Source: Lichenibacterium minor
GTDB taxonomy: Bacteria > Pseudomonadota > Alphaproteobacteria > Rhizobiales > Beijerinckiaceae
DNA length: 64,000 nt
Direction of reading: 5' to 3'
Assembly (NCBI RefSeq): GCF_004137685.1
Contig: NZ_QYBB01000008.1
Location: forward strand, 1 to 64,000
The position numbers and the translations under genes are program-made. The first letter of the stretch is position 1, and the number at the start of each line of letters is the position of its first letter. The notes below the pieces were generated by a model that was not told the DNA's origin, ran no database searches, and worked only from the letters and a program-made list of their open reading frames with translations. Positions 1-64,000 of this stretch are shown here, piece by piece.

Positions 1-73
1 CCGCATCAGCGAGAGGCCCTGAATCACAGGAGGAGTCAGCCCGTCAACGACCAACGGTCAAACTGATGGGTGC

Positions 74-193
74 TCAGGCACGAAACTCGTCGTTCCGGTG
101 TGCGAAGAAGTCTTTCCGCCCGCCACCACCTCCCGCGTCTCGCGCTTCTTCGAAATTAGCAGGATTCAGAACGATCTGTATCGGGCTAGCCAT
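74..193 (-). pseudogene. Truncated N-terminus of an S8 (subtilase) peptidase-like partner of the AAA+ ATPase
   Basis: An ATG at 193 overlaps the end of the upstream ATPase gene by 8 bp and opens a 39-codon frame that ends in TGA at 74-76. The peptide begins MASPIQIVLNPANFEEARD and continues with a five-glycine run and KDFFAHRNDEFRA. From memory, this glycine-rich KDFFA stretch resembles the N-terminus of S8-family peptidases encoded just downstream of AAA+ ATPases of this kind. Nothing similar continues in any frame before the window edge, so the gene looks cut off by a deletion or insertion near position 74. The stop could instead be a point mutation, but the sequence beyond it shows no continuation of the family. 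The family assignment is by pattern only. Confidence 0.5.
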
Positions 194-1418
194 TTACATT
201 CTCGCTATCGCTGGATTTTGTACCACGTCCAAGCTGTCGACTGACGGTGGATTTATCTCGTCCCGACACTTCTCCAATATCGGCCAATGTGAACCCGAGG
301 ATCGGGTCGTCTCGCATGGCTTGAAACAGCAACTTCGAGTCACCGAAAAGCAACGCACGCCGCTCAGTTTTTATGCGCGCGGAGTTCAGCGTCGCAAACT
401 GACGCAAGGTATCCAGCAAGCCCTTTTTGTTATCATCACGTAAGGTGAATACCTTCTTATACGTCCGAACAAGAGACTCGATTTCCGCACCGGTCGTTCC
501 CTCAGTGAACCAAGAAATTAAACGAAGATGAACGTCTGGCGCCTGAACGGGCTTCATAAAATGAGCAGCTATAACTCGCCGTAGATCGAAGTCTGGTTTA
601 GGAATCTCGAGTTGGACTTCGAACCTTCTCCAAATGGCAGGGTCTAATAGCTTGGGATGATTTGTAATTCCAATTGTAAATCCCACATCACGGCGCAGAT
701 CGAGGTTTTGCAGCAGAGTGTTAACTACTCTCTTTATTTCACCAACTTCCTGCGGATCGTCACGCACTTTCGCTATAGCGTCAAACTCATCAAGAAGCAG
801 TATGCACTGATAACGGTTTGCGAAATTGAAAAGATTTCCGATGTTCCTAGCAGTCGTTCCAAGGAAGGAAGATACTAGGCCGTCGAGCTTAACCGAGATG
901 ACAGGCAGGTCTAGTCGTTGCGCAATCCAGAGAGCGAGGCGCGTTTTGCCGGTCCCTGGCTCTCCATAAATCAGACAAGTCTTTGACGGTCGAATGTCCA
1001 GAGCAGACATGGCGTCGTAGTGAGCCCACTCTTCCACGATCGTCTCAATCGCATAACTGACGATGGAATCGAACAACGGTGCTCCCTGCTGAATATCTGC
1101 CGGGAAAAAAATATCCGCAAGAGCAGCTGCTGTCTCGCGGTCAACTGGCACCGGAGTGCTTCGTGTTAGTACTTCGCCGACGGCCTTGGATCTCGATCTT
1201 TCGATTCGGCTCGGGGCAATCTCGTGAGTGCGATCAGCAGTCGTCAGGATGCTCGTGAGCGCTCCTGACTCTTTACTACTCCCATCTCTAGCCAAAGCGT
1301 CGCGCAAGCGCTCGACCTGTTTACGAGTGGCAGGAGAGGCGTCAGCCATCGCAGCGCGACAAAGAGCCTGGACGATGGGGAAATGTTCCATAAGGCGGTC
1401 CCTGCGGCGCAGTATCAT
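186..1418 (-). CDS. AAA+ ATPase (accessory, subtilase-associated type)
   Basis: A 410-residue AAA+ ATPase. The Walker A is GEPGTGKT at residues 152-159, the Walker B is ILLLDEFDA around 206-214, and an arginine pair at 264-265 sits where an arginine finger is expected. The first 110 residues are not recognisable. The C-terminus carries a short helix-turn-helix-like stretch (LADIGEVSGRDKSTVSRQLG). ATPases of this type often precede a serine protease gene, and here the downstream partner survives only as a 39-codon stub that overlaps this stop. Base composition is clearly more AT-rich than the rest of the window, which suggests horizontal acquisition. A second ATG at 1391 is an equally plausible start. 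The cellular role is unknown; a role in defence or protein quality control is inference. Confidence 0.85.
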   Translation of the reverse strand: MILRRRDRLMEHFPIVQALCRAAMADASPATRKQVERLRDALARDGSSKESGALTSILTTADRTHEIAPSRIERSRSKAVGEVLTRSTPVPVDRETAAALADIFFPADIQQGAPLFDSIVSYAIETIVEEWAHYDAMSALDIRPSKTCLIYGEPGTGKTRLALWIAQRLDLPVISVKLDGLVSSFLGTTARNIGNLFNFANRYQCILLLDEFDAIAKVRDDPQEVGEIKRVVNTLLQNLDLRRDVGFTIGITNHPKLLDPAIWRRFEVQLEIPKPDFDLRRVIAAHFMKPVQAPDVHLRLISWFTEGTTGAEIESLVRTYKKVFTLRDDNKKGLLDTLRQFATLNSARIKTERRALLFGDSKLLFQAMRDDPILGFTLADIGEVSGRDKSTVSRQLGRGTKSSDSENVNG

Positions 1419-1620
1419 TGAGCGCCATCCAGGTGCATATAGCGCTCCGAGAGTTGCGTTTCAAGCCGTTTTCGGTGCGTCGAAAGGCCAGATAGATGCA
1501 TCAAAGGGTCGTATCGTTGCTCAGGTGCGGTTGGCTGAGGCGCAGAGTGCAGGCTTGGCCGTTAGGGTAGGGAAAAAGGTGCGTGCGTCCGATGATTGCC
1601 CTTCTCCGAAGCGCTCGGCC
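1419..1620. other. Intergenic, no gene recognised
   Basis: About 200 bp lie between the ATPase start and the end of the glutathionylspermidine-synthase remnant. No convincing gene, repeat or terminator is seen. It would contain the ATPase promoter. Confidence 0.4.
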
Positions 1621-2037
1621 TCACGTGATGGCGTTAGGCACGAAGCGCGATCGGTTCCAGTGATCGCCATCGCATCCTCTCGAATGCCAATCCCGCAAGG
1701 GCGGCCGACGACGATCCACGATCCGACAACGGGCCGCATGCCATCGAACACAGGCAAGGGGTGAAAGGCCCGAAAGACTTCAGGGCCGTCGTAGAGACCT
1801 TCTGTCCGCGCCGCCGCAGCGCCACGCTCGACGATGGTGATGTTCGCCCCTCTCGCGAGTGCATCGGCTTTCGCACCCAGCTGTCGCCGAGCGCCGATGC
1901 GCCGGCTTCGTCTTCGATAAAGGTGGGGAGCAGGTTCTGATTACCCGGCGCGAGCTACCACAGCAGCGGCAGAATGCCCTTGCTCGACAGCTTCATCTTC
2001 CAGGCCGGTTCGACCATGCGAACCGTCGCCATCGACA
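1621..2037 (-). pseudogene. Glutathionylspermidine synthase family C-terminal pseudogene
   Basis: Reading the minus strand across frames recovers the C-terminal end of a glutathionylspermidine synthase (ATP-grasp, GspS-type) in pieces. They are MVEPAWKMKLSSKGILPLLW, then an in-frame TAG, then LAPGNQNLLPTFIEDE and VRKPMHSREG. A frameshift leads to RGANITIVERG and PLPVFDGMRPVVGSWIV, then GIGIREDAMAIT. A second shift gives NRSRFVPNAIT followed by TGA at 1621-1623. The order and spacing match the family's C-terminus, so the gene is broken by one stop and at least two frameshifts. The N-terminal two thirds are absent: the exonuclease gene begins where they would be. No function is expected. Confidence 0.8.
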
Positions 2038-2039
2038 TC

Positions 2040-3044
2040 TTATCCAGGGCGGTAGCGCTCGAAGGCGGTCATTACGTCCTTGCGCAGCTCGACCTCGCGT
2101 AGGTAGATCTCGCGCTCCAGGAACCGCATCTCGGCCGCGACGTCATCTTCGTCGACCTCAGTCCACCACGCCTTCGGCTGGCCATCGCTACCACCAAACC
2201 AGCGATAGCCACGGGCACGGAGGACGTCCTTCATGTCGTAGGGCGCCCACTCGGCCCAGATCCGCACCCGCGTGCGGCCTGATGAGCGCAGGAGGTGGCC
2301 GAGCATCGGGCCCGCATCGCCATCAGGCACATGAGCCAGCACCTCCAGGAGCGCGTGACAGTCGTCCACGGCCCGGTGCCCGTTGTGGAACAGGCCGCAG
2401 CCGTTGACGAGGTACCCGAGCTTGGCGCCCTCGAAACCGGCCTCACTCCACGGCACCTCGTTGACCGAGCAGGCCCAGGCGCGATGCACGAAGGCCTCGT
2501 CCAATCGTTCGCAGAACGCGCGGTCGAACTTGGCGTTGTGGGCGATCACGGTCTCGGCCGGCTCCAACAGGGCGCGGACAGCCGCCATGTCGATGACCTG
2601 GCCCGCCACCATTTTGGCCGTGATGCCGGTCAGGCGCGTGATCTCCGCGCTGATCTCGCCCTTGGGCTCGTGCAGCATGCTCAGCGCGCCGATCACCTGG
2701 CCGATGCGACCCTCGGCGTCGTGCACGAAGGCCACCATGCCAAGCTCGATCACCTCGTCTCGACTGTGGTCGAGTCCCGTCGTCTCGACGTCGACGATGC
2801 AGGCCACGGCCTCGCCGGGCTTGAGCTGGTAGGCAGGGTCGACGGATCGCGGCTGCAGGCGCCGGAGCACGCGGTAGTCGTCGTGGGCGTCGAGGACCCG
2901 CGCGGCGCACTCGTGGTCGAGCCAGGGCCCACCACGCTGCCGCTTGGACGGTGCGGCGCGGGCGCGGATGGCCCGCGGCGACGGGGTTGGAGGCGCCTCA
3001 TCCTCGCCGAACAGGTCCGGCTGGGAGAACGGGCTGGGGCTCAT
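2040..3044 (-). CDS. DnaQ-like 3'-5' exonuclease (DEDDh)
   Basis: A 334-residue protein with a DnaQ/RNase T-type exonuclease domain at about residues 78-235. The catalytic acidic residues are visible: D85 and E87 in VDVETTG, D174 in AHNAKFD, and H223...D228 in HRAVDD, the DEDDh signature. The N-terminal 75 residues are polar and low in complexity. The C-terminal 80 residues (YDMKDVLRARGYRWFGG) form a small extra domain seen in exonuclease-type proteins of mobile and chromosomal loci. It is not obviously the epsilon subunit, since it lacks a typical polymerase-binding tail. Its ATG overlaps the stop of a 30-codon gene (ATGA), so the two are probably translated in a coupled way. Confidence 0.85.
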   Translation of the reverse strand: MSPSPFSQPDLFGEDEAPPTPSPRAIRARAAPSKRQRGGPWLDHECAARVLDAHDDYRVLRRLQPRSVDPAYQLKPGEAVACIVDVETTGLDHSRDEVIELGMVAFVHDAEGRIGQVIGALSMLHEPKGEISAEITRLTGITAKMVAGQVIDMAAVRALLEPAETVIAHNAKFDRAFCERLDEAFVHRAWACSVNEVPWSEAGFEGAKLGYLVNGCGLFHNGHRAVDDCHALLEVLAHVPDGDAGPMLGHLLRSSGRTRVRIWAEWAPYDMKDVLRARGYRWFGGSDGQPKAWWTEVDEDDVAAEMRFLEREIYLREVELRKDVMTAFERYRPG

Positions 3045-3133
3045 GGCATCGGCCTATGGATGACGCACAGTGCCAGGGTGGCGGCGATGGCGGCCAGCAG
3101 CAGAACGCAGATCAGGTCGGGCGCGGAGATCAT
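3041..3133 (-). CDS. 30-residue membrane protein coupled to the exonuclease
   Basis: The sequence begins MISAPDLICVLLLAAIAATL and is a short frame dominated by one transmembrane segment, with a basic C-terminal end (VIHRPMP). The start is supported by a strong ribosome-binding site, GAGGAGT, 5 bases upstream (3135-3141 on the complement). The frame is open further upstream to 3286, but that extension is not protein-like and has no ribosome-binding site. Its stop overlaps the exonuclease ATG (ATGA). No family is recognised. It may act mainly as a leader cistron. Confidence 0.5.
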   Translation of the reverse strand: MISAPDLICVLLLAAIAATLALCVIHRPMP

Positions 3134-3396
3134 GCACTCCTCATGCTGGATCACGAAAACGCGGCTGGTCCGGAGCCGGCCCAGCAAACCGGTGCCAAGT
3201 CGCGGGAACAGCTGCCTGCGCGCGCAGCCCTGCATCGGATCGGGTCGCTCGATATGGGGCCGGCCGATTGGCAGAGCGCTGATCATCCGTGCAGCGCCTC
3301 ACGGACATGTCGACCGGCCCCGAAAATGCGGGCCAGGAGGCCGAAAACGAACCTGACGTGGCCGTTTCTGTGCGGATAACTGTGCGGGTGATTGGT

Positions 3397-3416
3397 AGTG
3401 GTTCTGGTAAACCACT
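3397..3416 (-). terminator. Hairpin downstream of tRNA-Pro
   Basis: A perfect 7-bp inverted repeat (AGTGGTT/AACCACT) with a 6-base loop starts 8 bases beyond the 3' CCA of the tRNA on the minus strand. There is no clear U-tract. It is a plausible end or processing signal of the tRNA transcript. Confidence 0.4.
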
Positions 3417-3424
3417 GATATGCT

Positions 3425-3501
3425 TGGTCGGAGTGATAGGATTCGAACCTACGACCCCCTCGTCCCGAACGAGGTGCGCTACCAGGCTGCGCTACACTCC
3501 G
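3425..3501 (-). tRNA. tRNA-Pro (CGG)
   Basis: A complete 77-base tRNA on the minus strand. The acceptor stem CGGAGTG pairs with CACTCCG, followed by discriminator A and an encoded CCA. The anticodon stem CTCGT/ACGAG closes the loop TTCGGGA, which contains anticodon CGG. The T-arm holds GGTTCGAATCC. It reads the proline codon CCG, which is abundant in this GC-rich DNA. Confidence 0.97.
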
Positions 3502-4075
3502 ACACTGGCCGGACGCGCGTGGCGCCGACAAGCGGGTGTATAGCGGGACCGGCGGGCCCCCGCAAGCCCCGAGCGTCGGAAAGCGGAGGTGCGGATCTGG
3601 TGCCGGCTCCCGGCCGGTGCCGGACGCGGGCGTGACGGTCGGACGTGGGACGGCCCGACGGGCGCATCGCCGTTTCAACGCCGCACGGCGAGGTGCCGGT
3701 CGGCACGGTTCCGTCCGGCCGGGGGCCGGGGACGCGCCGGCGGACGATGGGAGCGCGCCCTCGTGGCAGGACGACCCGGAACGATGCTGGGGCGCGGGCA
3801 GGAGCCCCGTCCCCGCTGCGGTCGATCCGGATCCGGCGCGGCGGACCGCTTTCAGCCAAGCGCGGTGCCGCCTTCGGCTTGCACTCGACCGCCGGCCGCG
3901 GCGGAGACTGACGGACCCGCGCTCGCCGGCGGCGGTCGGTGACAGGTGGGGCCGGTCGATTTGACGGGGGCGCGCCCCCCGGCGTCGATTCCGCGGACCA
4001 TCAATCCTTAAGGCATGCTGGATAGGACGTGAGAAGGGGCCTGCCGTCCGGAGCGGTGACGATGGGGGAGCGACG
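3502..4075. other. 574-bp gap, no gene recognised
   Basis: Very GC-rich sequence with several open frames on both strands that look like composition artefacts (Arg/Gly/Pro-rich, no ribosome-binding sites). A perfect 14-bp palindrome GGGGGCGCGCCCCC lies at 3966-3979. The end nearest 4076 should carry the promoter of the FAD oxidoreductase gene. Confidence 0.4.
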
Positions 4076-5218
4076 ATGACGTCTGACATGCGGAACGTCG
4101 ATGTGGCGGTGATCGGCGCGGGCCTCGCCGGCACCTGCGCCGCCAGCGTGCTGGCGAAGGCCGGATATGCGACGGCCCTCATCGATCCCAGGGGCGTCTA
4201 CCCGCACGATTTCCGCGCCGAAAAGCTGGGTCAGCCCCAGATGGACCAGTTCGAGCGCCTGGGCGTCGGGGCGAGCGCGGCTTCGGTCACCACGCCCGTG
4301 GACGAGGTCACCGTCGTGCGGTTCGGGACGTTGATCCGGCGGGAGCGTCGCCGCGAATACGGGATCTCCTACACCAACCTCGTCAACCGCCTCCGTGCCG
4401 ACCTCCCGGGCGGATCGGCGCTGACGGTCGGCCGCATCGACGACATCCTGCCCGGGGGGGATCGACGGACGGTGGTCCTGGCCGACGGGCGCCGCATCTC
4501 GGCCCGGCTGGTCGTCATCGCGACGGGGCTCGGCGACGCGGTGCGGCGCAAGGTCGGCATCTCGCGCACGTCGATCAGCCCGCGCCATTCCCTGTCGATC
4601 GGCTTCGACATGCGGGCACCGCGCCGGGACTTCCCCTTCCAGTCCCTGACCTATTACGCCGAATCGTTCGGCATGGCGGCCGCCTACCTGACGCTGTTCC
4701 CCTTGGGCGACACGATGCGCGCCAACCTGTTCGCGTATCGCGAACCCGGGGACGCCTGGACGCGCGCCTTCGCCTCCGCGCCGAGCGAGGGTCTCGCGGC
4801 GCTCCTGCCCCGCCTCCGGCGACTGTGCCCGGACCTCGCGGTCGCGGGGGCCGTCGAGGTCCGGCCCATCGACCTCGTGCGGGCCGAAGATCCCGCCCGC
4901 GACGGCGTCGTCCTGATCGGGGACGCCTACCTCAACACCTGCCCCATCCCCGGCACCGGCATCGGCAAGGTGCTGGTCGACGTCGAGCGGCTCTGCCGGG
5001 TCTACGTGCCGCGCTGGATGGACCTGCCGAACATCGACCGTGCGGCCACGGCGGATTTCTACGCGGACCCCGTGAAGGCGGCTTCGGACGCCGAAAGCCT
5101 GCGGGCCAGCGTTTATGCGCGCGCCATCGGCACCGCGACGGGGTTGCCCTGGAAGGCGCGAAGGATGCGCAACTACGTCGGGCGCCACGTCATCGACGCG
5201 CTGTGTCCCGCGCGGTGA
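4076..5218 (+). CDS. FAD-dependent oxidoreductase (UbiH/geranylgeranyl reductase-like fold)
   Basis: A 380-residue flavoprotein. The N-terminal dinucleotide-binding motif is VIGAGLAG (GxGxxG, residues 12-19). A second FAD motif, VLIGDAYLNTCPIPGTGIGK, sits near residue 280 at the place of the GD motif of aromatic-ring and isoprenoid monooxygenases. RLVVIATG around residue 145 is the third nucleotide-contact strand. The start has a GGGGAGCGACG ribosome-binding site. It stands at the edge of an exopolysaccharide cluster and converges on the GINT1-like gene. The substrate is unknown; polyprenyl-lipid or sugar tailoring is possible but is inference only. Confidence 0.8.
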   Translation: MTSDMRNVDVAVIGAGLAGTCAASVLAKAGYATALIDPRGVYPHDFRAEKLGQPQMDQFERLGVGASAASVTTPVDEVTVVRFGTLIRRERRREYGISYTNLVNRLRADLPGGSALTVGRIDDILPGGDRRTVVLADGRRISARLVVIATGLGDAVRRKVGISRTSISPRHSLSIGFDMRAPRRDFPFQSLTYYAESFGMAAAYLTLFPLGDTMRANLFAYREPGDAWTRAFASAPSEGLAALLPRLRRLCPDLAVAGAVEVRPIDLVRAEDPARDGVVLIGDAYLNTCPIPGTGIGKVLVDVERLCRVYVPRWMDLPNIDRAATADFYADPVKAASDAESLRASVYARAIGTATGLPWKARRMRNYVGRHVIDALCPAR

Positions 5219-5220
5219 CG

Positions 5221-5252
5221 CCCCGTCCCGGCGGGCCCGCGCCGGGACGGGG
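5221..5252. terminator. Bidirectional GC-rich hairpin
   Basis: A perfect 13-bp inverted repeat (CCCCGTCCCGGCG/CGCCGGGACGGGG) with a 6-base loop fills the 39-bp gap between two convergent genes ending at 5218 and 5258. There is no U-tract, but position and symmetry suggest a shared terminator. Confidence 0.6.
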
Positions 5253-5257
5253 CGGGG

Positions 5258-6859
5258 TCACCGGACGGCGGCGGGGTCGCGGGCCAGCGCAGGCGCGTCC
5301 GTGCGCGGCGGGGCTCCGGCGCCGCGGCGCAGGCGGGCGGCCAGCGGGGCGAACCGGAGCGCCCGCGCCGAGCCATCGATGAACTCGAAACCGCCGGCGG
5401 CGTTCAGCGTGTGGAGCCGGCTCCCCGGCCAGGACGGCCCCGGCGCCAAGCGCGCCACGACCGTTTGGCCGAAGCCCTCGTCGTCGAGCCGGTCGATGCG
5501 GGCCAGGGCCAGGGCGGCGCCGTAGCCCGCCGAACAGTCCTGGACGGGCCTGATCAGCCGTCCGTCCCGCTCGACGACGCGCCCGGCCGGCCGGGCCGCC
5601 GCGATGTCGATCAGGACCGGGTTCGCGGCGTGGGGCGTCCAGGGGCCCCGGAAGCCGGGCGCCGACCACAGGTGGAGCGCGTCGGAGAAGCAGCCCCGCC
5701 CGAGCGGCGCCGCCGCCGCGGCGTGGCGCAGCGTGGCGAACATCCACCAGCGCCCGTCCCGCTCGAACAGCGTCGCGTCGCTGGCCGTCACGCCGCTGAG
5801 CAGCGTCGCCTCCTTCACCCAGCCGCCGGGGAAGGCGGTCGCCCGGTACAGGTCGACGGTGCCGTTCGCGCAGCTTTCCGGCACCATCCACACGGCCCCG
5901 TCCCGCGCGAAGACGAAGGGGTAGGACAGGTGGTGCGGCTCCTCGAGCACCGGCACCGGGGTGCCCAGGGGGCCGTCGGGGCCGAAGCGAACGGCCGAGA
6001 TGACGCCCTTGGCTTTGGCGTGGACGTAGTCTTCCACGAAGAGCGTGCAGGTGCCGTCGTGGACGATGGGGAAGGGGTCGGCGTAGAAGCGCGACCCGTC
6101 GTCGGGCAGCGATTGCCAGCCGCCCGCCGGGTGGTGCCCGAGCGACGCCACGTCGGGTCCGTCGAGCCGCCGCCAGCCCACGCGCCAATGCGGCCCGTTG
6201 AAGCCCAGGCGGTACAAGCGGCGCACGAGCGCCCCGGCCCCGGCCCGCCCCGCGCGCCCCGCGACATCGCCCAGGCCGAGGCGGGGCGATGGCGCGCGGG
6301 GCGGGATGTCCCACGGCGGCGGGGCGGCGGTCCCCGGCATCCGGGATTTCGCCACGGCCGCGGCGATCAGCGTCGTGCTGCGCGACAGGCCGTCCTCGAA
6401 GGCCGTCCGGACCACGCCGCGGACTTCGGTGCCGATCCGGCCGACTTCCAGCACCCGGTCGCCCTCGGCCAGCGCCGCGATCGGCGGGCGGTCGTCGAGC
6501 AGCGCCGCCAGCAGCCCCCGTTCCCCCGGAACGCCGTCGTAGCTCAGCGTCCACACGCGCGGGGCGGCCGTCTTCGGCACGTCGCCGCACAGGTCGACGA
6601 CGATGTCGGGCCGGGCCGGCCCGATTCCCGGCCAGCGGGCGAGGTCCGACGGCCGCGCGGGCGCCGCCATATGGGCGTCGGGCAGGCGGTGGATCGCCGC
6701 TTCCAGGCGGAACAGCAGGTCGGCCGAGCCCGTCCACGGGTCGGGGCTCGGCCGAAGGTCGAAGTCGACGGCACATCCGAACCCGTCGGAAAGCTCGGCC
6801 GCCAACAGCGCGTGCCACCGCCGTGGCCGGCGGGCGTCCAGTCTCAGCCTCACATGCAT
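5258..6859 (-). CDS. GINT1-like beta-propeller glycan biosynthesis protein (formyltransferase-like N-terminus)
   Basis: A 533-residue protein. The C-terminal half has the repeats of a five-bladed propeller: FYADPFPIVHDG, LFVEDY, SYPFVFARDGAVWMVPES, DATLFERDGRWWMFAT and RLIRPVQDCS. These match the N-terminal-like domain of glucosamine inositolphosphorylceramide transferase 1, common in bacterial exopolysaccharide clusters. The first 200 residues resemble a divergent formyltransferase-type domain. The start is taken at ATG 6859, with GAGG 9 bases upstream and an N-terminus (MHVRLRLDARRPRRWH) typical of the family; an upstream GTG at 6898 is possible. It is divergent from the co-polymerase gene. 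A sugar-transfer or sugar-modification role in the exopolysaccharide pathway is inferred from domain and context. Confidence 0.75.
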   Translation of the reverse strand: MHVRLRLDARRPRRWHALLAAELSDGFGCAVDFDLRPSPDPWTGSADLLFRLEAAIHRLPDAHMAAPARPSDLARWPGIGPARPDIVVDLCGDVPKTAAPRVWTLSYDGVPGERGLLAALLDDRPPIAALAEGDRVLEVGRIGTEVRGVVRTAFEDGLSRSTTLIAAAVAKSRMPGTAAPPPWDIPPRAPSPRLGLGDVAGRAGRAGAGALVRRLYRLGFNGPHWRVGWRRLDGPDVASLGHHPAGGWQSLPDDGSRFYADPFPIVHDGTCTLFVEDYVHAKAKGVISAVRFGPDGPLGTPVPVLEEPHHLSYPFVFARDGAVWMVPESCANGTVDLYRATAFPGGWVKEATLLSGVTASDATLFERDGRWWMFATLRHAAAAAPLGRGCFSDALHLWSAPGFRGPWTPHAANPVLIDIAAARPAGRVVERDGRLIRPVQDCSAGYGAALALARIDRLDDEGFGQTVVARLAPGPSWPGSRLHTLNAAGGFEFIDGSARALRFAPLAARLRRGAGAPPRTDAPALARDPAAVR

Positions 6860-7174
6860 GCCGTGCCGCCTCGCGTCGAGCGCCGCGGCCGCCCCCACGG
6901 CGTCGCGGGCCCGCTTCGCCCGCGATCATCCGACAGGACTCGTGCTCAAATCCTGAAGGGCCCGGACAACCGCCCGTCGGCCGCGGGGGATTTGTTTACG
7001 GTGGGACGACATATTGCGGGTCGGTCCCGCAGATCCGCACGCCGCACTTCCGCGACGGACGCATCGTCGGGCGAGCCGGGTATCGTCGGCCTGGCCTGCC
7101 GCTTCCTCCCCGCCCCAACGGGCCGGGCGTCGGACGGTGCGCGGACGGGAGGCCGGCACGTGGGGAGCGCTGTC
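6860..7174. promoter_or_regulatory. Divergent intergenic region of the exopolysaccharide cluster
   Basis: About 315 bp separate the GINT1-like gene from the oppositely oriented co-polymerase gene, so both promoters should lie here. I see no clear -35/-10 pair or operator symmetry and no further gene. Confidence 0.4.
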
Positions 7175-9298
7175 TTGAACCATCGGCGGTCAACCATCGC
7201 CCAGGCCGCCGAGGTCCTCGCGCCCGGCCCCCCGGACGTGCCCGACCTCGATGCCGCGCCGATGCCGCAGGGGCCGGACACGACCGCCGAGATCGGCGAC
7301 CTGTGGTCGATCCTGTCGCACCGCCGCCGCCTCATCGTCGCGACGACGTCGCTGTTCGGCGCCGCGGCCCTGGCCTACGGCCTTTGGACCACGCCCCTCT
7401 ACACGGCCTCGGTGCAGATCCTGATCGACCCGCGCGACCGACAGGTCGTCACGAACGACCTCACCCCCAGCGCGGTCGCGCCCGACGGGGGGGTGACGCA
7501 GGTGGAAAGCCAGGTCAAGGTCATCCAGTCGAACGCCGTTCTGCTGCGCGCCGTGCGGGCGACCGGCCTCGCCGACGACCCCGAGTTCGTGCCGCCCGCG
7601 GACGGGATCGTCCCGACGCTGAAGCGCATCGTCCTGCACGCCCCGGCCCGACGCGACGGGCGCGAGCTGGACGCCGACGCGCTGGCGGCGCTGCGGCGGA
7701 AGCTGGCCGTGAAGCGGGCCGACAAGGTGTTCGTCGTGGACGTGGTCGTCACCACCGCGGACCCCTCGAAATCGGCCCGCATCGCCGACGCCATCGCGGA
7801 CGCCTATCTGGCGGACGGCGCCGAAGCCCGCGTCCAGGCGGCGTCGCGCGCCGCCGGCGAGCTGCACGCGAGGCTCGACGGTTTGAGGACCGACCTCCAG
7901 GCGGCGGAACGACGCCTCGCCGCCTTCAAGGCCGAGAACGGGCTGATCGCGTCCAGCGGTCGCCTGGTGAACGAGCAACAGCTGAGCGACGTCAACGCCC
8001 GGCTGGTCGCCGCGCAGGGCCGCACCGCCGAAGCCGCGAGCCGCCTCCGCCGGGTCCGCGATCCGCGCGACCCCGCCGCCGACGGGGCGACCACGCAGGA
8101 AGCGCTGAACTCCACCGTCGTCGAGCGGCTCCGCAGCCAATATGCCGAGCTGTCGAGCAAGGACGCGGATCTGCGCATGCACCTCGGGAGCCGCCATCCC
8201 GACCTCCTGGCCGTGCAGGCGCAGGAAGCCGACGTCGAGCGGCTCATCGGCGCGGAACTGGGGCGCATCGGCCGCGGCGCCACGACCGACTACCGCCGCG
8301 CCCTGGCCAACGAAGCGTCCCTCACCGCGACCCTCGCCGCCCTGCAGAGCAAGGCCGTGGCGACCGCGGGCTCGTCCGGGCGCATGCGCGAGTTGGAACA
8401 GGACGTCGAAACGCGGCGCACGGTGTACAACGATTTCCTCCTGCGGTCCCGCCAGATCACCGAGCAGGCCAACGTCGATCCCGCCAACGCGCGCGTCATC
8501 GGCTCCGCCATCCCGCCCGTCGACGCCAGCTGGCCGCCGCGGCTCGTGATCGTGCTCGCGGCGCTCGTCGGCGGCCTCAGCGTCGGCGCCGGGCTGGCGA
8601 TGGGGCGCGAATATTGGAAGCCCACGCTGCTGTCGTCCCGCCAGGTCGAGCGGCTCCTGGGCGTCCCCGTGCTCGCCACCATGCCGGCCTTGTCCGGCCC
8701 GCCCGACGGGGCGGCCCAGCTGTCGGCCGCGCTCGTGGTCGACGGCCTCCATTGTCTCGCCCGTCCCCTGGGCCGCTCCCGCGTGGCGAGCGTGATGGTC
8801 ACGGGCGCGCCGTCCGAAGGCGCCCTGCGCCACGACGTGCTGGACCTGCTGGCCGCTTCGGAGGTGAGGCGCGGCGGACGCGTGCTGGTCGTCGACGCGG
8901 ATCTCGGGGGACCGGGGGCCGACGACGCCGGCCTGCTCGACGTGCTGCGAGGCGAGTGCCGCGCGCGGGATGCCGCCACGGAGGATCCCCGCACCGGGGC
9001 CTGGTGGATCGGCCTCGGGCGCAGGGTCGGGGGGGCGGGGAATCCCTTCGGGCGGGACGGGGGCCGCCGCTTCCTCGGCGACCTCGCCGGCTCCTTCGAC
9101 ACCGTCGTCATCGACGGCGGCAGCCTGCCCGCCAATCTCGCCGCCGGGCCCCTGACGGCCGCGGCTGACCAGCTCCTGGCCGTCTTCTGCGAAGGCGTCA
9201 CCCCGCAAAGCTACGCCCTCGACCTCCTCAAGGCCGCGGCCGTGGTCGGCAGGCCCCTCACGGCCTCGGTGCTGGTCGGACGCCGGAGCGCCGCGTGA
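7175..9298 (+). CDS. Polysaccharide co-polymerase with degenerate BY-kinase domain (Wzz/GumC-CpsD type)
   Basis: A 707-residue inner-membrane protein. The Wzz domain has a first membrane segment (IVATTSLFGAAALAYGLW) and the PLYTASVQILIDPR strand. A long coiled-coil/GNVR region follows (residues about 200-430), then a second membrane segment near 450 (LVIVLAALVGGLSVGAGLAM) and a C-terminal P-loop-like tyrosine-kinase domain. That domain keeps Walker A' (RVLVVDADLG, about 570-579) and a Walker-B-like VIDGG. The Walker A motif reads TGAPSEGAL (543-551): alanine stands at the lysine position and no Ser/Thr follows. It also lacks a Tyr-rich tail, so kinase activity is unlikely. The TTG start at 7175 has GGGAG 7 bases upstream; ATG 7262 is an alternative. 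It probably controls chain length and export. Confidence 0.85.
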   Translation: MNHRRSTIAQAAEVLAPGPPDVPDLDAAPMPQGPDTTAEIGDLWSILSHRRRLIVATTSLFGAAALAYGLWTTPLYTASVQILIDPRDRQVVTNDLTPSAVAPDGGVTQVESQVKVIQSNAVLLRAVRATGLADDPEFVPPADGIVPTLKRIVLHAPARRDGRELDADALAALRRKLAVKRADKVFVVDVVVTTADPSKSARIADAIADAYLADGAEARVQAASRAAGELHARLDGLRTDLQAAERRLAAFKAENGLIASSGRLVNEQQLSDVNARLVAAQGRTAEAASRLRRVRDPRDPAADGATTQEALNSTVVERLRSQYAELSSKDADLRMHLGSRHPDLLAVQAQEADVERLIGAELGRIGRGATTDYRRALANEASLTATLAALQSKAVATAGSSGRMRELEQDVETRRTVYNDFLLRSRQITEQANVDPANARVIGSAIPPVDASWPPRLVIVLAALVGGLSVGAGLAMGREYWKPTLLSSRQVERLLGVPVLATMPALSGPPDGAAQLSAALVVDGLHCLARPLGRSRVASVMVTGAPSEGALRHDVLDLLAASEVRRGGRVLVVDADLGGPGADDAGLLDVLRGECRARDAATEDPRTGAWWIGLGRRVGGAGNPFGRDGGRRFLGDLAGSFDTVVIDGGSLPANLAAGPLTAAADQLLAVFCEGVTPQSYALDLLKAAAVVGRPLTASVLVGRRSAA

Positions 9299-10599
9299 CG
9301 GCCCGACCGTCGCCTCGGTCCCGGGCGGCGGCGCTCCCCTCCGGGGAAGGATGGGCGACCCCGGCGGTGCGGAACCGGTCCGTGCCGCTGGCCGACACCC
9401 TGCTGCTCGTCGACGCGGCGATCATCCTGGCGGTGTCGGGCGGCCTCCTGTGGACGCTCGGGATCAACTACGACGGCCTGACCGGCTCGGCGCCCCAGAA
9501 GCTGCATCCTTCCACCTATCTGACGCTTCTGCTCGTCGGCTGGGCGGCGGTCCGCTCCGGCAACCCGGCCGGTTACCTGGCGTCGGCGGCCCGGCGGCGG
9601 CCCGGCGGCCTGCTCCTGGCCGTGGTGGGCGTGGCCTTCTTCCTCGACGTCGCCCTGCGGGGGGCTCCCGGCGTCGCGGGGACGCTCGACACCTTCGTGC
9701 TGCCCGGTCTCCTGGCCATCCTGCTGGCCGACCTCGTGCCCGCCGCGATGCTCCGCCTCGAATACGTCGTTCACGCCGTCATGCTCGCCAACGCGCTGCT
9801 CGGCCTCTTCGAGTTCGCCAGCGGCGAGCGCTTCTTCCCCTACCGGTTCGACGGCGCGGTCTTCGAAACCGACACGCGTTCGGCGTCCCTGCAGGGGCAC
9901 CCCCTCGGCAACGCGACGCTGACGGCCTGCTACGTGCTGGCCCTCCTCACCGGCGGGGGCGGCCTGTCCCCCGCCGCGAAGGTCGGCATGACGGTGCTCC
10001 AATGCGCCGCTCTCGTGGCCTTCGGGGGGCGCTCCGCCATCGTGGTCACGCTGGCGCTGGGCGGGGTCCACGGGCTCGTTCGCCTCCACCGGCTGCTGTC
10101 GACGGGGCGCGTCCCCATCCTCGGCGCGGCCGCGGCGCTCTTGGTGCTGCCGCTCGTGCCGCTCGGCATCGGCATCCTCGCGTCCGGCGGCTTCTTCGAC
10201 GCCCTGCTCGACCGGTTCACCGACGACGGCGGCAGCGCCAACGCCCGCGTGGCCATGTTCGACCTCTTCGGGCAGCTGCCGTTGCGCGACGTCGTGCTGG
10301 CGCCCGAAACGGAACTGGTCGACACGCTGCGCCGCATCGACGGGCTGGAATGGGGCATCGAGAACCCCGTGATCCGCACGCTGCTCTACCACGGCGCCGT
10401 CATGACGGCGCTGCTGCTGGGGGCCGTGACGCTGTTCCTGGTCGAGGCGGGGCGACGGTGCCGGCGCGGCGTGGCCTTGCCCATGCTGGCCTTCGCCATC
10501 CTGGCCAACACGTTCGAAAGCCTGGGCGGGAAGACGACGCTGCTGGCCAAGTTCGCCGTGCTCGCCCTGGCGCTGTATCGCCAGCCGGACCGCCGCTGA
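9295..10599 (+). CDS. VpsF-type/Wzy-like polysaccharide polymerase, integral membrane
   Basis: A 434-residue protein with roughly ten hydrophobic segments from residue 35 to the C-terminus. One large periplasmic-type loop around 170-205 (FASGERFFPYRFDGAVFET) is followed by RSASLQGHPLGNATLTA, a motif typical of VpsF/O-antigen ligase-like proteins. GGRSAIVV follows near residue 244. The GTG start overlaps the upstream stop (GTGA), so translation is coupled to the co-polymerase, as expected for a Wzy-type partner. The likely role is polymerisation of undecaprenyl-linked repeat units at the periplasmic face. O-antigen ligase activity is the main alternative; context favours exopolysaccharide polymerase. 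Confidence 0.75.
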   Translation: MTARPSPRSRAAALPSGEGWATPAVRNRSVPLADTLLLVDAAIILAVSGGLLWTLGINYDGLTGSAPQKLHPSTYLTLLLVGWAAVRSGNPAGYLASAARRRPGGLLLAVVGVAFFLDVALRGAPGVAGTLDTFVLPGLLAILLADLVPAAMLRLEYVVHAVMLANALLGLFEFASGERFFPYRFDGAVFETDTRSASLQGHPLGNATLTACYVLALLTGGGGLSPAAKVGMTVLQCAALVAFGGRSAIVVTLALGGVHGLVRLHRLLSTGRVPILGAAAALLVLPLVPLGIGILASGGFFDALLDRFTDDGGSANARVAMFDLFGQLPLRDVVLAPETELVDTLRRIDGLEWGIENPVIRTLLYHGAVMTALLLGAVTLFLVEAGRRCRRGVALPMLAFAILANTFESLGGKTTLLAKFAVLALALYRQPDRR

Positions 10600-10626
10600 C
10601 GGCCCCGGGCCCGGGCCGCCGCGCGC

Positions 10627-11883
10627 TCAGCCCGGCCGGCTCAGCCCCAGCGCCCGCGCGATGGGGCGGTCGAAGGCGCGGCTGGCCGGGTCGATCAGCC
10701 CCATGGGGCCGAACGCCGTCCACATCGCCCAGGGCAGGCCGAACCCTTCGGCGCTGCGGCGCACGTCCTCGATGTAGCGCGCCCGGTCGTCCGCCGCCGC
10801 CGCCACCATGCCGTCGCCGCTCCCCAGCGCCCCGAACTCGCCCATCACCACGTGGGCGGGCGGGATGCCGCAGCGGTCCGCCCAGGCGCGAACGGCCGAC
10901 AGCGCGTGGTCGACGAAGCCTCGGTCGGGCCGGGCCTCGAAGTATTCCCGCAGCTTGGCCTCGGTGACGCGATACACCGCGTCCCGGTCGGCGGACGGCG
11001 CGGCGGTGTCGGCCGCCATGCGGGCGCGCACCGCCGCCAGCGTCCCGTCCAGAGTGCCGGCCGAGGATGGCCAGGGCACCCCGTTGAGCGCGCGGTAGAC
11101 CGGTTCGCGCATCCAGGGCGCACCCTGGTGGGTGAACAGGTAGGGCTCGTAGAAGTGGAAGGTGAAGAGGGTCGGCCCGGCCGCCCGCAGGGCCGCGGGG
11201 TCGAGCGCGACGAGGCCGTCGATCAGGCCCCCGCAGGCCCCCGTGGCGACCAGCGTCAGGCGCGGCGCCGCACCCCGGGCCGCGGTCATCAGCTCACCCT
11301 GCACCTCCGTCCACCGCGCCGCGCCGCAGGCCTGCGGCGGCTCGTTGACGGGTTCGAGCGCCAGCCCATCGGGGCCGTGCCGGTCGAGCCTCCGCGCGAA
11401 CTCGGCGACGAGGTCGCGGTAGCGGGGGAACAGGGGCGAGGACGTGCCGTCGTACAGGTTTCCGGGGGTGAAGTGATGCGTCGCCCCGTTCGCCTGGACG
11501 TTCAGGACCAGGCTCAGGCCGGCGTCCCGGACCGACGCCACGGCGTCGTCGAGCTGCGCCAGCAACAGGTCGCGGCGCGCTCCCGTGAAGGCCAGAAAGG
11601 GCCCGGGATCGACCGGGAGCCGGACGAAGTCGAAGCCGGAGCCGGCCAGCCGGGACAGGTCTCCCGCGGTCGGCACGGAGCGCCCCGGCTGGAACGGGGG
11701 CCACCCGTAGTCCGTCCGCGGCGGCGGGAACTCGCGCGTCAGCGAGAACCATGGCCAAAGGTTGAGGCCCCTCCGCAGGGACAGTGGCGGCGGCGCGGCC
11801 TCGGCCGGACGCGCGACGCCGAGCGCCGCGCCGCCGGCCAGCAGGGCGCGGCGCGTCAGGCCGGCGGGGCGGCGGCCCGTCAC
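10627..11883 (-). CDS. Glycoside hydrolase family 5 (endoglucanase-like), exported by Tat
   Basis: A 418-residue protein with a twin-arginine signal (TRRALLAGGAALGVARPAEA) near the N-terminus, followed by a GH5 TIM barrel. The acid/base glutamate is in LEPVNEPP and the nucleophile glutamate is in VMGEFGA. The conserved strand FDFVRLPV and the HFYEPYLFTHQG segment also fit. The GTG at 11883 overlaps the upstream stop (GTGA), making it the preferred start over a GTG at 11904. Polysaccharide clusters often carry a periplasmic or secreted glycanase that trims or releases the polymer. The substrate is probably a beta-linked backbone, by inference. Confidence 0.85.
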   Translation of the reverse strand: MTGRRPAGLTRRALLAGGAALGVARPAEAAPPPLSLRRGLNLWPWFSLTREFPPPRTDYGWPPFQPGRSVPTAGDLSRLAGSGFDFVRLPVDPGPFLAFTGARRDLLLAQLDDAVASVRDAGLSLVLNVQANGATHHFTPGNLYDGTSSPLFPRYRDLVAEFARRLDRHGPDGLALEPVNEPPQACGAARWTEVQGELMTAARGAAPRLTLVATGACGGLIDGLVALDPAALRAAGPTLFTFHFYEPYLFTHQGAPWMREPVYRALNGVPWPSSAGTLDGTLAAVRARMAADTAAPSADRDAVYRVTEAKLREYFEARPDRGFVDHALSAVRAWADRCGIPPAHVVMGEFGALGSGDGMVAAAADDRARYIEDVRRSAEGFGLPWAMWTAFGPMGLIDPASRAFDRPIARALGLSRPG

Positions 11884-13073
11884 CCGTCGGAGCCCGTCCG
11901 GCACACGGCGGCCGGCACGGCCGCGGCCTCATCGCCGCACGCGGCAGCGCTCCAGGCATGCCCGCCGAGGCTCAGCAGCGCGGTCTCGTAGGCTTCCAGG
12001 ATGGTCGGCCAATCGAACAGCGACGCCTGGGCGAAGGCCGCCTGCCGGGCCCGCTCCCGACGCTCGTCGTCGGACAGCAGGGCCGCGATGGCGCGGGCGC
12101 AGGCGTCCACGCCGTCGAAGAACGCCTGCCCGTCCCCGGCCGTCGCCCGGTTGTAGGGGTTGTCGTGCGCGATCACGGCGTTGCCGGCCCAGAGCGCTTC
12201 CACCAGCGACGGGTTGGTGCCGCCCACCGTGTGGCCGTGGAGGTACGCGCGCGCGTGGTAGCGCAGCGCCTGCACCGTCCCGGCGTGGTAGATCGGCCCG
12301 GCGAACATCACCTCGTCGCTGGCCGCGGCCCGCACCGCCGCATGGTAGGGGACGGCGTCGTCCAGCTTGCCCAGCACGACCAGCCTGGCGCCGCGCCGCT
12401 CGCGGGAGAACGCCTGGACGATCTCCAGGATCGAGTTGTCCGGTTCGATCCGGGCGATCGACACCATGTACCCGCCCGGGACGAGGCCGAGCGCCCGGAT
12501 CGGCGCCGGGGACGTCGACCGGACGGGGTCGCCGCCATAGGGGATCGTCAGGATGGCGTCGCGGGAGCGCCGGGTGGCGAGATGGTCGGCGATGGCGGGA
12601 TGGTCGGCGACGAGGCGGTGCGAGGTCCAGGCCGCGATCCATTCGTTGACCCAGAACCAGGCCCGCACGGGCCAGGACCACTTGGGCCGCCGCCACTCGA
12701 TCCCATCCATGTTGGTCATGATGGTCCGTCCGAACAGGCGGAGCAGCGGCAGGAACAGCGCTCCATTGTAGCCGAGGACGAGGCACACGCCGCCGCGCCG
12801 CGCCGCGTCGAGCACGCACCGGCCGTCGAACTCCAGCGTCGCCTTCGGCCCCCGCGAGGCGACCTCGACGTGGATGAGGTCGATCCCGCTCCACCGCGTC
12901 ACCGATACGCGGTTCTCGACCCGATCGACGTCCTTCTGGCAGTACACGCCGACCGTCCAGCCCCGGGCGACGAGGAACAGGGCCAGGCGCTCGGCGAACG
13001 TTTCGAACCCGCCATGCGCCGCGGGGATGCCGCGGGTGCCCAAAATCAACACCGATGGGGAAAGCTCGTTCAT
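11880..13073 (-). CDS. Glycosyltransferase, DUF1972 + GT4 (rhamnosyltransferase-like)
   Basis: A 397-residue protein. The N-terminus VLILGTRGIPAAHGGFETFAERLA is the hallmark of DUF1972-type glycosyltransferases. The C-terminal GT4 Rossmann half includes YMVSIARIEPDNSILEIVQAF, HGHTVGGTNPSLVEAL (donor-binding E-x7-E region) and the YNRATAGDGQAFF end. The start is set at ATG 13073, which begins the conserved N-terminus, rather than a longer frame from 13163. It is cytoplasmic or peripheral membrane and adds a sugar, possibly rhamnose or a related deoxysugar, to the lipid-linked repeat unit. It is coupled to the GH5 gene and divergent from the next glycosyltransferase. Confidence 0.88.
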   Translation of the reverse strand: MNELSPSVLILGTRGIPAAHGGFETFAERLALFLVARGWTVGVYCQKDVDRVENRVSVTRWSGIDLIHVEVASRGPKATLEFDGRCVLDAARRGGVCLVLGYNGALFLPLLRLFGRTIMTNMDGIEWRRPKWSWPVRAWFWVNEWIAAWTSHRLVADHPAIADHLATRRSRDAILTIPYGGDPVRSTSPAPIRALGLVPGGYMVSIARIEPDNSILEIVQAFSRERRGARLVVLGKLDDAVPYHAAVRAAASDEVMFAGPIYHAGTVQALRYHARAYLHGHTVGGTNPSLVEALWAGNAVIAHDNPYNRATAGDGQAFFDGVDACARAIAALLSDDERRERARQAAFAQASLFDWPTILEAYETALLSLGGHAWSAAACGDEAAAVPAAVCRTGSDG

Positions 13074-13238
13074 TGTGACCCACGGATGATGGTTAAACGG
13101 GCGTGAAGCAGGCTCGCAGGAGAATGCTGCTGTCCTTCGATACGCAGGAAGCGTTGCTTTCACGTTTAGACTTCTTTGCCGAAACGCGGCGCACAGGTCT
13201 CATCCGGCAGTCCTCATCGGCGTCTGGCGGGAACGAGA

Positions 13239-14402
13239 ATGACGGTGATCACCTGCGTCCACCAGGGCTTCGAGCTTTACGGGTCCGACCGCGCCTTCGT
13301 CGACACCGTGCGGCTGGTCCGCTCGGCGCATCCGGGGGCGAGGATCGACGTGGTGCTGCCGCGCCGCGGCCCGATCGTCGCCGCCCTGTCCGCCCTCGAC
13401 GTCGACGTCACCGTCGAGCCGCTGTGGATCCTGCGGCGGCGCGACCTGCCCAAGCTCGCCACGGTCGGCATGGCGCGGCTGCCCGCCGCCGTGGCCCGGG
13501 CGGCGGCCCGCATCCGCCGGAGCGACCTCGTCTACGTGAACACCTGCGTGGTGGTCGACTACCTGCTGGCGTCCGGGCTGATGCCCGGCCGCACGGTGCT
13601 GCACATCCACGAGATTCCCGAAGGGCCCGCCCTCGCGGCGCTTCGGGCCCTGGTGCGCTGGAGCCGCGCTTCCGTGGTGCTGAACTCGCGCGCCACCGCG
13701 CGGACCTTCGCGCTGCCGGCGGGCGGGCCGCGGCGGGTGATCTACAACCGCATCTCCGATCCCGGGCCGGCCGCCGCCGCCCCGTACGACGGCAGCCGCC
13801 CCCTCAGGGTGCTGATGCTGGGGCGCGTCAGCCGGATCAAGGGCCAGGACGTGCTCGTCGACGCGCTCCGCCGCCTGCCCGGCGACATCCGCGCCAGGGT
13901 GGAGGTGCGGATCGTCGGGAGCGCCTTCGAGGACGAGGCGCGGGAGCGCGCCCTCGCGGCGTCCATCGTGGCGGCGGGCCTGTCGGATCGCGTCGTGCTG
14001 CTGCCCTTCACCTCCGATCCGGCCCCCCATTTCCGATGGGCCGACATCGTGACGGTGCCGTCGCGCCTGCCGGAGTCGCTCGGCCGGGTCGCCATCGAGG
14101 CGATGGCGCACGGCAAGCCGCCGATCGTGTCGGACATCGGCGGGCTGCCCGAGATCGTCGAGCACGGGCGCAGCGGCTGGATCGTTCCGCCCGGCGACGC
14201 CGCCGCCCTCGCCGGCACGCTCGCGTCCGCCGTGGCGGACCCCGGCGGGTGGCGCCCCTACGCGGAGGCCGCGCGAAAGCGCTACGAGGCCGTCTTCGGC
14301 GGCGCCGCGATCGACCACGCCATGCTGGAGGTGCTCGGAGCCGTGCTCGACCGGGGCGCCGCGCCGTCGGCCGATGCCGTGCCGTCGGCGGCCCACCCAT
14401 GA
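13239..14402 (+). CDS. Glycosyltransferase family 4
   Basis: A 387-residue GT-B glycosyltransferase. The N-terminal acceptor domain begins MTVITCVHQGFELYGSDRAF. The donor domain has RPLRVLMLGRVSRIKGQDVLVDAL, then PSRLPESLGRVAIEAMAHGKPPIVSDIGGLPEIV with the E-x7-E signature, and SGWIVPPGD. The ATG at 13239 is preferred over an upstream frame from 13176 because the conserved strand starts there. The stop overlaps the start of the flippase gene (ATGA). It acts on the cytoplasmic face during repeat-unit assembly. The sugar specificity cannot be read from the sequence. Confidence 0.88.
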   Translation: MTVITCVHQGFELYGSDRAFVDTVRLVRSAHPGARIDVVLPRRGPIVAALSALDVDVTVEPLWILRRRDLPKLATVGMARLPAAVARAAARIRRSDLVYVNTCVVVDYLLASGLMPGRTVLHIHEIPEGPALAALRALVRWSRASVVLNSRATARTFALPAGGPRRVIYNRISDPGPAAAAPYDGSRPLRVLMLGRVSRIKGQDVLVDALRRLPGDIRARVEVRIVGSAFEDEARERALAASIVAAGLSDRVVLLPFTSDPAPHFRWADIVTVPSRLPESLGRVAIEAMAHGKPPIVSDIGGLPEIVEHGRSGWIVPPGDAAALAGTLASAVADPGGWRPYAEAARKRYEAVFGGAAIDHAMLEVLGAVLDRGAAPSADAVPSAAHP

Positions 14403-15664
14403 TGGGCGGTCGCTTCGCCCTCATGCTCGGCGGCGAAGTCGTGCAGAGCGCCTTCCACTTCGGGCTGAACATCGCGCTGGTCCACACCCTGAGCCAGGCC
14501 GACTACGGCCTCTTCGCCATCATCTTCCTGGTGGGCGGGATCGGCCTCACCTACGTCCGGGCCCTGGCCGGCGTGCCGGCGGGCACCTACGTGCCGCGGC
14601 GCCCGGACCACCGCTCGTCGCGCGCCTACGAGGTGACGTTCGGGTCGGGCGCCGTGGCGGTGTCCGCCCTGTTCGGGCTCGGCGTCGCCGCGGCTCTCCT
14701 GCTCATGCCCGGCGCCAACCCCGTCGAGGGTGGCGCCTTCGTGGGACTGTGGTGCTTGCGCAGCTACCTGCGCCTGGCGTTGTTCGCCAAGCGGCGCCCG
14801 CGGGAAGCCTGTTTGGGCGACCTCGCCTTCGCGCTGGGCGGCACGGCCCTGGGCCTGGGCCTGATCCACGGATCCGGCATGGCCCGGATCGACGGCGTGT
14901 TCCTGGCGCTGGCCTGCGCGCATGCGCTCGGATGCGCGGTGTCGCTCCTGGCCCTGGGCGAACCCGTGCGCGTGAGCTTCGGGCCCGCGACGCGCCGGCG
15001 CTACGGGGCGCTGCGGGGCAAGCTGACCTGGTCCCTCGTCGGCGTCACGACGACCAACCTCCAGGGCCAGGGGCAGACGCTGCTGGTGGCCCTGGTGGCG
15101 GGTCCCGAGGCCTATGCGCCGATCGCGGCGTCCCTTGTGCTCTTCGCCCCGCTGCGGCTGACGGCGGGCGCGCTGCTGAACATGCTCCAGCCCGAGATCG
15201 CCGCCGCCCTAGCGTCGGGCGACGCGCGCCGCCGGCGCGACCTCGTGCGGAAGGCCGGGTCGTTGATCGCCGGCGGCGCGCTCGCCTACGGCCTCGTCCT
15301 GCTGGCGGCCTTCCCGTTCGTCCGGTCCCACCTATTCGGCGGCCGCTTCGAGGGCGAGCCCTTCGGCCTCATCACGGCCCTGATGTGGTTCGTGTCCGCC
15401 GTCTCGCTCGGCTACGCGGCGCCGCGGATCCTGCTCGAAACGCGGGGTGCGTTCCGCTTCCTGGCCCTGGTGTCGGCCGTGGCGGCGATCGTCGGCGCGT
15501 CGCTCGTGGCCCTGCTCCTGGTGGCGTCGACCCCCGCCTGGTCGATCCTCGGCCTCCTGGCGTCCGAAGCGATCGTGCTGGTCGCATGTTCGGGCGTGCT
15601 GGACCGGCGCTCCGCGCGCCGGCACCCGTTCGATTCCCGTTCCCACCGGGCCGGCGAAGCCTGA
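14399..15664 (+). CDS. Polysaccharide flippase (Wzx/MATE-like)
   Basis: A 421-residue polytopic protein with 11-12 hydrophobic segments across its length. The N-terminal pattern GEVVQSAFHFGLNIALVHTLSQADYGLFAI is typical of Wzx/polysaccharide-transport proteins of the MOP superfamily. It starts with ATGATG overlapping the upstream TGA, giving translational coupling to the GT4 gene. It most likely moves the undecaprenyl-linked repeat unit across the inner membrane, handing it to the Wzy-type polymerase encoded at 9295. Sequence conservation in this family is low, so the call rests on topology and context. Confidence 0.8.
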   Translation: MMGGRFALMLGGEVVQSAFHFGLNIALVHTLSQADYGLFAIIFLVGGIGLTYVRALAGVPAGTYVPRRPDHRSSRAYEVTFGSGAVAVSALFGLGVAAALLLMPGANPVEGGAFVGLWCLRSYLRLALFAKRRPREACLGDLAFALGGTALGLGLIHGSGMARIDGVFLALACAHALGCAVSLLALGEPVRVSFGPATRRRYGALRGKLTWSLVGVTTTNLQGQGQTLLVALVAGPEAYAPIAASLVLFAPLRLTAGALLNMLQPEIAAALASGDARRRRDLVRKAGSLIAGGALAYGLVLLAAFPFVRSHLFGGRFEGEPFGLITALMWFVSAVSLGYAAPRILLETRGAFRFLALVSAVAAIVGASLVALLLVASTPAWSILGLLASEAIVLVACSGVLDRRSARRHPFDSRSHRAGEA

Positions 15665-15683
15665 ACCCCTTCAAGGACACACG

Positions 15684-16928
15684 ATGTTTCTCGATCTCGC
15701 CCTGGATCCGGCGGCACCGGCCCCGGCGGCCCCGCGCAGGTTCGAAGCTCGCCTGCACGAGTCGCTCGGGCCCATCGCCGCCGCCTGGCGCACCCTGGAA
15801 ACGGCCGGCGCCGCCACGGCCTACCAGCGGCTGGACTGGGTCCGCCAGATCCTGGCCCACGTCGCCGACGCCGAGCGCGCCCGCCCGCTCCTCGTGGAAG
15901 TGCTCGACCGGGACACGGGGCGGCCGGCGATGATCGTCCCGCTCGCCCTGGTGCGCCGCCGCGCCCACCGCGTCGTCACCTGGTTCGACCTCGGCCTCTG
16001 CGACTACGCCGCCCCCCTCCTCGCCGAAGGCCAGCCCCTGTCGCCGGCCGAGGCCGTGGCGGCCTGGGCCGCGGTTCTGGCGGTGCTGCCGCACGCGGAC
16101 CTGATCCACATCCGCCAGGTCCCGGCGCGGGTCGGCGCACACCCCAACCCCATCGCGGCGCTGCCGGGCCGCCGCCCCATGGCGCTGAGCGCGTCCGGGG
16201 TCGCCATCGACGGCGACGCGGAAACCCTGCTCCAGCGCTTGTGCCGATCGAGCACGCTGCGGGACCTGGGGAAGCAGCGCCGGCGCCTCGAACGGGCGGG
16301 GCCGGTCCGGTTCGCGCGGGCCGGCACGGCGGACGAGGTGGAGGACATCTTCGCCGCCCTGGTGGAACAGCGCCGCGCCCGCTTCGCCGCGCTCGGCCGG
16401 TTCGACCTCCTGGCCCGACCGGAGATCGAGTCCTTCTATCGGGCCGCGGCCCTGGACGGGTTGTCGAGCGGGCCCGTGAAGCTGTTCGGGCTGTCCGTCG
16501 ACGGCGCGTGGATCGCCGCCGCCTACGGCCTCGTCCACGGCGCCACGTTCCACGGCATCCTGCTGACGACCAGCATGGAGGACGCCTGGCGCAACGCTTC
16601 GCCGGGGCTTCAGATCGTCGCCGACTGCTTGAGATGGGCGCGCGCCGAGGGGGTGACCTACTTCGACTTCACCGTGGGCGACCTGCCCTACAAGAAGGAT
16701 TTCGGCGTCGAAACGCGCGCCCTCGACGAGGTCGTCCAGCCCCTCACCCCGGTCGGGCGGTCGGTGGTCGCCGCGATGCGGGTGCGGGCGGCGCTGGAAA
16801 CGGAGCTGCGGCGTCATCCCGCCTGGGCCGAGAATCTCCGCCGCGCGCGCCGCGCCGTCCGGAAGCTCGGCGCCAAGGCCGGGCCCGACCGCCCCGGCCC
16901 GCGGTCGGGCGTCACGCGGGCCGGCTGA
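15684..16928 (+). CDS. GNAT-fold acyltransferase, BioF2/CelD-like (exopolysaccharide cluster)
   Basis: A 414-residue protein with an N-terminal segment FEARLHESLGPIAAAWRTLE and a C-terminal GNAT_6/BioF2-like domain. Recognisable stretches are STLRDLGKQRRRLERAGPV, VEDIFAALVEQRRARFAALG, ASPGLQIVADCLRWA and YFDFTVGDLPYKKDFGVE. The last is the conserved end motif of CelD/BcsL-like proteins. Such proteins occur in exopolysaccharide and cellulose clusters and probably acylate the sugar or a lipid carrier. The ATG at 15684 follows AAGGACAC, and the gene lies 19 bp after the flippase, so the two are likely one operon. The acyl donor and acceptor are unknown. Confidence 0.8.
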   Translation: MFLDLALDPAAPAPAAPRRFEARLHESLGPIAAAWRTLETAGAATAYQRLDWVRQILAHVADAERARPLLVEVLDRDTGRPAMIVPLALVRRRAHRVVTWFDLGLCDYAAPLLAEGQPLSPAEAVAAWAAVLAVLPHADLIHIRQVPARVGAHPNPIAALPGRRPMALSASGVAIDGDAETLLQRLCRSSTLRDLGKQRRRLERAGPVRFARAGTADEVEDIFAALVEQRRARFAALGRFDLLARPEIESFYRAAALDGLSSGPVKLFGLSVDGAWIAAAYGLVHGATFHGILLTTSMEDAWRNASPGLQIVADCLRWARAEGVTYFDFTVGDLPYKKDFGVETRALDEVVQPLTPVGRSVVAAMRVRAALETELRRHPAWAENLRRARRAVRKLGAKAGPDRPGPRSGVTRAG

Positions 16929-17043
16929 CCGGGCCCGGTTCCCGGGAGCGGCCCGAGATCGGTTCGGGGGCGGACCGGGCCTCCCGACCACGAGGCGGAC
17001 GGGCGCGAGCGCTTCACGGGCCCGCCCGCGCGCCGCCCGTCCC

Positions 17044-17514
17044 TCACCCCGCCCGCGCGCCCCGCAGCGGCAGCGGGCCGTCCCGCTTCACCTCCTCCAT
17101 CACCGCATAGGTGCGGGTTTCGCGCACGCCGGGCAGCCCCACGAGCACGTGGCCGAGCAGGCGCCGGTAGGCGCCCATGTCGGCGACGCGCGCCTTGACG
17201 AGGTAATCGAAGCCGCCCGCCACCATGTGGCATTCCAGGATCTCGGGCGTCGCCCGCACGGCGCGGGCGAACAGGTCGAAGGCGTCGGACGTGGTCTTGT
17301 CGAGCGACACTTCCACGAAGACCAGGAGCCCCAGGCCGAGGAGCGCGGGGTCGAGCCGCGCCCCGTAGCCGGTGATCACGCGGTCGCGCGTCAGCCGCCG
17401 CAGCCGCTCGCCCGTCGCGGTGGGCGACAGGCGGAGCCGCTCGGCGAGGTCGCTCGTGGTGATGCGGCCGTCCGCCTGCAGGATGTCGAGGATCTTGATG
17501 TCGCTGGCGTCCAT
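17044..17514 (-). CDS. putR: Lrp/AsnC-family regulator, probable PutR
   Basis: A 156-residue protein. The N-terminal winged helix-turn-helix is typical (MDASDIKILDILQADGRITT, SDLAERLRLSPTATGERLRRL). The C-terminal RAM/effector domain contains LVFVEVSL, ECHMVAGGFDYLVKARVADM and GVRETRTYAVMEEVK. The start has GAGGA 7 bases upstream. It is divergent from putA with a gap of about 160 bp. In Agrobacterium, Rhodobacter and Bradyrhizobium the divergent Lrp-family gene PutR activates putA in response to proline. This putA encodes no ribbon-helix-helix domain, consistent with an external regulator. Confidence 0.9.
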   Translation of the reverse strand: MDASDIKILDILQADGRITTSDLAERLRLSPTATGERLRRLTRDRVITGYGARLDPALLGLGLLVFVEVSLDKTTSDAFDLFARAVRATPEILECHMVAGGFDYLVKARVADMGAYRRLLGHVLVGLPGVRETRTYAVMEEVKRDGPLPLRGARAG

Positions 17515-17544
17515 GGTGGAATCCTCGCCTGAAGCCGCGTTTGA

Positions 17545-17559
17545 CCGACGTTCCGTCGG
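17545..17559. promoter_or_regulatory. Candidate PutR operator
   Basis: A perfect inverted repeat CCGACG-TTC-CGTCGG lies between the divergent putR and putA genes, 30 bp upstream of putR and 118 bp upstream of the putA ATG. Lrp-type proteins bind such 15-bp symmetric sites. The assignment is by position and symmetry only. Confidence 0.35.
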
Positions 17560-17676
17560 CAGGACGGCGCTTTCCGCCGATGGAAGCGCGGTGCGGACCC
17601 TGATACGCTGGCGCATCAGCGGAAGGAAGCCGGTCCCCCGCAGGTGTCCACCGCTCCCGGCCCCGCGCGAGCCCGC

Positions 17677-20600
17677 ATGACCCTCCCCGCACCGGCCTCC
17701 CCTTTCGCCGCCTTCGCGCCCTCGGTGAAGCGCCAGCCGCCGCTGCGCGCCGCCATCACGGCCGCGTATCGCCGCCCGGAACAGGACTGCGTCGCGGCGC
17801 TGCTCGACGCCGCCACCCTGCCGCCCGACGCCGCCGCGGCCGCCGCCGCCACGGCGCGCACCCTGGTCGAGCGGCTGCGCGCGACGACGCGGCGCGGCGG
17901 CGTCGAGGGGCTGATCCACGAATATTCCCTGTCGAGCCAGGAAGGCGTGGCGCTGATGTGCCTCGCCGAAGCGCTGCTGCGCATCCCGGACGCCGCCACG
18001 CGCGACGCCTTGATCCGCGACAAGATCTCGACCGGCGACTGGCGCGCCCATGTGGGGCAAAGCCCGTCGCTCTTCGTCAACGCCGCCACCTGGGGCCTCG
18101 TCGTGACGGGGCGGCTCACCACAACGACGAGCGAATCCTCGCTCGGCAGCGCGCTCACGCGCCTCATCGGCCGGGGCGGCGAGCCGCTGATCCGCAAGGG
18201 GACCGACCTCGCCATGCGGATGATGGGCGAACAGTTCGTCACCGGCCAGACCATCGCGGAAGCGCTGGCCAACAGCCGCAAGCTCGAAGCGCGCGGCTTC
18301 CGCTATTCCTACGACATGCTGGGCGAGGCCGCCACGACGGCGGGGGACGCGGCGCGCTACCTGAAGGACTACGAGGACGCCATCCGGGCCATCGGGGCGG
18401 CGTCGGCGGGGCGCGGCATCGTCGAGGGGCCGGGCATCTCGATCAAGCTGTCCGCCCTGCATCCGCGCTATTCCCGCGCCAAGGCGGACCGGGTGATGGC
18501 GGAGCTCCTGCCGCGCGTGAAGGGCCTGGCCGCGCTCGCCCGCGGCTACGACATCGGCCTCAACATCGACGCCGAGGAGTCCGACCGGCTGGAACTGTCG
18601 CTCGACCTGCTCGAAGCCCTGGCGCTCGACCCGGACCTCGGGGGCTGGGACGGCATCGGCTTCGTAATCCAGGCCTACGGCAAGCGCTGCCCCTTCGCGA
18701 TCGATTGGATCGTCGACCTCGCGCGCCGCAGCGGCCGCCGCATCATGGTGCGCCTGGTGAAGGGCGCCTACTGGGATTCCGAGATCAAGCGCGCCCAGGT
18801 CGACGGGCTCGACGGGTTCCCGGTCTTCACCCGCAAGGTCCACACGGACGTGAGCTACCTCGCCTGCGCGAAGCGGCTGCTCGACGCGCCCGACGCCGTG
18901 TTCCCGCAGTTCGCCACCCACAACGCCGGGACGGTGGGCGCCATCGTGGCGATGGCGGGCCCGGACTTCACCCGCGGCCAATACGAGTTCCAATGCCTCC
19001 ACGGCATGGGCGAACCGCTCTACGACGAGGTGGTGGGCGCCCGGAAGCTCGACCGGCCCTGCCGCATCTACGCGCCGGTCGGCACCCACGAGACGCTGCT
19101 GGCCTACCTGGTGCGGCGGCTCCTGGAGAACGGCGCCAACTCGTCCTTCGTCAACCGCATCGCCGACGAGAAGGTGAAGGTCGACGAGCTGATCGCCGAT
19201 CCCGTGGCGGCGGTGCGGGCGATGAGCCCCGTCGGCGGCGCCCACGACCGCATCGCCGCCCCGCGCGACCTGTTCGCCGACCGCCGCAACAGCCGGGGCC
19301 TCGACCTGTCCGACGAGGACGCGCTCCGGGCGCTGGGGGCGGCGCTCGACGCCAGCGCGGCGACGCGCTGGACGGCCCTGCCCGCCGGCCGCTCGGACGA
19401 CGCCGGCGCCGAGCCGGTTCTGAACCCCGCCGACCGCCGCGACGTGGTGGGCGTCGCGCGCCACGCCACCCCGGCCGAGGTCGACGCCGCCCTGTCCCGC
19501 GCTGCCGCGGCGGCCCCCGCCTGGGCCGCCGTGTCGGCCGACGAGCGCGCGGCCTGCCTGCGCGGCGGCGCCGACGCCATCGAGGCCCGCATGCCGGTGA
19601 TGATCGGGCTGATCGTCCGCGAAGCCGGCAAGAGCTACTCCAACGCCGTCGCCGAGGTGCGCGAAGCCGTCGACTTCCTGCGCTACTACGCCGCCGAGCT
19701 CGTCCGCACCTTCGGGGCCGAGCGGCACGCGCCGCTGGGGCCGGTGGTGTGCATCAGCCCGTGGAACTTCCCGCTGGCGATCTTCGCGGGCCAGGTCGCC
19801 GCGGCCCTCGCGGCCGGCAACCCCGTGCTGGCCAAGCCGGCGGAAGAAACGCCCCTGGTCGCCGCGGAAGCCGTGCGCCTGCTCCACGCCGCCGGCGTCC
19901 CCGCCGACGTGCTGCAGCTGCTGCCCGGCGCCGGCGAGGTCGGGGCCGCGCTGGTGGGCGACGCCCGCACCGTGGGGGTGATGTTCACCGGCTCGACCGC
20001 GGTGGCGCGCCTGATCCAGCGCCGCCTCGCAGACCGCCTGACGCCGGACGGGCGCCCCATCCCGCTGATCGCCGAAACGGGCGGCCAGAACGCGCTGGTG
20101 GTCGATTCGTCGGCCCTGGCCGAGCAGGTGGTGGCGGACGTGATCGCGTCCGCCTTCGATTCCGCGGGGCAGCGCTGCTCGGCCCTGCGCATCCTGTGCC
20201 TGCAGGAGGACGTCGCCGACCGCACGCTCGCCATGCTGAGGGGCGCGCTGCGCGAGCTGGAGATCGGGGACCCGCGGGCGCTGTCGGTCGACGTCGGCCC
20301 GGTCATCTCGGCGGAAGCGCGCGACGGCATCCTGGCGCATGTCGCCGCCATGGCGGCGCGCGGCCACGCGGTGGAAAGCCTGCCGCTGCCGGACGGCGCC
20401 CGGCACGGCACCTTCGTGCCGCCCACGATCGTCGAGATCGGGCGCATCGCCGACGTCGAGCGTGAAGTGTTCGGCCCGGTGCTGCACGTGCTGCGCTTCC
20501 GCCGCGGCGACCTCGACCGCTTGATCGCCGACATCAACGCCACCGGCTACGGCCTGACCTTCGGGCTGCACACCCGCATCGACGAAACGATCGCCCGCGT

Positions 20601-21339
20601 GGTCGGGCGCGTCGAGGCCGGCAACGTCTACGTCAACCGCAACACCATCGGCGCCGTGGTGGGCGTGCAGCCCTTCGGCGGATCGGGCCTGTCGGGCACG
20701 GGGCCCAAGGCCGGCGGCCCGCTCTACCTCGGCCGCCTGCTCGACATCCCGCCCGCCACCGCGCTGCGGGGGCTGGAAGCCTCCGAGCCCGCGCTGGCGA
20801 CGGCGCGGCTCTACGCGGATTGGCTGCGCGAAGCGGGCCACGCCGCCGAAGCCGAGCGCTGCGTCGCCGACCTGTCGCGGTCGGCGCTGGGCGCCCGGGT
20901 CGAGCTGCCCGGCCCCGTGGGCGAGCGCAACGTCTACGCGCTGCGCCCGCGCGGCCGCATCGCCGCGCTCGCCACGGGGGCGGCGGGCCTCAGGATGCAG
21001 GTCGGCGCCATCCTGGCCACCGGCAACGTCGCCGTGGTGGAGCGCGCCGCGGCCGCCGCGCTCGACGGCATGCCCGCCGAGGTGGCGGCGCGGGTGGCGG
21101 TGGTGGACGACTGGCACGCGCAGGACGGCCTGCGCGGGATCCTGTTCGAGGGCGAGCCCGACGCCTTGACGGCGCTGTCGCGCCGCGTCGCCGAGCGGCC
21201 CGGCCCCATCCTGGCGCTCGAAGCCGTGCGGTCGGCCGAGCGCGAAGACTACGCGCTGGTGCGGCTGCTCGAAGAATGCTCGGTTTCCACCAACACGGCG
21301 GCGGCGGGCGGCAACGCCAGCCTGATGTCGATCGGGTGA
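17677..21339 (+). CDS. putA: Bifunctional proline dehydrogenase / L-glutamate gamma-semialdehyde dehydrogenase PutA
   Basis: A 1220-residue protein that oxidises proline to glutamate. The PRODH barrel spans about residues 130-440, with GRGIVEGPGISIKLSALHPRY-type strands, GYDIGLNIDAEESDRLE and MVRLVKGAYWDSEIK. The aldehyde dehydrogenase domain spans about 500-1010, with SPWNFPLAIFAGQ, catalytic-site Glu800 in AETGGQNAL and nucleophile Cys834 in AGQRCSAL. A C-terminal domain of about 200 residues follows, as in long-type PutA. No N-terminal ribbon-helix-helix is present, so it is not an autoregulator. The ATG 17677 is chosen over a GTG at 17644. FAD- and NAD-dependent, peripherally membrane-associated. 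Confidence 0.97.
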   Translation: MTLPAPASPFAAFAPSVKRQPPLRAAITAAYRRPEQDCVAALLDAATLPPDAAAAAAATARTLVERLRATTRRGGVEGLIHEYSLSSQEGVALMCLAEALLRIPDAATRDALIRDKISTGDWRAHVGQSPSLFVNAATWGLVVTGRLTTTTSESSLGSALTRLIGRGGEPLIRKGTDLAMRMMGEQFVTGQTIAEALANSRKLEARGFRYSYDMLGEAATTAGDAARYLKDYEDAIRAIGAASAGRGIVEGPGISIKLSALHPRYSRAKADRVMAELLPRVKGLAALARGYDIGLNIDAEESDRLELSLDLLEALALDPDLGGWDGIGFVIQAYGKRCPFAIDWIVDLARRSGRRIMVRLVKGAYWDSEIKRAQVDGLDGFPVFTRKVHTDVSYLACAKRLLDAPDAVFPQFATHNAGTVGAIVAMAGPDFTRGQYEFQCLHGMGEPLYDEVVGARKLDRPCRIYAPVGTHETLLAYLVRRLLENGANSSFVNRIADEKVKVDELIADPVAAVRAMSPVGGAHDRIAAPRDLFADRRNSRGLDLSDEDALRALGAALDASAATRWTALPAGRSDDAGAEPVLNPADRRDVVGVARHATPAEVDAALSRAAAAAPAWAAVSADERAACLRGGADAIEARMPVMIGLIVREAGKSYSNAVAEVREAVDFLRYYAAELVRTFGAERHAPLGPVVCISPWNFPLAIFAGQVAAALAAGNPVLAKPAEETPLVAAEAVRLLHAAGVPADVLQLLPGAGEVGAALVGDARTVGVMFTGSTAVARLIQRRLADRLTPDGRPIPLIAETGGQNALVVDSSALAEQVVADVIASAFDSAGQRCSALRILCLQEDVADRTLAMLRGALRELEIGDPRALSVDVGPVISAEARDGILAHVAAMAARGHAVESLPLPDGARHGTFVPPTIVEIGRIADVEREVFGPVLHVLRFRRGDLDRLIADINATGYGLTFGLHTRIDETIARVVGRVEAGNVYVNRNTIGAVVGVQPFGGSGLSGTGPKAGGPLYLGRLLDIPPATALRGLEASEPALATARLYADWLREAGHAAEAERCVADLSRSALGARVELPGPVGERNVYALRPRGRIAALATGAAGLRMQVGAILATGNVAVVERAAAAALDGMPAEVAARVAVVDDWHAQDGLRGILFEGEPDALTALSRRVAERPGPILALEAVRSAEREDYALVRLLEECSVSTNTAAAGGNASLMSIG

Positions 21340-21422
21340 CGCCGCACGGGGGTGCGCCTTGATCGCTTCGCCGCCTGCCTCTACGGGGAACGGGGCGGCG
21401 GGGCGACACGGGGCGGACGGCT

Positions 21423-21641
21423 ATGAATTTCAGCGTGGTGGCGATCGCCGACGATCGGCTGGAGGCCACGAACGAGGCCGGGCAGCGCTTCACCTTCCCG
21501 ATCGACGAGCTCCACGCGACCCGCAAGGCCCCGCGCACCGACGTCAAGGTCGGCACCCTGCCGGTCGCGACGCCGCTGCGCACGCTGGAACTCGCCCGCA
21601 AGGCCGCCGAGGATTACGCCATCGCCCACGGGCTGATCTGA
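21423..21641 (+). CDS. Small conserved hypothetical protein (72 aa)
   Basis: The protein begins MNFSVVAIADDRLEATNEAG, with a mixed beta/alpha pattern, and ends in a helix (TLELARKAAEDYAIAHGLI). It has no signal peptide or membrane segment. GGGGCGGACGG precedes the ATG. It lies 84 bp after putA, with no domain recognised. The composition is protein-like rather than a GC artefact. Function unknown. Confidence 0.6.
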   Translation: MNFSVVAIADDRLEATNEAGQRFTFPIDELHATRKAPRTDVKVGTLPVATPLRTLELARKAAEDYAIAHGLI

Positions 21642-21704
21642 ACTTCACCTTTCGTTAACCACGGCAGGCGAGACTCCGGGCCGAAGATCGACACGGAGGC
21701 CGCC

Positions 21705-21902
21705 ATGCAACTCGACGTTCACCAGACCAAGCTCCTGCGCTGGGTCGAGGCCAAGGAGCCCGTCCTCGGCATCTTCTTCAACATGTCCGAGCTCGACCCG
21801 ATGATCCACGGCGGCTTCATCGAGAAGCGCCCGGTGCCCCGGCAGAAGGGTCAGCTCGTGCTGACCGAGGCCGGCAAGGCGGCGCTGCAGGCGGCGCACT
21901 GA
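21705..21902 (+). CDS. Small conserved hypothetical protein (65 aa), winged-helix-like
   Basis: A 65-residue frame with a strong GGAGG ribosome-binding site 5 bases before ATG. The sequence (HQTKLLRWVEAKEPVLGIFF, FIEKRPVPRQKGQLVLTEAGKAAL) has a helix-then-hairpin look. The LVLTEAGKAAL end is reminiscent of the C-terminal strand of winged-helix (MarR/PadR-like) small proteins. No partner gene is evident. It is probably expressed, but the function is unknown. Confidence 0.65.
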   Translation: MQLDVHQTKLLRWVEAKEPVLGIFFNMSELDPMIHGGFIEKRPVPRQKGQLVLTEAGKAALQAAH

Positions 21903-22041
21903 CCCTGAACTTCCGCCGCCCGGCAGGCCTTCCTCCACCGCCCGTCGCCCGGCGGGAAGGGCTGCCCGGGCGAGGCCCCTCGTGCGGGCACCCCGTGCCA
22001 CCGGCCGTCGCGCGCCCCCCCACCACCACAGGGTCCGCCCC

Positions 22042-23547
22042 ATGACGGCCTACGCCGCGCTCGAACGCCTCTTCGCCCGCCTCCGCGCCCTCGGGGACGC
22101 CGCCGGCATCCTCGGCTGGGACGCCCAGACCCTGATGCCGACGGGCGCCGCGGCGGGCCGCGCCGAGCAGCTCGCCACCCTGCGCGGCCTGTCGCACGAG
22201 CTGCTGGTGGCCCCCTCCACCGCCGACCTCCTGGCCGAGGCCGAATCCGGCGCGGCTTCGCTCGACGCCTGGCAGGCGGCGAACCTGCGCGAGATGCGCC
22301 GCGCCCATGCCCACGCTTCCGCGGTCCCGGGCGACCTCGTCGAAGCGGAGTCCAAGGCGTCCTCGGCCGCCGAGATGGCCTGGCGCGAGGCCCGCGCCGC
22401 GAGCGACTTCGCGATCCTGAAGCCCCACCTGGAGGACGTGCTGCGCTTCGCCCGCGAGGTCGGCCGCGCCAAGGGCCAGGCGCTCGGCCTCGCGCCCTAC
22501 GACGCGCTCCTCGACCAGTACGACCCCGGCCTGCGCCGCGCCCGCATCGACCCGATGTTCGACGCCCTGCGGACCGAGCTGCCGGACCTCATCCGCGCCG
22601 CCCGCGAGCGCCAGGCGCGCGACGGCGCGCCGCCGCCGGTCGCCGGCGCCTTCCCGGTTGCGGCGCAGCGCGCGGTCGGCGAAGCGCTGATGCGGACGCT
22701 CGGCTTCGACTTCGAGCGCGGGCGGCTCGACACGAGCCTGCACCCGTTCTGCGGGGGGGCCACGGGCGACGTCCGCATCACCACGCGCTACGCGGCCGGC
22801 GACTTCACCCGCTCGCTGATGGGCGTGCTGCACGAGACCGGCCACGCGCTCTACGAGCAGGGCCGCCCGGCGGCCTGGCTGACCCAGCCGGTCGGCGACG
22901 CGCGCGGCATGACGCTGCACGAAAGCCAGTCCCTGCTGATGGAGATGCAGGCCTGCCGGACCCCGGAGTTCATGCGCCACCTGGCGCCGGTGCTCGCCGG
23001 CGCCTTCGGGGCGGACGGCGCCGCGCTCGACCCCGACACGCTCCAGCGGATCTACACGCATGTGGCGCCGGGCTTCATCCGGGTCGACGCCGATGAATGC
23101 ACCTACCCGGCCCACATCCTGCTCCGCTACGACCTGGAACGCGCCATGGTGGACGGCGACCTCGCCGTGGCCGACCTGCCGGGCGCCTTCGACGCGGGGA
23201 TGAAGGACCTCCTCGGCCTCGTGGTGCCGGACGACGCCCACGGCTGCCTGCAGGACATCCATTGGCCGGGGGGCGCCTTCGGTTATTTCCCCACCTACAC
23301 GCTCGGCGCGGTCGCGGCGGCGCAGCTCTTCGAAGCCGCGACGGCCGCCGAGCCGGGGATCCGGCCGGGGCTGGCCGAGGGCGACTTCCGGCCGCTGCTG
23401 GGGTGGCTGCGCGCCAACGTCCACGCCAAGGGCTCGTCCGGCAGCACGGACGAGATCATGGAAGCCGCCACGGGCCGCCCGCTCGGCATCGACAGCTACC
23501 GGGCGCACCTGCGCCGTCGCTACCTCGGCGAAGGGGTGGCGGCCTGA
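22042..23547 (+). CDS. Metallocarboxypeptidase M32 (Taq type)
   Basis: A 501-residue zinc carboxypeptidase. All signature motifs of family M32 are present: HPF (SLHPFCGG), DVRITTRY, the zinc motif HETGH at 264-268, HESQS, IRVDADE and GCLQDIHWPGG. Length matches the family (about 500). It has no signal peptide, so it is cytoplasmic and probably removes C-terminal residues from peptides in protein turnover. ATG 22042 is chosen because the helix beginning AYAALERLFARLRAL is the family N-terminus; an upstream frame from 21982 is not supported. Confidence 0.95.
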   Translation: MTAYAALERLFARLRALGDAAGILGWDAQTLMPTGAAAGRAEQLATLRGLSHELLVAPSTADLLAEAESGAASLDAWQAANLREMRRAHAHASAVPGDLVEAESKASSAAEMAWREARAASDFAILKPHLEDVLRFAREVGRAKGQALGLAPYDALLDQYDPGLRRARIDPMFDALRTELPDLIRAARERQARDGAPPPVAGAFPVAAQRAVGEALMRTLGFDFERGRLDTSLHPFCGGATGDVRITTRYAAGDFTRSLMGVLHETGHALYEQGRPAAWLTQPVGDARGMTLHESQSLLMEMQACRTPEFMRHLAPVLAGAFGADGAALDPDTLQRIYTHVAPGFIRVDADECTYPAHILLRYDLERAMVDGDLAVADLPGAFDAGMKDLLGLVVPDDAHGCLQDIHWPGGAFGYFPTYTLGAVAAAQLFEAATAAEPGIRPGLAEGDFRPLLGWLRANVHAKGSSGSTDEIMEAATGRPLGIDSYRAHLRRRYLGEGVAA

Positions 23548-23746
23548 CGACAGGTGGCCCGCCGCCCGCGGCTGTGACGCCACCGACACGATCGCGCCCT
23601 ACACGGAGGGCGGGCGTGGCGGCCGGCACGGACGCGCGCCGTAATAGGGCCACCCTCCGGGTGTTCATGACACTGCCAGGTCTGCCGCCCTCGGGTCTGC
23701 CGCGCCGGGCGCATCCCACGCCCTCCGCCTTCGGGAGACGAGATCC

Positions 23747-23983
23747 ATGATCGAATGGTCCGTGAAGGGCGCGGGTGACGCCGTCACCGTGGTCAGCCCG
23801 GTCGGGGACGTGTACCCCTTCGTCATCACCTCCGTGCGCGACATGCGCTTGAGGCTCCACCACCGCCCGGACTGGCACGGCGGCCGCGAGCCCGACGACG
23901 CCGCCCTGAAGATCTACGCCGCCCACGGCGTCGCGGCGCGTTGGGCGATGGACACGTTCGGGCCGACGCACCTGCACCTGTGA
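23747..23983 (+). CDS. Small hypothetical protein (78 aa)
   Basis: The frame begins MIEWSVKGAGDAVTVVSPVG with a GGGAGACGAG ribosome-binding site. It is soluble, with a beta-rich N-terminal half and a helical C-terminus (ALKIYAAHGVAARWAMDTFG). No family is recognised. The 199 bp between it and the peptidase gene hold no other gene. Confidence 0.5.
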   Translation: MIEWSVKGAGDAVTVVSPVGDVYPFVITSVRDMRLRLHHRPDWHGGREPDDAALKIYAAHGVAARWAMDTFGPTHLHL

Positions 23984-24043
23984 CGCGCCCTCGGGCGCCA
24001 CGGCTCTTTTGAAACCGGGCCCCATGCGGTGCATGGTGCCGCC

Positions 24044-25336
24044 ATGACATCGACCGACGCCACCCATCCCAGGCTCGAACGCAAGGCCGTGGCGGCCGTG
24101 GTGCTCGGCAACGCGCTCGAGTTCTACGACTTCACCGTCTACGCCTTCTTCGCCGTGCCGATCGGCGAAGCCTTCTTTCCGTCGAAGGACCCCACCTCCA
24201 GCCTGCTCGCCTCCCTGGCGCTGTTCGGCATCGGCTACGTCATGCGGCCGGTCGGGGGCGCCGTCATCGGCGCCCTCGCCGACCGCGCCGGCCGCAAGCC
24301 CGCCATGGTGCTCACCATCGCGCTGATGGCGCTGGGCATGCTGATCCTCGCCGTCACGCCCGGGACCGCCACCATCGGCTGGGCCGCGCAGGCCATCGTC
24401 ATCGCGGGCCGGCTGATCCAGGGCCTCGCGCTCGGCGGCGAGGTCGGCCCCTCGACCGCCTACCTGCTCGAAGCCGCGCCGAAGGGGCGGCGCGGCTTCA
24501 TCGCCTCGTGGCAGATCGCCAGCCAGGGCTGCGCGGCGCTGTTCGCCGGCCTCGTGGCGTCGGGGCTGACGCTGGCCGTCGGCGAGGCCGCCATGGGCCA
24601 GTGGGGCTGGCGCGTCATGGTGCTGCTGGGCTTGGCCGTCGTCCCGGTGGGGCTCGTCATCCGCCGCCACCTGCCCGAAACGGGAGGCGCCGGCGAGGAC
24701 CCGTCCGCCGCCCCCTCCACCCTCGCGGTGATGCGCCGCCTGCTGCGCGACCACGGGCGCCTGCTCCTCACCACCTTCGTGGTGATCTCGGCCTCGACGG
24801 TGTCGAACGCCGTGGGGACCAACATGCCGGTCTATGCGAAATCGACGCTGGGCCTGACCGCGGCGGTGTCGACCGCGGTGCCGATCGCCCTGGGGCTCGC
24901 GTCCGTGCTGTTCCCGCTGGTCGGGGGCGCCCTCGCCGACCGCCTGGGCCGCAGGCCCGTGATGGTGTGGCCGCGGGCGCTGATCGCCGTCCTTGCCGTG
25001 CCGGCCTTCGCGTGGCTCGTCCACGAGCGGTCGGCCGCGGCCGTCTATGCCGTGACGTTTCTGCTGTCGGCGCTGTCGTCGATCAACGCGGCGGCCATCA
25101 TCGTGGCGATCCCGGAAACGCTGCCGCGCGCGGTGCGCTCCGCCGGCCTGTCGGTCGTGTACGCCTTGGCGGTGTCGATCTTCGGCGGCAGCACCAACTA
25201 CGTCGTCAACAAGCTCGTGGCCGTGTCGGGCGACCGGCTCATGCCGGCCTACTACCTCGTCGCCTTCAGCGTGCTGGGCACGGTCGCGGCGCTGATGATG
25301 CCGGAAACGCGGGGGCGCGATCTCGACGATGCGTGA
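24044..25336 (+). CDS. MFS transporter, metabolite:H+ symporter (MHS) family
   Basis: A 430-residue protein with 12 membrane segments. The N-terminal pattern GNALEFYDFTVYAFFAVPIGEAFFP and the segment GYVMRPVGGAVIGALADRAGRKP are diagnostic of the MHS group (citrate, proline/betaine, dicarboxylate symporters). The central loop sits near residue 215 and a second signature, ADRLGRRPVM, near 305. The ATG at 24044 is preferred over 24029 because the conserved start follows it directly. It resembles citrate/tricarballylate-type transporters most, but the substrate is not readable. It converges with the AraC-type gene. Confidence 0.88.
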   Translation: MTSTDATHPRLERKAVAAVVLGNALEFYDFTVYAFFAVPIGEAFFPSKDPTSSLLASLALFGIGYVMRPVGGAVIGALADRAGRKPAMVLTIALMALGMLILAVTPGTATIGWAAQAIVIAGRLIQGLALGGEVGPSTAYLLEAAPKGRRGFIASWQIASQGCAALFAGLVASGLTLAVGEAAMGQWGWRVMVLLGLAVVPVGLVIRRHLPETGGAGEDPSAAPSTLAVMRRLLRDHGRLLLTTFVVISASTVSNAVGTNMPVYAKSTLGLTAAVSTAVPIALGLASVLFPLVGGALADRLGRRPVMVWPRALIAVLAVPAFAWLVHERSAAAVYAVTFLLSALSSINAAAIIVAIPETLPRAVRSAGLSVVYALAVSIFGGSTNYVVNKLVAVSGDRLMPAYYLVAFSVLGTVAALMMPETRGRDLDDA

Positions 25337-25381
25337 GCCGCGTCCCCCCGCCCCGGAGCGGCGCGGGCCCGCGGCATCCCG

Positions 25382-26365
25382 TCAGCCGCGCCGGCGCAGC
25401 GCCACGCTGGGGGTTTCCCCGAACCGCGCGCGATACCGGCGGCTGAAATCGCTCATGTGGGTGAAACCCCACCGTGCCGCGATCGCCGCCACCGAAGCCT
25501 CCGGCTCGGACGCGCACAGGTCCGCATGCGCGCGGTCGAGGCGGCGTTCGAGGATGAACTGCACGGGCGTCTTCCCCGTGTCGGCCCGGAACAGCGTCTG
25601 CAACCTGCGGACGCCGATGCCGGCCGCGGTCGCGATCTCGTGGAGGAGCAGCTTCCGCGACAGGTTCCCCTCGATGTAGTCGCAGGCTCGCTGCACCGGC
25701 CGCACGGTCGAGGGCGCCGCGTCGCGGACACGCTCCCCGCTGTCCCGGGGCCATGCCGACAGCAGCTGGTAGATCATCACCTCCTCCAGCAGGGGGAACA
25801 CCAGATCGGGCTCCGGGACCCCGATCTGCAATTGACGATAGACCCTGTCCATCGTCCGCATCAGGATGTGCAGCGGCAGGCCGACCAGATCGACGACCGG
25901 CACGAAGCGGGGCAGGATCTCGTTCCCCTCGCCTTCGAGCGCCCGATGAGCCGCGATCAGCGCCGATGGGGTGATGGTCGCGGTCAGCGCCGTGAAGGCG
26001 CTCGACGCTTCCTCGCTCTTCATATGGTCGAACATGACCATCATGGCACGCCCGGGTTGCCCGATGTGCTCGCGGCGGCGGTCGCGGCGAAGCATCGCCC
26101 CCTCGATCACGAATCGGACGGTGATCACGTCCAAATGGACTTTCGGCGTTGTCAGAAACCCGGTGTCAGATTGCGTCTTCCAAAGACTGAGCGACTGGCT
26201 CTGTCCCCCTTCGATGATGATGGACGTCTGCATCCCTCGGATCGGATTGAACTGGACGGCAAGCGCGGCTTCGACATTCAGTCGGTCGAGCTGTCGGGCG
26301 TTCCCGATGGAATGCTTGAAGAAGGATCTGGCCTGCGGCGGGGGGCCGGCTGTCGTCTTTTTCAT
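25382..26365 (-). CDS. AraC/XylS-family transcriptional regulator
   Basis: A 327-residue regulator. The C-terminal AraC DNA-binding domain has two helix-turn-helix units: LLLHEIATAAGIGVRRLQTLFR and SVAAIAARWGFTHMSDFSRRYRARFGETP. The N-terminal 200 residues resemble an AraC-binding-like (cupin_6) effector domain seen in OruR/oxygenase-operon regulators (FLTTPKVHLDVITVRFVIEGAMLRRDRR). The first 60 codons are notably AT-richer than the rest. It is divergent from the HD-GYP gene across an AT-rich region containing a 35-bp palindromic element that could be its operator. Confidence 0.9.
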   Translation of the reverse strand: MKKTTAGPPPQARSFFKHSIGNARQLDRLNVEAALAVQFNPIRGMQTSIIIEGGQSQSLSLWKTQSDTGFLTTPKVHLDVITVRFVIEGAMLRRDRRREHIGQPGRAMMVMFDHMKSEEASSAFTALTATITPSALIAAHRALEGEGNEILPRFVPVVDLVGLPLHILMRTMDRVYRQLQIGVPEPDLVFPLLEEVMIYQLLSAWPRDSGERVRDAAPSTVRPVQRACDYIEGNLSRKLLLHEIATAAGIGVRRLQTLFRADTGKTPVQFILERRLDRAHADLCASEPEASVAAIAARWGFTHMSDFSRRYRARFGETPSVALRRRG

Positions 26366-26446
26366 CTTTATATTGTCGCAGATGATCCTCTCAGCGTCGA
26401 GACAACGAAGAGTTGCTTAAAACTGCGCTTTGACAGCTATATCGAC

Positions 26447-26481
26447 ATTATCGCGAAATGGATCGAATATTTCGCGATAAT
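26447..26481. promoter_or_regulatory. Long perfect inverted repeat in the AraC/HD-GYP divergent region
   Basis: ATTATCGCGAAAT (26447-26459) and ATTTCGCGATAAT (26469-26481) form a perfect 13-bp inverted repeat with a 9-base spacer. It lies in an unusually AT-rich stretch (about 26420-26590), 82 bp upstream of the AraC-type start and 139 bp upstream of the HD-GYP start. It could be an operator or an mRNA hairpin. No poly-U follows. Confidence 0.6.
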
Positions 26482-26619
26482 GACATCGCTATTGGATTTT
26501 CATCAAATACGTCTCAGAAGAATTCGAGTGATAATATTATTTTCAAAGCGCTCGGATCGACAATTTACCGTTTATATATCAGTATCATTTACCAACGACG
26601 GCGCCGCGGGAACCCGTCC

Positions 26620-27681
26620 ATGATCCTGATCACCGATCGCTTGTCGACCGCTTGCGCGTTGAAGGAAACGATACAGGTCGTCGAGCCCTGCACGGTCGTC
26701 GCCCTGGGGCAGGCTTATGAAGTCGGGTCCGAGCACACGATCGTCATCTGCGACATCGACCCCGGCACGCCCGACGTCCTTTCCCTGACGAAGGCCGTCC
26801 TGGCCCGGTGCCGGCCTTGTTCGACCATCCCGGTCCTGCACCTCGCCCGTCGCGGGGGCGAAGCCGCGCTCGGCCAGGCGCGGTCGCTCGGCGCGACGGC
26901 GGTCATGCCGCACGACGCATCCCCGACGCAGATCCTGTTCACGGTGAAGCGCCTGGTCGAGGCCCGGCGAAGCGCCGTGCCGCGGACGGCCGCCCCCGCG
27001 ATCGCCGTCGTCGCCGACAACGTCCGGAAGGCCGGCTCCATCTACAACGGCGTGCTGGGTTCGCTGCGGTCCGGCGAGCCCGTCTCCGTCGACACGCTGG
27101 AACGCGGCAGCACCGCCGTGCTGGCGGCGGTGGGCGGAGGGCGGCTCGCGACATGGCTCGATGTGGTCAGGAGCTACGACGACATCACCTATCAGCACTG
27201 CCTGCTGGTCGCCTGCTTCGCGGCGTCCTTCTCCATGAGCCTGGGCCTTTCCGTCGGCGGACAGCGCCTGGTCGCGAAGGCGGCCCTGCTTCACGACATC
27301 GGCAAGCTGCACATCGACCGGGACATCCTCAACAAGCCCGGCAAGCTGACGGCGGCCGAGATGGACGTGGTGCGCCGGCATCCGGCGATCGGGCACCGCA
27401 TGCTGGTGAACCAGGGCGGGTTCGACCCGCAGGTGCTCGACATGGTGCTCCATCACCACGAGTTCCTCGACGGGTCGGGCTACCCGGACGGGATCGGCGG
27501 CGACGCGATCGCCCCGCTGGTCCGCCTGCTGACGATCTGCGACATCTATGCCGCCCTGGTCGAGCGTCGCTCCTACAAGGCGCCGATGTCGTCGCGGGAC
27601 GCCTTCGCGATCCTGCACGGGATGGCGGGAAAGCTCGACCGCGGCCTCCTCCGGAGTTTCGAGGCGATGGTCGAAGGGTGA
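26620..27681 (+). CDS. HD-GYP domain protein with degenerate receiver-like N-terminus
   Basis: A 353-residue protein. The C-terminal HD-GYP phosphodiesterase domain has H193, HDIGK at 225-229, HHHE around 278-281 and DGSGYP at 284-289, all expected for c-di-GMP hydrolysis to pGpG/GMP. The N-terminal 115 residues have a receiver-like alternation (IVICDIDPG with D45) but lack the conserved lysine, since VMPHDASP stands at that position. Phosphoryl control is therefore doubtful. The frame is open back to 26458, but the ATG at 26620 starts the protein-like sequence. The AT-rich palindromic region lies upstream. Confidence 0.85.
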   Translation: MILITDRLSTACALKETIQVVEPCTVVALGQAYEVGSEHTIVICDIDPGTPDVLSLTKAVLARCRPCSTIPVLHLARRGGEAALGQARSLGATAVMPHDASPTQILFTVKRLVEARRSAVPRTAAPAIAVVADNVRKAGSIYNGVLGSLRSGEPVSVDTLERGSTAVLAAVGGGRLATWLDVVRSYDDITYQHCLLVACFAASFSMSLGLSVGGQRLVAKAALLHDIGKLHIDRDILNKPGKLTAAEMDVVRRHPAIGHRMLVNQGGFDPQVLDMVLHHHEFLDGSGYPDGIGGDAIAPLVRLLTICDIYAALVERRSYKAPMSSRDAFAILHGMAGKLDRGLLRSFEAMVEG

Positions 27682-27733
27682 CGGCGGCCGGCCACCGCCC
27701 CCATCCCCCCTCCTCCCGCGGGACGGGTGGACC

Positions 27734-28531
27734 TCACCCCCGCGCGAGCCGCCCCGCCGCCCGCAGCGCCCCGACCTCCTGGCCGAACCGCGCCGCCACG
27801 CCGGCATCGACGTCCCGCCCGACCGCGTCGACCCGCCGGATGAACTCCCGCCGCCATTCGGCATGGGGGCCGTGCACGTCGGAATGGTTCTCGCCCGTGT
27901 TGACCAGGTAGGCGCCCGACACCGGCAGGCGCGCCAGCCCTTCCCCGTGCTCCGCCGCCACCTCGACCCAGCGATGGTGCGAGCGCAGCACCGCGAAAGG
28001 GTCGCGCCGGATCTCCGACGTCGCACCGGGCCGGATCAGCGCCACCCCGCAGGAGCCGCAGAAGCGGTGGAACGGCAGCCCTTCCAGGTCCGGGTGGGGC
28101 AGCGGGGCGGCGCGCAGGCTGCGGAAGTCGACCGCCAGGCCCTCGTGGATCAGCGCGCCCACGTGCTCGTCCCCGATCCCGGCCCGCGCCGCCGCCACGA
28201 GTTCGCGGTCGACCCAGTCGTCCGCGTCGAGCACCATCAGGTGGCCGCCGCCGCGGTCCCGCACGATGTCGCTGAGCAGGTGCTTCTTGCGGCCCGAATC
28301 GTCGTTGTGCGGCCCCGGCGGCTCGACCGGCCAGCCGACCTCGACGAAGGAGACCCGGTCGTCCCCGACCGCGAGCCGGGGACGCTCGTGGACGGCGATC
28401 AGCGCCCGCCAGTCCGGGTCGGTCTGCGCCCGCACCGAGGCCAGCGTCAGGTCGAGCAGCGCCTCGATCAGCCCCCAGTCGCGCGCGTTGGCGCGCGGCG
28501 TCAGCGCGATCGCGAAGGTGAAGGCCGTCAC
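27734..28531 (-). CDS. Glycosyltransferase family 2-like protein, coupled to photolyase
   Basis: A 265-residue protein with a GT-A-like core: FAIALTPRANARDWGLIEAL at the start, RAQTDPDWRALIAVHE, and MVLDADDWVDRELV, which provides a DxD-like DADD motif. Later come FCGSCGVALIRPG and GAYLVNTGENHSDV. The GTG start overlaps the photolyase stop (GTGA). Similar proteins are annotated as rhamnan-synthesis or putative glycosyltransferases in Hyphomicrobiales. There is no membrane segment. The pairing with photolyase looks like shared transcription rather than shared function. Confidence 0.7.
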   Translation of the reverse strand: MTAFTFAIALTPRANARDWGLIEALLDLTLASVRAQTDPDWRALIAVHERPRLAVGDDRVSFVEVGWPVEPPGPHNDDSGRKKHLLSDIVRDRGGGHLMVLDADDWVDRELVAAARAGIGDEHVGALIHEGLAVDFRSLRAAPLPHPDLEGLPFHRFCGSCGVALIRPGATSEIRRDPFAVLRSHHRWVEVAAEHGEGLARLPVSGAYLVNTGENHSDVHGPHAEWRREFIRRVDAVGRDVDAGVAARFGQEVGALRAAGRLARG

Positions 28532-29907
28532 GCCCGCTCGGCCGCGGCGAGCTCGGCGACGTCGCGCACGTAGCCGTCGGCGTCGAACTTCTTCAGGCTC
28601 GCCTCGCTCATCGACCGCACGGTGCCGAACACCGGCTGCCGTCCCCAGGGCCGGTCGTGCAGGCCGAACAGCCAGCCCACGTTGGTGAAGGAGTTGGCGT
28701 CGCGCCCGTCGATGAAATACTTGTTGTTGAGGCGCAACGCGATGTCCCAGGCGTCCTCGGGCGTCTTCGACCATTGAACGATCTTCTTGCCCCAGTACAT
28801 GCGCATGTGGTTGTGCATGTAGCCGGTCTCGCGCATCTCCTGCATGGACGCGTTCCAGTGGCGGTCGTGCGTTTCGCCGGCCTCGAACTGTTCGCGCGTG
28901 TAGAGGTGGGGGCGCTCGTCCCCGCGCGCCGCGTCGAGTGCCTTGCGGCACCAGTCGGGCACGCCCTTGAGGTCGTCGTAGTCGGCCCCGTAGAAGACAT
29001 GGTTCATGGCGAGCTCGCGCCGTACCACCAGTTCTTCGAGGTAGGCGGCGCGGTCCTCCCCGTCGCCCTTCGGCGACGACCTCACCGCCAGGGCGATCGC
29101 CACGGGCGAGATCTGCCCGTAATGGAGGTAGGGACTCATGTGCGAGGCCGCGCCCGCTTCGGGCCTGCCGCGGATGGTCGCGTAATGCTCGAAGGGGCCG
29201 CCGAGATAGTGCTTCAGCCGCCGCTCGGCTTCCGAATGGCCGCCCTTGAACCGCTTCACCGGGCGGACCGCGTGGTCGCACTTCAGCCCCGCCACTGTGC
29301 GGGCGATGTCGGCGAGGTCGAGCGTGGACTCGAGCTTCAGGGCGTGGGCGGGATGGTGGACCTTCCGCTCCTTCAAGGGGTGGAGGTACTCTTCCCACTG
29401 CCGGTAGATCTTCGGCCGCAGGGTGCGGGCCGCGTAGTCGTGCTTGGGCGAGGCCGTCTCGACCGGCACGACGACGTCGCCCTCCACCTGCACGACGCGG
29501 CAGGGGGCGCGGCGCACGAAGTCGTCGTAGAAGGCCCGGATGGGCTTCAGGTAGTTGCGGTCCATCACCACCAGGGCGGCGTCGGCGGCGTAGCGCAGCG
29601 CGGTCTCGACCGGCCCGCCCTCGCGCCGGGCCGCGAAGCCGATGCCGCGCTTCTCCAAGGCCGGGCCGACCTCGGCCATGCCCTCCAGCAGAAAGGTCCA
29701 GTGGCGCGCGTTGACCTCGGGAAAGCCTTCCGCGATGCCGTAGCAGACCACCACGGGCAGCTTGCGCGCGTTGGCCTCGTCCACGGCGTGTTCCAGCGCC
29801 GGGTTGAAGGCGGCGCGCTGCGACAGGCCCATCCAGTAGAGGACGTAGGCGCCCTCCGCGTTCTCGGGGCCGTCCTTCAGGACCTTGATTCGGGAAGGCT
29901 GGATCAT
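28528..29907 (-). CDS. Class II-type deoxyribodipyrimidine photolyase
   Basis: A 459-residue flavoprotein that repairs cyclobutane pyrimidine dimers with light. The N-terminal photolyase domain has GAYVLYWMGLSQRAAFNPAL, the pattern of class II enzymes. The C-terminal FAD domain has SHMSPYLHYGQISP, EELVVRRELAMNHVFY, WNASMQEMRETGYMHNHMRMYWGKKI and RDANSFTNVGWLFG, all class II signatures. ATG 29907 is chosen; a GTG at 29922 is also open. It precedes and overlaps the glycosyltransferase gene. Confidence 0.93.
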   Translation of the reverse strand: MIQPSRIKVLKDGPENAEGAYVLYWMGLSQRAAFNPALEHAVDEANARKLPVVVCYGIAEGFPEVNARHWTFLLEGMAEVGPALEKRGIGFAARREGGPVETALRYAADAALVVMDRNYLKPIRAFYDDFVRRAPCRVVQVEGDVVVPVETASPKHDYAARTLRPKIYRQWEEYLHPLKERKVHHPAHALKLESTLDLADIARTVAGLKCDHAVRPVKRFKGGHSEAERRLKHYLGGPFEHYATIRGRPEAGAASHMSPYLHYGQISPVAIALAVRSSPKGDGEDRAAYLEELVVRRELAMNHVFYGADYDDLKGVPDWCRKALDAARGDERPHLYTREQFEAGETHDRHWNASMQEMRETGYMHNHMRMYWGKKIVQWSKTPEDAWDIALRLNNKYFIDGRDANSFTNVGWLFGLHDRPWGRQPVFGTVRSMSEASLKKFDADGYVRDVAELAAAERA

Positions 29908-29968
29908 GCCGGCATCTTGCACGGTGCCCCGGACCGGGCCAGGGCCGCCGTGACGCAGCCCGGCGCGA

Positions 29969-31141
29969 TCAAAGCTTCAGGCCGCGCAGCTCCGCGAAGG
30001 GGCTCGACGCGGGATCGGCCTTAGGCGGGTCGAGCAGCGGCACCACCTGGCTGACGGCATCCTCCAGCGACGCCACGGCGCCGCTGGTGAGGCGCCCGCC
30101 CGCGGCGTCCCGGTGGCCGCCGCCGCGGAACTTCCGGGCCGCGTCGAGCGCCGTGCCGTCGTTCGAGCGGAACGACATGTTGCCCGAGCGCCCGACGTTG
30201 ATCACCAGCGCGGCGTCGCGGCTCGTCATCACCACGTCCGACACGCGCTGGAACGTGCCCGCGTCGAGCCCGAAGGACAGTTTCGCGCCCCCGGGCAGCC
30301 GCGCGAACAGCTCCGGCGACACGGCCAGCAGCGACGCGATGCGGGTGCGCGTGGTGGCGTCCGGGTCGTCGTTCGCGCGGCCCGACAGCGCCTCGTCGAC
30401 GATGCGGGCCCTGAGCGTGCCGGCGTCACGCTCGATGGCGGCCGGCGTCGCCCCGCCGCCGAGCCGGTCCGCCATGCCGAGGAGCAGGTCGCCGATGAAG
30501 CGGTCGTGCCACGGGTGGCCGAGCGGCACGAAGCCCGTCACGTTGTCCCAGAACACCTCGTCGAGCACCTGTGCCTGGCGGAAGATCGGCCGGTCCTTCT
30601 TCCACAGGTCGACGGCGTCGACGGCCTCGATCAGCACCGCCAGCGTGCCGGCGACGGCGGGGTCGGTGTCGTGGGTGGCGTACAGGTCGGCGTGGTCGGC
30701 GGCGAGGCGCGTCGCGCAGCGCGTGTCGTCGATCAGCACCGTGACGGCGGGGTCGCCCGTCGCGATGCTCTTGAGGCCCGGCCAGGGCGACGCGGGGTCC
30801 GCCTCGGCCGGCACCAGCCCCTGTTCCGCCAGCCGGTCCAGCGAGGACGCGTGGTGGTCGAGCACGACGAGGCGGTGGCGGCGCTCGGGCGCGCGCTTGG
30901 CGTTGGCGGCGACGAAGTCCTTGATGAAGCTGACCGCCACGGGCTCGAGGCCGAGGTCCGTCATCAGGATCGTCTCGGGCTCGGCCGCGCCCCCCAGCCG
31001 CTTCAGCTCGGCCGCCACCACGGGGCCGACGTCGGAATACCGCGACACGTGGATCACGCGCGCGATCGCCGCGCGGGTCCCCGCGACCGTGGAAGCGCCG
31101 TAACCGTCGAGGTCGTGGTGGGTGAGCTGCGTGATCTTCAC
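29969..31141 (-). CDS. DHH-family phosphoesterase (RecJ/NrnA-like)
   Basis: A 390-residue protein. The first motif, THHDLDGYGAS, is near the N-terminus (a variant of the usual D-x-D strand). The DHH motif is VLDHHASSLD. The DHHA1 end motif is RKFRGGGHRDAAGGRL. The family hydrolyses phosphodiester bonds in short oligonucleotides or cyclic dinucleotides, using Mn2+. The frame is open further upstream to 31285, but that part is Pro/Arg-rich and GTG 31141 begins the conserved strand VKITQLTHHDLDG. Nano-RNase or c-di-AMP/pGpG-type activity is possible; sequence alone does not decide. Confidence 0.85.
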   Translation of the reverse strand: MKITQLTHHDLDGYGASTVAGTRAAIARVIHVSRYSDVGPVVAAELKRLGGAAEPETILMTDLGLEPVAVSFIKDFVAANAKRAPERRHRLVVLDHHASSLDRLAEQGLVPAEADPASPWPGLKSIATGDPAVTVLIDDTRCATRLAADHADLYATHDTDPAVAGTLAVLIEAVDAVDLWKKDRPIFRQAQVLDEVFWDNVTGFVPLGHPWHDRFIGDLLLGMADRLGGGATPAAIERDAGTLRARIVDEALSGRANDDPDATTRTRIASLLAVSPELFARLPGGAKLSFGLDAGTFQRVSDVVMTSRDAALVINVGRSGNMSFRSNDGTALDAARKFRGGGHRDAAGGRLTSGAVASLEDAVSQVVPLLDPPKADPASSPFAELRGLKL

Positions 31142-31299
31142 GGGGTGCGGGCTTTCGGTCGGTGATGGGTCGGGGCCGAACCCCGGGGCCGACACGTCAT
31201 GCCGGGCGGCCCGCCGCCTGTCCATGCTCCCGCGGCCGGGCGGGACCCGGGCGGGACCCGGCGGCGTTGTCCGACGATAGGCCACGCAGGAGCATCGCC

Positions 31300-32328
<1,029 letters not shown>

Positions 32329-32360
32329 GGGCGGGCCGCGAAACGCTCCCCCGGCGATGC

Positions 32361-32385
32361 CGTCCCGGGCCCTGGGCCCGGGACG
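32361..32385. terminator. Bidirectional GC-rich hairpin
   Basis: A perfect 11-bp stem CGTCCCGGGCC/GGCCCGGGACG with a 3-base loop, between convergent genes ending at 32328 and 32396. It is similar in core sequence to the hairpins at 5221 and 38451. Confidence 0.6.
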
Positions 32386-32395
32386 ACGGGGCGGT

Positions 32396-32656
32396 TCACC
32401 GCTCCCGGAACTGCACCACGTGGTGCAGCTCGACGCGGGGAATCTCCCCCTCGTCGTGGAGCCAGCTCGCGATGGCCTCGAACAGGGCGCGGTGGCGCCC
32501 GAAGCGCTCGACGAGGGCATCGTCCTCGCCGCCGTCGAGGTCCTCGATGGCGGATTCGTCGACGAAGCAGTCGACCTCCTCCTCGCCTTCGCGCATGATG
32601 AAGCGGACTTCGAAGCGCTCCTCCTCGGCGGGCAGCCGCGTCGGCTTCAACGGCAT
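32396..32656 (-). CDS. DUF1488-like small protein
   Basis: An 86-residue acidic protein (RFEVRFIMREGEEEVDCFVD, RFGRHRALFEAIASWLHDEG, HHVVQF). The arrangement of a beta pair, an acidic linker, then a helix with F-x-x-H/N-R and a final strand resembles DUF1488 proteins of alphaproteobacteria. The ribosome-binding site is GAGGG before the ATG. It has no membrane segment. The function is not known for the family. Confidence 0.6.
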   Translation of the reverse strand: MPLKPTRLPAEEERFEVRFIMREGEEEVDCFVDESAIEDLDGGEDDALVERFGRHRALFEAIASWLHDEGEIPRVELHHVVQFRER

Positions 32657-32826
32657 GGTGGCGACCCTCGCAATCCGGCGGAAGCGCGATGCCTAGCACG
32701 GCGGGCCGCCGCCGTCAGAGTTTGTGACGGGATCGCGTTGGTTTCCGGATGCCCATCGAAGACGCCCGGAGGTCCCCGTCCGTCTGCGATGAGCCTCCCT
32801 TCACGATCCGTCGGGGGAGGACGGCG

Positions 32827-33126
32827 ATGCTTCTGATCGTGGGGACGGTGCGTCTGCCGCCGGACAACCTCGCCGCCGCCCGCCCCGTCATGGAGCGGAT
32901 GATCGCGGCGAGCCGGGCCGAGCCGGGCTGCCGCGGCTATTCCTATGCCGAGGACCTGCTCGACCCCGGCCTGATCCGCGTGGCGGAGATGTGGGACGAC
33001 CGCGCCGCGCTCGACGCGCATTTCGCGAGCTCCCACCTCGCCGCGTGGCGCGCCGCCTGGCCCTCGCTCGGCCTCGGTTCCCGCGACCTCACGCTCCACG
33101 AGGTCGCGGCCTCGACGCCGACCTGA
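32827..33126 (+). CDS. Antibiotic biosynthesis monooxygenase (ABM) domain protein
   Basis: A 99-residue ferredoxin-like ABM/quinol-monooxygenase-type protein (YgiN-like). Typical elements are LIVGTVRLPPDNLAAARPVM, EPGCRGYSYAEDLLDPGLIRVAEMWDD and ALDAHFASSHLAAW. ATG 32827 has a strong GGGGGAGG ribosome-binding site; an upstream frame from 32749 is unlikely. It probably acts as a small dimeric heme- or cofactor-independent oxygenase or as an aldehyde/quinone-handling protein. It lies 65 bp before bdhA and may share its transcript. Confidence 0.85.
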   Translation: MLLIVGTVRLPPDNLAAARPVMERMIAASRAEPGCRGYSYAEDLLDPGLIRVAEMWDDRAALDAHFASSHLAAWRAAWPSLGLGSRDLTLHEVAASTPT

Positions 33127-33191
33127 GGTCGCAGGCGGGGGCGTTCCCCTGTAAGGATGGCCGGCCCCCATCGGCCGCCCGGAGCCCCGCC

Positions 33192-33977
33192 ATGTCCCTC
33201 ACGTCCCGCAACGCCCTCGTCACGGGTTCGACCAGCGGCATCGGCCTCGCGGTGGCGCGCGCGCTGGCGAAGGAGGGGGCGGGGGTGATGCTCAACGGCT
33301 TCGGCGACCCCGCCGCCATCGAGGCGACCCGCGCCGGCCTCGCCGCCGAGTTCGGCACGGCGGTGCTGTATTCGCCCGCCGACATGGCCAAGCCCGCCGA
33401 GATCGCCGCCATGGTGGCCGAAGCCGAGGAGAAGCTCGGCAGCGTCGACATCCTGGTCAACAACGCCGGCATCCAGCGCGTGTCGCCGATCGAGGACTTC
33501 CCGGTCGACGCCTGGGACGCCATCATCGCCATCAACCTCAGCTCGGCCTTCCACACGATGCGGGCCGCGATCCCCGGCATGAAGGCTCGCCGATGGGGGC
33601 GCATCGTCAACACCGCTTCGGCGCATTCGCTCGTGGCCTCGCCCTTCAAGTCGGCCTACGTGGCGGCCAAGCACGGCATCGCGGGCCTGACCAAGACCGC
33701 CGCGCTGGAGCTCGCCACCCACGGCGTCACGGTCAACTGCATCTCGCCCGGCTACGTGTGGACCCCCCTCGTCGAGCGGCAGATCCCCGACACGATGAAG
33801 GCCCGCAACATGACGGAGGAGCAGGTCATCCGCGACGTGGTGCTGGCGGCCCAGCCGACGAAGCAGTTCGTCACGGTGGAACAGGTGGCGTCGCTCGCCG
33901 TCTACCTCGCTTCCGACGCCGCGTCCCAGATCACCGGCGCCAACCTGTCGATGGACGGCGGTTGGACGGCCGCATGA
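33192..33977 (+). CDS. bdhA: D-3-hydroxybutyrate dehydrogenase (SDR)
   Basis: A 261-residue short-chain dehydrogenase. Motifs are TGSTSGIG at 11-18 (NAD-binding), NNAG, the catalytic serine in TASAHS and YVAAK (Tyr/Lys). The specificity regions QRVSPIEDFPVDAWD, SPGYVWTPLVERQI and TKQFVTVEQVA match bacterial 3-hydroxybutyrate dehydrogenases closely. It interconverts D-3-hydroxybutyrate and acetoacetate in polyhydroxybutyrate turnover. ATG 33192 is the family start. It is soluble and tetrameric by family knowledge. Confidence 0.93.
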   Translation: MSLTSRNALVTGSTSGIGLAVARALAKEGAGVMLNGFGDPAAIEATRAGLAAEFGTAVLYSPADMAKPAEIAAMVAEAEEKLGSVDILVNNAGIQRVSPIEDFPVDAWDAIIAINLSSAFHTMRAAIPGMKARRWGRIVNTASAHSLVASPFKSAYVAAKHGIAGLTKTAALELATHGVTVNCISPGYVWTPLVERQIPDTMKARNMTEEQVIRDVVLAAQPTKQFVTVEQVASLAVYLASDAASQITGANLSMDGGWTAA

Positions 33978-34067
33978 TTTCGCCGGCCGCCCCGAACCGA
34001 AACGCGGCGGCAAGCATTGAGGAACCGTAAACGCGACGGCTCCGCCGTCGTCCCGGAGTCGACCGCC

Positions 34068-34271
34068 GTGACATTCATCGCGCCCCCCAGCTCTGCCGAC
34101 CGTCACGGTGCCTCCTTCTTCTTCGGCCGCAGGGCGGCGAAGCCGAAGGACCGCATCCGGATCGCCGACGAGGACGGGGCGCGCCGGGCGCTCGGCATCG
34201 ACGGCGTCCTCCCGGCGGCGACGCTCGCCGGCAGCTCCATCGAGCATCTGGCCAGGATCGCGCTCGGCTGA
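34068..34271 (+). CDS. Small hypothetical protein
   Basis: A GTG at 34068 opens a 67-codon frame (VTFIAPPSSADRHGASFFFG, RIRIADEDGARRALGIDGVL, SSIEHLARIALG). An in-frame TTG at 34017 would extend it to 84 codons. There is no clear ribosome-binding site, no family is recognised and the start is doubtful. The composition looks like protein rather than artefact, so it is kept at low confidence. Confidence 0.35.
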   Translation: MTFIAPPSSADRHGASFFFGRRAAKPKDRIRIADEDGARRALGIDGVLPAATLAGSSIEHLARIALG

Positions 34272-34377
34272 ACGGACGACGGCGCGGCCTGTCCATGCCA
34301 CGGCGGCGGGAGTTCACACTTCCGTCGCCCTTTTCGCGTTCATCGCCCGCATCGAGGGGACAGGTCGAGCCGGTTCA

Positions 34378-35817
34378 TTGACGATCAGACCGTATGTTTC
34401 GAGCCTGCTCGTGCCGATCGCGCTCCTGTCGTGGTCCTTCGACGGCGTGCCGCGGGCGTCCGCGGCGCCATCCGCGGCTTCCGCCAAGCCGGCCCCCGCC
34501 AAGCCCGCAGCCGTCGAGGCCGACGACGACAAGGACGAGGGCGGCGAAGCGCCCGACGGCGAGGACCGCGCCCCCGCCGGCACCGGCCACGGCAAGGGCA
34601 AGGCCACCGGCACGGAGGGCGTCCTCGGCGACATCCACGGCGTGAGGCCCTTCTTCGAACGCTACGGCGTCACCTTCGACGCGTCCGAAACCAGCGAGGT
34701 GCTGGGCAACCCGACCGGCGGCCGCCGCCAGGGCGCCATCTACGAGGGGCTGTTCTCCGTCGCGGTCGGCGTCGACCTGGACAGGCTCGCCGGGCTGAAG
34801 GGTGCCAGCGCCAACGTCAGCGTGTTCCAGATCCACGGCGGGCCCGGCCTGTCGGCGCAGGATATCGGCAACTTCGACGTGGTCAGCGACCTCGAGAACA
34901 AGCGGGACAGCGGGCTCTACGAGGCCTGGCTCCAGCAGAGCTTCGGGGGGAGCTTCGACGTCCGGGCCGGCCGCATGAGCGTCGACGAGGAGTTCCTGAT
35001 CGCCGACAGCGCCGACGTCTTCATGAACGGTTCCTTCGGCTGGCCCACGCTGCCCTACAAGGACCTGCCGAACGGCGGCCCCATCCCGTCCGACGCGGCG
35101 GTGCGCGCCCACGCCCGGCTGGCGCCCGGCTGGGACGCGCTGGCGGGGTTGTACCGCGGCAGCCAGGCCGACACGCGCGGGGCGGGCGGCGCGGCCTCGA
35201 CCAGCGCCGTGTCGCAGGACGACGGCCTGCTCGCCATTGCGGAGCTGCAGTTCCAGACCGGGCGGGGCGAAACCGAGCTGCCCGGGACCTACAAGGTCGG
35301 CGGCTGGTACCGCGACGGCGGGGTGACGCGGGGCGGGACGGGCCGGACGGGCGCCGACCTGTTCGAAACCCTGCCCGACATCGTGCGCCACAACTTCAGC
35401 TTCTACGCGGTCGCGGACCACCGCCTGACGCGCGGCGCGGCCGGGGAGGACAGCGGGTTCAGCGCCTTCCTCCGCGTCATGGCGGCCCCCTCCGACCGCA
35501 ACGTCGTGTCCGCCTTCGCGGACGGCGGCCTGGTGTATTCCGGGCCCTTCGGCCGGCCGGACGACGGGGTGGGGATCGGCTTCGCGGTGGCGCAGACTTC
35601 GGCGACGTCGCTCGACGGGCTCGGCCGCACCGAGGTGCGGCTCGGCAGGGCGGAGAAGAGCTTCGAGGTCACCTACCAGGCCCAGCTGGCGAAGGGCGTG
35701 CAGGTCCAGCCCGACGTCCAATACGTGATCGACCCGGCCGGCGGCCATGTCGGCCCCGCCGGTCGCGTCACCGGCGACGCGCTGGTGCTGGGGCTGCGGA
35801 CGACCATCACGTTCTGA
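34378..35817 (+). CDS. OprB-family carbohydrate-selective porin
   Basis: A 479-residue outer-membrane beta-barrel. The N-terminal signal-like segment (SSLLVPIALLSWSF...RASAA) is followed by an acidic, low-complexity linker rich in Lys/Asp/Glu/Pro to about residue 80. The barrel then has alternating strands: YGVTFDASETSEVLGNPTGG, DFR/VRAGRMSVDEEFL, LPYKDLPNGGPIPSDAAVRA and GGWYRDGG, and it ends in the outer-membrane C-terminal signature LVLGLRTTITF. The motifs match OprB porins. The TTG at 34378 is the best-placed start; no strong ribosome-binding site is seen, so a few residues are uncertain. Confidence 0.82.
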   Translation: MTIRPYVSSLLVPIALLSWSFDGVPRASAAPSAASAKPAPAKPAAVEADDDKDEGGEAPDGEDRAPAGTGHGKGKATGTEGVLGDIHGVRPFFERYGVTFDASETSEVLGNPTGGRRQGAIYEGLFSVAVGVDLDRLAGLKGASANVSVFQIHGGPGLSAQDIGNFDVVSDLENKRDSGLYEAWLQQSFGGSFDVRAGRMSVDEEFLIADSADVFMNGSFGWPTLPYKDLPNGGPIPSDAAVRAHARLAPGWDALAGLYRGSQADTRGAGGAASTSAVSQDDGLLAIAELQFQTGRGETELPGTYKVGGWYRDGGVTRGGTGRTGADLFETLPDIVRHNFSFYAVADHRLTRGAAGEDSGFSAFLRVMAAPSDRNVVSAFADGGLVYSGPFGRPDDGVGIGFAVAQTSATSLDGLGRTEVRLGRAEKSFEVTYQAQLAKGVQVQPDVQYVIDPAGGHVGPAGRVTGDALVLGLRTTITF

Positions 35818-35937
35818 AGCGGTCGCGCGGGCGACACGCCGACGGCGCCGGCTTTCCGGTCCGCCCTGTCGGGGCCGGTTTGCGCCGCGTGCCGTGCTCG
35901 GCTACCCGTGGCGGCCTCGACGGCGCGGGGAGGGTCC

Positions 35938-37713
35938 ATGTGCGGCATATCGGGCATGTTGATGCGGGACGGCGCCGCGGTGCCGGCGGCGCGCCTGGCC
36001 GCGATGGGCCGGGCGCTGGCGCACCGCGGCCCGGACGGACACGCCGAGTATCGGAACGGCGACGTCGGCTTCCGCCACGAGCGCCTGGCCATCATCGACC
36101 TCGCCACGGGCGACCAGCCGCTGTTCGACCGGGCCGGCCGGGCGCTGGTGGTCAACGGCGAGATCTATAACTACGTCGAGCTGCGCGCCGCCCTGGCCGG
36201 CACCGAATGGCGCACCGCGGGCGACTGCGAGCCCCTGCTCGCCCTCTACGACCGCCACGGCCTCGATTTCCTGAAGGACGTGCGCGGCATGTTCGCCCTG
36301 GCGCTGCACGACCCGGCGCGGGGCCGCACCGTGCTGGCGCGCGACCCGTTCGGCATCAAGCAGCTGTATTACGCCGAGGAGCCGGACGGGCTCGCCTTCG
36401 CGTCCGAGCCGCAGGCCATCGTGGCGGCGCGGCGCGAAGCTTCCGGCCGCAACGCGGTCGCGATCCGGCCCGAAGCGGCGCACGAGCTGCTGCAGCTGCA
36501 GTTCACCACCGGGCGCGACACGATCTTCGCCGGCATCTCGCGCGTGATGCCGGGCGAGATCCTGGTGGTCGAGGGGGGCCGCATCGTCGAACGCCGGCAC
36601 GGGCCCGCGGCGCTGCCCGAAACCGTGCGGCGCACGCGCGAGCCCGCGGCGCTGGCGGAGGTCGACCGCATCGTCATGGACGCGGTGGCGGTGCACGAGC
36701 GCGCGGACGTGCCCTACGGGCTGTTCCTGTCGAGCGGCATCGATTCGTCGGCCGTGCTGACCGCCATGGCGCGGCGCGGCGCCGAGCCGGTGCGGTCCTA
36801 CACGGCGGCCTTCCCCGAGACGGGCGTGCACGACGAGCGCGAAACCGCCGCCGCCCTGGCGCGGGCCGCCGGCGCCCGCCACACCGAGCTGCCCATCACG
36901 GCCGACACCTTCTTCGCCCGCCTGCCCGAGATCGCCGCCTGCCTGGACGACCCCGTGGCCGATTACGCGGTGGTGCCGAACTTCCTGCTCGCCGAGCGCG
37001 CCGCCCGCGACGTGAAGGTGGTCCTGTGCGGGGTCGGGGGCGACGAGATCTTCGCCGGCTACAGCCGCTACCGGCGGCAAGCCCTGCCGCGATGGCTCGG
37101 GGGGCGGCCGCGCCGCCGCAAGGGACCCTGCGACGGGCTCGACCTGTTCGTGCCCGCGCTGAGCGGATGGCGCGACGGCATCGCGGCCGCCGAGGCCGAG
37201 GCGGCGACCCGCGGCTTCAACCGGCTGCAGCGCGCCCAGGCGCTCGACTTCGCCGACTGGCTCCCCCATTCCGTGCTGGTGGCGCTGGATCGCTGCCTGA
37301 TGCACTGGGGCCTCGAGGGCCGCACGCCGCTGCTCGACCGGAGCGTCGCGGATTTCGGCTTCGCCCTGCCGAACGGGCTGAAGCTGCGCGGCCGCCAGGG
37401 CAAGTACCTGCTGCGCCGCTGGCTCGCCGACGCCAACCCGGCCGCGAAGCCCTTCGCCCGCAAGCTCGGCTTCACGGTGCCGGTCGGCGAATGGATCGCG
37501 CGGGACGGCGCGCGCCTGGGCGAACTCGTGGCCCGCGAGCCGGGCGTCGCGGAGCTGTGCCGGCCCGACGTGGTACGCCGCGTGTTCGCCAGCGCCGACA
37601 AGGCGCACCGGCTGCTGGCGTGGCGGCTGCTGTTCTTCGCGCTCTGGCACCGCCGCCACATCCGCGGCCTCGCGCCCGAGGGCGGCACGCTCGCCTGCCT
37701 CGAATCCGCCTGA
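35938..37713 (+). CDS. asnB: Asparagine synthetase, glutamine-hydrolysing
   Basis: A 591-residue class II amidotransferase. Cys2 (MCGISG) is the glutaminase nucleophile. The N-terminal Ntn domain has LAHRGPDGH, HERLAIIDLATGDQP, VNGEIYN and RDPFGIKQLYY. The synthetase domain has the pyrophosphate loop LSSGIDSSA (about 264-272) and VLCGVGGDEIFAGYSRYR, with EGRTPLLDRSVADF and KLGFTVPVGEW further on. GGGGAGGG precedes the ATG. It could make asparagine or act on an envelope/secondary-metabolite substrate, as many bacterial paralogs do. No specialised partner genes are adjacent. Confidence 0.93.
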   Translation: MCGISGMLMRDGAAVPAARLAAMGRALAHRGPDGHAEYRNGDVGFRHERLAIIDLATGDQPLFDRAGRALVVNGEIYNYVELRAALAGTEWRTAGDCEPLLALYDRHGLDFLKDVRGMFALALHDPARGRTVLARDPFGIKQLYYAEEPDGLAFASEPQAIVAARREASGRNAVAIRPEAAHELLQLQFTTGRDTIFAGISRVMPGEILVVEGGRIVERRHGPAALPETVRRTREPAALAEVDRIVMDAVAVHERADVPYGLFLSSGIDSSAVLTAMARRGAEPVRSYTAAFPETGVHDERETAAALARAAGARHTELPITADTFFARLPEIAACLDDPVADYAVVPNFLLAERAARDVKVVLCGVGGDEIFAGYSRYRRQALPRWLGGRPRRRKGPCDGLDLFVPALSGWRDGIAAAEAEAATRGFNRLQRAQALDFADWLPHSVLVALDRCLMHWGLEGRTPLLDRSVADFGFALPNGLKLRGRQGKYLLRRWLADANPAAKPFARKLGFTVPVGEWIARDGARLGELVAREPGVAELCRPDVVRRVFASADKAHRLLAWRLLFFALWHRRHIRGLAPEGGTLACLESA

Positions 37714-37834
37714 CCTATCGAAGATGTCGATGGTTCAGCCGCATGTTTTGCGGGTTTTCCGGCGGTGCCGGCGGTTCTAGACAGGGGCATGCGCGGCGAA
37801 GCGTCCGCCCCGCCAGGTTCAGAGACTCCTTCCC

Positions 37835-38437
37835 ATGAAGACCACCCTCGCCCTCGCCGCCCTCCTGGCCACCGCCGCCGCCCCGGCCTTCGCCCAGGCC
37901 GTCACGGATCCCGCCAAGGCCGAGGCCGGCAGCTACGCGATCGAGCCCGAGCACACCCGCGTGCGGTTCGACGTGACGCATTTCGGCTTCACCAAGTACG
38001 ACGGCGAGTTCCGCAAGGTGTCGGGCACGCTGGTGCTCGATCCGGCCCACCCCGACGCTTCCAAGGTCGACATCACCATCGCGACCGACAGCGTCGCCGT
38101 GCCCAACGCCAAGCTGAAGGAGGAGCTCGAAGGCGCCCAGTGGCTCGACGCCGCCAAGTTCCCGCAGATCACCTTCAAGTCCACCAAGGTCGCCAAGACC
38201 GGCGCCGACACCGCCGACGTGACGGGCGACTTCACCCTGCACGGCGTGACCAAGCCCCTCGTCCTGCACGTGAAGTTCAACGCCGCCGGCACCAACCCGG
38301 TGAACAAGCACTACACCAGCGGCTTCGAGGCGCGCGGGCAGATCATGCGCACCGAGTTCGGCGTGAAGACCTATGCGCCGATGATCAGCGACGCCGTCGC
38401 GATCGACATCGACGCCGCCTTCGAGAAGGCCAAGTAA
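37835..38437 (+). CDS. YceI-family periplasmic protein
   Basis: A 200-residue exported lipocalin-like protein. A signal peptide (KTTLALAALLATAAAPAFA) is followed by the YceI pattern: YAIEPEHTRVRFDVTHFGFT, DGEFRKVSGTLVLDP, HPDASKVDITI, PQITFKSTKV, VTGDFTLHGVTKPLVLHV and RTEFGVKTYAPMISDAV. The family binds polyisoprenoid or amphiphilic lipids in the periplasm. A second YceI protein is encoded at 39227 beyond a cytochrome b561 gene. A strong hairpin follows the stop. Confidence 0.93.
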   Translation: MKTTLALAALLATAAAPAFAQAVTDPAKAEAGSYAIEPEHTRVRFDVTHFGFTKYDGEFRKVSGTLVLDPAHPDASKVDITIATDSVAVPNAKLKEELEGAQWLDAAKFPQITFKSTKVAKTGADTADVTGDFTLHGVTKPLVLHVKFNAAGTNPVNKHYTSGFEARGQIMRTEFGVKTYAPMISDAVAIDIDAAFEKAK

Positions 38438-38450
38438 CACCCGCGACCCC

Positions 38451-38478
38451 CGTCCCCGGCCGCACGCGGCCGGGGACG
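38451..38478 (+). terminator. GC-rich hairpin after the first YceI gene
   Basis: A perfect 12-bp stem CGTCCCCGGCCG/CGGCCGGGGACG with a 4-base loop, 13 bases after the stop codon. There is no U-tract. It resembles the other GC hairpins of the window in core sequence. Confidence 0.6.
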
Positions 38479-38606
38479 GACGGCGCCGGCGCGGCCCGCT
38501 TTCGGGGTGCCGAAGCCGCCCCTCGTTTCCGGCCCCTCGTTTCGAAGGGCATCGTCGCGCGACCGGGCCATCCGGCCGCGATCGGCTCGCCACCGGGAGG
38601 CCCGCC

Positions 38607-39230
38607 TTGACCGCATCCGCCGTCCGCCCCACCGGCGCCTCGCCCCGCTTCACCTGGGTGGCGATCGCCCTGCACTGGACGATCGGCCTGGGCATCATCG
38701 CCATGCTCGTCATGGGCCTCGCCATGACGCATGCGCCGATCCCGCCCGCGCAGAAGTTCGCCCTCTTCCAGCTCCACAAGTCGGTCGGCATCACCATCCT
38801 GCTCGCCGCCGCGCTGCGGCTGCTGTGGCGGTTCACGCACCGGCCCCCGCCCCTGCCCGGCGACATGCCGGGCTGGGAGAAGGGCGCCGCCGGGGGTACC
38901 CACGTCCTGCTCTACGGCCTGATGATCGGCATGCCGCTGGTCGGCTGGGCGCTGGTGTCCGCTTCGCCGCTGAACATCCCCACCGTGCTCTACGGCCGGA
39001 TCCCCTGGCCCCACATCCCCGTCACGGCCTGGTTCGGCTGGACCAAGGCCCAGGCCTCGCCGGTCCTCGCCGACCTCCACGCCTGGGGGGGCTACGCGCT
39101 GATCGCGCTCGTCCTGCTCCACGCCGGCGCGGCCCTGCGCCACCACCTCGTGCTGCGCGACGGCGTGCTGCGCCGCATGATCCCCGGCCTGCCGTGGCTC
39201 GGCCGGCCCCGACCGGAGAGTTCCCCATGA
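38607..39230 (+). CDS. Cytochrome b561-type membrane protein
   Basis: A 207-residue di-heme b-type cytochrome with four membrane segments, at about residues 15-45, 50-72, 92-120 and 155-180. Heme-ligand histidines fit the pattern: H in IALHWTIGLG, H in LFQLHKSVG, H in GTHVLLYGL and H in ADLHAWGGYALIALVLLHAG. The TTG start has GGGAGG 7 bases upstream. It overlaps the second YceI gene (ATGA). Pairing of b561 cytochromes with YceI proteins is common and suggests electron transfer involving a quinone or isoprenoid ligand; the detailed role is unknown. Confidence 0.92.
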   Translation: MTASAVRPTGASPRFTWVAIALHWTIGLGIIAMLVMGLAMTHAPIPPAQKFALFQLHKSVGITILLAAALRLLWRFTHRPPPLPGDMPGWEKGAAGGTHVLLYGLMIGMPLVGWALVSASPLNIPTVLYGRIPWPHIPVTAWFGWTKAQASPVLADLHAWGGYALIALVLLHAGAALRHHLVLRDGVLRRMIPGLPWLGRPRPESSP

Positions 39231-39787
39231 TGCGTTGCACATCGATGGCCGCCGCGGCCCTGCTGATCGGCGCCGGCGCGGCCCAGGCGGCGACCTGGAC
39301 GGTGGACCCGGCGAAGAGCCGCCTCGGCTTCACCGGCTCCCAGACCGGCACGCCCTTCTCGGGCCGCTTCAAGACCTGGACGGCGGCGATCGACTTCGAC
39401 CCCGCCCACCCCGAGGCCGGCCGCGTTTCCGTCAAGGTCGACACCGCGAGCGCCAGCACCGACGACCCCCAGAAGGACGAGGCCCTGCCGACGCCCGACT
39501 GGTTCGACGCTTCCTCGTTCACCACCGCCACCTTCGACGCCGCGGGCTTCGCGCCGAAGGGCGGCGACGCCTACGAGACGACCGGAAAGCTGACGCTGCG
39601 CGGCACCGCGAAGGACGTCGTGCTGCCCTTCACCCTGACGCTCACGGGCGACCAGGCCCACGCGGTCGGCCACGCCAAGCTGGTGCGAACGGATTTCGGC
39701 GTCGGCCAGGGGGCGTGGACGTCGGGCGACTACGTCGCGCTCGACGTCGCGGTCGACCTCGACCTCGTGGCGACGCGCCAGCCCTGA
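39227..39787 (+). CDS. YceI-family periplasmic protein, second copy
   Basis: A 186-residue exported protein. The signal peptide (SMAAAALLIGAGAAQAA) is followed by a YceI domain: WTVDPAKSRLGFTGSQTGTP, FSGRFKTWTAAIDFDPAHPE, ASSFTTATFDAAGFAP, GKLTLRGTAKDVVLPFTLTL and RTDFGVGQGAWTSGDYVALD. It is diverged from the first copy. Its ATG overlaps the cytochrome stop, so cytochrome and lipocalin are translated together. A ligand such as a quinone-like isoprenoid is inferred from family knowledge. Confidence 0.92.
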   Translation: MMRCTSMAAAALLIGAGAAQAATWTVDPAKSRLGFTGSQTGTPFSGRFKTWTAAIDFDPAHPEAGRVSVKVDTASASTDDPQKDEALPTPDWFDASSFTTATFDAAGFAPKGGDAYETTGKLTLRGTAKDVVLPFTLTLTGDQAHAVGHAKLVRTDFGVGQGAWTSGDYVALDVAVDLDLVATRQP

Positions 39788-39874
39788 CGGCGTTGCGCGA
39801 GGCCGGGTCGCGGGGCTTCGAGCCGCGGCCCGCCGCCCGGGACGGTGGCGAGCGGAGGCGGCCGGGACGGCCGC

Positions 39875-40237
39875 TCACGGCTTCTTGTGCAGGCTCAGCG
39901 CGATGTCGTTGAGTTCCAGCGTCGCCGAGTTCACCTCGTTGGCGGTGTCGGACAGGCCCTTGCCCATCGCGGCCATCTGCTTCGCCACGTCGGCGTGGAA
40001 GCCCGCCGTTTCGGCCTTCACGCCGGCGATGTCCGATTTCAAGGACGCCACGTCGATCGTCTGCAGGTGCAGGTAGATCAGCGCCGCCACGACCGCGATG
40101 GCGGCGAGCGCCGCGGTGCACAACGCCAGAAGCGTCACCACGACGAAGCGGAAAGCCCGCCCCGCGGGGGGCGGAACGACGGCCGCGGCCCGCTCGGCCG
40201 GCCCGTCGCGCCTCGCGTCCCGGTTCACAGCAGCCAT
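39875..40237 (-). CDS. Single-pass membrane protein with periplasmic coiled coil
   Basis: A 120-residue protein. A basic, Pro-rich cytoplasmic start is followed by one membrane segment at about residues 30-55 (VVVTLLALCTAALAAIAVVA) and a helical, heptad-like tail (LKSDIAGVKAETAGFHADVA, MGKGLSDTANEVNSATLELN). GGAGGG precedes ATG 40237. No named family is recognised. The design recalls small proteins with methyl-accepting- or DUF948-like tails. It is divergent from rhlE across a gap of 293 bp. Confidence 0.65.
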   Translation of the reverse strand: MAAVNRDARRDGPAERAAAVVPPPAGRAFRFVVVTLLALCTAALAAIAVVAALIYLHLQTIDVASLKSDIAGVKAETAGFHADVAKQMAAMGKGLSDTANEVNSATLELNDIALSLHKKP

Positions 40238-40530
40238 GTCGATCCCTCCAGCGCGCCTTCGTGGACGCGCGAACACCGCCTTTCGATGCACGGCGAGCGT
40301 CCTTGCCGGCCGAAGGCGCCCGGCGCGCTGTTGATTTCGCAGCGCAACACGGTCATATGGGTGTCAGCCGGACACATGGTGCGCGCCCGTCGCGCCCATG
40401 CTCCTCCCACCCCGGAGTGGGAGTTTCCCGTTACCGGCCTTTTCGCGCCCTGCTCCGGACGATGGCGGCTTCACCCTTTGAAGCGCGCCTGGAGGCTCGC
40501 GGCGCAGTTCGAACGAAAAGTCAGGACACT
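40238..40530. promoter_or_regulatory. rhlE upstream region
   Basis: This 293-bp gap separates the small membrane protein from rhlE. A 7-bp hairpin CTCCCAC/GTGGGAG with a 6-base loop lies at 40404-40423, followed by TTT. It could shape a long rhlE leader, as in other cold-response helicase genes, but this is inference. An in-frame ATG at 40462 is a possible alternative helicase start. Confidence 0.3.
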
Positions 40531-41943
<1,413 letters not shown>

Positions 41944-41997
41944 CACCACCCCATCTGGGCCCTTGCGCGACGGGTGACCCCGGTCATACCATCGCGC

Positions 41998-42504
41998 ATG
42001 GCCGAGACTCTGATCACGATCCGGGGGGCACGGACCGGCGACGCGAACGCCATCGCGGCCGTCCACGACGCGGCTTGGCTCGACGCCTACCGCGGCATCA
42101 TCCCGGGCCGTGAACTCGACAAGATGGTGGCGCGGCGCGGCCCGGCGTGGTGGCTCAAGGCCATCCGCAACGGCAGCCGCCTGTCCGTCCTCGACTTCGA
42201 CGACCGCATCAGCGGCTACACCAGCTACGGCCGCAACCGCGTGCCCGCCCTGCCCTACCGGGGCGAGATCTTCGAGCTCTACCTCGCCCCCGAATACCAG
42301 GGCATGGGCTTCGGCCGGCGGCTGTTCCAGGCGGCCCGCAAGGACCTCGGCGAGCACGGCTACGAGACGTGCCTGGTTTGGGCGCTGGCCGACAACGAGC
42401 GCGCCACCTCCTTCTACCTCCGGCTGGGCGGCCGCATCGTCCGCCGCGCCGAGGAGCGCTTCGGCCAGGAGATGCGCGGGCGCATCGCCTTCGGCTTCGA
42501 CTGA
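41998..42504 (+). CDS. GNAT-family N-acetyltransferase
   Basis: A 168-residue protein with the GNAT fold. ITIRGARTGDANAIAAVHDAAWLDAYRGIIP is at the N-terminus. The acetyl-CoA loop lies in LYLAPEYQGMGFGRRLFQAA (Q-G-x-G-x-G/R). ALADNERATSFYLRLGGRIV is the end motif. The substrate is unknown. The last 11 codons (EMRGRIAFGFD) are tandemly repeated, in frame, beyond the stop codon. ATG 41998 is used; an upstream GTG at 41974 is possible. Confidence 0.9.
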   Translation: MAETLITIRGARTGDANAIAAVHDAAWLDAYRGIIPGRELDKMVARRGPAWWLKAIRNGSRLSVLDFDDRISGYTSYGRNRVPALPYRGEIFELYLAPEYQGMGFGRRLFQAARKDLGEHGYETCLVWALADNERATSFYLRLGGRIVRRAEERFGQEMRGRIAFGFD

Positions 42505-42564
42505 GCGATGCGCGGGCGCATCGGCTTCGACGGAGCGATGCGCGGGCGCATCGCCTTCGATTGA
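42468..42564 (+). repeat. Three in-frame tandem copies of the GNAT 3' end, each with a hairpin
   Basis: Units of 36, 30 and 30 bp each contain the perfect palindrome GATGCGC-GG-GCGCATC (42471-42486, 42507-42522, 42537-42552). All copies stay in the acetyltransferase reading frame. After the TGA at 42502-42504, another 19 codons (AMRGRIGFDGAMRGRIAFD) run to a second TGA. The three hairpins in a row could also slow or end transcription before ppa. Confidence 0.85.
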
Positions 42565-42658
42565 GACTTTGCCGCGCCGCTCCCGTCGTCTATGAGCGGT
42601 CGCGCTTCCTGTGCCCCCGGCGCGGGACCCTGGACCGAAGAAACACCGGAGACGCCCC

Positions 42659-43189
42659 GTGAACCTCGACGCCATCGCGATCGGCAAGAACCCTCCCGAC
42701 GAGATCAACGTCATCATCGAAGTGCCGATCGGCGGCGAGCCGATCAAGTACGAGCTCGACAAGGAGGCCGGCATCCTGATGGTGGACCGGTTCCTCCACA
42801 CGTCCATGCGCTATCCGGGCAACTACGGCTTCATCCCGCACACGCTGTCGGACGACGGCGACCCCTGCGACGTCATCGTAGCCAACACGCGCGAGATCGT
42901 GCCGGGCGCCATGATGGCCTGCCGTCCCGTCGGCGCCCTGCTGATGGAAGACGAGGGCGGCGGCGACGAGAAGATCATCGCCGTGCCGGTGACCAAGCTC
43001 ACCAAGCGCTATGAGAAGATCAAAGAATACAGTGACCTGCCGCAGATCACGCTGGAGCAGATCGAGCATTTCTTCGCCCACTACAAGGACCTCGAGCCCG
43101 GCAAGTGGGTGAAGATCATCAAGTGGGTCGGCGCCGACGAGGCCAAGGACCTCATCCGTCAGGCCATGGAGCGCGCCAAGAAGGCGTGA
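42659..43189 (+). CDS. ppa: Inorganic pyrophosphatase (family I)
   Basis: A 176-residue cytoplasmic enzyme hydrolysing pyrophosphate to drive biosynthesis. Family I signatures are [42 protein letters not shown] (with the D-x-D-P-x-D metal site), and EKIIAVPV and [17 protein letters not shown] further on. The GTG start has GGAGA 7-8 bases upstream; the frame is open further back to 42611, but that region is not family sequence. Length matches bacterial enzymes. Confidence 0.96.
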
Positions 43190-43212
43190 ACCGCCGCCGA
43201 CGTCCGCCCGGC

Positions 43213-43416
43213 TCAGGTCGCGGGCGTCGGGCCCTCGTCGGGGTCGGGGTCGACGGCGTCCTCGGGCTTCACGGTGGCGCAGAAGCCCGCGTGCCATTCG
43301 CGCCGCTTGGCGCTGCCCGCCGCGTAAGGGTTGTCGTGGAGCGCCCGGGCGTCGAGGCGGGCATCGAGGCCTTCCTTGAAATAGTCGCCGAGCGGCTTCG
43401 GATCGGTCGGGTGCAT
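43213..43416 (-). CDS. Small Rmf/CrpP-like protein
   Basis: A 67-residue protein ([38 protein letters not shown]). The NPY-x-x-GS-x-x-x-x-x-W-x-x-GF core resembles the Rmf/CrpP family (ribosome modulation factor-like) of small basic alphaproteobacterial proteins. The C-terminal tail is acidic. It converges with ppa. Ribosome hibernation or other RNA-binding is inferred from similarity only. Confidence 0.6.
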
Positions 43417-43655
43417 GGCGGCGCGCTTCCGGTCGTTCGCAGGTGTCCGCCGGCGGTCGGGCCCGATCCGGCGCGCGCTCTATACCACCATCCCGGGTTG
43501 GAATCGCGCGGGCCGACGGTGAATCTTTGCGGCCCCGCCCGAACGGGCGAGGCGGAAGGCGGCGCGACGGGACCACGCTGGCCGGGCCGCCGCGCTTCCG
43601 CCCCAGGCGGCCCTTCGTCTTGACCTCGTCGCCTTTCCCCACCATTGAGTGCGGC

Positions 43656-44957
43656 ATGACGATCAGCGGAGACGCGCCTCCCATGTCCGAGGCAACCTCG
43701 ACCATCCCCGACGGCCGCGCCGGCCCCTCGCCGAGGCGCCAAACCGTGGCGGTGAAGGTCGGCCACGTCACGGTCGGCGGCGGCGCCCCGGTCGTGGTCC
43801 AGTCCATGACCAACACCGACACGGCGGACATCGACGGCACCGTCCGGCAGGTCGCCGCATTGGCACGCGCGGGCTCCGAACTCGTCCGCATCACGGTCGA
43901 CCGCGACGAGGCGGCGGCGGCGGTGCCGAAGATCCGCGAGCGGCTCGACCGCATCGGCTGCGACGTGCCGCTGGTCGGGGATTTCCACTACATCGGCCAT
44001 AAGCTCCTCGCCGACCACCCGGCCTGCGCCGAAGCGCTGGCCAAGTATCGGATCAACCCCGGCAACGTCGGGTTCAAGGACAAGAAGGACAAGCAGTTCT
44101 CGGCCATCGTCGAGACCGCGATCCGCTACGGCAAGGCGGTCCGCATCGGCGCCAACTGGGGCTCGCTCGACGGCGAGCTGCTCACCAGCCTGATGGACCA
44201 GAACGCCCGTTCGCCCAACCCCGTGGAGGCGCGCGCCGTCACCCGCGAGGCCATGGTGCGCTCGGCGCTGTATTCGGCGGAGCGCGCGGAGGAGATCGGC
44301 CTGTCGAAGGACCGCATCATCCTGTCCGCCAAGGTTTCGGCCGTGCAGGACCTGATCGCCGTCTACCAGACGCTGGCGTCGCGCACCGATTACGCCATCC
44401 ACCTCGGCCTGACCGAGGCCGGCATGGGGTCGAAGGGCATCGTGGCCTCGTCGGCGGCGCTCGGCATCCTGCTGCAGGACGGCATCGGCGACACGATCCG
44501 GGTGTCCCTCACCCCCGAGCCGGGCGGCGACCGCTCGGTCGAGGTCAAGGTCGCGCAGGAGATCCTGCAGACCATGGGGTTCCGCACCTTCGTGCCGCTC
44601 GTCGCCGCCTGCCCGGGCTGCGGCCGCACCACCTCGACGACGTTCCAGGAGCTGGCCCGCGACATCCAGGGCTACATCGTCCAGTCCATGCCGGAATGGA
44701 AGACGCGGTTCCCCGGGGTCGAGAACCTCAACGTCGCCGTCATGGGCTGCATCGTCAACGGTCCGGGCGAGTCCAAGCACGCCGACATCGGCATCTCGCT
44801 CCCCGGCACCGGCGAAACCCCGGCGGCGCCCGTGTTCATCGACGGGCAGAAGGCCCTCACCCTGCGCGGCGCCAACATCGCGGCCGAGTTCAAGCAGCTC
44901 GTCGACGACTACATCGTCAACCGCTTCGGCGCCGGCAAGCGCGACGCGGCCGAGTGA
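43656..44957 (+). CDS. ispG: 4-hydroxy-3-methylbut-2-enyl diphosphate synthase (flavodoxin) IspG
   Basis: A 433-residue iron-sulfur enzyme of the MEP isoprenoid pathway. It converts 2-C-methyl-D-erythritol 2,4-cyclodiphosphate to HMBPP. Key stretches are [48 protein letters not shown], and the [4Fe-4S] cysteines in ACPGCGRTT and [10 protein letters not shown]. The N-terminal 25 residues are variable, so the start may be 43656 or ATG 43683. It lies directly before tRNA-Sec on the same strand. Confidence 0.96.
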
Positions 44958-45025
44958 CGGGTGGACGCGCGCGGGCCTCGCGCTAGAATCACGCTATCGC
45001 GACGCCGGCCCGGGCCGGCGTGCGT

Positions 45026-45122
45026 GGAGGAGAAACGCTCCCCGGTGGGACGTCCGGACTTCAAATCCGGGAAGGGCTGCGAGCCGGTTCTTGGTGGGTT
45101 CGACCCCCACTCTCTTCCGCCA
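45026..45122 (+). tRNA. selC: tRNA-Sec (UCA), selenocysteine
   Basis: A 97-base tRNA with the features of bacterial tRNA-Sec. The acceptor stem has 8 bp (GGAGGAGA with TCTCTTCC), discriminator G and encoded CCA. The anticodon stem CCGGA/TCCGG closes loop CTTCAAA with anticodon TCA at 45061-45063. There is a long variable arm and T-arm GTGGG/CCCAC with TTCGACC. It reads UGA as selenocysteine when SelB and a SECIS element are present. A possible -10 element TAGAAT lies at 44984-44989. No selA, selB or selenoprotein gene is seen in the window. Confidence 0.95.
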
Positions 45123-45548
45123 TCACGCATCGCTTATGCGCCACGGCGTCGTGTGTCCGCGACAATCTCGATCTGGTACGTACAGCGGTCGTGTAGAGCA
45201 ATGGCGGCGCCTCATCGGGCGGCACGATGCGCGGTCGGGGCGTGCGCGCCGGATGGCGATGTGCGCTGGCCTTCATCCGGGGTCCGTCCCCGTCGATCGA
45301 CCGCGCGGAGATGGTCTGCATGTCGCCGCCGAGATACGGCGCTCCCTGTACTGGCCTCCTGGGGCGCATCCCCGTCGCACGCCACCGTCCGTCGATCGGA
45401 GTCGATGGAGGTGATGTGGCGCTCGGCACTCTCTTCGAAAGGCGATCCAGGGACAGACATCGCCATCGTCGAGGTGTGTCGGGGAACACGCGCCCTTGCA
45501 CCGCTCGGCGCGCACGATAAGTTCGAATCCGGTGCGAGAGGCAGCGAG
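45123..45548. other. 426-bp gap after tRNA-Sec, no gene recognised
   Basis: Open frames here on both strands are Arg-rich and do not resemble known proteins. The base composition is somewhat less GC-rich than the flanks. The position between a tRNA 3' end and toxin-antitoxin remnants fits an insertion hot spot, but no second copy of the tRNA end (attachment site) is seen within the window. Confidence 0.35.
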
Positions 45549-45842
45549 ATGAAGCCCTATATCGGGATCGTGCATCATGACGCCGGCAGTGCCTACGGGG
45601 TCACCTTTCCCGATGCTTCCGGCTGTTTTTCTGCCTCGGATACGATCGACGACGTCTTCGTCACGGCCGAGGAAGCGCTGGGGCTATGGCTCGAGACGGC
45701 GGCGGCTGAGATGAGCGCGATCCCGCAGCCGCGCGATCTTTCTGTCCTTCGGTGTGATGCTCACTGGGTCGAGTCTTTCGCCGACGCTGCGTTCGTCATC
45801 GCAGTGCCCTCACCCGCTCGCGCTTTCCACGTTGCGGCGTAA
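45549..45842 (+). CDS. hicB: HicB-type antitoxin, lacking the DNA-binding tail
   Basis: A 97-residue protein. The N-terminal HicB partial-RNase-H-like fold is clear (MKPYIGIVHHDAGSAYGVTF, PDASGCFSASDTIDDVF, EEALGLWLETAAAEM, PQPRDLSVLRCD). Typical HicB of this group continues with a C-terminal ribbon-helix-helix or HTH after the ...IAVP strand. Here it stops shortly after, at SPARAFHVAA, so DNA binding is probably lost. GAGAGGCAGCGAG precedes the ATG. hicA lies tail-to-tail on the other strand rather than in the usual operon. Confidence 0.85.
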   Translation: MKPYIGIVHHDAGSAYGVTFPDASGCFSASDTIDDVFVTAEEALGLWLETAAAEMSAIPQPRDLSVLRCDAHWVESFADAAFVIAVPSPARAFHVAA

Positions 45843-46028
45843 TCAAGCCACGGGCCGTCCGGCAGCACGATGGATGTTCCTTGCGGTGCCCACCGGAAAA
45901 TCCTTCCTGGGGTGGGGAACGACGACCAAGTCGGCGCAGCCGGGACGACGGAAAACATGGTGTGACCCGCGCGTGCGGATCAGCTCCCACCCTTCTCGCT
46001 GAAGCCGCGACACGATCAAGCGGCTGTC
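45843..46028 (-). CDS. hicA: HicA-type mRNA interferase toxin, inverted relative to hicB
   Basis: A 61-residue dsRBD-like toxin (MDSRLIVSRLQREGWELIRT, RGSHHVFRRPG, VVVPHPRKDFPVGTARNIHR). The catalytic histidine is in GSHHVF. It matches the HicA family over its full length. Its stop codon (45843-45845) abuts the hicB stop (45842) on the opposite strand, so the pair is convergent. An in-frame ATG at 46037 and a TTG at 46043 are alternative starts. Family activity is ribosome-independent mRNA cleavage. Confidence 0.85.
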   Translation of the reverse strand, partial: DSRLIVSRLQREGWELIRTRGSHHVFRRPGCADLVVVPHPRKDFPVGTARNIHRAAGRPVA

Positions 46029-46224
46029 CATCAACATCGCCAAGCACCGTCACAAGTCCAGGCCGCAATCCTCATCCCAAGAAGATCAAGGTTCGAGCCG
46101 CGCTGAAACTCTGAGGGATTCGCGAACGAGAGCCGAGTCGACGCGCCTCGGTATGGAACAGCGCCGATCTCGGGATCCGGCGGACGCTGCGGCCCGGCCG
46201 TAGGGTCGAACCCTGCGACGGGGC

Positions 46225-48264
<2,040 letters not shown>

Positions 48265-48454
48265 GGCGCCCTCCTGCCCGGCCCCGCGCCGCCTCGCCCC
48301 GAGGTGCGCCGGGGACGGCAGGCCGTCAAGGCGCCGGGGGTTCCCCTCCACGCCCCGGCGGCCGTGGACGCGGGGGCGGCCGGGAAGCCGCCCATCGCCC
48401 GTTAAGGCCGCCTTTATCCGGCTTTGTCATCCCTTCACGCTCGGGGAGTCGGAC

Positions 48455-49642
48455 ATGCCAGCCACGCGCAACGCCTTCACGCCGCCCCGCCTCGCGGCGC
48501 TGCGCTGGCTGACCGACCCCGGTCGCCACGTCCCGGCCGAGATCCGCACGCGGCTGCTCGGCGAAATCTTCGGGTCTCCGAAGGCCATCATCGTCGGCGT
48601 GATCAACGGGCTGCTGTTCAACGTGCTCGCCCTCGCGATGCTCGGGGGGAGCGTCTTCACGGCCTTCATCGTCTTCGACCTCGCCCTGTCGGTCCTGAGG
48701 ATCGTCGTGGTGCAGCACGCCGTCGGGCGGGCCCGGGCCGGCGCCACGACCCCGACCGACCTCTACCTCGTGACGGCCATCTGCTGGTGCGCGCTCCAGG
48801 GGGCCATCGCCTTCGAAGCGGTGCGCGGCGGCAACCCGACGCTCAGCCTGCTCGCCGCGACGAGCACGATGGCCCTCGTCGGTCCGATCTCGGCCCGCAA
48901 CTTCGGCGCCCCCCGCTACGCCATGCTGCTCGTGTGCCTGTGCGAGCTGCCCTTCCTGTCGGCCGCCATGCTGTGGGGCGACAGGTGGATGCTGGTGCTG
49001 CTGGCCCAGATCCCGCTGTTCCTTTACGGGGTGAACGCCGTCGTGGCCCGCATCCAGGTCATGGCGATGGCCAACATCCAGGCCGAGCACGACAGCAGCC
49101 GCCACGCGCGCCACGACGCTCTGACGGGCCTTCTCAACCGCTTCGGCCTGATGAAGCGGCTCGACGCCGAATATGCCGGCGGGCGCGAAGACTTCATCAT
49201 GTTCTACCTCGACCTCGACGGCTTCAAGCCGATCAACGATTCCTTCGGCCACCCGGTGGGCGACCTCATCCTGAGCGCGGTCGCGGATCGCCTCCGGGGG
49301 GCCACGCGGCCGACCGACCTCGTGTGCCGGCTCGGCGGCGACGAGTTCGTCGTGATCGCGCGGCGCCTGTCCCCGGCCGAAGGCGGCAAGCTCGCGGACA
49401 CCCTCATCCGGGCCGTCGCCGACGGGCCCTTCCTGCTGCCCGGACTGCCGCCGATGCGGGTCGGCATCAGCGTCGGCTTCGCCTGCTCGCCCGAGGACGG
49501 CTCGGATTGCGCGGATCTCCAGCGCAAGGCCGACATGGCCCTCTACGAGGCCAAGCGGGCCGGCCGCGGCATCCACCGCCGCTTCTCGCTCCACCCGTCG
49601 CCGATCGGCACGCCGGAACCGCGCTTCGCCCGCGCCGGCTGA
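48455..49642 (+). CDS. Diguanylate cyclase with membrane sensor (GGDEF)
   Basis: A 395-residue inner-membrane protein. Six hydrophobic segments (about residues 44-64, 68-88, 104-122, 130-148, 155-175 and 178-196) form an unnamed sensor module. A short linker and a GGDEF domain follow. The active site is intact (GGDEF at 294-298). The inhibitory I-site RPTD lies exactly five residues upstream (285-288). It should make c-di-GMP from GTP with product inhibition. GGGGAG precedes ATG. With the HD-GYP protein at 26620, it gives the window both synthesis and breakdown of c-di-GMP. Confidence 0.92.
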   Translation: MPATRNAFTPPRLAALRWLTDPGRHVPAEIRTRLLGEIFGSPKAIIVGVINGLLFNVLALAMLGGSVFTAFIVFDLALSVLRIVVVQHAVGRARAGATTPTDLYLVTAICWCALQGAIAFEAVRGGNPTLSLLAATSTMALVGPISARNFGAPRYAMLLVCLCELPFLSAAMLWGDRWMLVLLAQIPLFLYGVNAVVARIQVMAMANIQAEHDSSRHARHDALTGLLNRFGLMKRLDAEYAGGREDFIMFYLDLDGFKPINDSFGHPVGDLILSAVADRLRGATRPTDLVCRLGGDEFVVIARRLSPAEGGKLADTLIRAVADGPFLLPGLPPMRVGISVGFACSPEDGSDCADLQRKADMALYEAKRAGRGIHRRFSLHPSPIGTPEPRFARAG

Positions 49643-49967
49643 GCCGCCGGCCGCGGCGCGCGGTGGACGGCCTCGTCGTGCCGGCCGCCCTGGAGGATCT
49701 TTCGTCACCGGTGTCGGCGGTCGAACACCGCGACCGCTGGCCGGCGCGAACGCGCGCCGCCGCGCGTGCGGCGCGACGGAGATGCGCCGGCAATCCCGTC
49801 GCCCGGCATGGGAATTCGTGACGGCATGCCCCGTTCGCCGGAACCGAGGGGGACGCCCTCGACGTTTTCAGGGTGCATTCGGGCCCGAGTCCGATACACC
49901 TGCAGACTCTGACGGGTCACGCCGCGGCGCGTCCGACGTCTGCCCTCTGAGCCGGTCATGGACGACG
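49643..49967. other. 325-bp gap, no gene recognised
   Basis: GC-rich sequence before the L,D-transpeptidase gene. A short hairpin CGAGGG/CCCTCG is near 49845, and two GANTC sites (possible CcrM methylation sites) are near 49890-49910. No clear promoter is assigned. Confidence 0.35.
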
Positions 49968-50615
49968 ATGCGCCGCTTGACGACCCTTCTCATCTCCGCC
50001 CTCGCCGGCGCGGCCCTGCTGCCGGCCGCGGCCTCCGCCGACGTCCTGGTCACGGTCGACAAGGCGGCCCAGCGCATGACCGTGGCGGTGGACGGGCAGG
50101 ATCGGTATTCCTGGCCGGTGTCGACCGGCGTGGCCGACCATGACACGCCGAGCGGCTCCTTCCAGCCCATGCGCCTTGATCGCGATCACTTTTCGCGGGA
50201 ATGGGACGACGCTCCCATGCCCTATTCCATCTTCTTCACCGGCATGGGCCACGCCATCCATGGCACGGGGCACGTGGCGGCGCTCGGCCGTCCGGCGTCG
50301 CACGGCTGCGTGCGGCTGTCGCGCCCCCATGCCGCGGAACTCTTCGCGCTGGTGAAGGCCGAAGGGCTCGGCAACACGCGGGTGGTCATCGAGGGCGACG
50401 ACGCCGGCATCGCCGAACCGGCCGACACCACCCCCGGCCTCGCGCGCTACGACCGGACCCGCTACGGCCAGGACGTCGATGGCGACGGCGGGCTCTACGC
50501 CGAGGACGCGCCGTCCATCGCCCCCCCGAGGGGACGCCGGGCCGGCAGGCTCCGCGCCGTCGCCCCGCCGACGGACGAACTCTACGAGGGCGACGACCTC
50601 GGCGCGCCGCGCTGA
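49968..50615 (+). CDS. L,D-transpeptidase (YkuD domain), exported
   Basis: A 215-residue periplasmic enzyme. The signal peptide (RRLTTLLISALAGAALLPAA) is followed by a YkuD domain from about residue 25. The catalytic motif is HGTGHVAALGRPASHGCVRL, with H98, H112 and C114. A C-terminal tail of 70 residues is charged and unstructured. The family makes 3-3 peptidoglycan crosslinks or anchors outer-membrane proteins to peptidoglycan. The ATG at 49968 starts the signal peptide; the frame is open to 49782. Confidence 0.93.
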   Translation: MRRLTTLLISALAGAALLPAAASADVLVTVDKAAQRMTVAVDGQDRYSWPVSTGVADHDTPSGSFQPMRLDRDHFSREWDDAPMPYSIFFTGMGHAIHGTGHVAALGRPASHGCVRLSRPHAAELFALVKAEGLGNTRVVIEGDDAGIAEPADTTPGLARYDRTRYGQDVDGDGGLYAEDAPSIAPPRGRRAGRLRAVAPPTDELYEGDDLGAPR

Positions 50616-50622
50616 CGGGCGC

Positions 50623-51525
50623 TCACCCGGCCATCGCCAGCACCTTCCGGCACCCTTCCTCGGCGTCGTCCACGCCGATCGCCGCCATGTCGTCGCCGTC
50701 GCGCAGCACCCAGCCGGCCGCGCGGCCGGCGGGCCGCACCCGCGCCGCCTGATCGGGGAAATGCGCCCGCAGGCCGAGCGTGGGCACGCCGGTCGCGGCG
50801 GCGATGTGCATGAGGCCGGAATCGTTGCTCACCGCCAGCGCGCAGCGCGCCAGGCAGGCCGCCACTTCCGGCAGCGTCAGGGCGCCGACGAGGTCGATCG
50901 CGCCCGGCAGCGCGGCGAGCAGCGGCGCCGCGCCCTGACGCTCGCGGGCGCCGGGGCCGCCGAACACCGCCGCGCGGGCGCCGGGCAGCGCGTCGCCGGC
51001 CAAGCGCCGGAACAGCGCGGCGAAGCGCTCCGCCGGCCACATCTTCGGGGCCCAGCTCGCCGTCGGGCACAGCGCCACGACCGGCGGGCCGTCGGGGATC
51101 AGGGCCGCGGCGCGGGCGCGCTCGGCCGGGCCGGTCCAGGCCACCGGGAGCGGCGCGGGGTCGAGCCCGAGCAGGGCCGCATGCTGCTCGAAGAGCCGCA
51201 GGCCCGGCATCGGCCGCCGCACGAAGCGCCGCCGGGCCCACACGGCGTAGGGCAGGCCCGAGCCCTTCAGGTCGATCGCCAGGTCCCAGCGGGTGCCCAC
51301 CACCTCGGCCCAGAGCGCCAGCCAATGGGCGTGGTCCCGGCGCTTGCGCACCGCGATCAAGCGGTGGAGGCCCGGCATGTGGGTGAACAGGTCCGCGGCT
51401 TCCGGCGCCGCCGCCACGGTGACGCGGGCGCCGGGCCGGGTCGCGACGAGGCGGTCGAGCACGCCCGAGGCCATCACGGCGTCGCCGATCATGCGCGGCG
51501 CCACGAACAGGATCTTTTCCGCCAA
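50623..51525 (-). CDS. Glycosyltransferase family 9 (heptosyltransferase-like)
   Basis: A 300-residue GT-B protein. The N-terminus AEKILFVAPRMIGDAVMASG and the donor domain CPTASWAPKMWPAERFAALF and ALAVSNDSGLMHIAAATGVPT are typical of lipopolysaccharide heptosyltransferases. The TTG start at 51525 has GGGGGAAG 5 bases upstream and begins the family N-terminus. It probably adds a core sugar to lipid A-core on the cytoplasmic face. It lies 32 bp after the DUF6456-like gene and may be read from the same transcript. Confidence 0.88.
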   Translation of the reverse strand: MAEKILFVAPRMIGDAVMASGVLDRLVATRPGARVTVAAAPEAADLFTHMPGLHRLIAVRKRRDHAHWLALWAEVVGTRWDLAIDLKGSGLPYAVWARRRFVRRPMPGLRLFEQHAALLGLDPAPLPVAWTGPAERARAAALIPDGPPVVALCPTASWAPKMWPAERFAALFRRLAGDALPGARAAVFGGPGARERQGAAPLLAALPGAIDLVGALTLPEVAACLARCALAVSNDSGLMHIAAATGVPTLGLRAHFPDQAARVRPAGRAAGWVLRDGDDMAAIGVDDAEEGCRKVLAMAG

Positions 51526-51557
51526 GCCGCTTCCCCCGCCCCCGTGCGGAGGCCGTT

Positions 51558-52193
51558 CTACCCCCTCGCGTCCGGGTCGGGAACCGCTTCCGCGCCGGCC
51601 GCGCGCCAGCTCGCGATGGGCAGCGGCCGCGCTTCGGGGCGCATGCGCCACAGCTCGCACAGCCGGTGCAGGCCTTCGCGCAGCCGCTCCAGCGCCAAGG
51701 CGTCGGCGGTTCGGGCGTGGGCGCTGTCGCCCACCAGGCCGCGCAGGCTCGCCACCGGCGCCCCGGCGATGACCACGCCCGCGACGTAGGGCATCAGCCG
51801 CGGCCCGACCGCGTCCACGGCGCGGCGGAACGCGTCGCGGTGGCGCTGGGCGGCTTCACCCGGGCCGCCCGAACCGCCGCCGCCCCCGTCCACGCAGGGC
51901 CGGGCGAGATCGACGGCCGTCAGCGCGCCGAGCCGCGACAGGTGCCAGTGCCGGCGCAGCCGGTCGCCGGCGTGCCACAGCGTCTCGTTGGCGGCGATGT
52001 CGAGCCGGTCGAGCAGGTTGCGGCTGCGTAGCGCGTCGAAGGGGTCGCCGATGCGGCGCACGCCGGCGCGGTCGACGGCCGCGTCGCCGTCCTCCCGCGC
52101 CCGGGCGAGGCGCTCCGGCGTGGCGTCCTCGTGCCCGCGCGCCACCGGGGCGGCCCCCGCGAGCGACACGGCGGAAACCTTGCGTTTCGGCAC
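51558..52193 (-). CDS. DUF6456-like protein, third gene of the switch operon
   Basis: A 211-residue protein. The stretch LLDRLDIAANETLWHAGDRLRRHWHLSRLGAL is followed by QRHRDAFRRAVDAVGPRLMPYVAGVVI and ADALALERLREGLHRLCELW. This matches the pattern of DUF6456 (winged-helix-like, found beside helix-turn-helix regulators in alphaproteobacteria). A GTG start at 52193 is used; it follows the preceding stop by 2 bases. No enzymatic residues are obvious. It may bind DNA or be a regulator subunit; function unknown. Confidence 0.6.
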   Translation of the reverse strand: MPKRKVSAVSLAGAAPVARGHEDATPERLARAREDGDAAVDRAGVRRIGDPFDALRSRNLLDRLDIAANETLWHAGDRLRRHWHLSRLGALTAVDLARPCVDGGGGGSGGPGEAAQRHRDAFRRAVDAVGPRLMPYVAGVVIAGAPVASLRGLVGDSAHARTADALALERLREGLHRLCELWRMRPEARPLPIASWRAAGAEAVPDPDARG

Positions 52194-52195
52194 GG

Positions 52196-52621
52196 TCAGG
52201 CCCCCCCGAAGACGGACGCGAGCGTCGGCCCGGCCGGTGCCGCATCCACGGGCCGGGGTTCGACGCCCAGGCGGCGCAGGGCCGCCCGCCCTTCCGGCAG
52301 GCTCGACACGGTGGCGTGGGGGATGTGCATGGCCCGGCAGCGGTCCGCCAGCGCCCGCGACGCCGGCCCGGGGTGGACGGGGTCGCGGTCGATGCGCAGC
52401 ACGGCCACGTGGCCCCGGGGCAGCAGCAGCGTGAGGGTGCGGGCCCCGGCGTCGTCCGCCGCCGGGGCGGGCGGGGCCGGGAGGGGCCACACGTCCGGCA
52501 GCCGGCCGGCCAGGAAGCGGCGCAGGTCCGCTTCCACCCGCGCGGGGTCGGGGAAGCGCCGCTCGTCGAGCCCGAAGGCGCCCCGGCGCCGCGGCGCCCG
52601 CTCGACGCGCGGGGCCGTCAC
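52196..52621 (-). CDS. VRR-NUC-like small protein, second gene of the switch operon
   Basis: A 141-residue protein. The N-terminus is basic and Pro-rich. The C-terminal half (RTLTLLLPRGHVAVLRIDRD, SRALADRCRAMHIPHATVSS, LPEGRAALRRLGVEPRP) follows the strand-helix-strand order of the last part of phage VRR-NUC domains. The catalytic D/E-x-K core is not clearly present. The GTG start overlaps the preceding stop (GTGA), so it is coupled to the GcrA-like gene. Nuclease activity is doubtful; the family call is tentative. Confidence 0.55.
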   Translation of the reverse strand: MTAPRVERAPRRRGAFGLDERRFPDPARVEADLRRFLAGRLPDVWPLPAPPAPAADDAGARTLTLLLPRGHVAVLRIDRDPVHPGPASRALADRCRAMHIPHATVSSLPEGRAALRRLGVEPRPVDAAPAGPTLASVFGGA

Positions 52622-52866
52622 GCCCTGCCCCCGCGGCCGGCGGTCGCGGGCCCGGCGGTGCGGGCGTGCACGGCGCAATAGCTGCCGTGCGGCAGCCGCG
52701 TGCCGCCGCAGAAGACGAAACCCGCGTCGCCCGGCTCCCCCAGGGGCCAGCGGCATTCGTGGGGCGCGAGCGACGCCACGGCGGCGGCGGCAGGCGGGAA
52801 ATGGGGGAAGGCGGGCGCGAAGCCGCGTTCCCCGGCCAGGACCGGCGGTGACAGGACCATGGGCAT
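52618..52866 (-). CDS. GcrA-like mini-protein, first gene of the switch operon
   Basis: An 82-residue protein carrying only the C-terminal, zinc-ligand-like part of the GcrA family: PHECRWPLGEPGDAGFVFCG, then GTRLPHGSYCAVH (Cys/Cys/Cys/His). The N-terminal helix-turn-helix of full GcrA, which recognises methylated GANTC promoters with sigma70, is missing. It could act on sigma70 or on chromosomal GcrA. It is the first gene after the operator-controlled promoter. Small GcrA relatives are found in alphaproteobacterial prophages. The second ATG (52860) may be the true start. Confidence 0.65.
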   Translation of the reverse strand: MPMVLSPPVLAGERGFAPAFPHFPPAAAAVASLAPHECRWPLGEPGDAGFVFCGGTRLPHGSYCAVHARTAGPATAGRGGRA

Positions 52867-52926
52867 CCAACGTTTGCGGTGGGGATCGACGCTGCCGCCA
52901 CCCTGGACAGCTCGCCGTCGATGGCT

Positions 52927-52957
52927 ATGATATGCCCTATTAGGGCACAGTAGTCAA
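52927..52957 (-). promoter_or_regulatory. Near-consensus sigma70 promoter of the GcrA-like operon
   Basis: On the minus strand, TTGACT (52952-52957) and TATCAT (52927-52932) are separated by 19 bp. Both hexamers match five of six consensus bases. The spacer contains the operator palindrome at 52933-52947, so repressor binding would block it directly. Transcription would run into the GcrA-like gene. Confidence 0.65.
52933..52947. promoter_or_regulatory. Operator O1
   Basis: Perfect 15-bp palindrome TGCCCTA-T-TAGGGCA inside the spacer of the operon promoter. It shares the TGCCC...GGGC(A/T) core with O2. The centre-to-centre distance to O2 is 32 bp, about three helical turns. Confidence 0.75.
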
Positions 52958-52964
52958 GATGTTG

Positions 52965-52979
52965 TGCCCATTATGGGCT
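52965..52979. promoter_or_regulatory. Operator O2
   Basis: TGCCCAT-T-ATGGGCT, palindromic over its central 13 bp, lies 22 bp before the TTG start of the repressor gene. It covers the region expected for the repressor promoter, as for autorepression. Confidence 0.7.
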
Positions 52980-53000
52980 ACATTTGGCGGAGACGCGGCC

Positions 53001-53570
53001 TTGGCCAACAATCTGAGGATGCTGCGGGACGGCCGCGGCTGGACGCAGGGCGAGGCCGCGGCGGCGCTCGGCACCACGCGCAACCAGTACGTCAAGCTGG
53101 AAGGCGGCAGCCGTCGGCTGTCGGACAAATGGATCAAGCTCGCCAGCGACGCCTACGGGGTCGACCCGGGCGACGTGGTGACGGACCGCTCCGGCACCGT
53201 TCCGGTGGCGGGCTATGTCGGGGCCGGCACCGAGATGCACTTCTATTCGGAATGCCAGGGCCCGTTCGACGAGGCGCCGGCGCCCGAGGATGCGACGCCG
53301 CAGACGATCGCGGCCGAGATCCGCGGCCAAAGCCTCGGGCCGCTGTTCAACGGGTGGCGGGTCTACTTCGACGACCGGCGCGAGGCCGTGACGGACGACC
53401 TCATCGGGCGGCTCTGCGTCGTGGGGCTGGCGGACGGCCGCGTGCTCGTGAAGCAGGTGCTGCGCGGCAAGGCCGAGGGCCGCTTCGAACTGCACGGCCA
53501 GTTCGGCGAGCCCGTGCTCGACGCCGACGTCGCCTGGGCGGCGCGGGTGAAGAGCATGATGCCGGGGTGA
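53001..53570 (+). CDS. XRE/S24-type phage-like repressor
   Basis: A 189-residue regulator. The N-terminal XRE helix-turn-helix (NLRMLRDGRGWTQGEAAAAL, GTTRNQYVKLEGGSRRLSDK) recognises DNA. After the linker VPVAGYVGAGTEM comes an S24/LexA-like domain with the candidate Ser in RGQSLGPLFNGW and Lys in VLVKQVLRG, so a self-cleavage dyad is possible. The TTG start has GGAGA 7 bases upstream. The frame is open to ATG 52959, but that start would lie inside operator O2. It is divergent from the GcrA-like operon. It converges on the next gene across a small hairpin. Confidence 0.88.
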   Translation: MANNLRMLRDGRGWTQGEAAAALGTTRNQYVKLEGGSRRLSDKWIKLASDAYGVDPGDVVTDRSGTVPVAGYVGAGTEMHFYSECQGPFDEAPAPEDATPQTIAAEIRGQSLGPLFNGWRVYFDDRREAVTDDLIGRLCVVGLADGRVLVKQVLRGKAEGRFELHGQFGEPVLDADVAWAARVKSMMPG

Positions 53571-53587
53571 GGGAGGGAAGCCCTCCC
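53571..53587. terminator. Bidirectional hairpin
   Basis: A perfect 7-bp stem GGGAGGG/CCCTCCC with loop AAG starts at the base after the repressor stop and fills the gap to the convergent gene ending at 53593. Confidence 0.5.
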
Positions 53588-53592
53588 GAAGG

Positions 53593-53871
53593 TCACAGGC
53601 CCTGGCGTTCGGAGCGCTCGATGGCGCGGTGGAGCTCGATGTCGACCTCGCGGATGTCGCTCGCCGACAGCCCCTCGGACCAGGCGATGCAGCGGTCCGA
53701 CGCGATCGCGAGGGCGCGCTCGCGCTCGGTGCCGCGCCGCATCAGCGGGATCGTTTCGCCGAACATGCAGCCCGCATAGCGCTCCGCGCGGGTGTAGCGG
53801 TGGGTCGCCGCATCCGCCCCGCCGAGGGTGCCGACGAGACCGAGGAGAACGAGGGCGACCGGAAGGCGCAT
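53593..53871 (-). CDS. Small exported protein of unknown function
   Basis: A 92-residue protein. A signal peptide (LPVALVLLGLVGTLGGADA) is followed by a helical mature part with two cysteines (RYAGCMFGETIPLM, IASDRCIAWSEGL), which could form a disulfide in the periplasm. The C-terminus is rich in Glu/Arg. No family is recognised. The ribosome-binding site is weak. It converges with the repressor gene. Confidence 0.6.
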   Translation of the reverse strand: MRLPVALVLLGLVGTLGGADAATHRYTRAERYAGCMFGETIPLMRRGTERERALAIASDRCIAWSEGLSASDIREVDIELHRAIERSERQGL

Positions 53872-54205
53872 GGCGACCAAGCTAGGGCGGCGCCCCGCGC
53901 CGTCCAGCCCGGCGCACGGCCGGTTCGGCCGATCCCGCCGAGAACCCCGCCCTCGGCCGTAGGCCGTCGCCCCCGCCGAAGCGGGGCCCACGACGATGCA
54001 GCACCGTCGCCACGCCATGCACCGCCGGATGACCATGCGTCGTCCCCTGATGCACCACCACCCCTTGCTGAGGCATCGCGCCCCGTGATCACCGCGGCGC
54101 GGAGCCGGCCCGTCGGGAAAGCCCCTCCGATACTGGACAGCCCCGCCAAAGTGGCAGACCTTCGACGGGAATCAACGCCGCAGAGCGTCGATCGGAGGAA
54201 ACGTC
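53872..54205. other. 334-bp gap, no gene recognised
   Basis: GC-rich intergenic DNA between two divergent genes, so promoters of both should lie here. No operator symmetry or small gene is convincing. Confidence 0.35.
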
Positions 54206-56023
54206 ATGACGGCATTGGCACGGTCGAACGACCCCCTGTCGGTGGCCGACGAGCGCGTGCTCGCCTGGCTCGACCGCTTCGAGGGCGCGCTGACGCGGCG
54301 CGACGCCCCTGCGGCGGCGGGGCTCTTCTGCGAGGACGGCTTCTGGCGCGACCTCGTCGCCTTCACCTGGAACATCGTCACGCTGGAAGGGCGGGACGCC
54401 ATCGGCGCCATGCTGGACGCCCAGCTCGACGCCATCCGTCCCCGGCATTGGGAGCTCGACGAGGCCGCCACCGAGGTGGACGGGCTCACCGAAGCCTGGA
54501 TCTCTTTCGAAACCGGGCACGCGCGGGGGCGCGGCCACCTGAGGCTGAAGGGCGACGAGGCCTGGACGCTGCTCACGTCGGCGCGCGAGCTCAAGGGCTT
54601 CGAGGAGTCGAGCGGGCCGCGGCGCGAGAAGGGCGTCGAGCACGGCATCGCGCGCGGCCGGCGATCGTGGCTCGACCGCCGCCGGGACGAGGAAGCGGAG
54701 CTCGGCCGCAGCCTGCAGCCTTACGCGCTGGTGATCGGCGGCGGCCAGGGCGGCATCGCGCTCGGCGCCCGGCTGAAGCGGCTCGGCGTGCCGACCCTCG
54801 TCGTCGACAGGCACGAGCGGCCCGGCGACCAGTGGCGCAAGCGCTACAAGTCGCTGCACCTGCACGACCCCGTCTGGTACGACCACCTGCCCTACCTGCC
54901 CTTCCCCGACCATTGGCCGGTCTTCGCCGCGAAGGACCAGATCGGCGACTGGCTGGAAATGTACGTGAAGGTCATGGAGCTGAACTATTGGCCCCTGACC
55001 GAATGCCGCTCCGCCCGCTACGACGAGGCCGCGGGTGAGTGGGTGGTGGAGCTGCTGCGCGACGGCGAGCCCCTGACGCTGCGCCCGAAGCAGCTCGTGC
55101 TCGCCACCGGCATGTCGGCGATCCCCAACCTGCCGGACTTCCCCGGGATGGACGGCTTCGCGGGCGAAAGCCACCATTCGAGCCGGCACGAGGGGGGCGA
55201 GCGCTATGCCGGCAAGCGCGCCGTGGTGATCGGCTCCAACAACTCGGCCCACGACATCTGCGCCGACCTGTGGGAGCACGGCGCCGACGTCACCATGGTG
55301 CAGCGCTCGCCGACCCACATCGCGCGGTCGGAATCGCTGATGGAGCTGTCGCTCGGCGGCCTTTATTCCGAAAGCGCGGTGGCGAGCGGCATCACCACCG
55401 ACAAGGCGGACCTGATCTTCGCGTCCGTGCCCTACCGGCTGATGCCGGAGTTCCACCGGCCGGTCTACGCCGCCATGAAGGAGCGGGACGCCGACTTCTA
55501 CGATCGGCTGCGCGCCGCCGGCTTCAGGCTCGACTTCGGCGACGACGAGTCCGGCCTGTTCATGAAGTACCTGCGCCGGGGCTCCGGCTATTACATCGAC
55601 GTGGGCGCGTCCGAGCTGATCGCCGACGGGTCGATCAGGCTCCAGGCCGGGCAGGTCGAGCGCATCACCCCCTCGGGCGTGGTGCTGCAGGACGGCATCG
55701 AGCTGCCTGCGGACGTGATCGTCTACGCCACGGGCTACGGCTCCATGAACGGCTGGGCGGCGAAGCTCATCAGCCAGGAGGTGGCCGACAAGGTCGGCAA
55801 GTGCTGGGGCCTCGGCTCCGACACCACCAAGGACCCCGGCCCCTGGGAAGGCGAGCTGCGCAACATGTGGAAGCCCACCCGGCAGGAGGCGCTGTGGTTC
55901 CACGGCGGCAACCTGCACCAGTCCCGGCACTATTCGCTGTACCTGGCGCTGCAGCTCAAGGCCCGGATGGAGGGCCTCCCCACGCCCGTCTACGGCCTGG
56001 CGGAAACGCACCACCGGGGCTGA
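54206..56023 (+). CDS. FMO-type NAD(P)/FAD oxidoreductase with N-terminal NTF2-like domain
   Basis: A 605-residue protein. The N-terminal 130 residues resemble a SnoaL/NTF2-like domain (WLDRFEGALTRRDAPAAAGL, FCEDGFWRDLVAFTWNIVT). The flavin monooxygenase part has the FAD motif VIGGGQGGIALGARL (near 175), then KSLHLHDPVWYDHLPYLPFP, the second Rossmann motif VVIGSNNSAHDICADL and the end motif VIVYATGYGSMNGW. GGAGG precedes ATG. The domain order is common in proteobacterial FMO-like enzymes of unknown substrate. Baeyer-Villiger or N-/S-oxygenation is possible. Confidence 0.88.
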   Translation: MTALARSNDPLSVADERVLAWLDRFEGALTRRDAPAAAGLFCEDGFWRDLVAFTWNIVTLEGRDAIGAMLDAQLDAIRPRHWELDEAATEVDGLTEAWISFETGHARGRGHLRLKGDEAWTLLTSARELKGFEESSGPRREKGVEHGIARGRRSWLDRRRDEEAELGRSLQPYALVIGGGQGGIALGARLKRLGVPTLVVDRHERPGDQWRKRYKSLHLHDPVWYDHLPYLPFPDHWPVFAAKDQIGDWLEMYVKVMELNYWPLTECRSARYDEAAGEWVVELLRDGEPLTLRPKQLVLATGMSAIPNLPDFPGMDGFAGESHHSSRHEGGERYAGKRAVVIGSNNSAHDICADLWEHGADVTMVQRSPTHIARSESLMELSLGGLYSESAVASGITTDKADLIFASVPYRLMPEFHRPVYAAMKERDADFYDRLRAAGFRLDFGDDESGLFMKYLRRGSGYYIDVGASELIADGSIRLQAGQVERITPSGVVLQDGIELPADVIVYATGYGSMNGWAAKLISQEVADKVGKCWGLGSDTTKDPGPWEGELRNMWKPTRQEALWFHGGNLHQSRHYSLYLALQLKARMEGLPTPVYGLAETHHRG

Positions 56024-56050
56024 TCCGCCGACCCGCGGGGCCGAAGCCGG

Positions 56051-56076
56051 GCCGGGGCGCGGCGCCCCGCCCCGGC
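56051..56076. terminator. Bidirectional GC-rich hairpin
   Basis: A perfect 9-bp stem GCCGGGGCG/CGCCCCGGC with an 8-base loop lies between convergent genes ending at 56023 and 56084. There is no U-tract. Confidence 0.5.
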
Positions 56077-56083
56077 GCTCGCG

Positions 56084-56572
56084 TCAGGGCGCGTAGTCGA
56101 GCGTCATGGCGCCGATGCCGGCGGCGACGTTGAAGCCCGACTGCGACTCGACGGACAGCGGCTGGAGCTGCAGGCCCCCGTTGGCGCCGCCGACGAGCGC
56201 GTTGGCGCCGACGCCCACCCCGACCGTGGCGGAGGCCGACGCGCCGGCGAAGTTGCCCGACAGGGCGCCGGGCCCCACCGCGCCGCCGAGCGACACCACG
56301 TCCCAGGTCAACCTGCCGGGTCCCTGGGGTCCCAGGTCCAGCCCGTAGCGGCTGATGCTGCCGAGGTAATGCTGGCGGCGGGCGCCGTTGGCCGGCGTGT
56401 ATTCGCAGTTCAACGCGCGGCGGGACGCGACGAGGAAGCCGACGCCGCCCGACACGTTGCAGTTGAGCTGCCCGACGGGGCCCGCGACGGAAGCCGTCGG
56501 CACCAGGGCGGCGGCGAGCAGCGCGGACGCAGCGAGCAGGACCTTGGCGGGCGGGACTTTGGGTTGGATCAT
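56084..56572 (-). CDS. DUF992 exported protein
   Basis: A 162-residue protein. A signal peptide (KVLLAASALLAAALVPTASV) is followed by the DUF992 core: GQLNCNVSGGVGFLVASRRA, LNCEYTPANG, YLGSISRYGLDLG and AGASASATVGVGVGANAL. The two cysteines probably pair. DUF992 is typical of Hyphomicrobiales, and the proteins sit in the periplasm or outer membrane with unknown function. GGAG precedes the ATG. Confidence 0.9.
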   Translation of the reverse strand: MIQPKVPPAKVLLAASALLAAALVPTASVAGPVGQLNCNVSGGVGFLVASRRALNCEYTPANGARRQHYLGSISRYGLDLGPQGPGRLTWDVVSLGGAVGPGALSGNFAGASASATVGVGVGANALVGGANGGLQLQPLSVESQSGFNVAAGIGAMTLDYAP

Positions 56573-56724
56573 GATGGATGTGGCTCCGGGGCGCGGGGAC
56601 CGCGCCGCTGGAGCGCCACAGACACGGCGATTGTGGCCGCCGTCGCGCCCGGCCGCCGCCGCATCGACATCGGCGCGCCCCTATGGCGTTTCGGCCACAG
56701 GGCGCGCCGTTCCGGGCGGCCGTT

Positions 56725-58601
<1,877 letters not shown>

Positions 58602-58675
58602 AGGCCGTGCCTCGTGCTGCTGCGCCGGGGCCTGCGGTCGATCCGACCTGCCCCCGAGCGGACATCCCGTCCGCC

Positions 58676-58750
58676 TCACATCATCGCGGCCACGCCGATC
58701 ATCATCCAGGCCGTGAAGGCGCCGGCGGCGATCCACATCGACTTGTCCAT
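58676..58750 (-). CDS. 24-residue membrane microprotein
   Basis: A 24-codon gene. The ATG at 58750 has GGAGAC 4 bases upstream. The product begins MDKSMWIAAGAFTAWMMIGV and ends AAMM, a single membrane-spanning helix with a charged start. It lies in a 460-bp region otherwise free of genes and is followed by a strong hairpin at 58570-58601, as an independent transcript would be. No family is known to me. Conservation in relatives would decide whether it is real. Confidence 0.55.
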   Translation of the reverse strand: MDKSMWIAAGAFTAWMMIGVAAMM

Positions 58751-58901
58751 GCCCGTCTCCATTCGTTGATGGACCCTTAACGGCACGGGGGTGGAAAAGT
58801 TCGGCAGCCCGCACGAAAGACATTGACGCTGCGGGATCATTGTGAATTTCGCCCCACCGGGACGGAACGAATTCGCCGCGCAGGGCGGCGGCCCGAGGTC
58901 G

Positions 58902-59432
58902 TCAGGCGGGCGCGGGGGGCGCCTTTCGGGCGCCCCGCTTCCGGCTCGCCAACACCTCGGCCAGCGTCACGGGCCGGAACCCCTGCGCGTCCACGCCGAC
59001 GTCGTACTGCTTCGGCAGGGGGGTGAGCTTGTTGTGGGAATGGCCGTGCAGGTTCACGGCGCCGCGCCCGATGCCGTTCCAGGTCCGGAAGGCGTAGTGG
59101 CAGAGCACCAGGGGGCGGGCGTCGACGGACAGTTCGGCATAATGGCGCACGGACGCCCAGCCCGGCAGCGCCAGGGTGGCGGCGTCGTCGTTGTTGCCGA
59201 CGATCAGGTGCTTCTCGCCGCGGAGCGCGTCGAGGATGGCCGAGGCGCGCGCGGGAAGCGGGCCGAGCGCGAAGTCGCCGAGGTGCCAGACCACGTCCCC
59301 CTCCCCCACCCGCTCGTTCCAGCGGGCGATCAGCCCGTCGTCGTGGTCGGCCAGGGTGGCGAAGGGCCGATGGTCGAAGCGCAGCACCCGCATGTCGCCG
59401 AAATGCGTGTCGCTCGTGAAGAAGGTGGTCAT
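58902..59432 (-). CDS. Metallophosphoesterase (calcineurin-like, small)
   Basis: A 176-residue protein with the metallophosphatase motifs in order: FFTSDTHFGD (D-x-H), VWHLGDFALG (GD), LIVGNNDD (GN-N/D), LCHYAFRTWNG (H) and NLHGHSHN (GHxH). It has no signal peptide. Its ATG overlaps the stop of the upstream transporter gene (ATGA). Small proteins of this type hydrolyse phosphodiesters or nucleotides. The substrate is unknown. Confidence 0.9.
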   Translation of the reverse strand: MTTFFTSDTHFGDMRVLRFDHRPFATLADHDDGLIARWNERVGEGDVVWHLGDFALGPLPARASAILDALRGEKHLIVGNNDDAATLALPGWASVRHYAELSVDARPLVLCHYAFRTWNGIGRGAVNLHGHSHNKLTPLPKQYDVGVDAQGFRPVTLAEVLASRKRGARKAPPAPA

Positions 59433-60766
59433 CGTTTCCCGACGCGCGGGGCCGGGCCGGCGATCCCTGGCTCGGCCCCCCGGATCGCCCCGCGCGGCCC
59501 CCGCCCGAGCGCCAGCACGGCGACGAGGCCCGCCGCCGACAGGGCCGCGATGGGCATCAGCCCCAGCGCGTAGGAGCCGGTCGCGTCCTTGATGGCGCCG
59601 AGCAGCGCCGTGCCGACGAAGCCGCCGATGTTGCCCATGGCATTGATCTGGGCGATGCCGGCCGCGGCGGCGCCCGCCGCCAGCCATTCCGTCGACAGCG
59701 CCCAGAACGGGCCCTTCACGACGTAGGTGGCCGTGACGGCGAGGCACAGCAGCACCATGGTGGGCAGCAGCGCGCCGGTTAGCAGGGCGGCGCACAGGCT
59801 GCCGGCCAGGAGGGCGAGGGGCAGCGCCGTGTGCCACACGCGCTCGCGCCTGCGGTCCGAATCGCGGCCCCACAGCACCATCAGCACGGACGCGATGCCG
59901 AAGGGCAGCGCGTTGAGCCACCCGGTGGCGCTCACGCTCAGCCCGAAGGATTTGATGATCTGCGGCTGCCACAGCGACAGGCATTGGCTGGCGCCGGACG
60001 CGCCCGCGTAGATCAGCGAAGCCGCCAGCACGTAGGGGTTCGACAGCACGCGCCACAGCGACAGGTGGCCGCCGGCGGGCTTGGGCGCCGCGTCCTCCCG
60101 GGCGAGCCGCGCCGCCAGCACGTCGCGCTCGGCAGGCGACAGCCAGGCGGCGTCGCGCGGGCCGTCCGGCAGGTAGAACAGGCACACGACGCCGAGGACG
60201 ACGGCCGGCACGGCTTCGATCACGAACAGCCATTGCCAGCCGTGGAGGCCGAGCCAGCCGTCCGTGCCGAGCAGGGCCGCCGAGATGGGCGAGCCCAGGA
60301 ACGATGAGATGGGGATCGCCACCATGAAGATGGCGACGATGCGCCCGCGCGTTTCGGCCGGGAACCAGGAGGTGAGATACAGGATCACCCCGGGGAAGAA
60401 GCCGGCCTCGGCGGCGCCGAGCAGCAGCCGCACCGCGTAGAAGGAATTCGGCCCGACCACCGCGGCCATCAGCGCCGACACGAGCCCCCAGGAGATCATG
60501 ATGCGGGCGATCCAGACGCGCGCGCCGAACCGCCGCATGGCGAGGTTGCTCGGCACCTCGCAGAGCACGTAGCTGATGTAGAACAGGCCGCCGCCGAAGC
60601 CGAAGGCCGAGGGCGATATGCCGACGTCGTGGTTCATCTGCAGCGCCGCGAAGCCCGCGTTCACCCGGTCCACGAAGGCGATGAAGTAGCACAGCATCAG
60701 GAAGGGCAGGATGCGCCACGTCGCCTTGCGGATGACGGCCGCGAGCGCGGCCTCGGTTCCGTCCAT
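59429..60766 (-). CDS. MFS transporter, anion:cation symporter (ACS) family
   Basis: A 445-residue protein with 12 membrane segments. The ACS/phthalate-permease pattern is clear: RILPFLMLCYFIAFVDRVNA, GFGGGLFYISYVLCEVPSNL, LLGAAEAGFFPGVILYLTSWFP and ETRGRIVAIFMVA. The ATG at 60766 has GGGAGG upstream and starts the conserved helix; a longer frame from 60817 is less likely. It would import an organic acid such as tartrate, glucarate or phthalate. It is co-translated with the phosphoesterase. Confidence 0.9.
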   Translation of the reverse strand: MDGTEAALAAVIRKATWRILPFLMLCYFIAFVDRVNAGFAALQMNHDVGISPSAFGFGGGLFYISYVLCEVPSNLAMRRFGARVWIARIMISWGLVSALMAAVVGPNSFYAVRLLLGAAEAGFFPGVILYLTSWFPAETRGRIVAIFMVAIPISSFLGSPISAALLGTDGWLGLHGWQWLFVIEAVPAVVLGVVCLFYLPDGPRDAAWLSPAERDVLAARLAREDAAPKPAGGHLSLWRVLSNPYVLAASLIYAGASGASQCLSLWQPQIIKSFGLSVSATGWLNALPFGIASVLMVLWGRDSDRRRERVWHTALPLALLAGSLCAALLTGALLPTMVLLCLAVTATYVVKGPFWALSTEWLAAGAAAAGIAQINAMGNIGGFVGTALLGAIKDATGSYALGLMPIAALSAAGLVAVLALGRGPRGAIRGAEPGIAGPAPRVGKR

Positions 60767-60953
60767 CGCCCATCCTCCCGGAGCCGCCCGCGGCGCGGCG
60801 GTCCCCGCCACCAGCATGGGGGCGGCCGTGCGGCGCGGTCAAGCGACCGCTGCGGCGGCCTGCCCCTGCGGCGGTGTGGCGGCGAACTCCCGCCCGCCGG
60901 CACCGTTAGGACCCCGCCGCGACGCGCGGACGCGAAGGACGAAGGGACACATC

Positions 60954-61466
60954 ATGGCGGGGACCGACATCAAGGCGATCTACACGACCGCGCTGCAGAA
61001 CACCCACGCGCTGGAGCAGCAGGGCCTGCAGCAGATCGAGCATCAGCTGTCCGGCCTCGGCCAGTACCCGCAGTACAGGTCGGCGCTCGAAGCCCAGAAG
61101 CAGATCGGCACCAAGCACATGGGGCGGCTCGACAAGGCGCTGGCGGCCGTCGGCGGGTCGACCTCGGGGTTCAAGGAGGGCGTGATGAGCGTCGCCGGCA
61201 AGATCGGCGCGGCGGTGCATGCCACGGCCTCGGACGAGACGCTGAAGAATCTCTACGCCGGCTACGCCTACCAGTTCGACAAGGTCGCGGCCTACAAGTC
61301 CCTGGCGGTGATCGCCGAGCAGGCCGGCCACGCCGATGCGGCGTCCGAGTTCCGCACCAGCATGACCGAGGACAAGGCGTCGGCCGACGTGATCGACGGC
61401 ATGATCGAGTCCATCACGCGCGACTACCTGAAGCTCGCCACCAGCGGCCAGAAGGCCGACAGCTGA
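60954..61466 (+). CDS. Ferritin-like DUF892 (YciE/YciF-type) protein
   Basis: A 170-residue all-helical protein (IYTTALQNTHALEQQGLQQI, YRSALEAQKQIGTKHMGRLD, NLYAGYAYQFDKVAAYKSLA, HADAASEFRTSMTEDKASAD). Acidic and His residues are spaced as in the DUF892 ferritin-like four-helix bundle. The family is linked to osmotic and general stress. ATG 60954 is chosen after GAAGGGACAC. The frame is open upstream to 60711, but that part is artefact. Confidence 0.88.
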   Translation: MAGTDIKAIYTTALQNTHALEQQGLQQIEHQLSGLGQYPQYRSALEAQKQIGTKHMGRLDKALAAVGGSTSGFKEGVMSVAGKIGAAVHATASDETLKNLYAGYAYQFDKVAAYKSLAVIAEQAGHADAASEFRTSMTEDKASADVIDGMIESITRDYLKLATSGQKADS

Positions 61467-61575
61467 TCGACACCCGTCGCCGGGGCCCGTGTCGGCCGCG
61501 GCGCGGCACGCCCTGGCGGGGAGCGCGCTCCGGTGCCACCTGTGGGGCCGAGGGCCGGCGACGGCGGGGAGGTGC

Positions 61576-61914
61576 ATGATGGCGATCAGGTTCGTGGACG
61601 TGGGCTCCGGCAAGGGCGAGGAGGCGGAACCCCCGCCGGTCCGCCGCGGGAGCCGCGAGGCAGGGCCCGAAATCGAACCCGAGGCCGAACCCGAAGCCTC
61701 GCCGGGCGGCGAGGCTCCCCTGCCCGGCCTGACCCACGCCAAGCCCGAGCCGAAACAGCGCGGCCGCAAGAAGCCGATGGCCGCCGCGGGCCCCGACAGG
61801 GCCGAGGCGGCCGGTGCCCCATCGGCTCCCCTGCTCGACGGCCTGCTGCCCGAACTCCAGGCCCATGCCAAGCCGACGCCGAAGCCGCGCGGGCGCAAGA
61901 AGGCCTTCGGCTGA
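61576..61914 (+). CDS. Disordered protein with two AT-hook-like repeats
   Basis: A 112-residue, Pro/Glu/Ala-rich protein. The motif HAKPEPKQRGRKKP is repeated as HAKPTPKPRGRKKA at the C-terminus. The RGRKK cores resemble AT-hook or basic nucleic-acid-binding tails. The middle is acidic and low in complexity (PEIEPEAEPEASP). A strong GGGGAGG ribosome-binding site precedes ATGATG. No membrane segment is present. DNA- or RNA-binding is inferred from composition only. Confidence 0.6.
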   Translation: MMAIRFVDVGSGKGEEAEPPPVRRGSREAGPEIEPEAEPEASPGGEAPLPGLTHAKPEPKQRGRKKPMAAAGPDRAEAAGAPSAPLLDGLLPELQAHAKPTPKPRGRKKAFG

Positions 61915-61929
61915 AGCCGCGGCCCGGCC

Positions 61930-63900
61930 TCACAGCCGGATGCGGAAGCGCTCGAAGCCGTTGCCGGCGGGGCCGACCGCCTCGATCGCCAGCCCCTTCA
62001 CGTCACCGAGGTGGGCTCGGGCGCCGGGCCCCGCGTCGAACGTCACGCTGGTGTCGGGCACCGACGCCAGGCGCCAGTTGCCGTTGGCCTGCGGGTCCAC
62101 GGTGCCGCGCCCGTGGACGAAGCGCACGATGACGTCGCGGTTGGTGTCGGGCGCGGCCAGGATCACCGCGCGGGCGTCGACGCCCGGGAAGTTGCCGCCG
62201 CCCCCCGCCCGGTAGTTGTTGACCACCACGGCGAAGGTGGAAGCCTCCTCGATGGGCTGGCCGCCGTAGCGCAGGTCGACGATGCGGTGCGCGTCGGGGG
62301 CGACGAGCGCCCCGTCGACGTCGTAGCGGGACGGCTCCGTCGGGTCGATCGCGTAGGTGACGCCGTCGATCACGTCGAAGTTATAGGACGGGAAGGCCGC
62401 GTCGATCAGCGGCTGGTCGGCGACGCCGGGCACGATCCGCCGGAAGATGCCCGCCGAGCGCTCCAGCCATTCGCGCAACGTGGCGCCCGTCACGGCCACC
62501 ACGGTCACCGTGTTGGGGTAGAGGTAGAGGTCGGCGACGTTGCGGATGGCGATCGGCCCCGCCGGTATGTCGGTGTAATAGTCGGCGCCGTTGCGGCCGC
62601 CGACCTTGAAGGGCGCGGCGGCCGACAGCAGCGGCAGCCCGCCCCACCTGGTGGCCGCCAGCAGCGGCGCCGCGTACCAGAGCTGCGCGTCGGACACGAT
62701 CTGCACCGACGGGTCGTCGGCCACCAGCGCGAAATAGGAGAAGAGCGGCGCCGAGGTGCGGCCGACCGGCGTCCGCACGTAGGCCAGCGTGGCGTCGTGG
62801 TCGGGCTTCGCCGCCGCCGCGACGGCCGCGTCGTCGGCGACGAGCGGCACCACCGCCTTGCCGTCGCGGCGGAAGATCGGCCGCACCTCGCTCGTGAAGT
62901 CGGCCACGCGCCAGCGCCCGCCGCCGTGCTCCAGCGCGAGGTCGATCAGGCCCATGTGCGACCCCCAGAACCCCGCCATCACGGCCGGCACGCCCTGCAG
63001 CGTGCCCCGCGCCGTGTCGACCCCGGCGATGCCGCCGAAGTCCTTCGGGCCGGGGAAGACGAGGTGCTGGTGGCCGGTCAGGATGGCGTCGATGCCGGGC
63101 ACGCCCGCGAGGTACAGGGAAGCGTTCTCCATGCGGTCCGAGGGGCCGCCGCCCGCGATGCCGGAATGCGACAGCGCGATCACGAGGTCGGCGCCGGCTT
63201 CGCGCATGCGGGGCACCCAGGCGCGGGCGGCCTCGACGATGTCGCGGGTGGCGACCCGGCCGTCGAGGTGCTGAGCGTCCCAGGTCATGATCTGCGGCGG
63301 CACGAAGCCGATGAGGCCGATGCGGATGGGCAGGTCCCGCCCGGCGCCGTCCTTCACGGTGCGGTCGAGGATGACGTAGGGCGCCACGTAGGTCCGGTCC
63401 TTCAGCGGATCGGCGGCCAGCGCGCCCCGCGCCAGGTTGGCGCAGACGAAGGGGAAGTTCGCCCCCGCGATGGCCCGGTCGAGGAAATCGAGCCCGTAGT
63501 TGAACTCGTGGTTGCCCAGCGTCGAGCAGCTGTAGCCCATCGTGTTCATGGCGCGGATGATCGGGTGGACATACCCGTCCGGCAGGCCGTGGGCGAAGGC
63601 CACGTCATCGCCCATGGGGCTGCCCTGGATGATGTCGCCGTTGTCGATCAGCAGCGTGTTTCCGGCCTCGGCCCGCACGGCGTCGACCAGGCTCGCCGTG
63701 CGGGTGAGCCCGAAGGTGTCGTTCGGCTTGTCGGCGTAATAATCGTAGGGGAACACGTTGACGTGGAGGTCGGTGGTTTCGAGCACGCGCAGGTGCGCCT
63801 GGTCGGAAGCGGCGCGGGCCGCGAAGGGGTGGAGCGCGACCGCACCCGCCAGGGCGGCGGTGCCGCGCAGGACGGCGCGGCGTGGGACGACGAGGGACAT
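61930..63900 (-). CDS. cpdB: 2',3'-cyclic-nucleotide 2'-phosphodiesterase / 5'-nucleotidase family, Tat-exported
   Basis: A 656-residue periplasmic enzyme. The twin-arginine signal is PRRAVLRGTAALAGAVAL. The metallophosphatase domain has ETTDLHVNVFPYDYY (D-x-H), LLIDNGDIIQGSPMGD, LGNHEFNYG (NHE) and ILTGHQHLVFPG (GHxH). The C-terminal 5'-nucleotidase domain, which binds nucleotides, follows with YNFDVIDGVTYAID and VVNNYRAGGGGNFPG. The motifs match CpdB rather than UshA. ATG 63900 starts the signal; an upstream start at 63936 is less likely. It scavenges phosphate and nucleosides. Confidence 0.93.
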   Translation of the reverse strand: MSLVVPRRAVLRGTAALAGAVALHPFAARAASDQAHLRVLETTDLHVNVFPYDYYADKPNDTFGLTRTASLVDAVRAEAGNTLLIDNGDIIQGSPMGDDVAFAHGLPDGYVHPIIRAMNTMGYSCSTLGNHEFNYGLDFLDRAIAGANFPFVCANLARGALAADPLKDRTYVAPYVILDRTVKDGAGRDLPIRIGLIGFVPPQIMTWDAQHLDGRVATRDIVEAARAWVPRMREAGADLVIALSHSGIAGGGPSDRMENASLYLAGVPGIDAILTGHQHLVFPGPKDFGGIAGVDTARGTLQGVPAVMAGFWGSHMGLIDLALEHGGGRWRVADFTSEVRPIFRRDGKAVVPLVADDAAVAAAAKPDHDATLAYVRTPVGRTSAPLFSYFALVADDPSVQIVSDAQLWYAAPLLAATRWGGLPLLSAAAPFKVGGRNGADYYTDIPAGPIAIRNVADLYLYPNTVTVVAVTGATLREWLERSAGIFRRIVPGVADQPLIDAAFPSYNFDVIDGVTYAIDPTEPSRYDVDGALVAPDAHRIVDLRYGGQPIEEASTFAVVVNNYRAGGGGNFPGVDARAVILAAPDTNRDVIVRFVHGRGTVDPQANGNWRLASVPDTSVTFDAGPGARAHLGDVKGLAIEAVGPAGNGFERFRIRL

Positions 63901-64000
63901 GGCGGGTCGATCCTGGGGCGGCGGGCGCCGCATCATGACGGCGGGGGATGTCGGTGGAAAGGCGATGCGCCGAAGCGGCGACCCCGCGCCACGGTGACAC

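Follow-up and report, generated by a model that had tools for sequence, protein, structure and literature searches.

The module lies in the window, the whole stretch of 64,000 nucleotides that was analysed, and comprises an S24/XRE repressor gene divergent to a three-gene operon, with two matched palindromes in between. The operon runs on the minus strand in the order GcrA C-terminal part, VRR-NUC-like protein and DUF6456-like protein, and neighbouring genes overlap or abut. The features are as follows.

53001..53570, plus strand: S24/XRE repressor, likely start TTG at 53001 (the ORF opens with ATG at 52959)
52618..52866, minus strand: mini-GcrA, the sigma70-interacting domain alone (PF07750, E 1.1e-13; PDB 5YIX, E 1.7e-17)
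52196..52621, minus strand: degenerate VRR-NUC-fold protein (fold match and residue comparison)
51558..52193, minus strand: phage-type DUF6456 protein, GTG start at 52193 (Pfam match at threshold)
52933..52947, unstranded: candidate operator O1, TGCCCTATTAGGGCA, within the operon promoter spacer
52965..52979, unstranded: candidate operator O2, TGCCCATTATGGGCT, upstream of the repressor start
52927..52957, minus strand: leftward promoter-like TTGACT - 19 bp - TATCAT (sequence reading; layout common to relatives)
52904..52931, plus strand: promoter-like TGGACA - 16 bp - TATGAT reading rightward into the repressor gene (one site; shuffle mean 0.0)

This divergent arrangement, proposed in a sequence-only reading, was borne out by the ORFs, the profile matches and the site counts. 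The same reading knew of no described system with this gene set; full-text literature searches, covering partial texts, listed no paper naming it.

The repressor has an XRE DNA-binding and S24-like make-up. Its ORF (52959-53570, plus strand) matches HTH_31 above the cut-off (E 2.4e-11), and the S24 match falls below its Pfam cut-off, with the S24 residues aligned. The N-terminus M/V/L-ANNL is conserved, so that TTG 53001 is the likely start rather than 52959. Sequence alignment revealed an A-G dipeptide, Ser111 and Lys151 that are invariant in 8/8 aligned repressors, and damage inducibility of the module would be compatible with these kept residues.

The two palindromes are separated by 32 bp from start to start, and O2 sits upstream of the repressor start, both as originally described. 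Allowing up to one mismatch, TGCCCNWWWNGGGCW has five strand-matches in the window, four of which are O1 and O2; the shuffle control gave a mean of 0.58 and reached five strand-matches in 0/100 shuffles. The strict pattern TGCCCNWWWNGGGCA has a single site in the assembly of the window's genome (G000), that of the module, with the reversed-pattern control also giving 1. The other genomes have 1 (G001), 2 (G002) and 1 (G004) strict sites, all in the module, in addition to 4 in G005 (2 in the module) and 2 in G003 (0 in the module); the reversed-pattern controls are 0, 0, 1, 0 and 1, respectively. On these counts, a global regulon of the repressor is not favoured. Separately, TGCCCANNNTGGGCA with one mismatch has 34 sites in G000 versus 18 for the reversed control, and most genomes searched exceed their control.

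The leftward hexamers TTGACT (52957-52952) and TATCAT (52932-52927) flank O1, as had been reported. The usual -35/-10 spacer is 16-18 bp; here it is 19 bp, so the earlier label "near-consensus" is generous. The rightward promoter-like site overlaps the leftward one. The layout TTGAC - 4 nt - operator is present in 12 of 14 hand-picked loci (six modules, three family relatives, one phage and four of the 35 viral loci); in two of those 12 the operator is degenerate. It is missing in two of the six modules, and the arrangement of operators over the operon promoter does not hold for the L027/L028 layout.

The PF07750 match of mini-GcrA covers profile positions 100-145 of 155, in line with the claim that only the C-terminal part of GcrA is carried, and the match to the sigma-binding domain in PDB 5YIX was obtained with a six-member profile. 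Similar to GcrA of Caulobacter crescentus (PDB 5YIX, 7YE1), mini-GcrA has the sigma-interacting domain; however, it differs from GcrA in lacking the N-terminal DNA-binding domain and the linker, with domain limits taken from the available part of PMC7403470. That DNA-binding domain was not found in mini-GcrA, and the score is below the NCBIfam GcrA cut-off. Full-length GcrA is also encoded in the window's genome (G000:C177). PF07750 was matched in a Sulfolobus control genome as well, for which we have no explanation.

The VRR-NUC-like protein of the window has no Pfam match; VRR_NUC is matched in 2/6 orthologues (best E 2.8e-5). Structural similarity search using Foldseek returned PDB 4QBN as the top match of the predicted fold, with a probability of 0.98 but an E of 0.08. 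The catalytic motif of VRR-NUC nucleases includes E-x-K and P-D. Despite the likeness in predicted fold to 4QBN, the catalytic Glu of E-x-K is present in 1/40 aligned homologues, and the window protein has also lost the Asp of P-D. An active VRR nuclease was ruled out on these residues (Glu 1/40); the protein looks catalytically dead, a point that the sequence-only reading missed. Searches with the VRR profile yielded no confirmed match in IMG/VR and nothing convincing among solved structures, and one VRR homologue as query was likewise unproductive.

The last operon protein scores 25.3 bits against a DUF6456 cut-off of 26.3, or 26.6 together with in-frame neighbours, and its membership of the family holds at threshold strength. 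In the literature, GafA/GafZ, which activate gene-transfer agents (GTAs), have DUF6456 as their domain; this suggests a switch for activating late genes, a point likewise overlooked at first. The protein was ruled out as a GafZ orthologue by a tree that places it in a separate clade with a support of 1.00, in which 15/29 loci (L032-L060) passed the filter, the other 14 being left out, and the modules are represented by a hand-picked sample. Strong GafZ-type PF20057 matches occur in 0/6 genomes of the Lichenibacterium clade, 0/10 of sister genus g43 and 0/4 of sister genus g49, and in 6/6 of the others compared. GafZ is missing as well from genera that yielded no module-type protein, such as g4, g10 and g37, so its absence alone does not mean replacement. 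No DnaA-like or GafY-like family was found among the three operon proteins. Searches for DUF6456 homologues gave no confirmed match in IMG/VR (clade profile), no match in GenBank phages (two queries) and nothing convincing among solved structures (profile). With the predicted model, Foldseek found 0 PDB matches under E 0.001; BFVD gave one match under 1e-3, an unnamed protein (7.0e-5), and the phage proteins named as DUF6456 scored E 1.1e-3 and 0.16. Elsewhere in their genomes, three members of g43 match PF20057 weakly and in part.

The four-gene module, with its gene order unchanged, is kept in 6/6 Lichenibacterium-clade genomes examined (G000-G005). The palindromes are less evenly conserved, being clear in 4/6 genomes, with half retained in G004 and degenerate sequences in G003. 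As noted earlier, no phage structural genes were seen beside the module; Cro, CII, integrase and replication genes were likewise not seen next to it, either in the window or in L024-L028, where host-like genes adjoin it (labels assigned mostly by eye). The genes within ~5 kb look host-like in the window and five relatives (labels mostly by eye), and flanks are common to G000/G001 and, by eye, to G003/G004; the edge of an intact prophage was therefore ruled out.

Like CI-type switches of temperate phages, the module has an S24 repressor facing an operon whose promoter carries candidate operators. The repressor of Mesorhizobium phage vB_MseS-P1 (PP232116.1) is 47% identical to that of the module over 99%, and the divergent early operon of this phage encodes a 106-aa C-terminal-only GcrA. 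In the nearest phage and prophage relatives, a repressor of this family recurs together with an operator placed between -35 and -10, and the operator and promoter layout also recurs in prophages and viral contigs, e.g. L029/L165 and L166. Among 35 IMG/VR repressor loci, a GcrA match in the divergent direction was found in five, and the strict layout was not seen in 30. In viral locus L203, the repressor is followed by a replication initiator, a DUF6362-like gene (below cut-off), a DUF6456-type gene and an integrase, and after the integrase by methyltransferase, HNH and terminase small and large subunit genes; the DUF6456 gene is thus placed between replication and integrase-terminase genes. 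Compared to the CI/LexA-type immunity region of vB_MseS-P1, the module shares the repressor family, the divergent early operon, the C-terminal-only GcrA and the TTGAC-N4-operator layout (the operator being degenerate in the phage), but it lacks adjoining Cro, CII, replication, integrase and structural genes, and has host-like genes on both sides. Altogether, a phage origin of the module is well supported by these sequence comparisons.

A second known system that resembles the module is RogA-GafYZ, the switch of the C. crescentus GTA (PMC9632790, PMC11150451). As described there, RogA is an XRE and S24-like protein that binds the core promoter of an operon ending in a DUF6456/GafZ-family protein, and GafY contacts sigma70. 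Both systems thus have an XRE and S24-like repressor, inverted repeats and an operon ending in a DUF6456/GafZ-family protein, together with a sigma70-contacting partner, which is GafY there and predicted to be mini-GcrA here. They differ in the inverted repeats (GGAA-N4-TTCC for RogA versus TGCCCA-N3-TGGGCA) and in gene position, where rogA (CCNA_00080) is apart from gafYZ (CCNA_01111/01112), whereas the module repressor is divergent and adjacent to its operon. RogA by description lacks the key cleavage residues, whereas the module repressor has the A-G, Ser and Lys. In addition, the module has no GafY, and its DUF6456 protein is phage-type, at 25-27 bits and in a separate clade.

GTA-type genes are unevenly distributed in the clade. 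GTA_TIM is present in G002-G005 and was not found in G000 or G001; a GTA-type terminase was found in 0/6 genomes. A GTA-like capsid is present in G000, G003, G004 and G005 and was not found in G001 or G002. G001, from L. dinghuense, retains the module, with none of the three found. In sister genus g43, an S24 gene is divergent to a small gene and DUF6456 in 9/10 loci examined, and in g49 the S24 and DUF6456 genes immediately adjoin terminase, portal and GTA_TIM genes (4/4 loci examined).

We predict, at roughly even confidence, that the module is a domesticated temperate-phage switch comparable to RogA-GafYZ, acting in trans on GTA-like late genes. The S24-type repressor would keep the operon silent by binding both operators, repressing the operon and itself, until inactivated by self-cleavage, e.g. 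after DNA damage. Mini-GcrA may then bind sigma70 region 2 and aid RNA polymerase at the target promoter in a GafY-like role, with the dead VRR-NUC presumably serving only as a structural or DNA-binding partner. DUF6456 of the derepressed operon would bind the late promoter and act as an activator or antiterminator, like GafZ, and likely switch on phage-derived GTA-like late genes elsewhere in the genome.

Domesticated superinfection immunity appears a rather unlikely alternative, in which the host keeps the repressor to silence incoming temperate phages whose operators are of its class, with the operon as a sensor or by-product. The layout shared with L029/L165 and L166 would suit it, as would the repressor being the most constrained of the four genes (dN/dS 0.15-0.28 among G000/G001/G002), but it leaves the three operon genes kept in order in 6/6 genomes without explanation and does not account for the S24 and DUF6456 pairs beside the g49 GTA-like cluster. 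A decaying prophage remnant with no present function seems quite unlikely. In its favour, the cluster of GTA-like structural genes that holds the capsid in G000 is broken and is bounded on one side by a contig end, G002 has tail genes alone, and no such genes were found in G001; the G003 operators are degenerate, and two genes are loosely constrained (mini-GcrA, dN/dS 0.45-0.54; VRR-NUC, up to 0.61; G000/G001/G002). Against decay, no internal stop interrupts any of the four genes in 6/6 genomes, every dN/dS value reported, by gene and by pair, stays below 1 (0.15-0.61 among G000/G001/G002), and 120 DUF6456-type protein clusters were found at E 7.4e-72 or better. Least probable, and not favoured as the module's role, is the interference first proposed, in which damage-released mini-GcrA lowers GcrA/CcrM-dependent transcription by competing for sigma70 with full-length GcrA: a sigma-interacting domain without its DNA-binding domain, in a genome that also encodes full-length GcrA, would fit, but the phage homologue of mini-GcrA sits in an early operon, mini-GcrA is loosely constrained among the four, and the conserved VRR-NUC and DUF6456 proteins are given no role.

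A more far-reaching form of the domesticated-switch reading is possible rather than probable. The module may have been assembled anew, from another phage, as an activator switch of the GTA class, with a free GcrA sigma2-binding domain for GafY, a dead VRR-NUC scaffold, a phage-type DUF6456 antiterminator driving late genes in trans and a self-cleaving S24 repressor. In the Lichenibacterium clade it would have displaced the canonical control by GafYZ/RogA, as variant forms would have done in the two sister genera. If so, temperate phages would have supplied GTA control on more than one occasion, S24 and DUF6456 staying constant as the core while the genes in the middle were exchanged. GTA induction would be tied to repressor self-cleavage, the residues for which RogA reportedly lacks, and the GcrA sigma-binding domain would be a portable transcription factor. 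An S24 gene divergent to DUF6456 would also offer a simple search handle for unrecognised GTA-like systems.

The locus pairs a repressor gene with a divergent operon of three tightly packed genes, and the window also carries a selenocysteine tRNA gene:

51558-53570, both strands: whole locus, divergent pair (window, contig C188)
ORF opening at 52959, likely start TTG 53001, rightward: XRE/S24 repressor with conserved N-terminus
52618-52866, leftward: GcrA C-terminal piece (mini-GcrA), first gene of the tightly packed operon
52196-52621, leftward: VRR-NUC-like protein, same operon
51558-52193, leftward: DUF6456-like protein, same operon
45026-45118, strand not given: selenocysteine tRNA gene (ARAGORN; Rfam RF01852, 65.8 bits)

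The repressor start was placed at TTG 53001 instead of 52959, because the N-terminus is conserved from there. The sequence-only reading had described an S24 repressor facing a three-gene operon with two related palindromes (O1 and O2), and this gene order and both sites were recovered at 51558-53570. As it had also proposed, O1 sits within the operon promoter, filling the spacer of 19 bp that separates TTGACT from TATCAT. A second promoter-like site, pointing rightward, overlaps the -10 region of this leftward promoter, so that O1 could serve both. With one mismatch allowed, TGCCCNWWWNGGGCW gave five strand-matches in the window, four of which are the two module palindromes; shuffled controls averaged 0.58 and none of 100 reached five. 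The two palindromes thus exceed chance. The strict palindrome pattern occurs once in the assembly of the window's genome (G000), as does the control pattern. Two more exact operator-like sites lie outside the module of G005 (G005:C125:150324 and G005:C147:213155), and TGCCCANNNTGGGCA with one mismatch outnumbers its reversed control in most genomes scanned (e.g. 63 vs 7 in G029).

Self-cleaving S24 repressors carry a motif of an A-G dipeptide, Ser and Lys, which is present in all eight aligned repressor sequences; of 49 sequences in a broader set, A is kept in 45, G in 48, Ser in 48 and Lys in 45. The suggestion that the first operon gene encodes only the C-terminal part of GcrA held: its profile matches the sigma-interacting domain of Caulobacter crescentus GcrA (PDB 5YIX, E 1.7e-17). 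That domain is reported to span residues 108-173 and bind sigma region 2, the DNA-binding domain comprising residues 1-45 (PMC7403470). The VRR protein is predicted to adopt a VRR-NUC fold, with a structure-match E of only 0.08, and the Glu of E-x-K is kept in one (P0200) of 40 aligned homologues. The model of the DUF6456 protein shows a helical core predicted with confidence (mean pLDDT 76.6); it gave no useful match to PDB structures and matched named phage DUF6456 proteins among viral models at E 1.1e-3 and 0.16.

The repressor has matches at E 1e-3 in 16 of 41 genomes, with at least 50% identity in eight of them, namely the six genomes of the Lichenibacterium clade (G000-G005), G010 and G022. 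The search for the same gene order in relatives found all four module genes in one order in 6/6 clade genomes. Profile searches returned 82 VRR homologues, numerous short GcrA proteins, most of them 70-90 aa long, and, for the DUF6456 type, 354 clusters, the best 120 of which all had E 7.4e-72 or better. The module neighbours are host-like; G000 and G001 share flanks, as do G003 and G004 (judged by eye), which speaks for vertical inheritance within those pairs. By NG86 among G000, G001 and G002, dN/dS was 0.15-0.28 for the repressor, 0.35-0.42 for DUF6456, 0.29-0.61 for VRR and 0.45-0.54 for mini-GcrA; it was 0.08-0.42 between the G003 and G004 modules, where dS is saturated, and 0.20 for the adjoining glycosyltransferase (G000 vs G001 only). 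Every module value lies below 1, though constraint on mini-GcrA and VRR is loose.

Ten phage records match the repressor, the top annotated one being Mesorhizobium phage vB_MseS-P1 (47% over 99%), whose repressor faces an early operon containing a 106-aa GcrA without the N-terminal domain. Of 35 IMG/VR loci carrying the repressor, five have a match to GcrA running divergently from it; the strict TTGAC-operator layout occurs in five, the closest ones (L165-L169), and was not found in 30. The operators of L165 are identical to those of L029, and those of L167 and L168 to those of L030; each set may represent the same prophage. The layout occurs in 12 of 14 hand-picked loci, modules included, is degenerate in L164 and L172, and is absent from both L027 and L028. 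At L028, tblastn gave no match for the VRR gene, yet its reading frame is open on translation. Taken together, the module is very probably a phage-derived switch retained by the host. At L031:8467-9270 (G008), a repressor of this type stands opposite a DUF6362 protein and a weak, below-cut-off match to the N-terminal part of GcrA (PF07750 positions 2-54, E 0.038), the complement of the half in the window.

Of seven viral loci with phage-type DUF6456, three (L202, L203 and L205) have the repressor family upstream and one (L206) has a GcrA match. L203 reads repressor, replication initiator, DUF6362-like (below cut-off), DUF6456-type, integrase, methyltransferase, HNH, and terminase small then large subunit; by gene order, DUF6456 occupies the apparent place of a late-gene activator in this one fully annotated locus. 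The DUF6456 protein probably activates late genes.

GafA homologues of gene transfer agents (GTAs) are reportedly annotated under DUF6456 (PMC9638019, PMC9765227). In Caulobacter, GafZ is reported to be an antiterminator and GafY to contact RpoD, both repressed by the LexA-like RogA, reportedly without key cleavage residues (PMC11150451, PMC9632790, PMC13236601). The module would work as the same sort of switch; however, its repressor lacks the RogA residue state and the module lacks canonical GafYZ, and it is therefore not classed as a RogA-GafYZ member. The PF20057 (DUF6456/GafZ-type) cut-off was passed in 207/298 family genomes. Strong GafZ-type matches were found in none of the six clade genomes, nor in the tested genomes of the sister genera g43 (0/10) and g49 (0/4), and in all six other genomes of the latter comparison. 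Loss of GafZ alone proves nothing, since neither GafZ nor the module type is among the matches listed for genera such as g4, g10 and g37.

Within the clade, GTA_TIM was found in G002-G005 but in neither G000 nor G001, a GTA-like capsid in G000, G003, G004 and G005, and a GTA-type terminase in none of the six genomes. The broken G000 cluster has PIN-domain and Phd/YefM-type genes past the capsid, in place of tail genes (L148:17330-18168), and its other side reaches the contig end. G001 keeps the module with dN/dS <1, yet has no GTA_TIM, GTA-type terminase or GTA-like capsid; either the module has a different target or it survives its target. A GTA-like current target is a tentative proposal, and the mechanism taken whole, a derepressed phage switch driving GTA-like late genes, is evenly poised. 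Clusters joining a Phage_portal_3 portal (a Pfam match in L143), capsid and GTA_TIM gene in L126 (G003), L142 (G005) and L143 (G004) may be GTA-like, with the head module replaced; L126 also contains a large opposite-strand ORF (2685-4766) with no PHROG match.

In g43, nine of ten fetched loci have S24 transcribed away from a small gene plus DUF6456; Pfam has no match for that small gene in L108, and nothing in the fetched stretches matched the GTA-like genes of g49. The g49 loci (L116/L129 of G140, the query source, L117/L145, L122/L146 and L119/L147) hold a second-type GTA-like cluster with a divergent S24 repressor and DUF6456 at one end. In 4/4, these two genes immediately adjoin terminase and portal, GTA_TIM lies farther along, and the same flank gene is present. 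Pfam matches underlie the labels terminase, portal, S24, DUF6456 (below cut-off) and GTA_TIM; those of capsid, small terminase, tail and flank were assigned by eye, and no Pfam family matches the gene lying between S24 and DUF6456. The g49 cluster is a candidate unrecognised GTA family.
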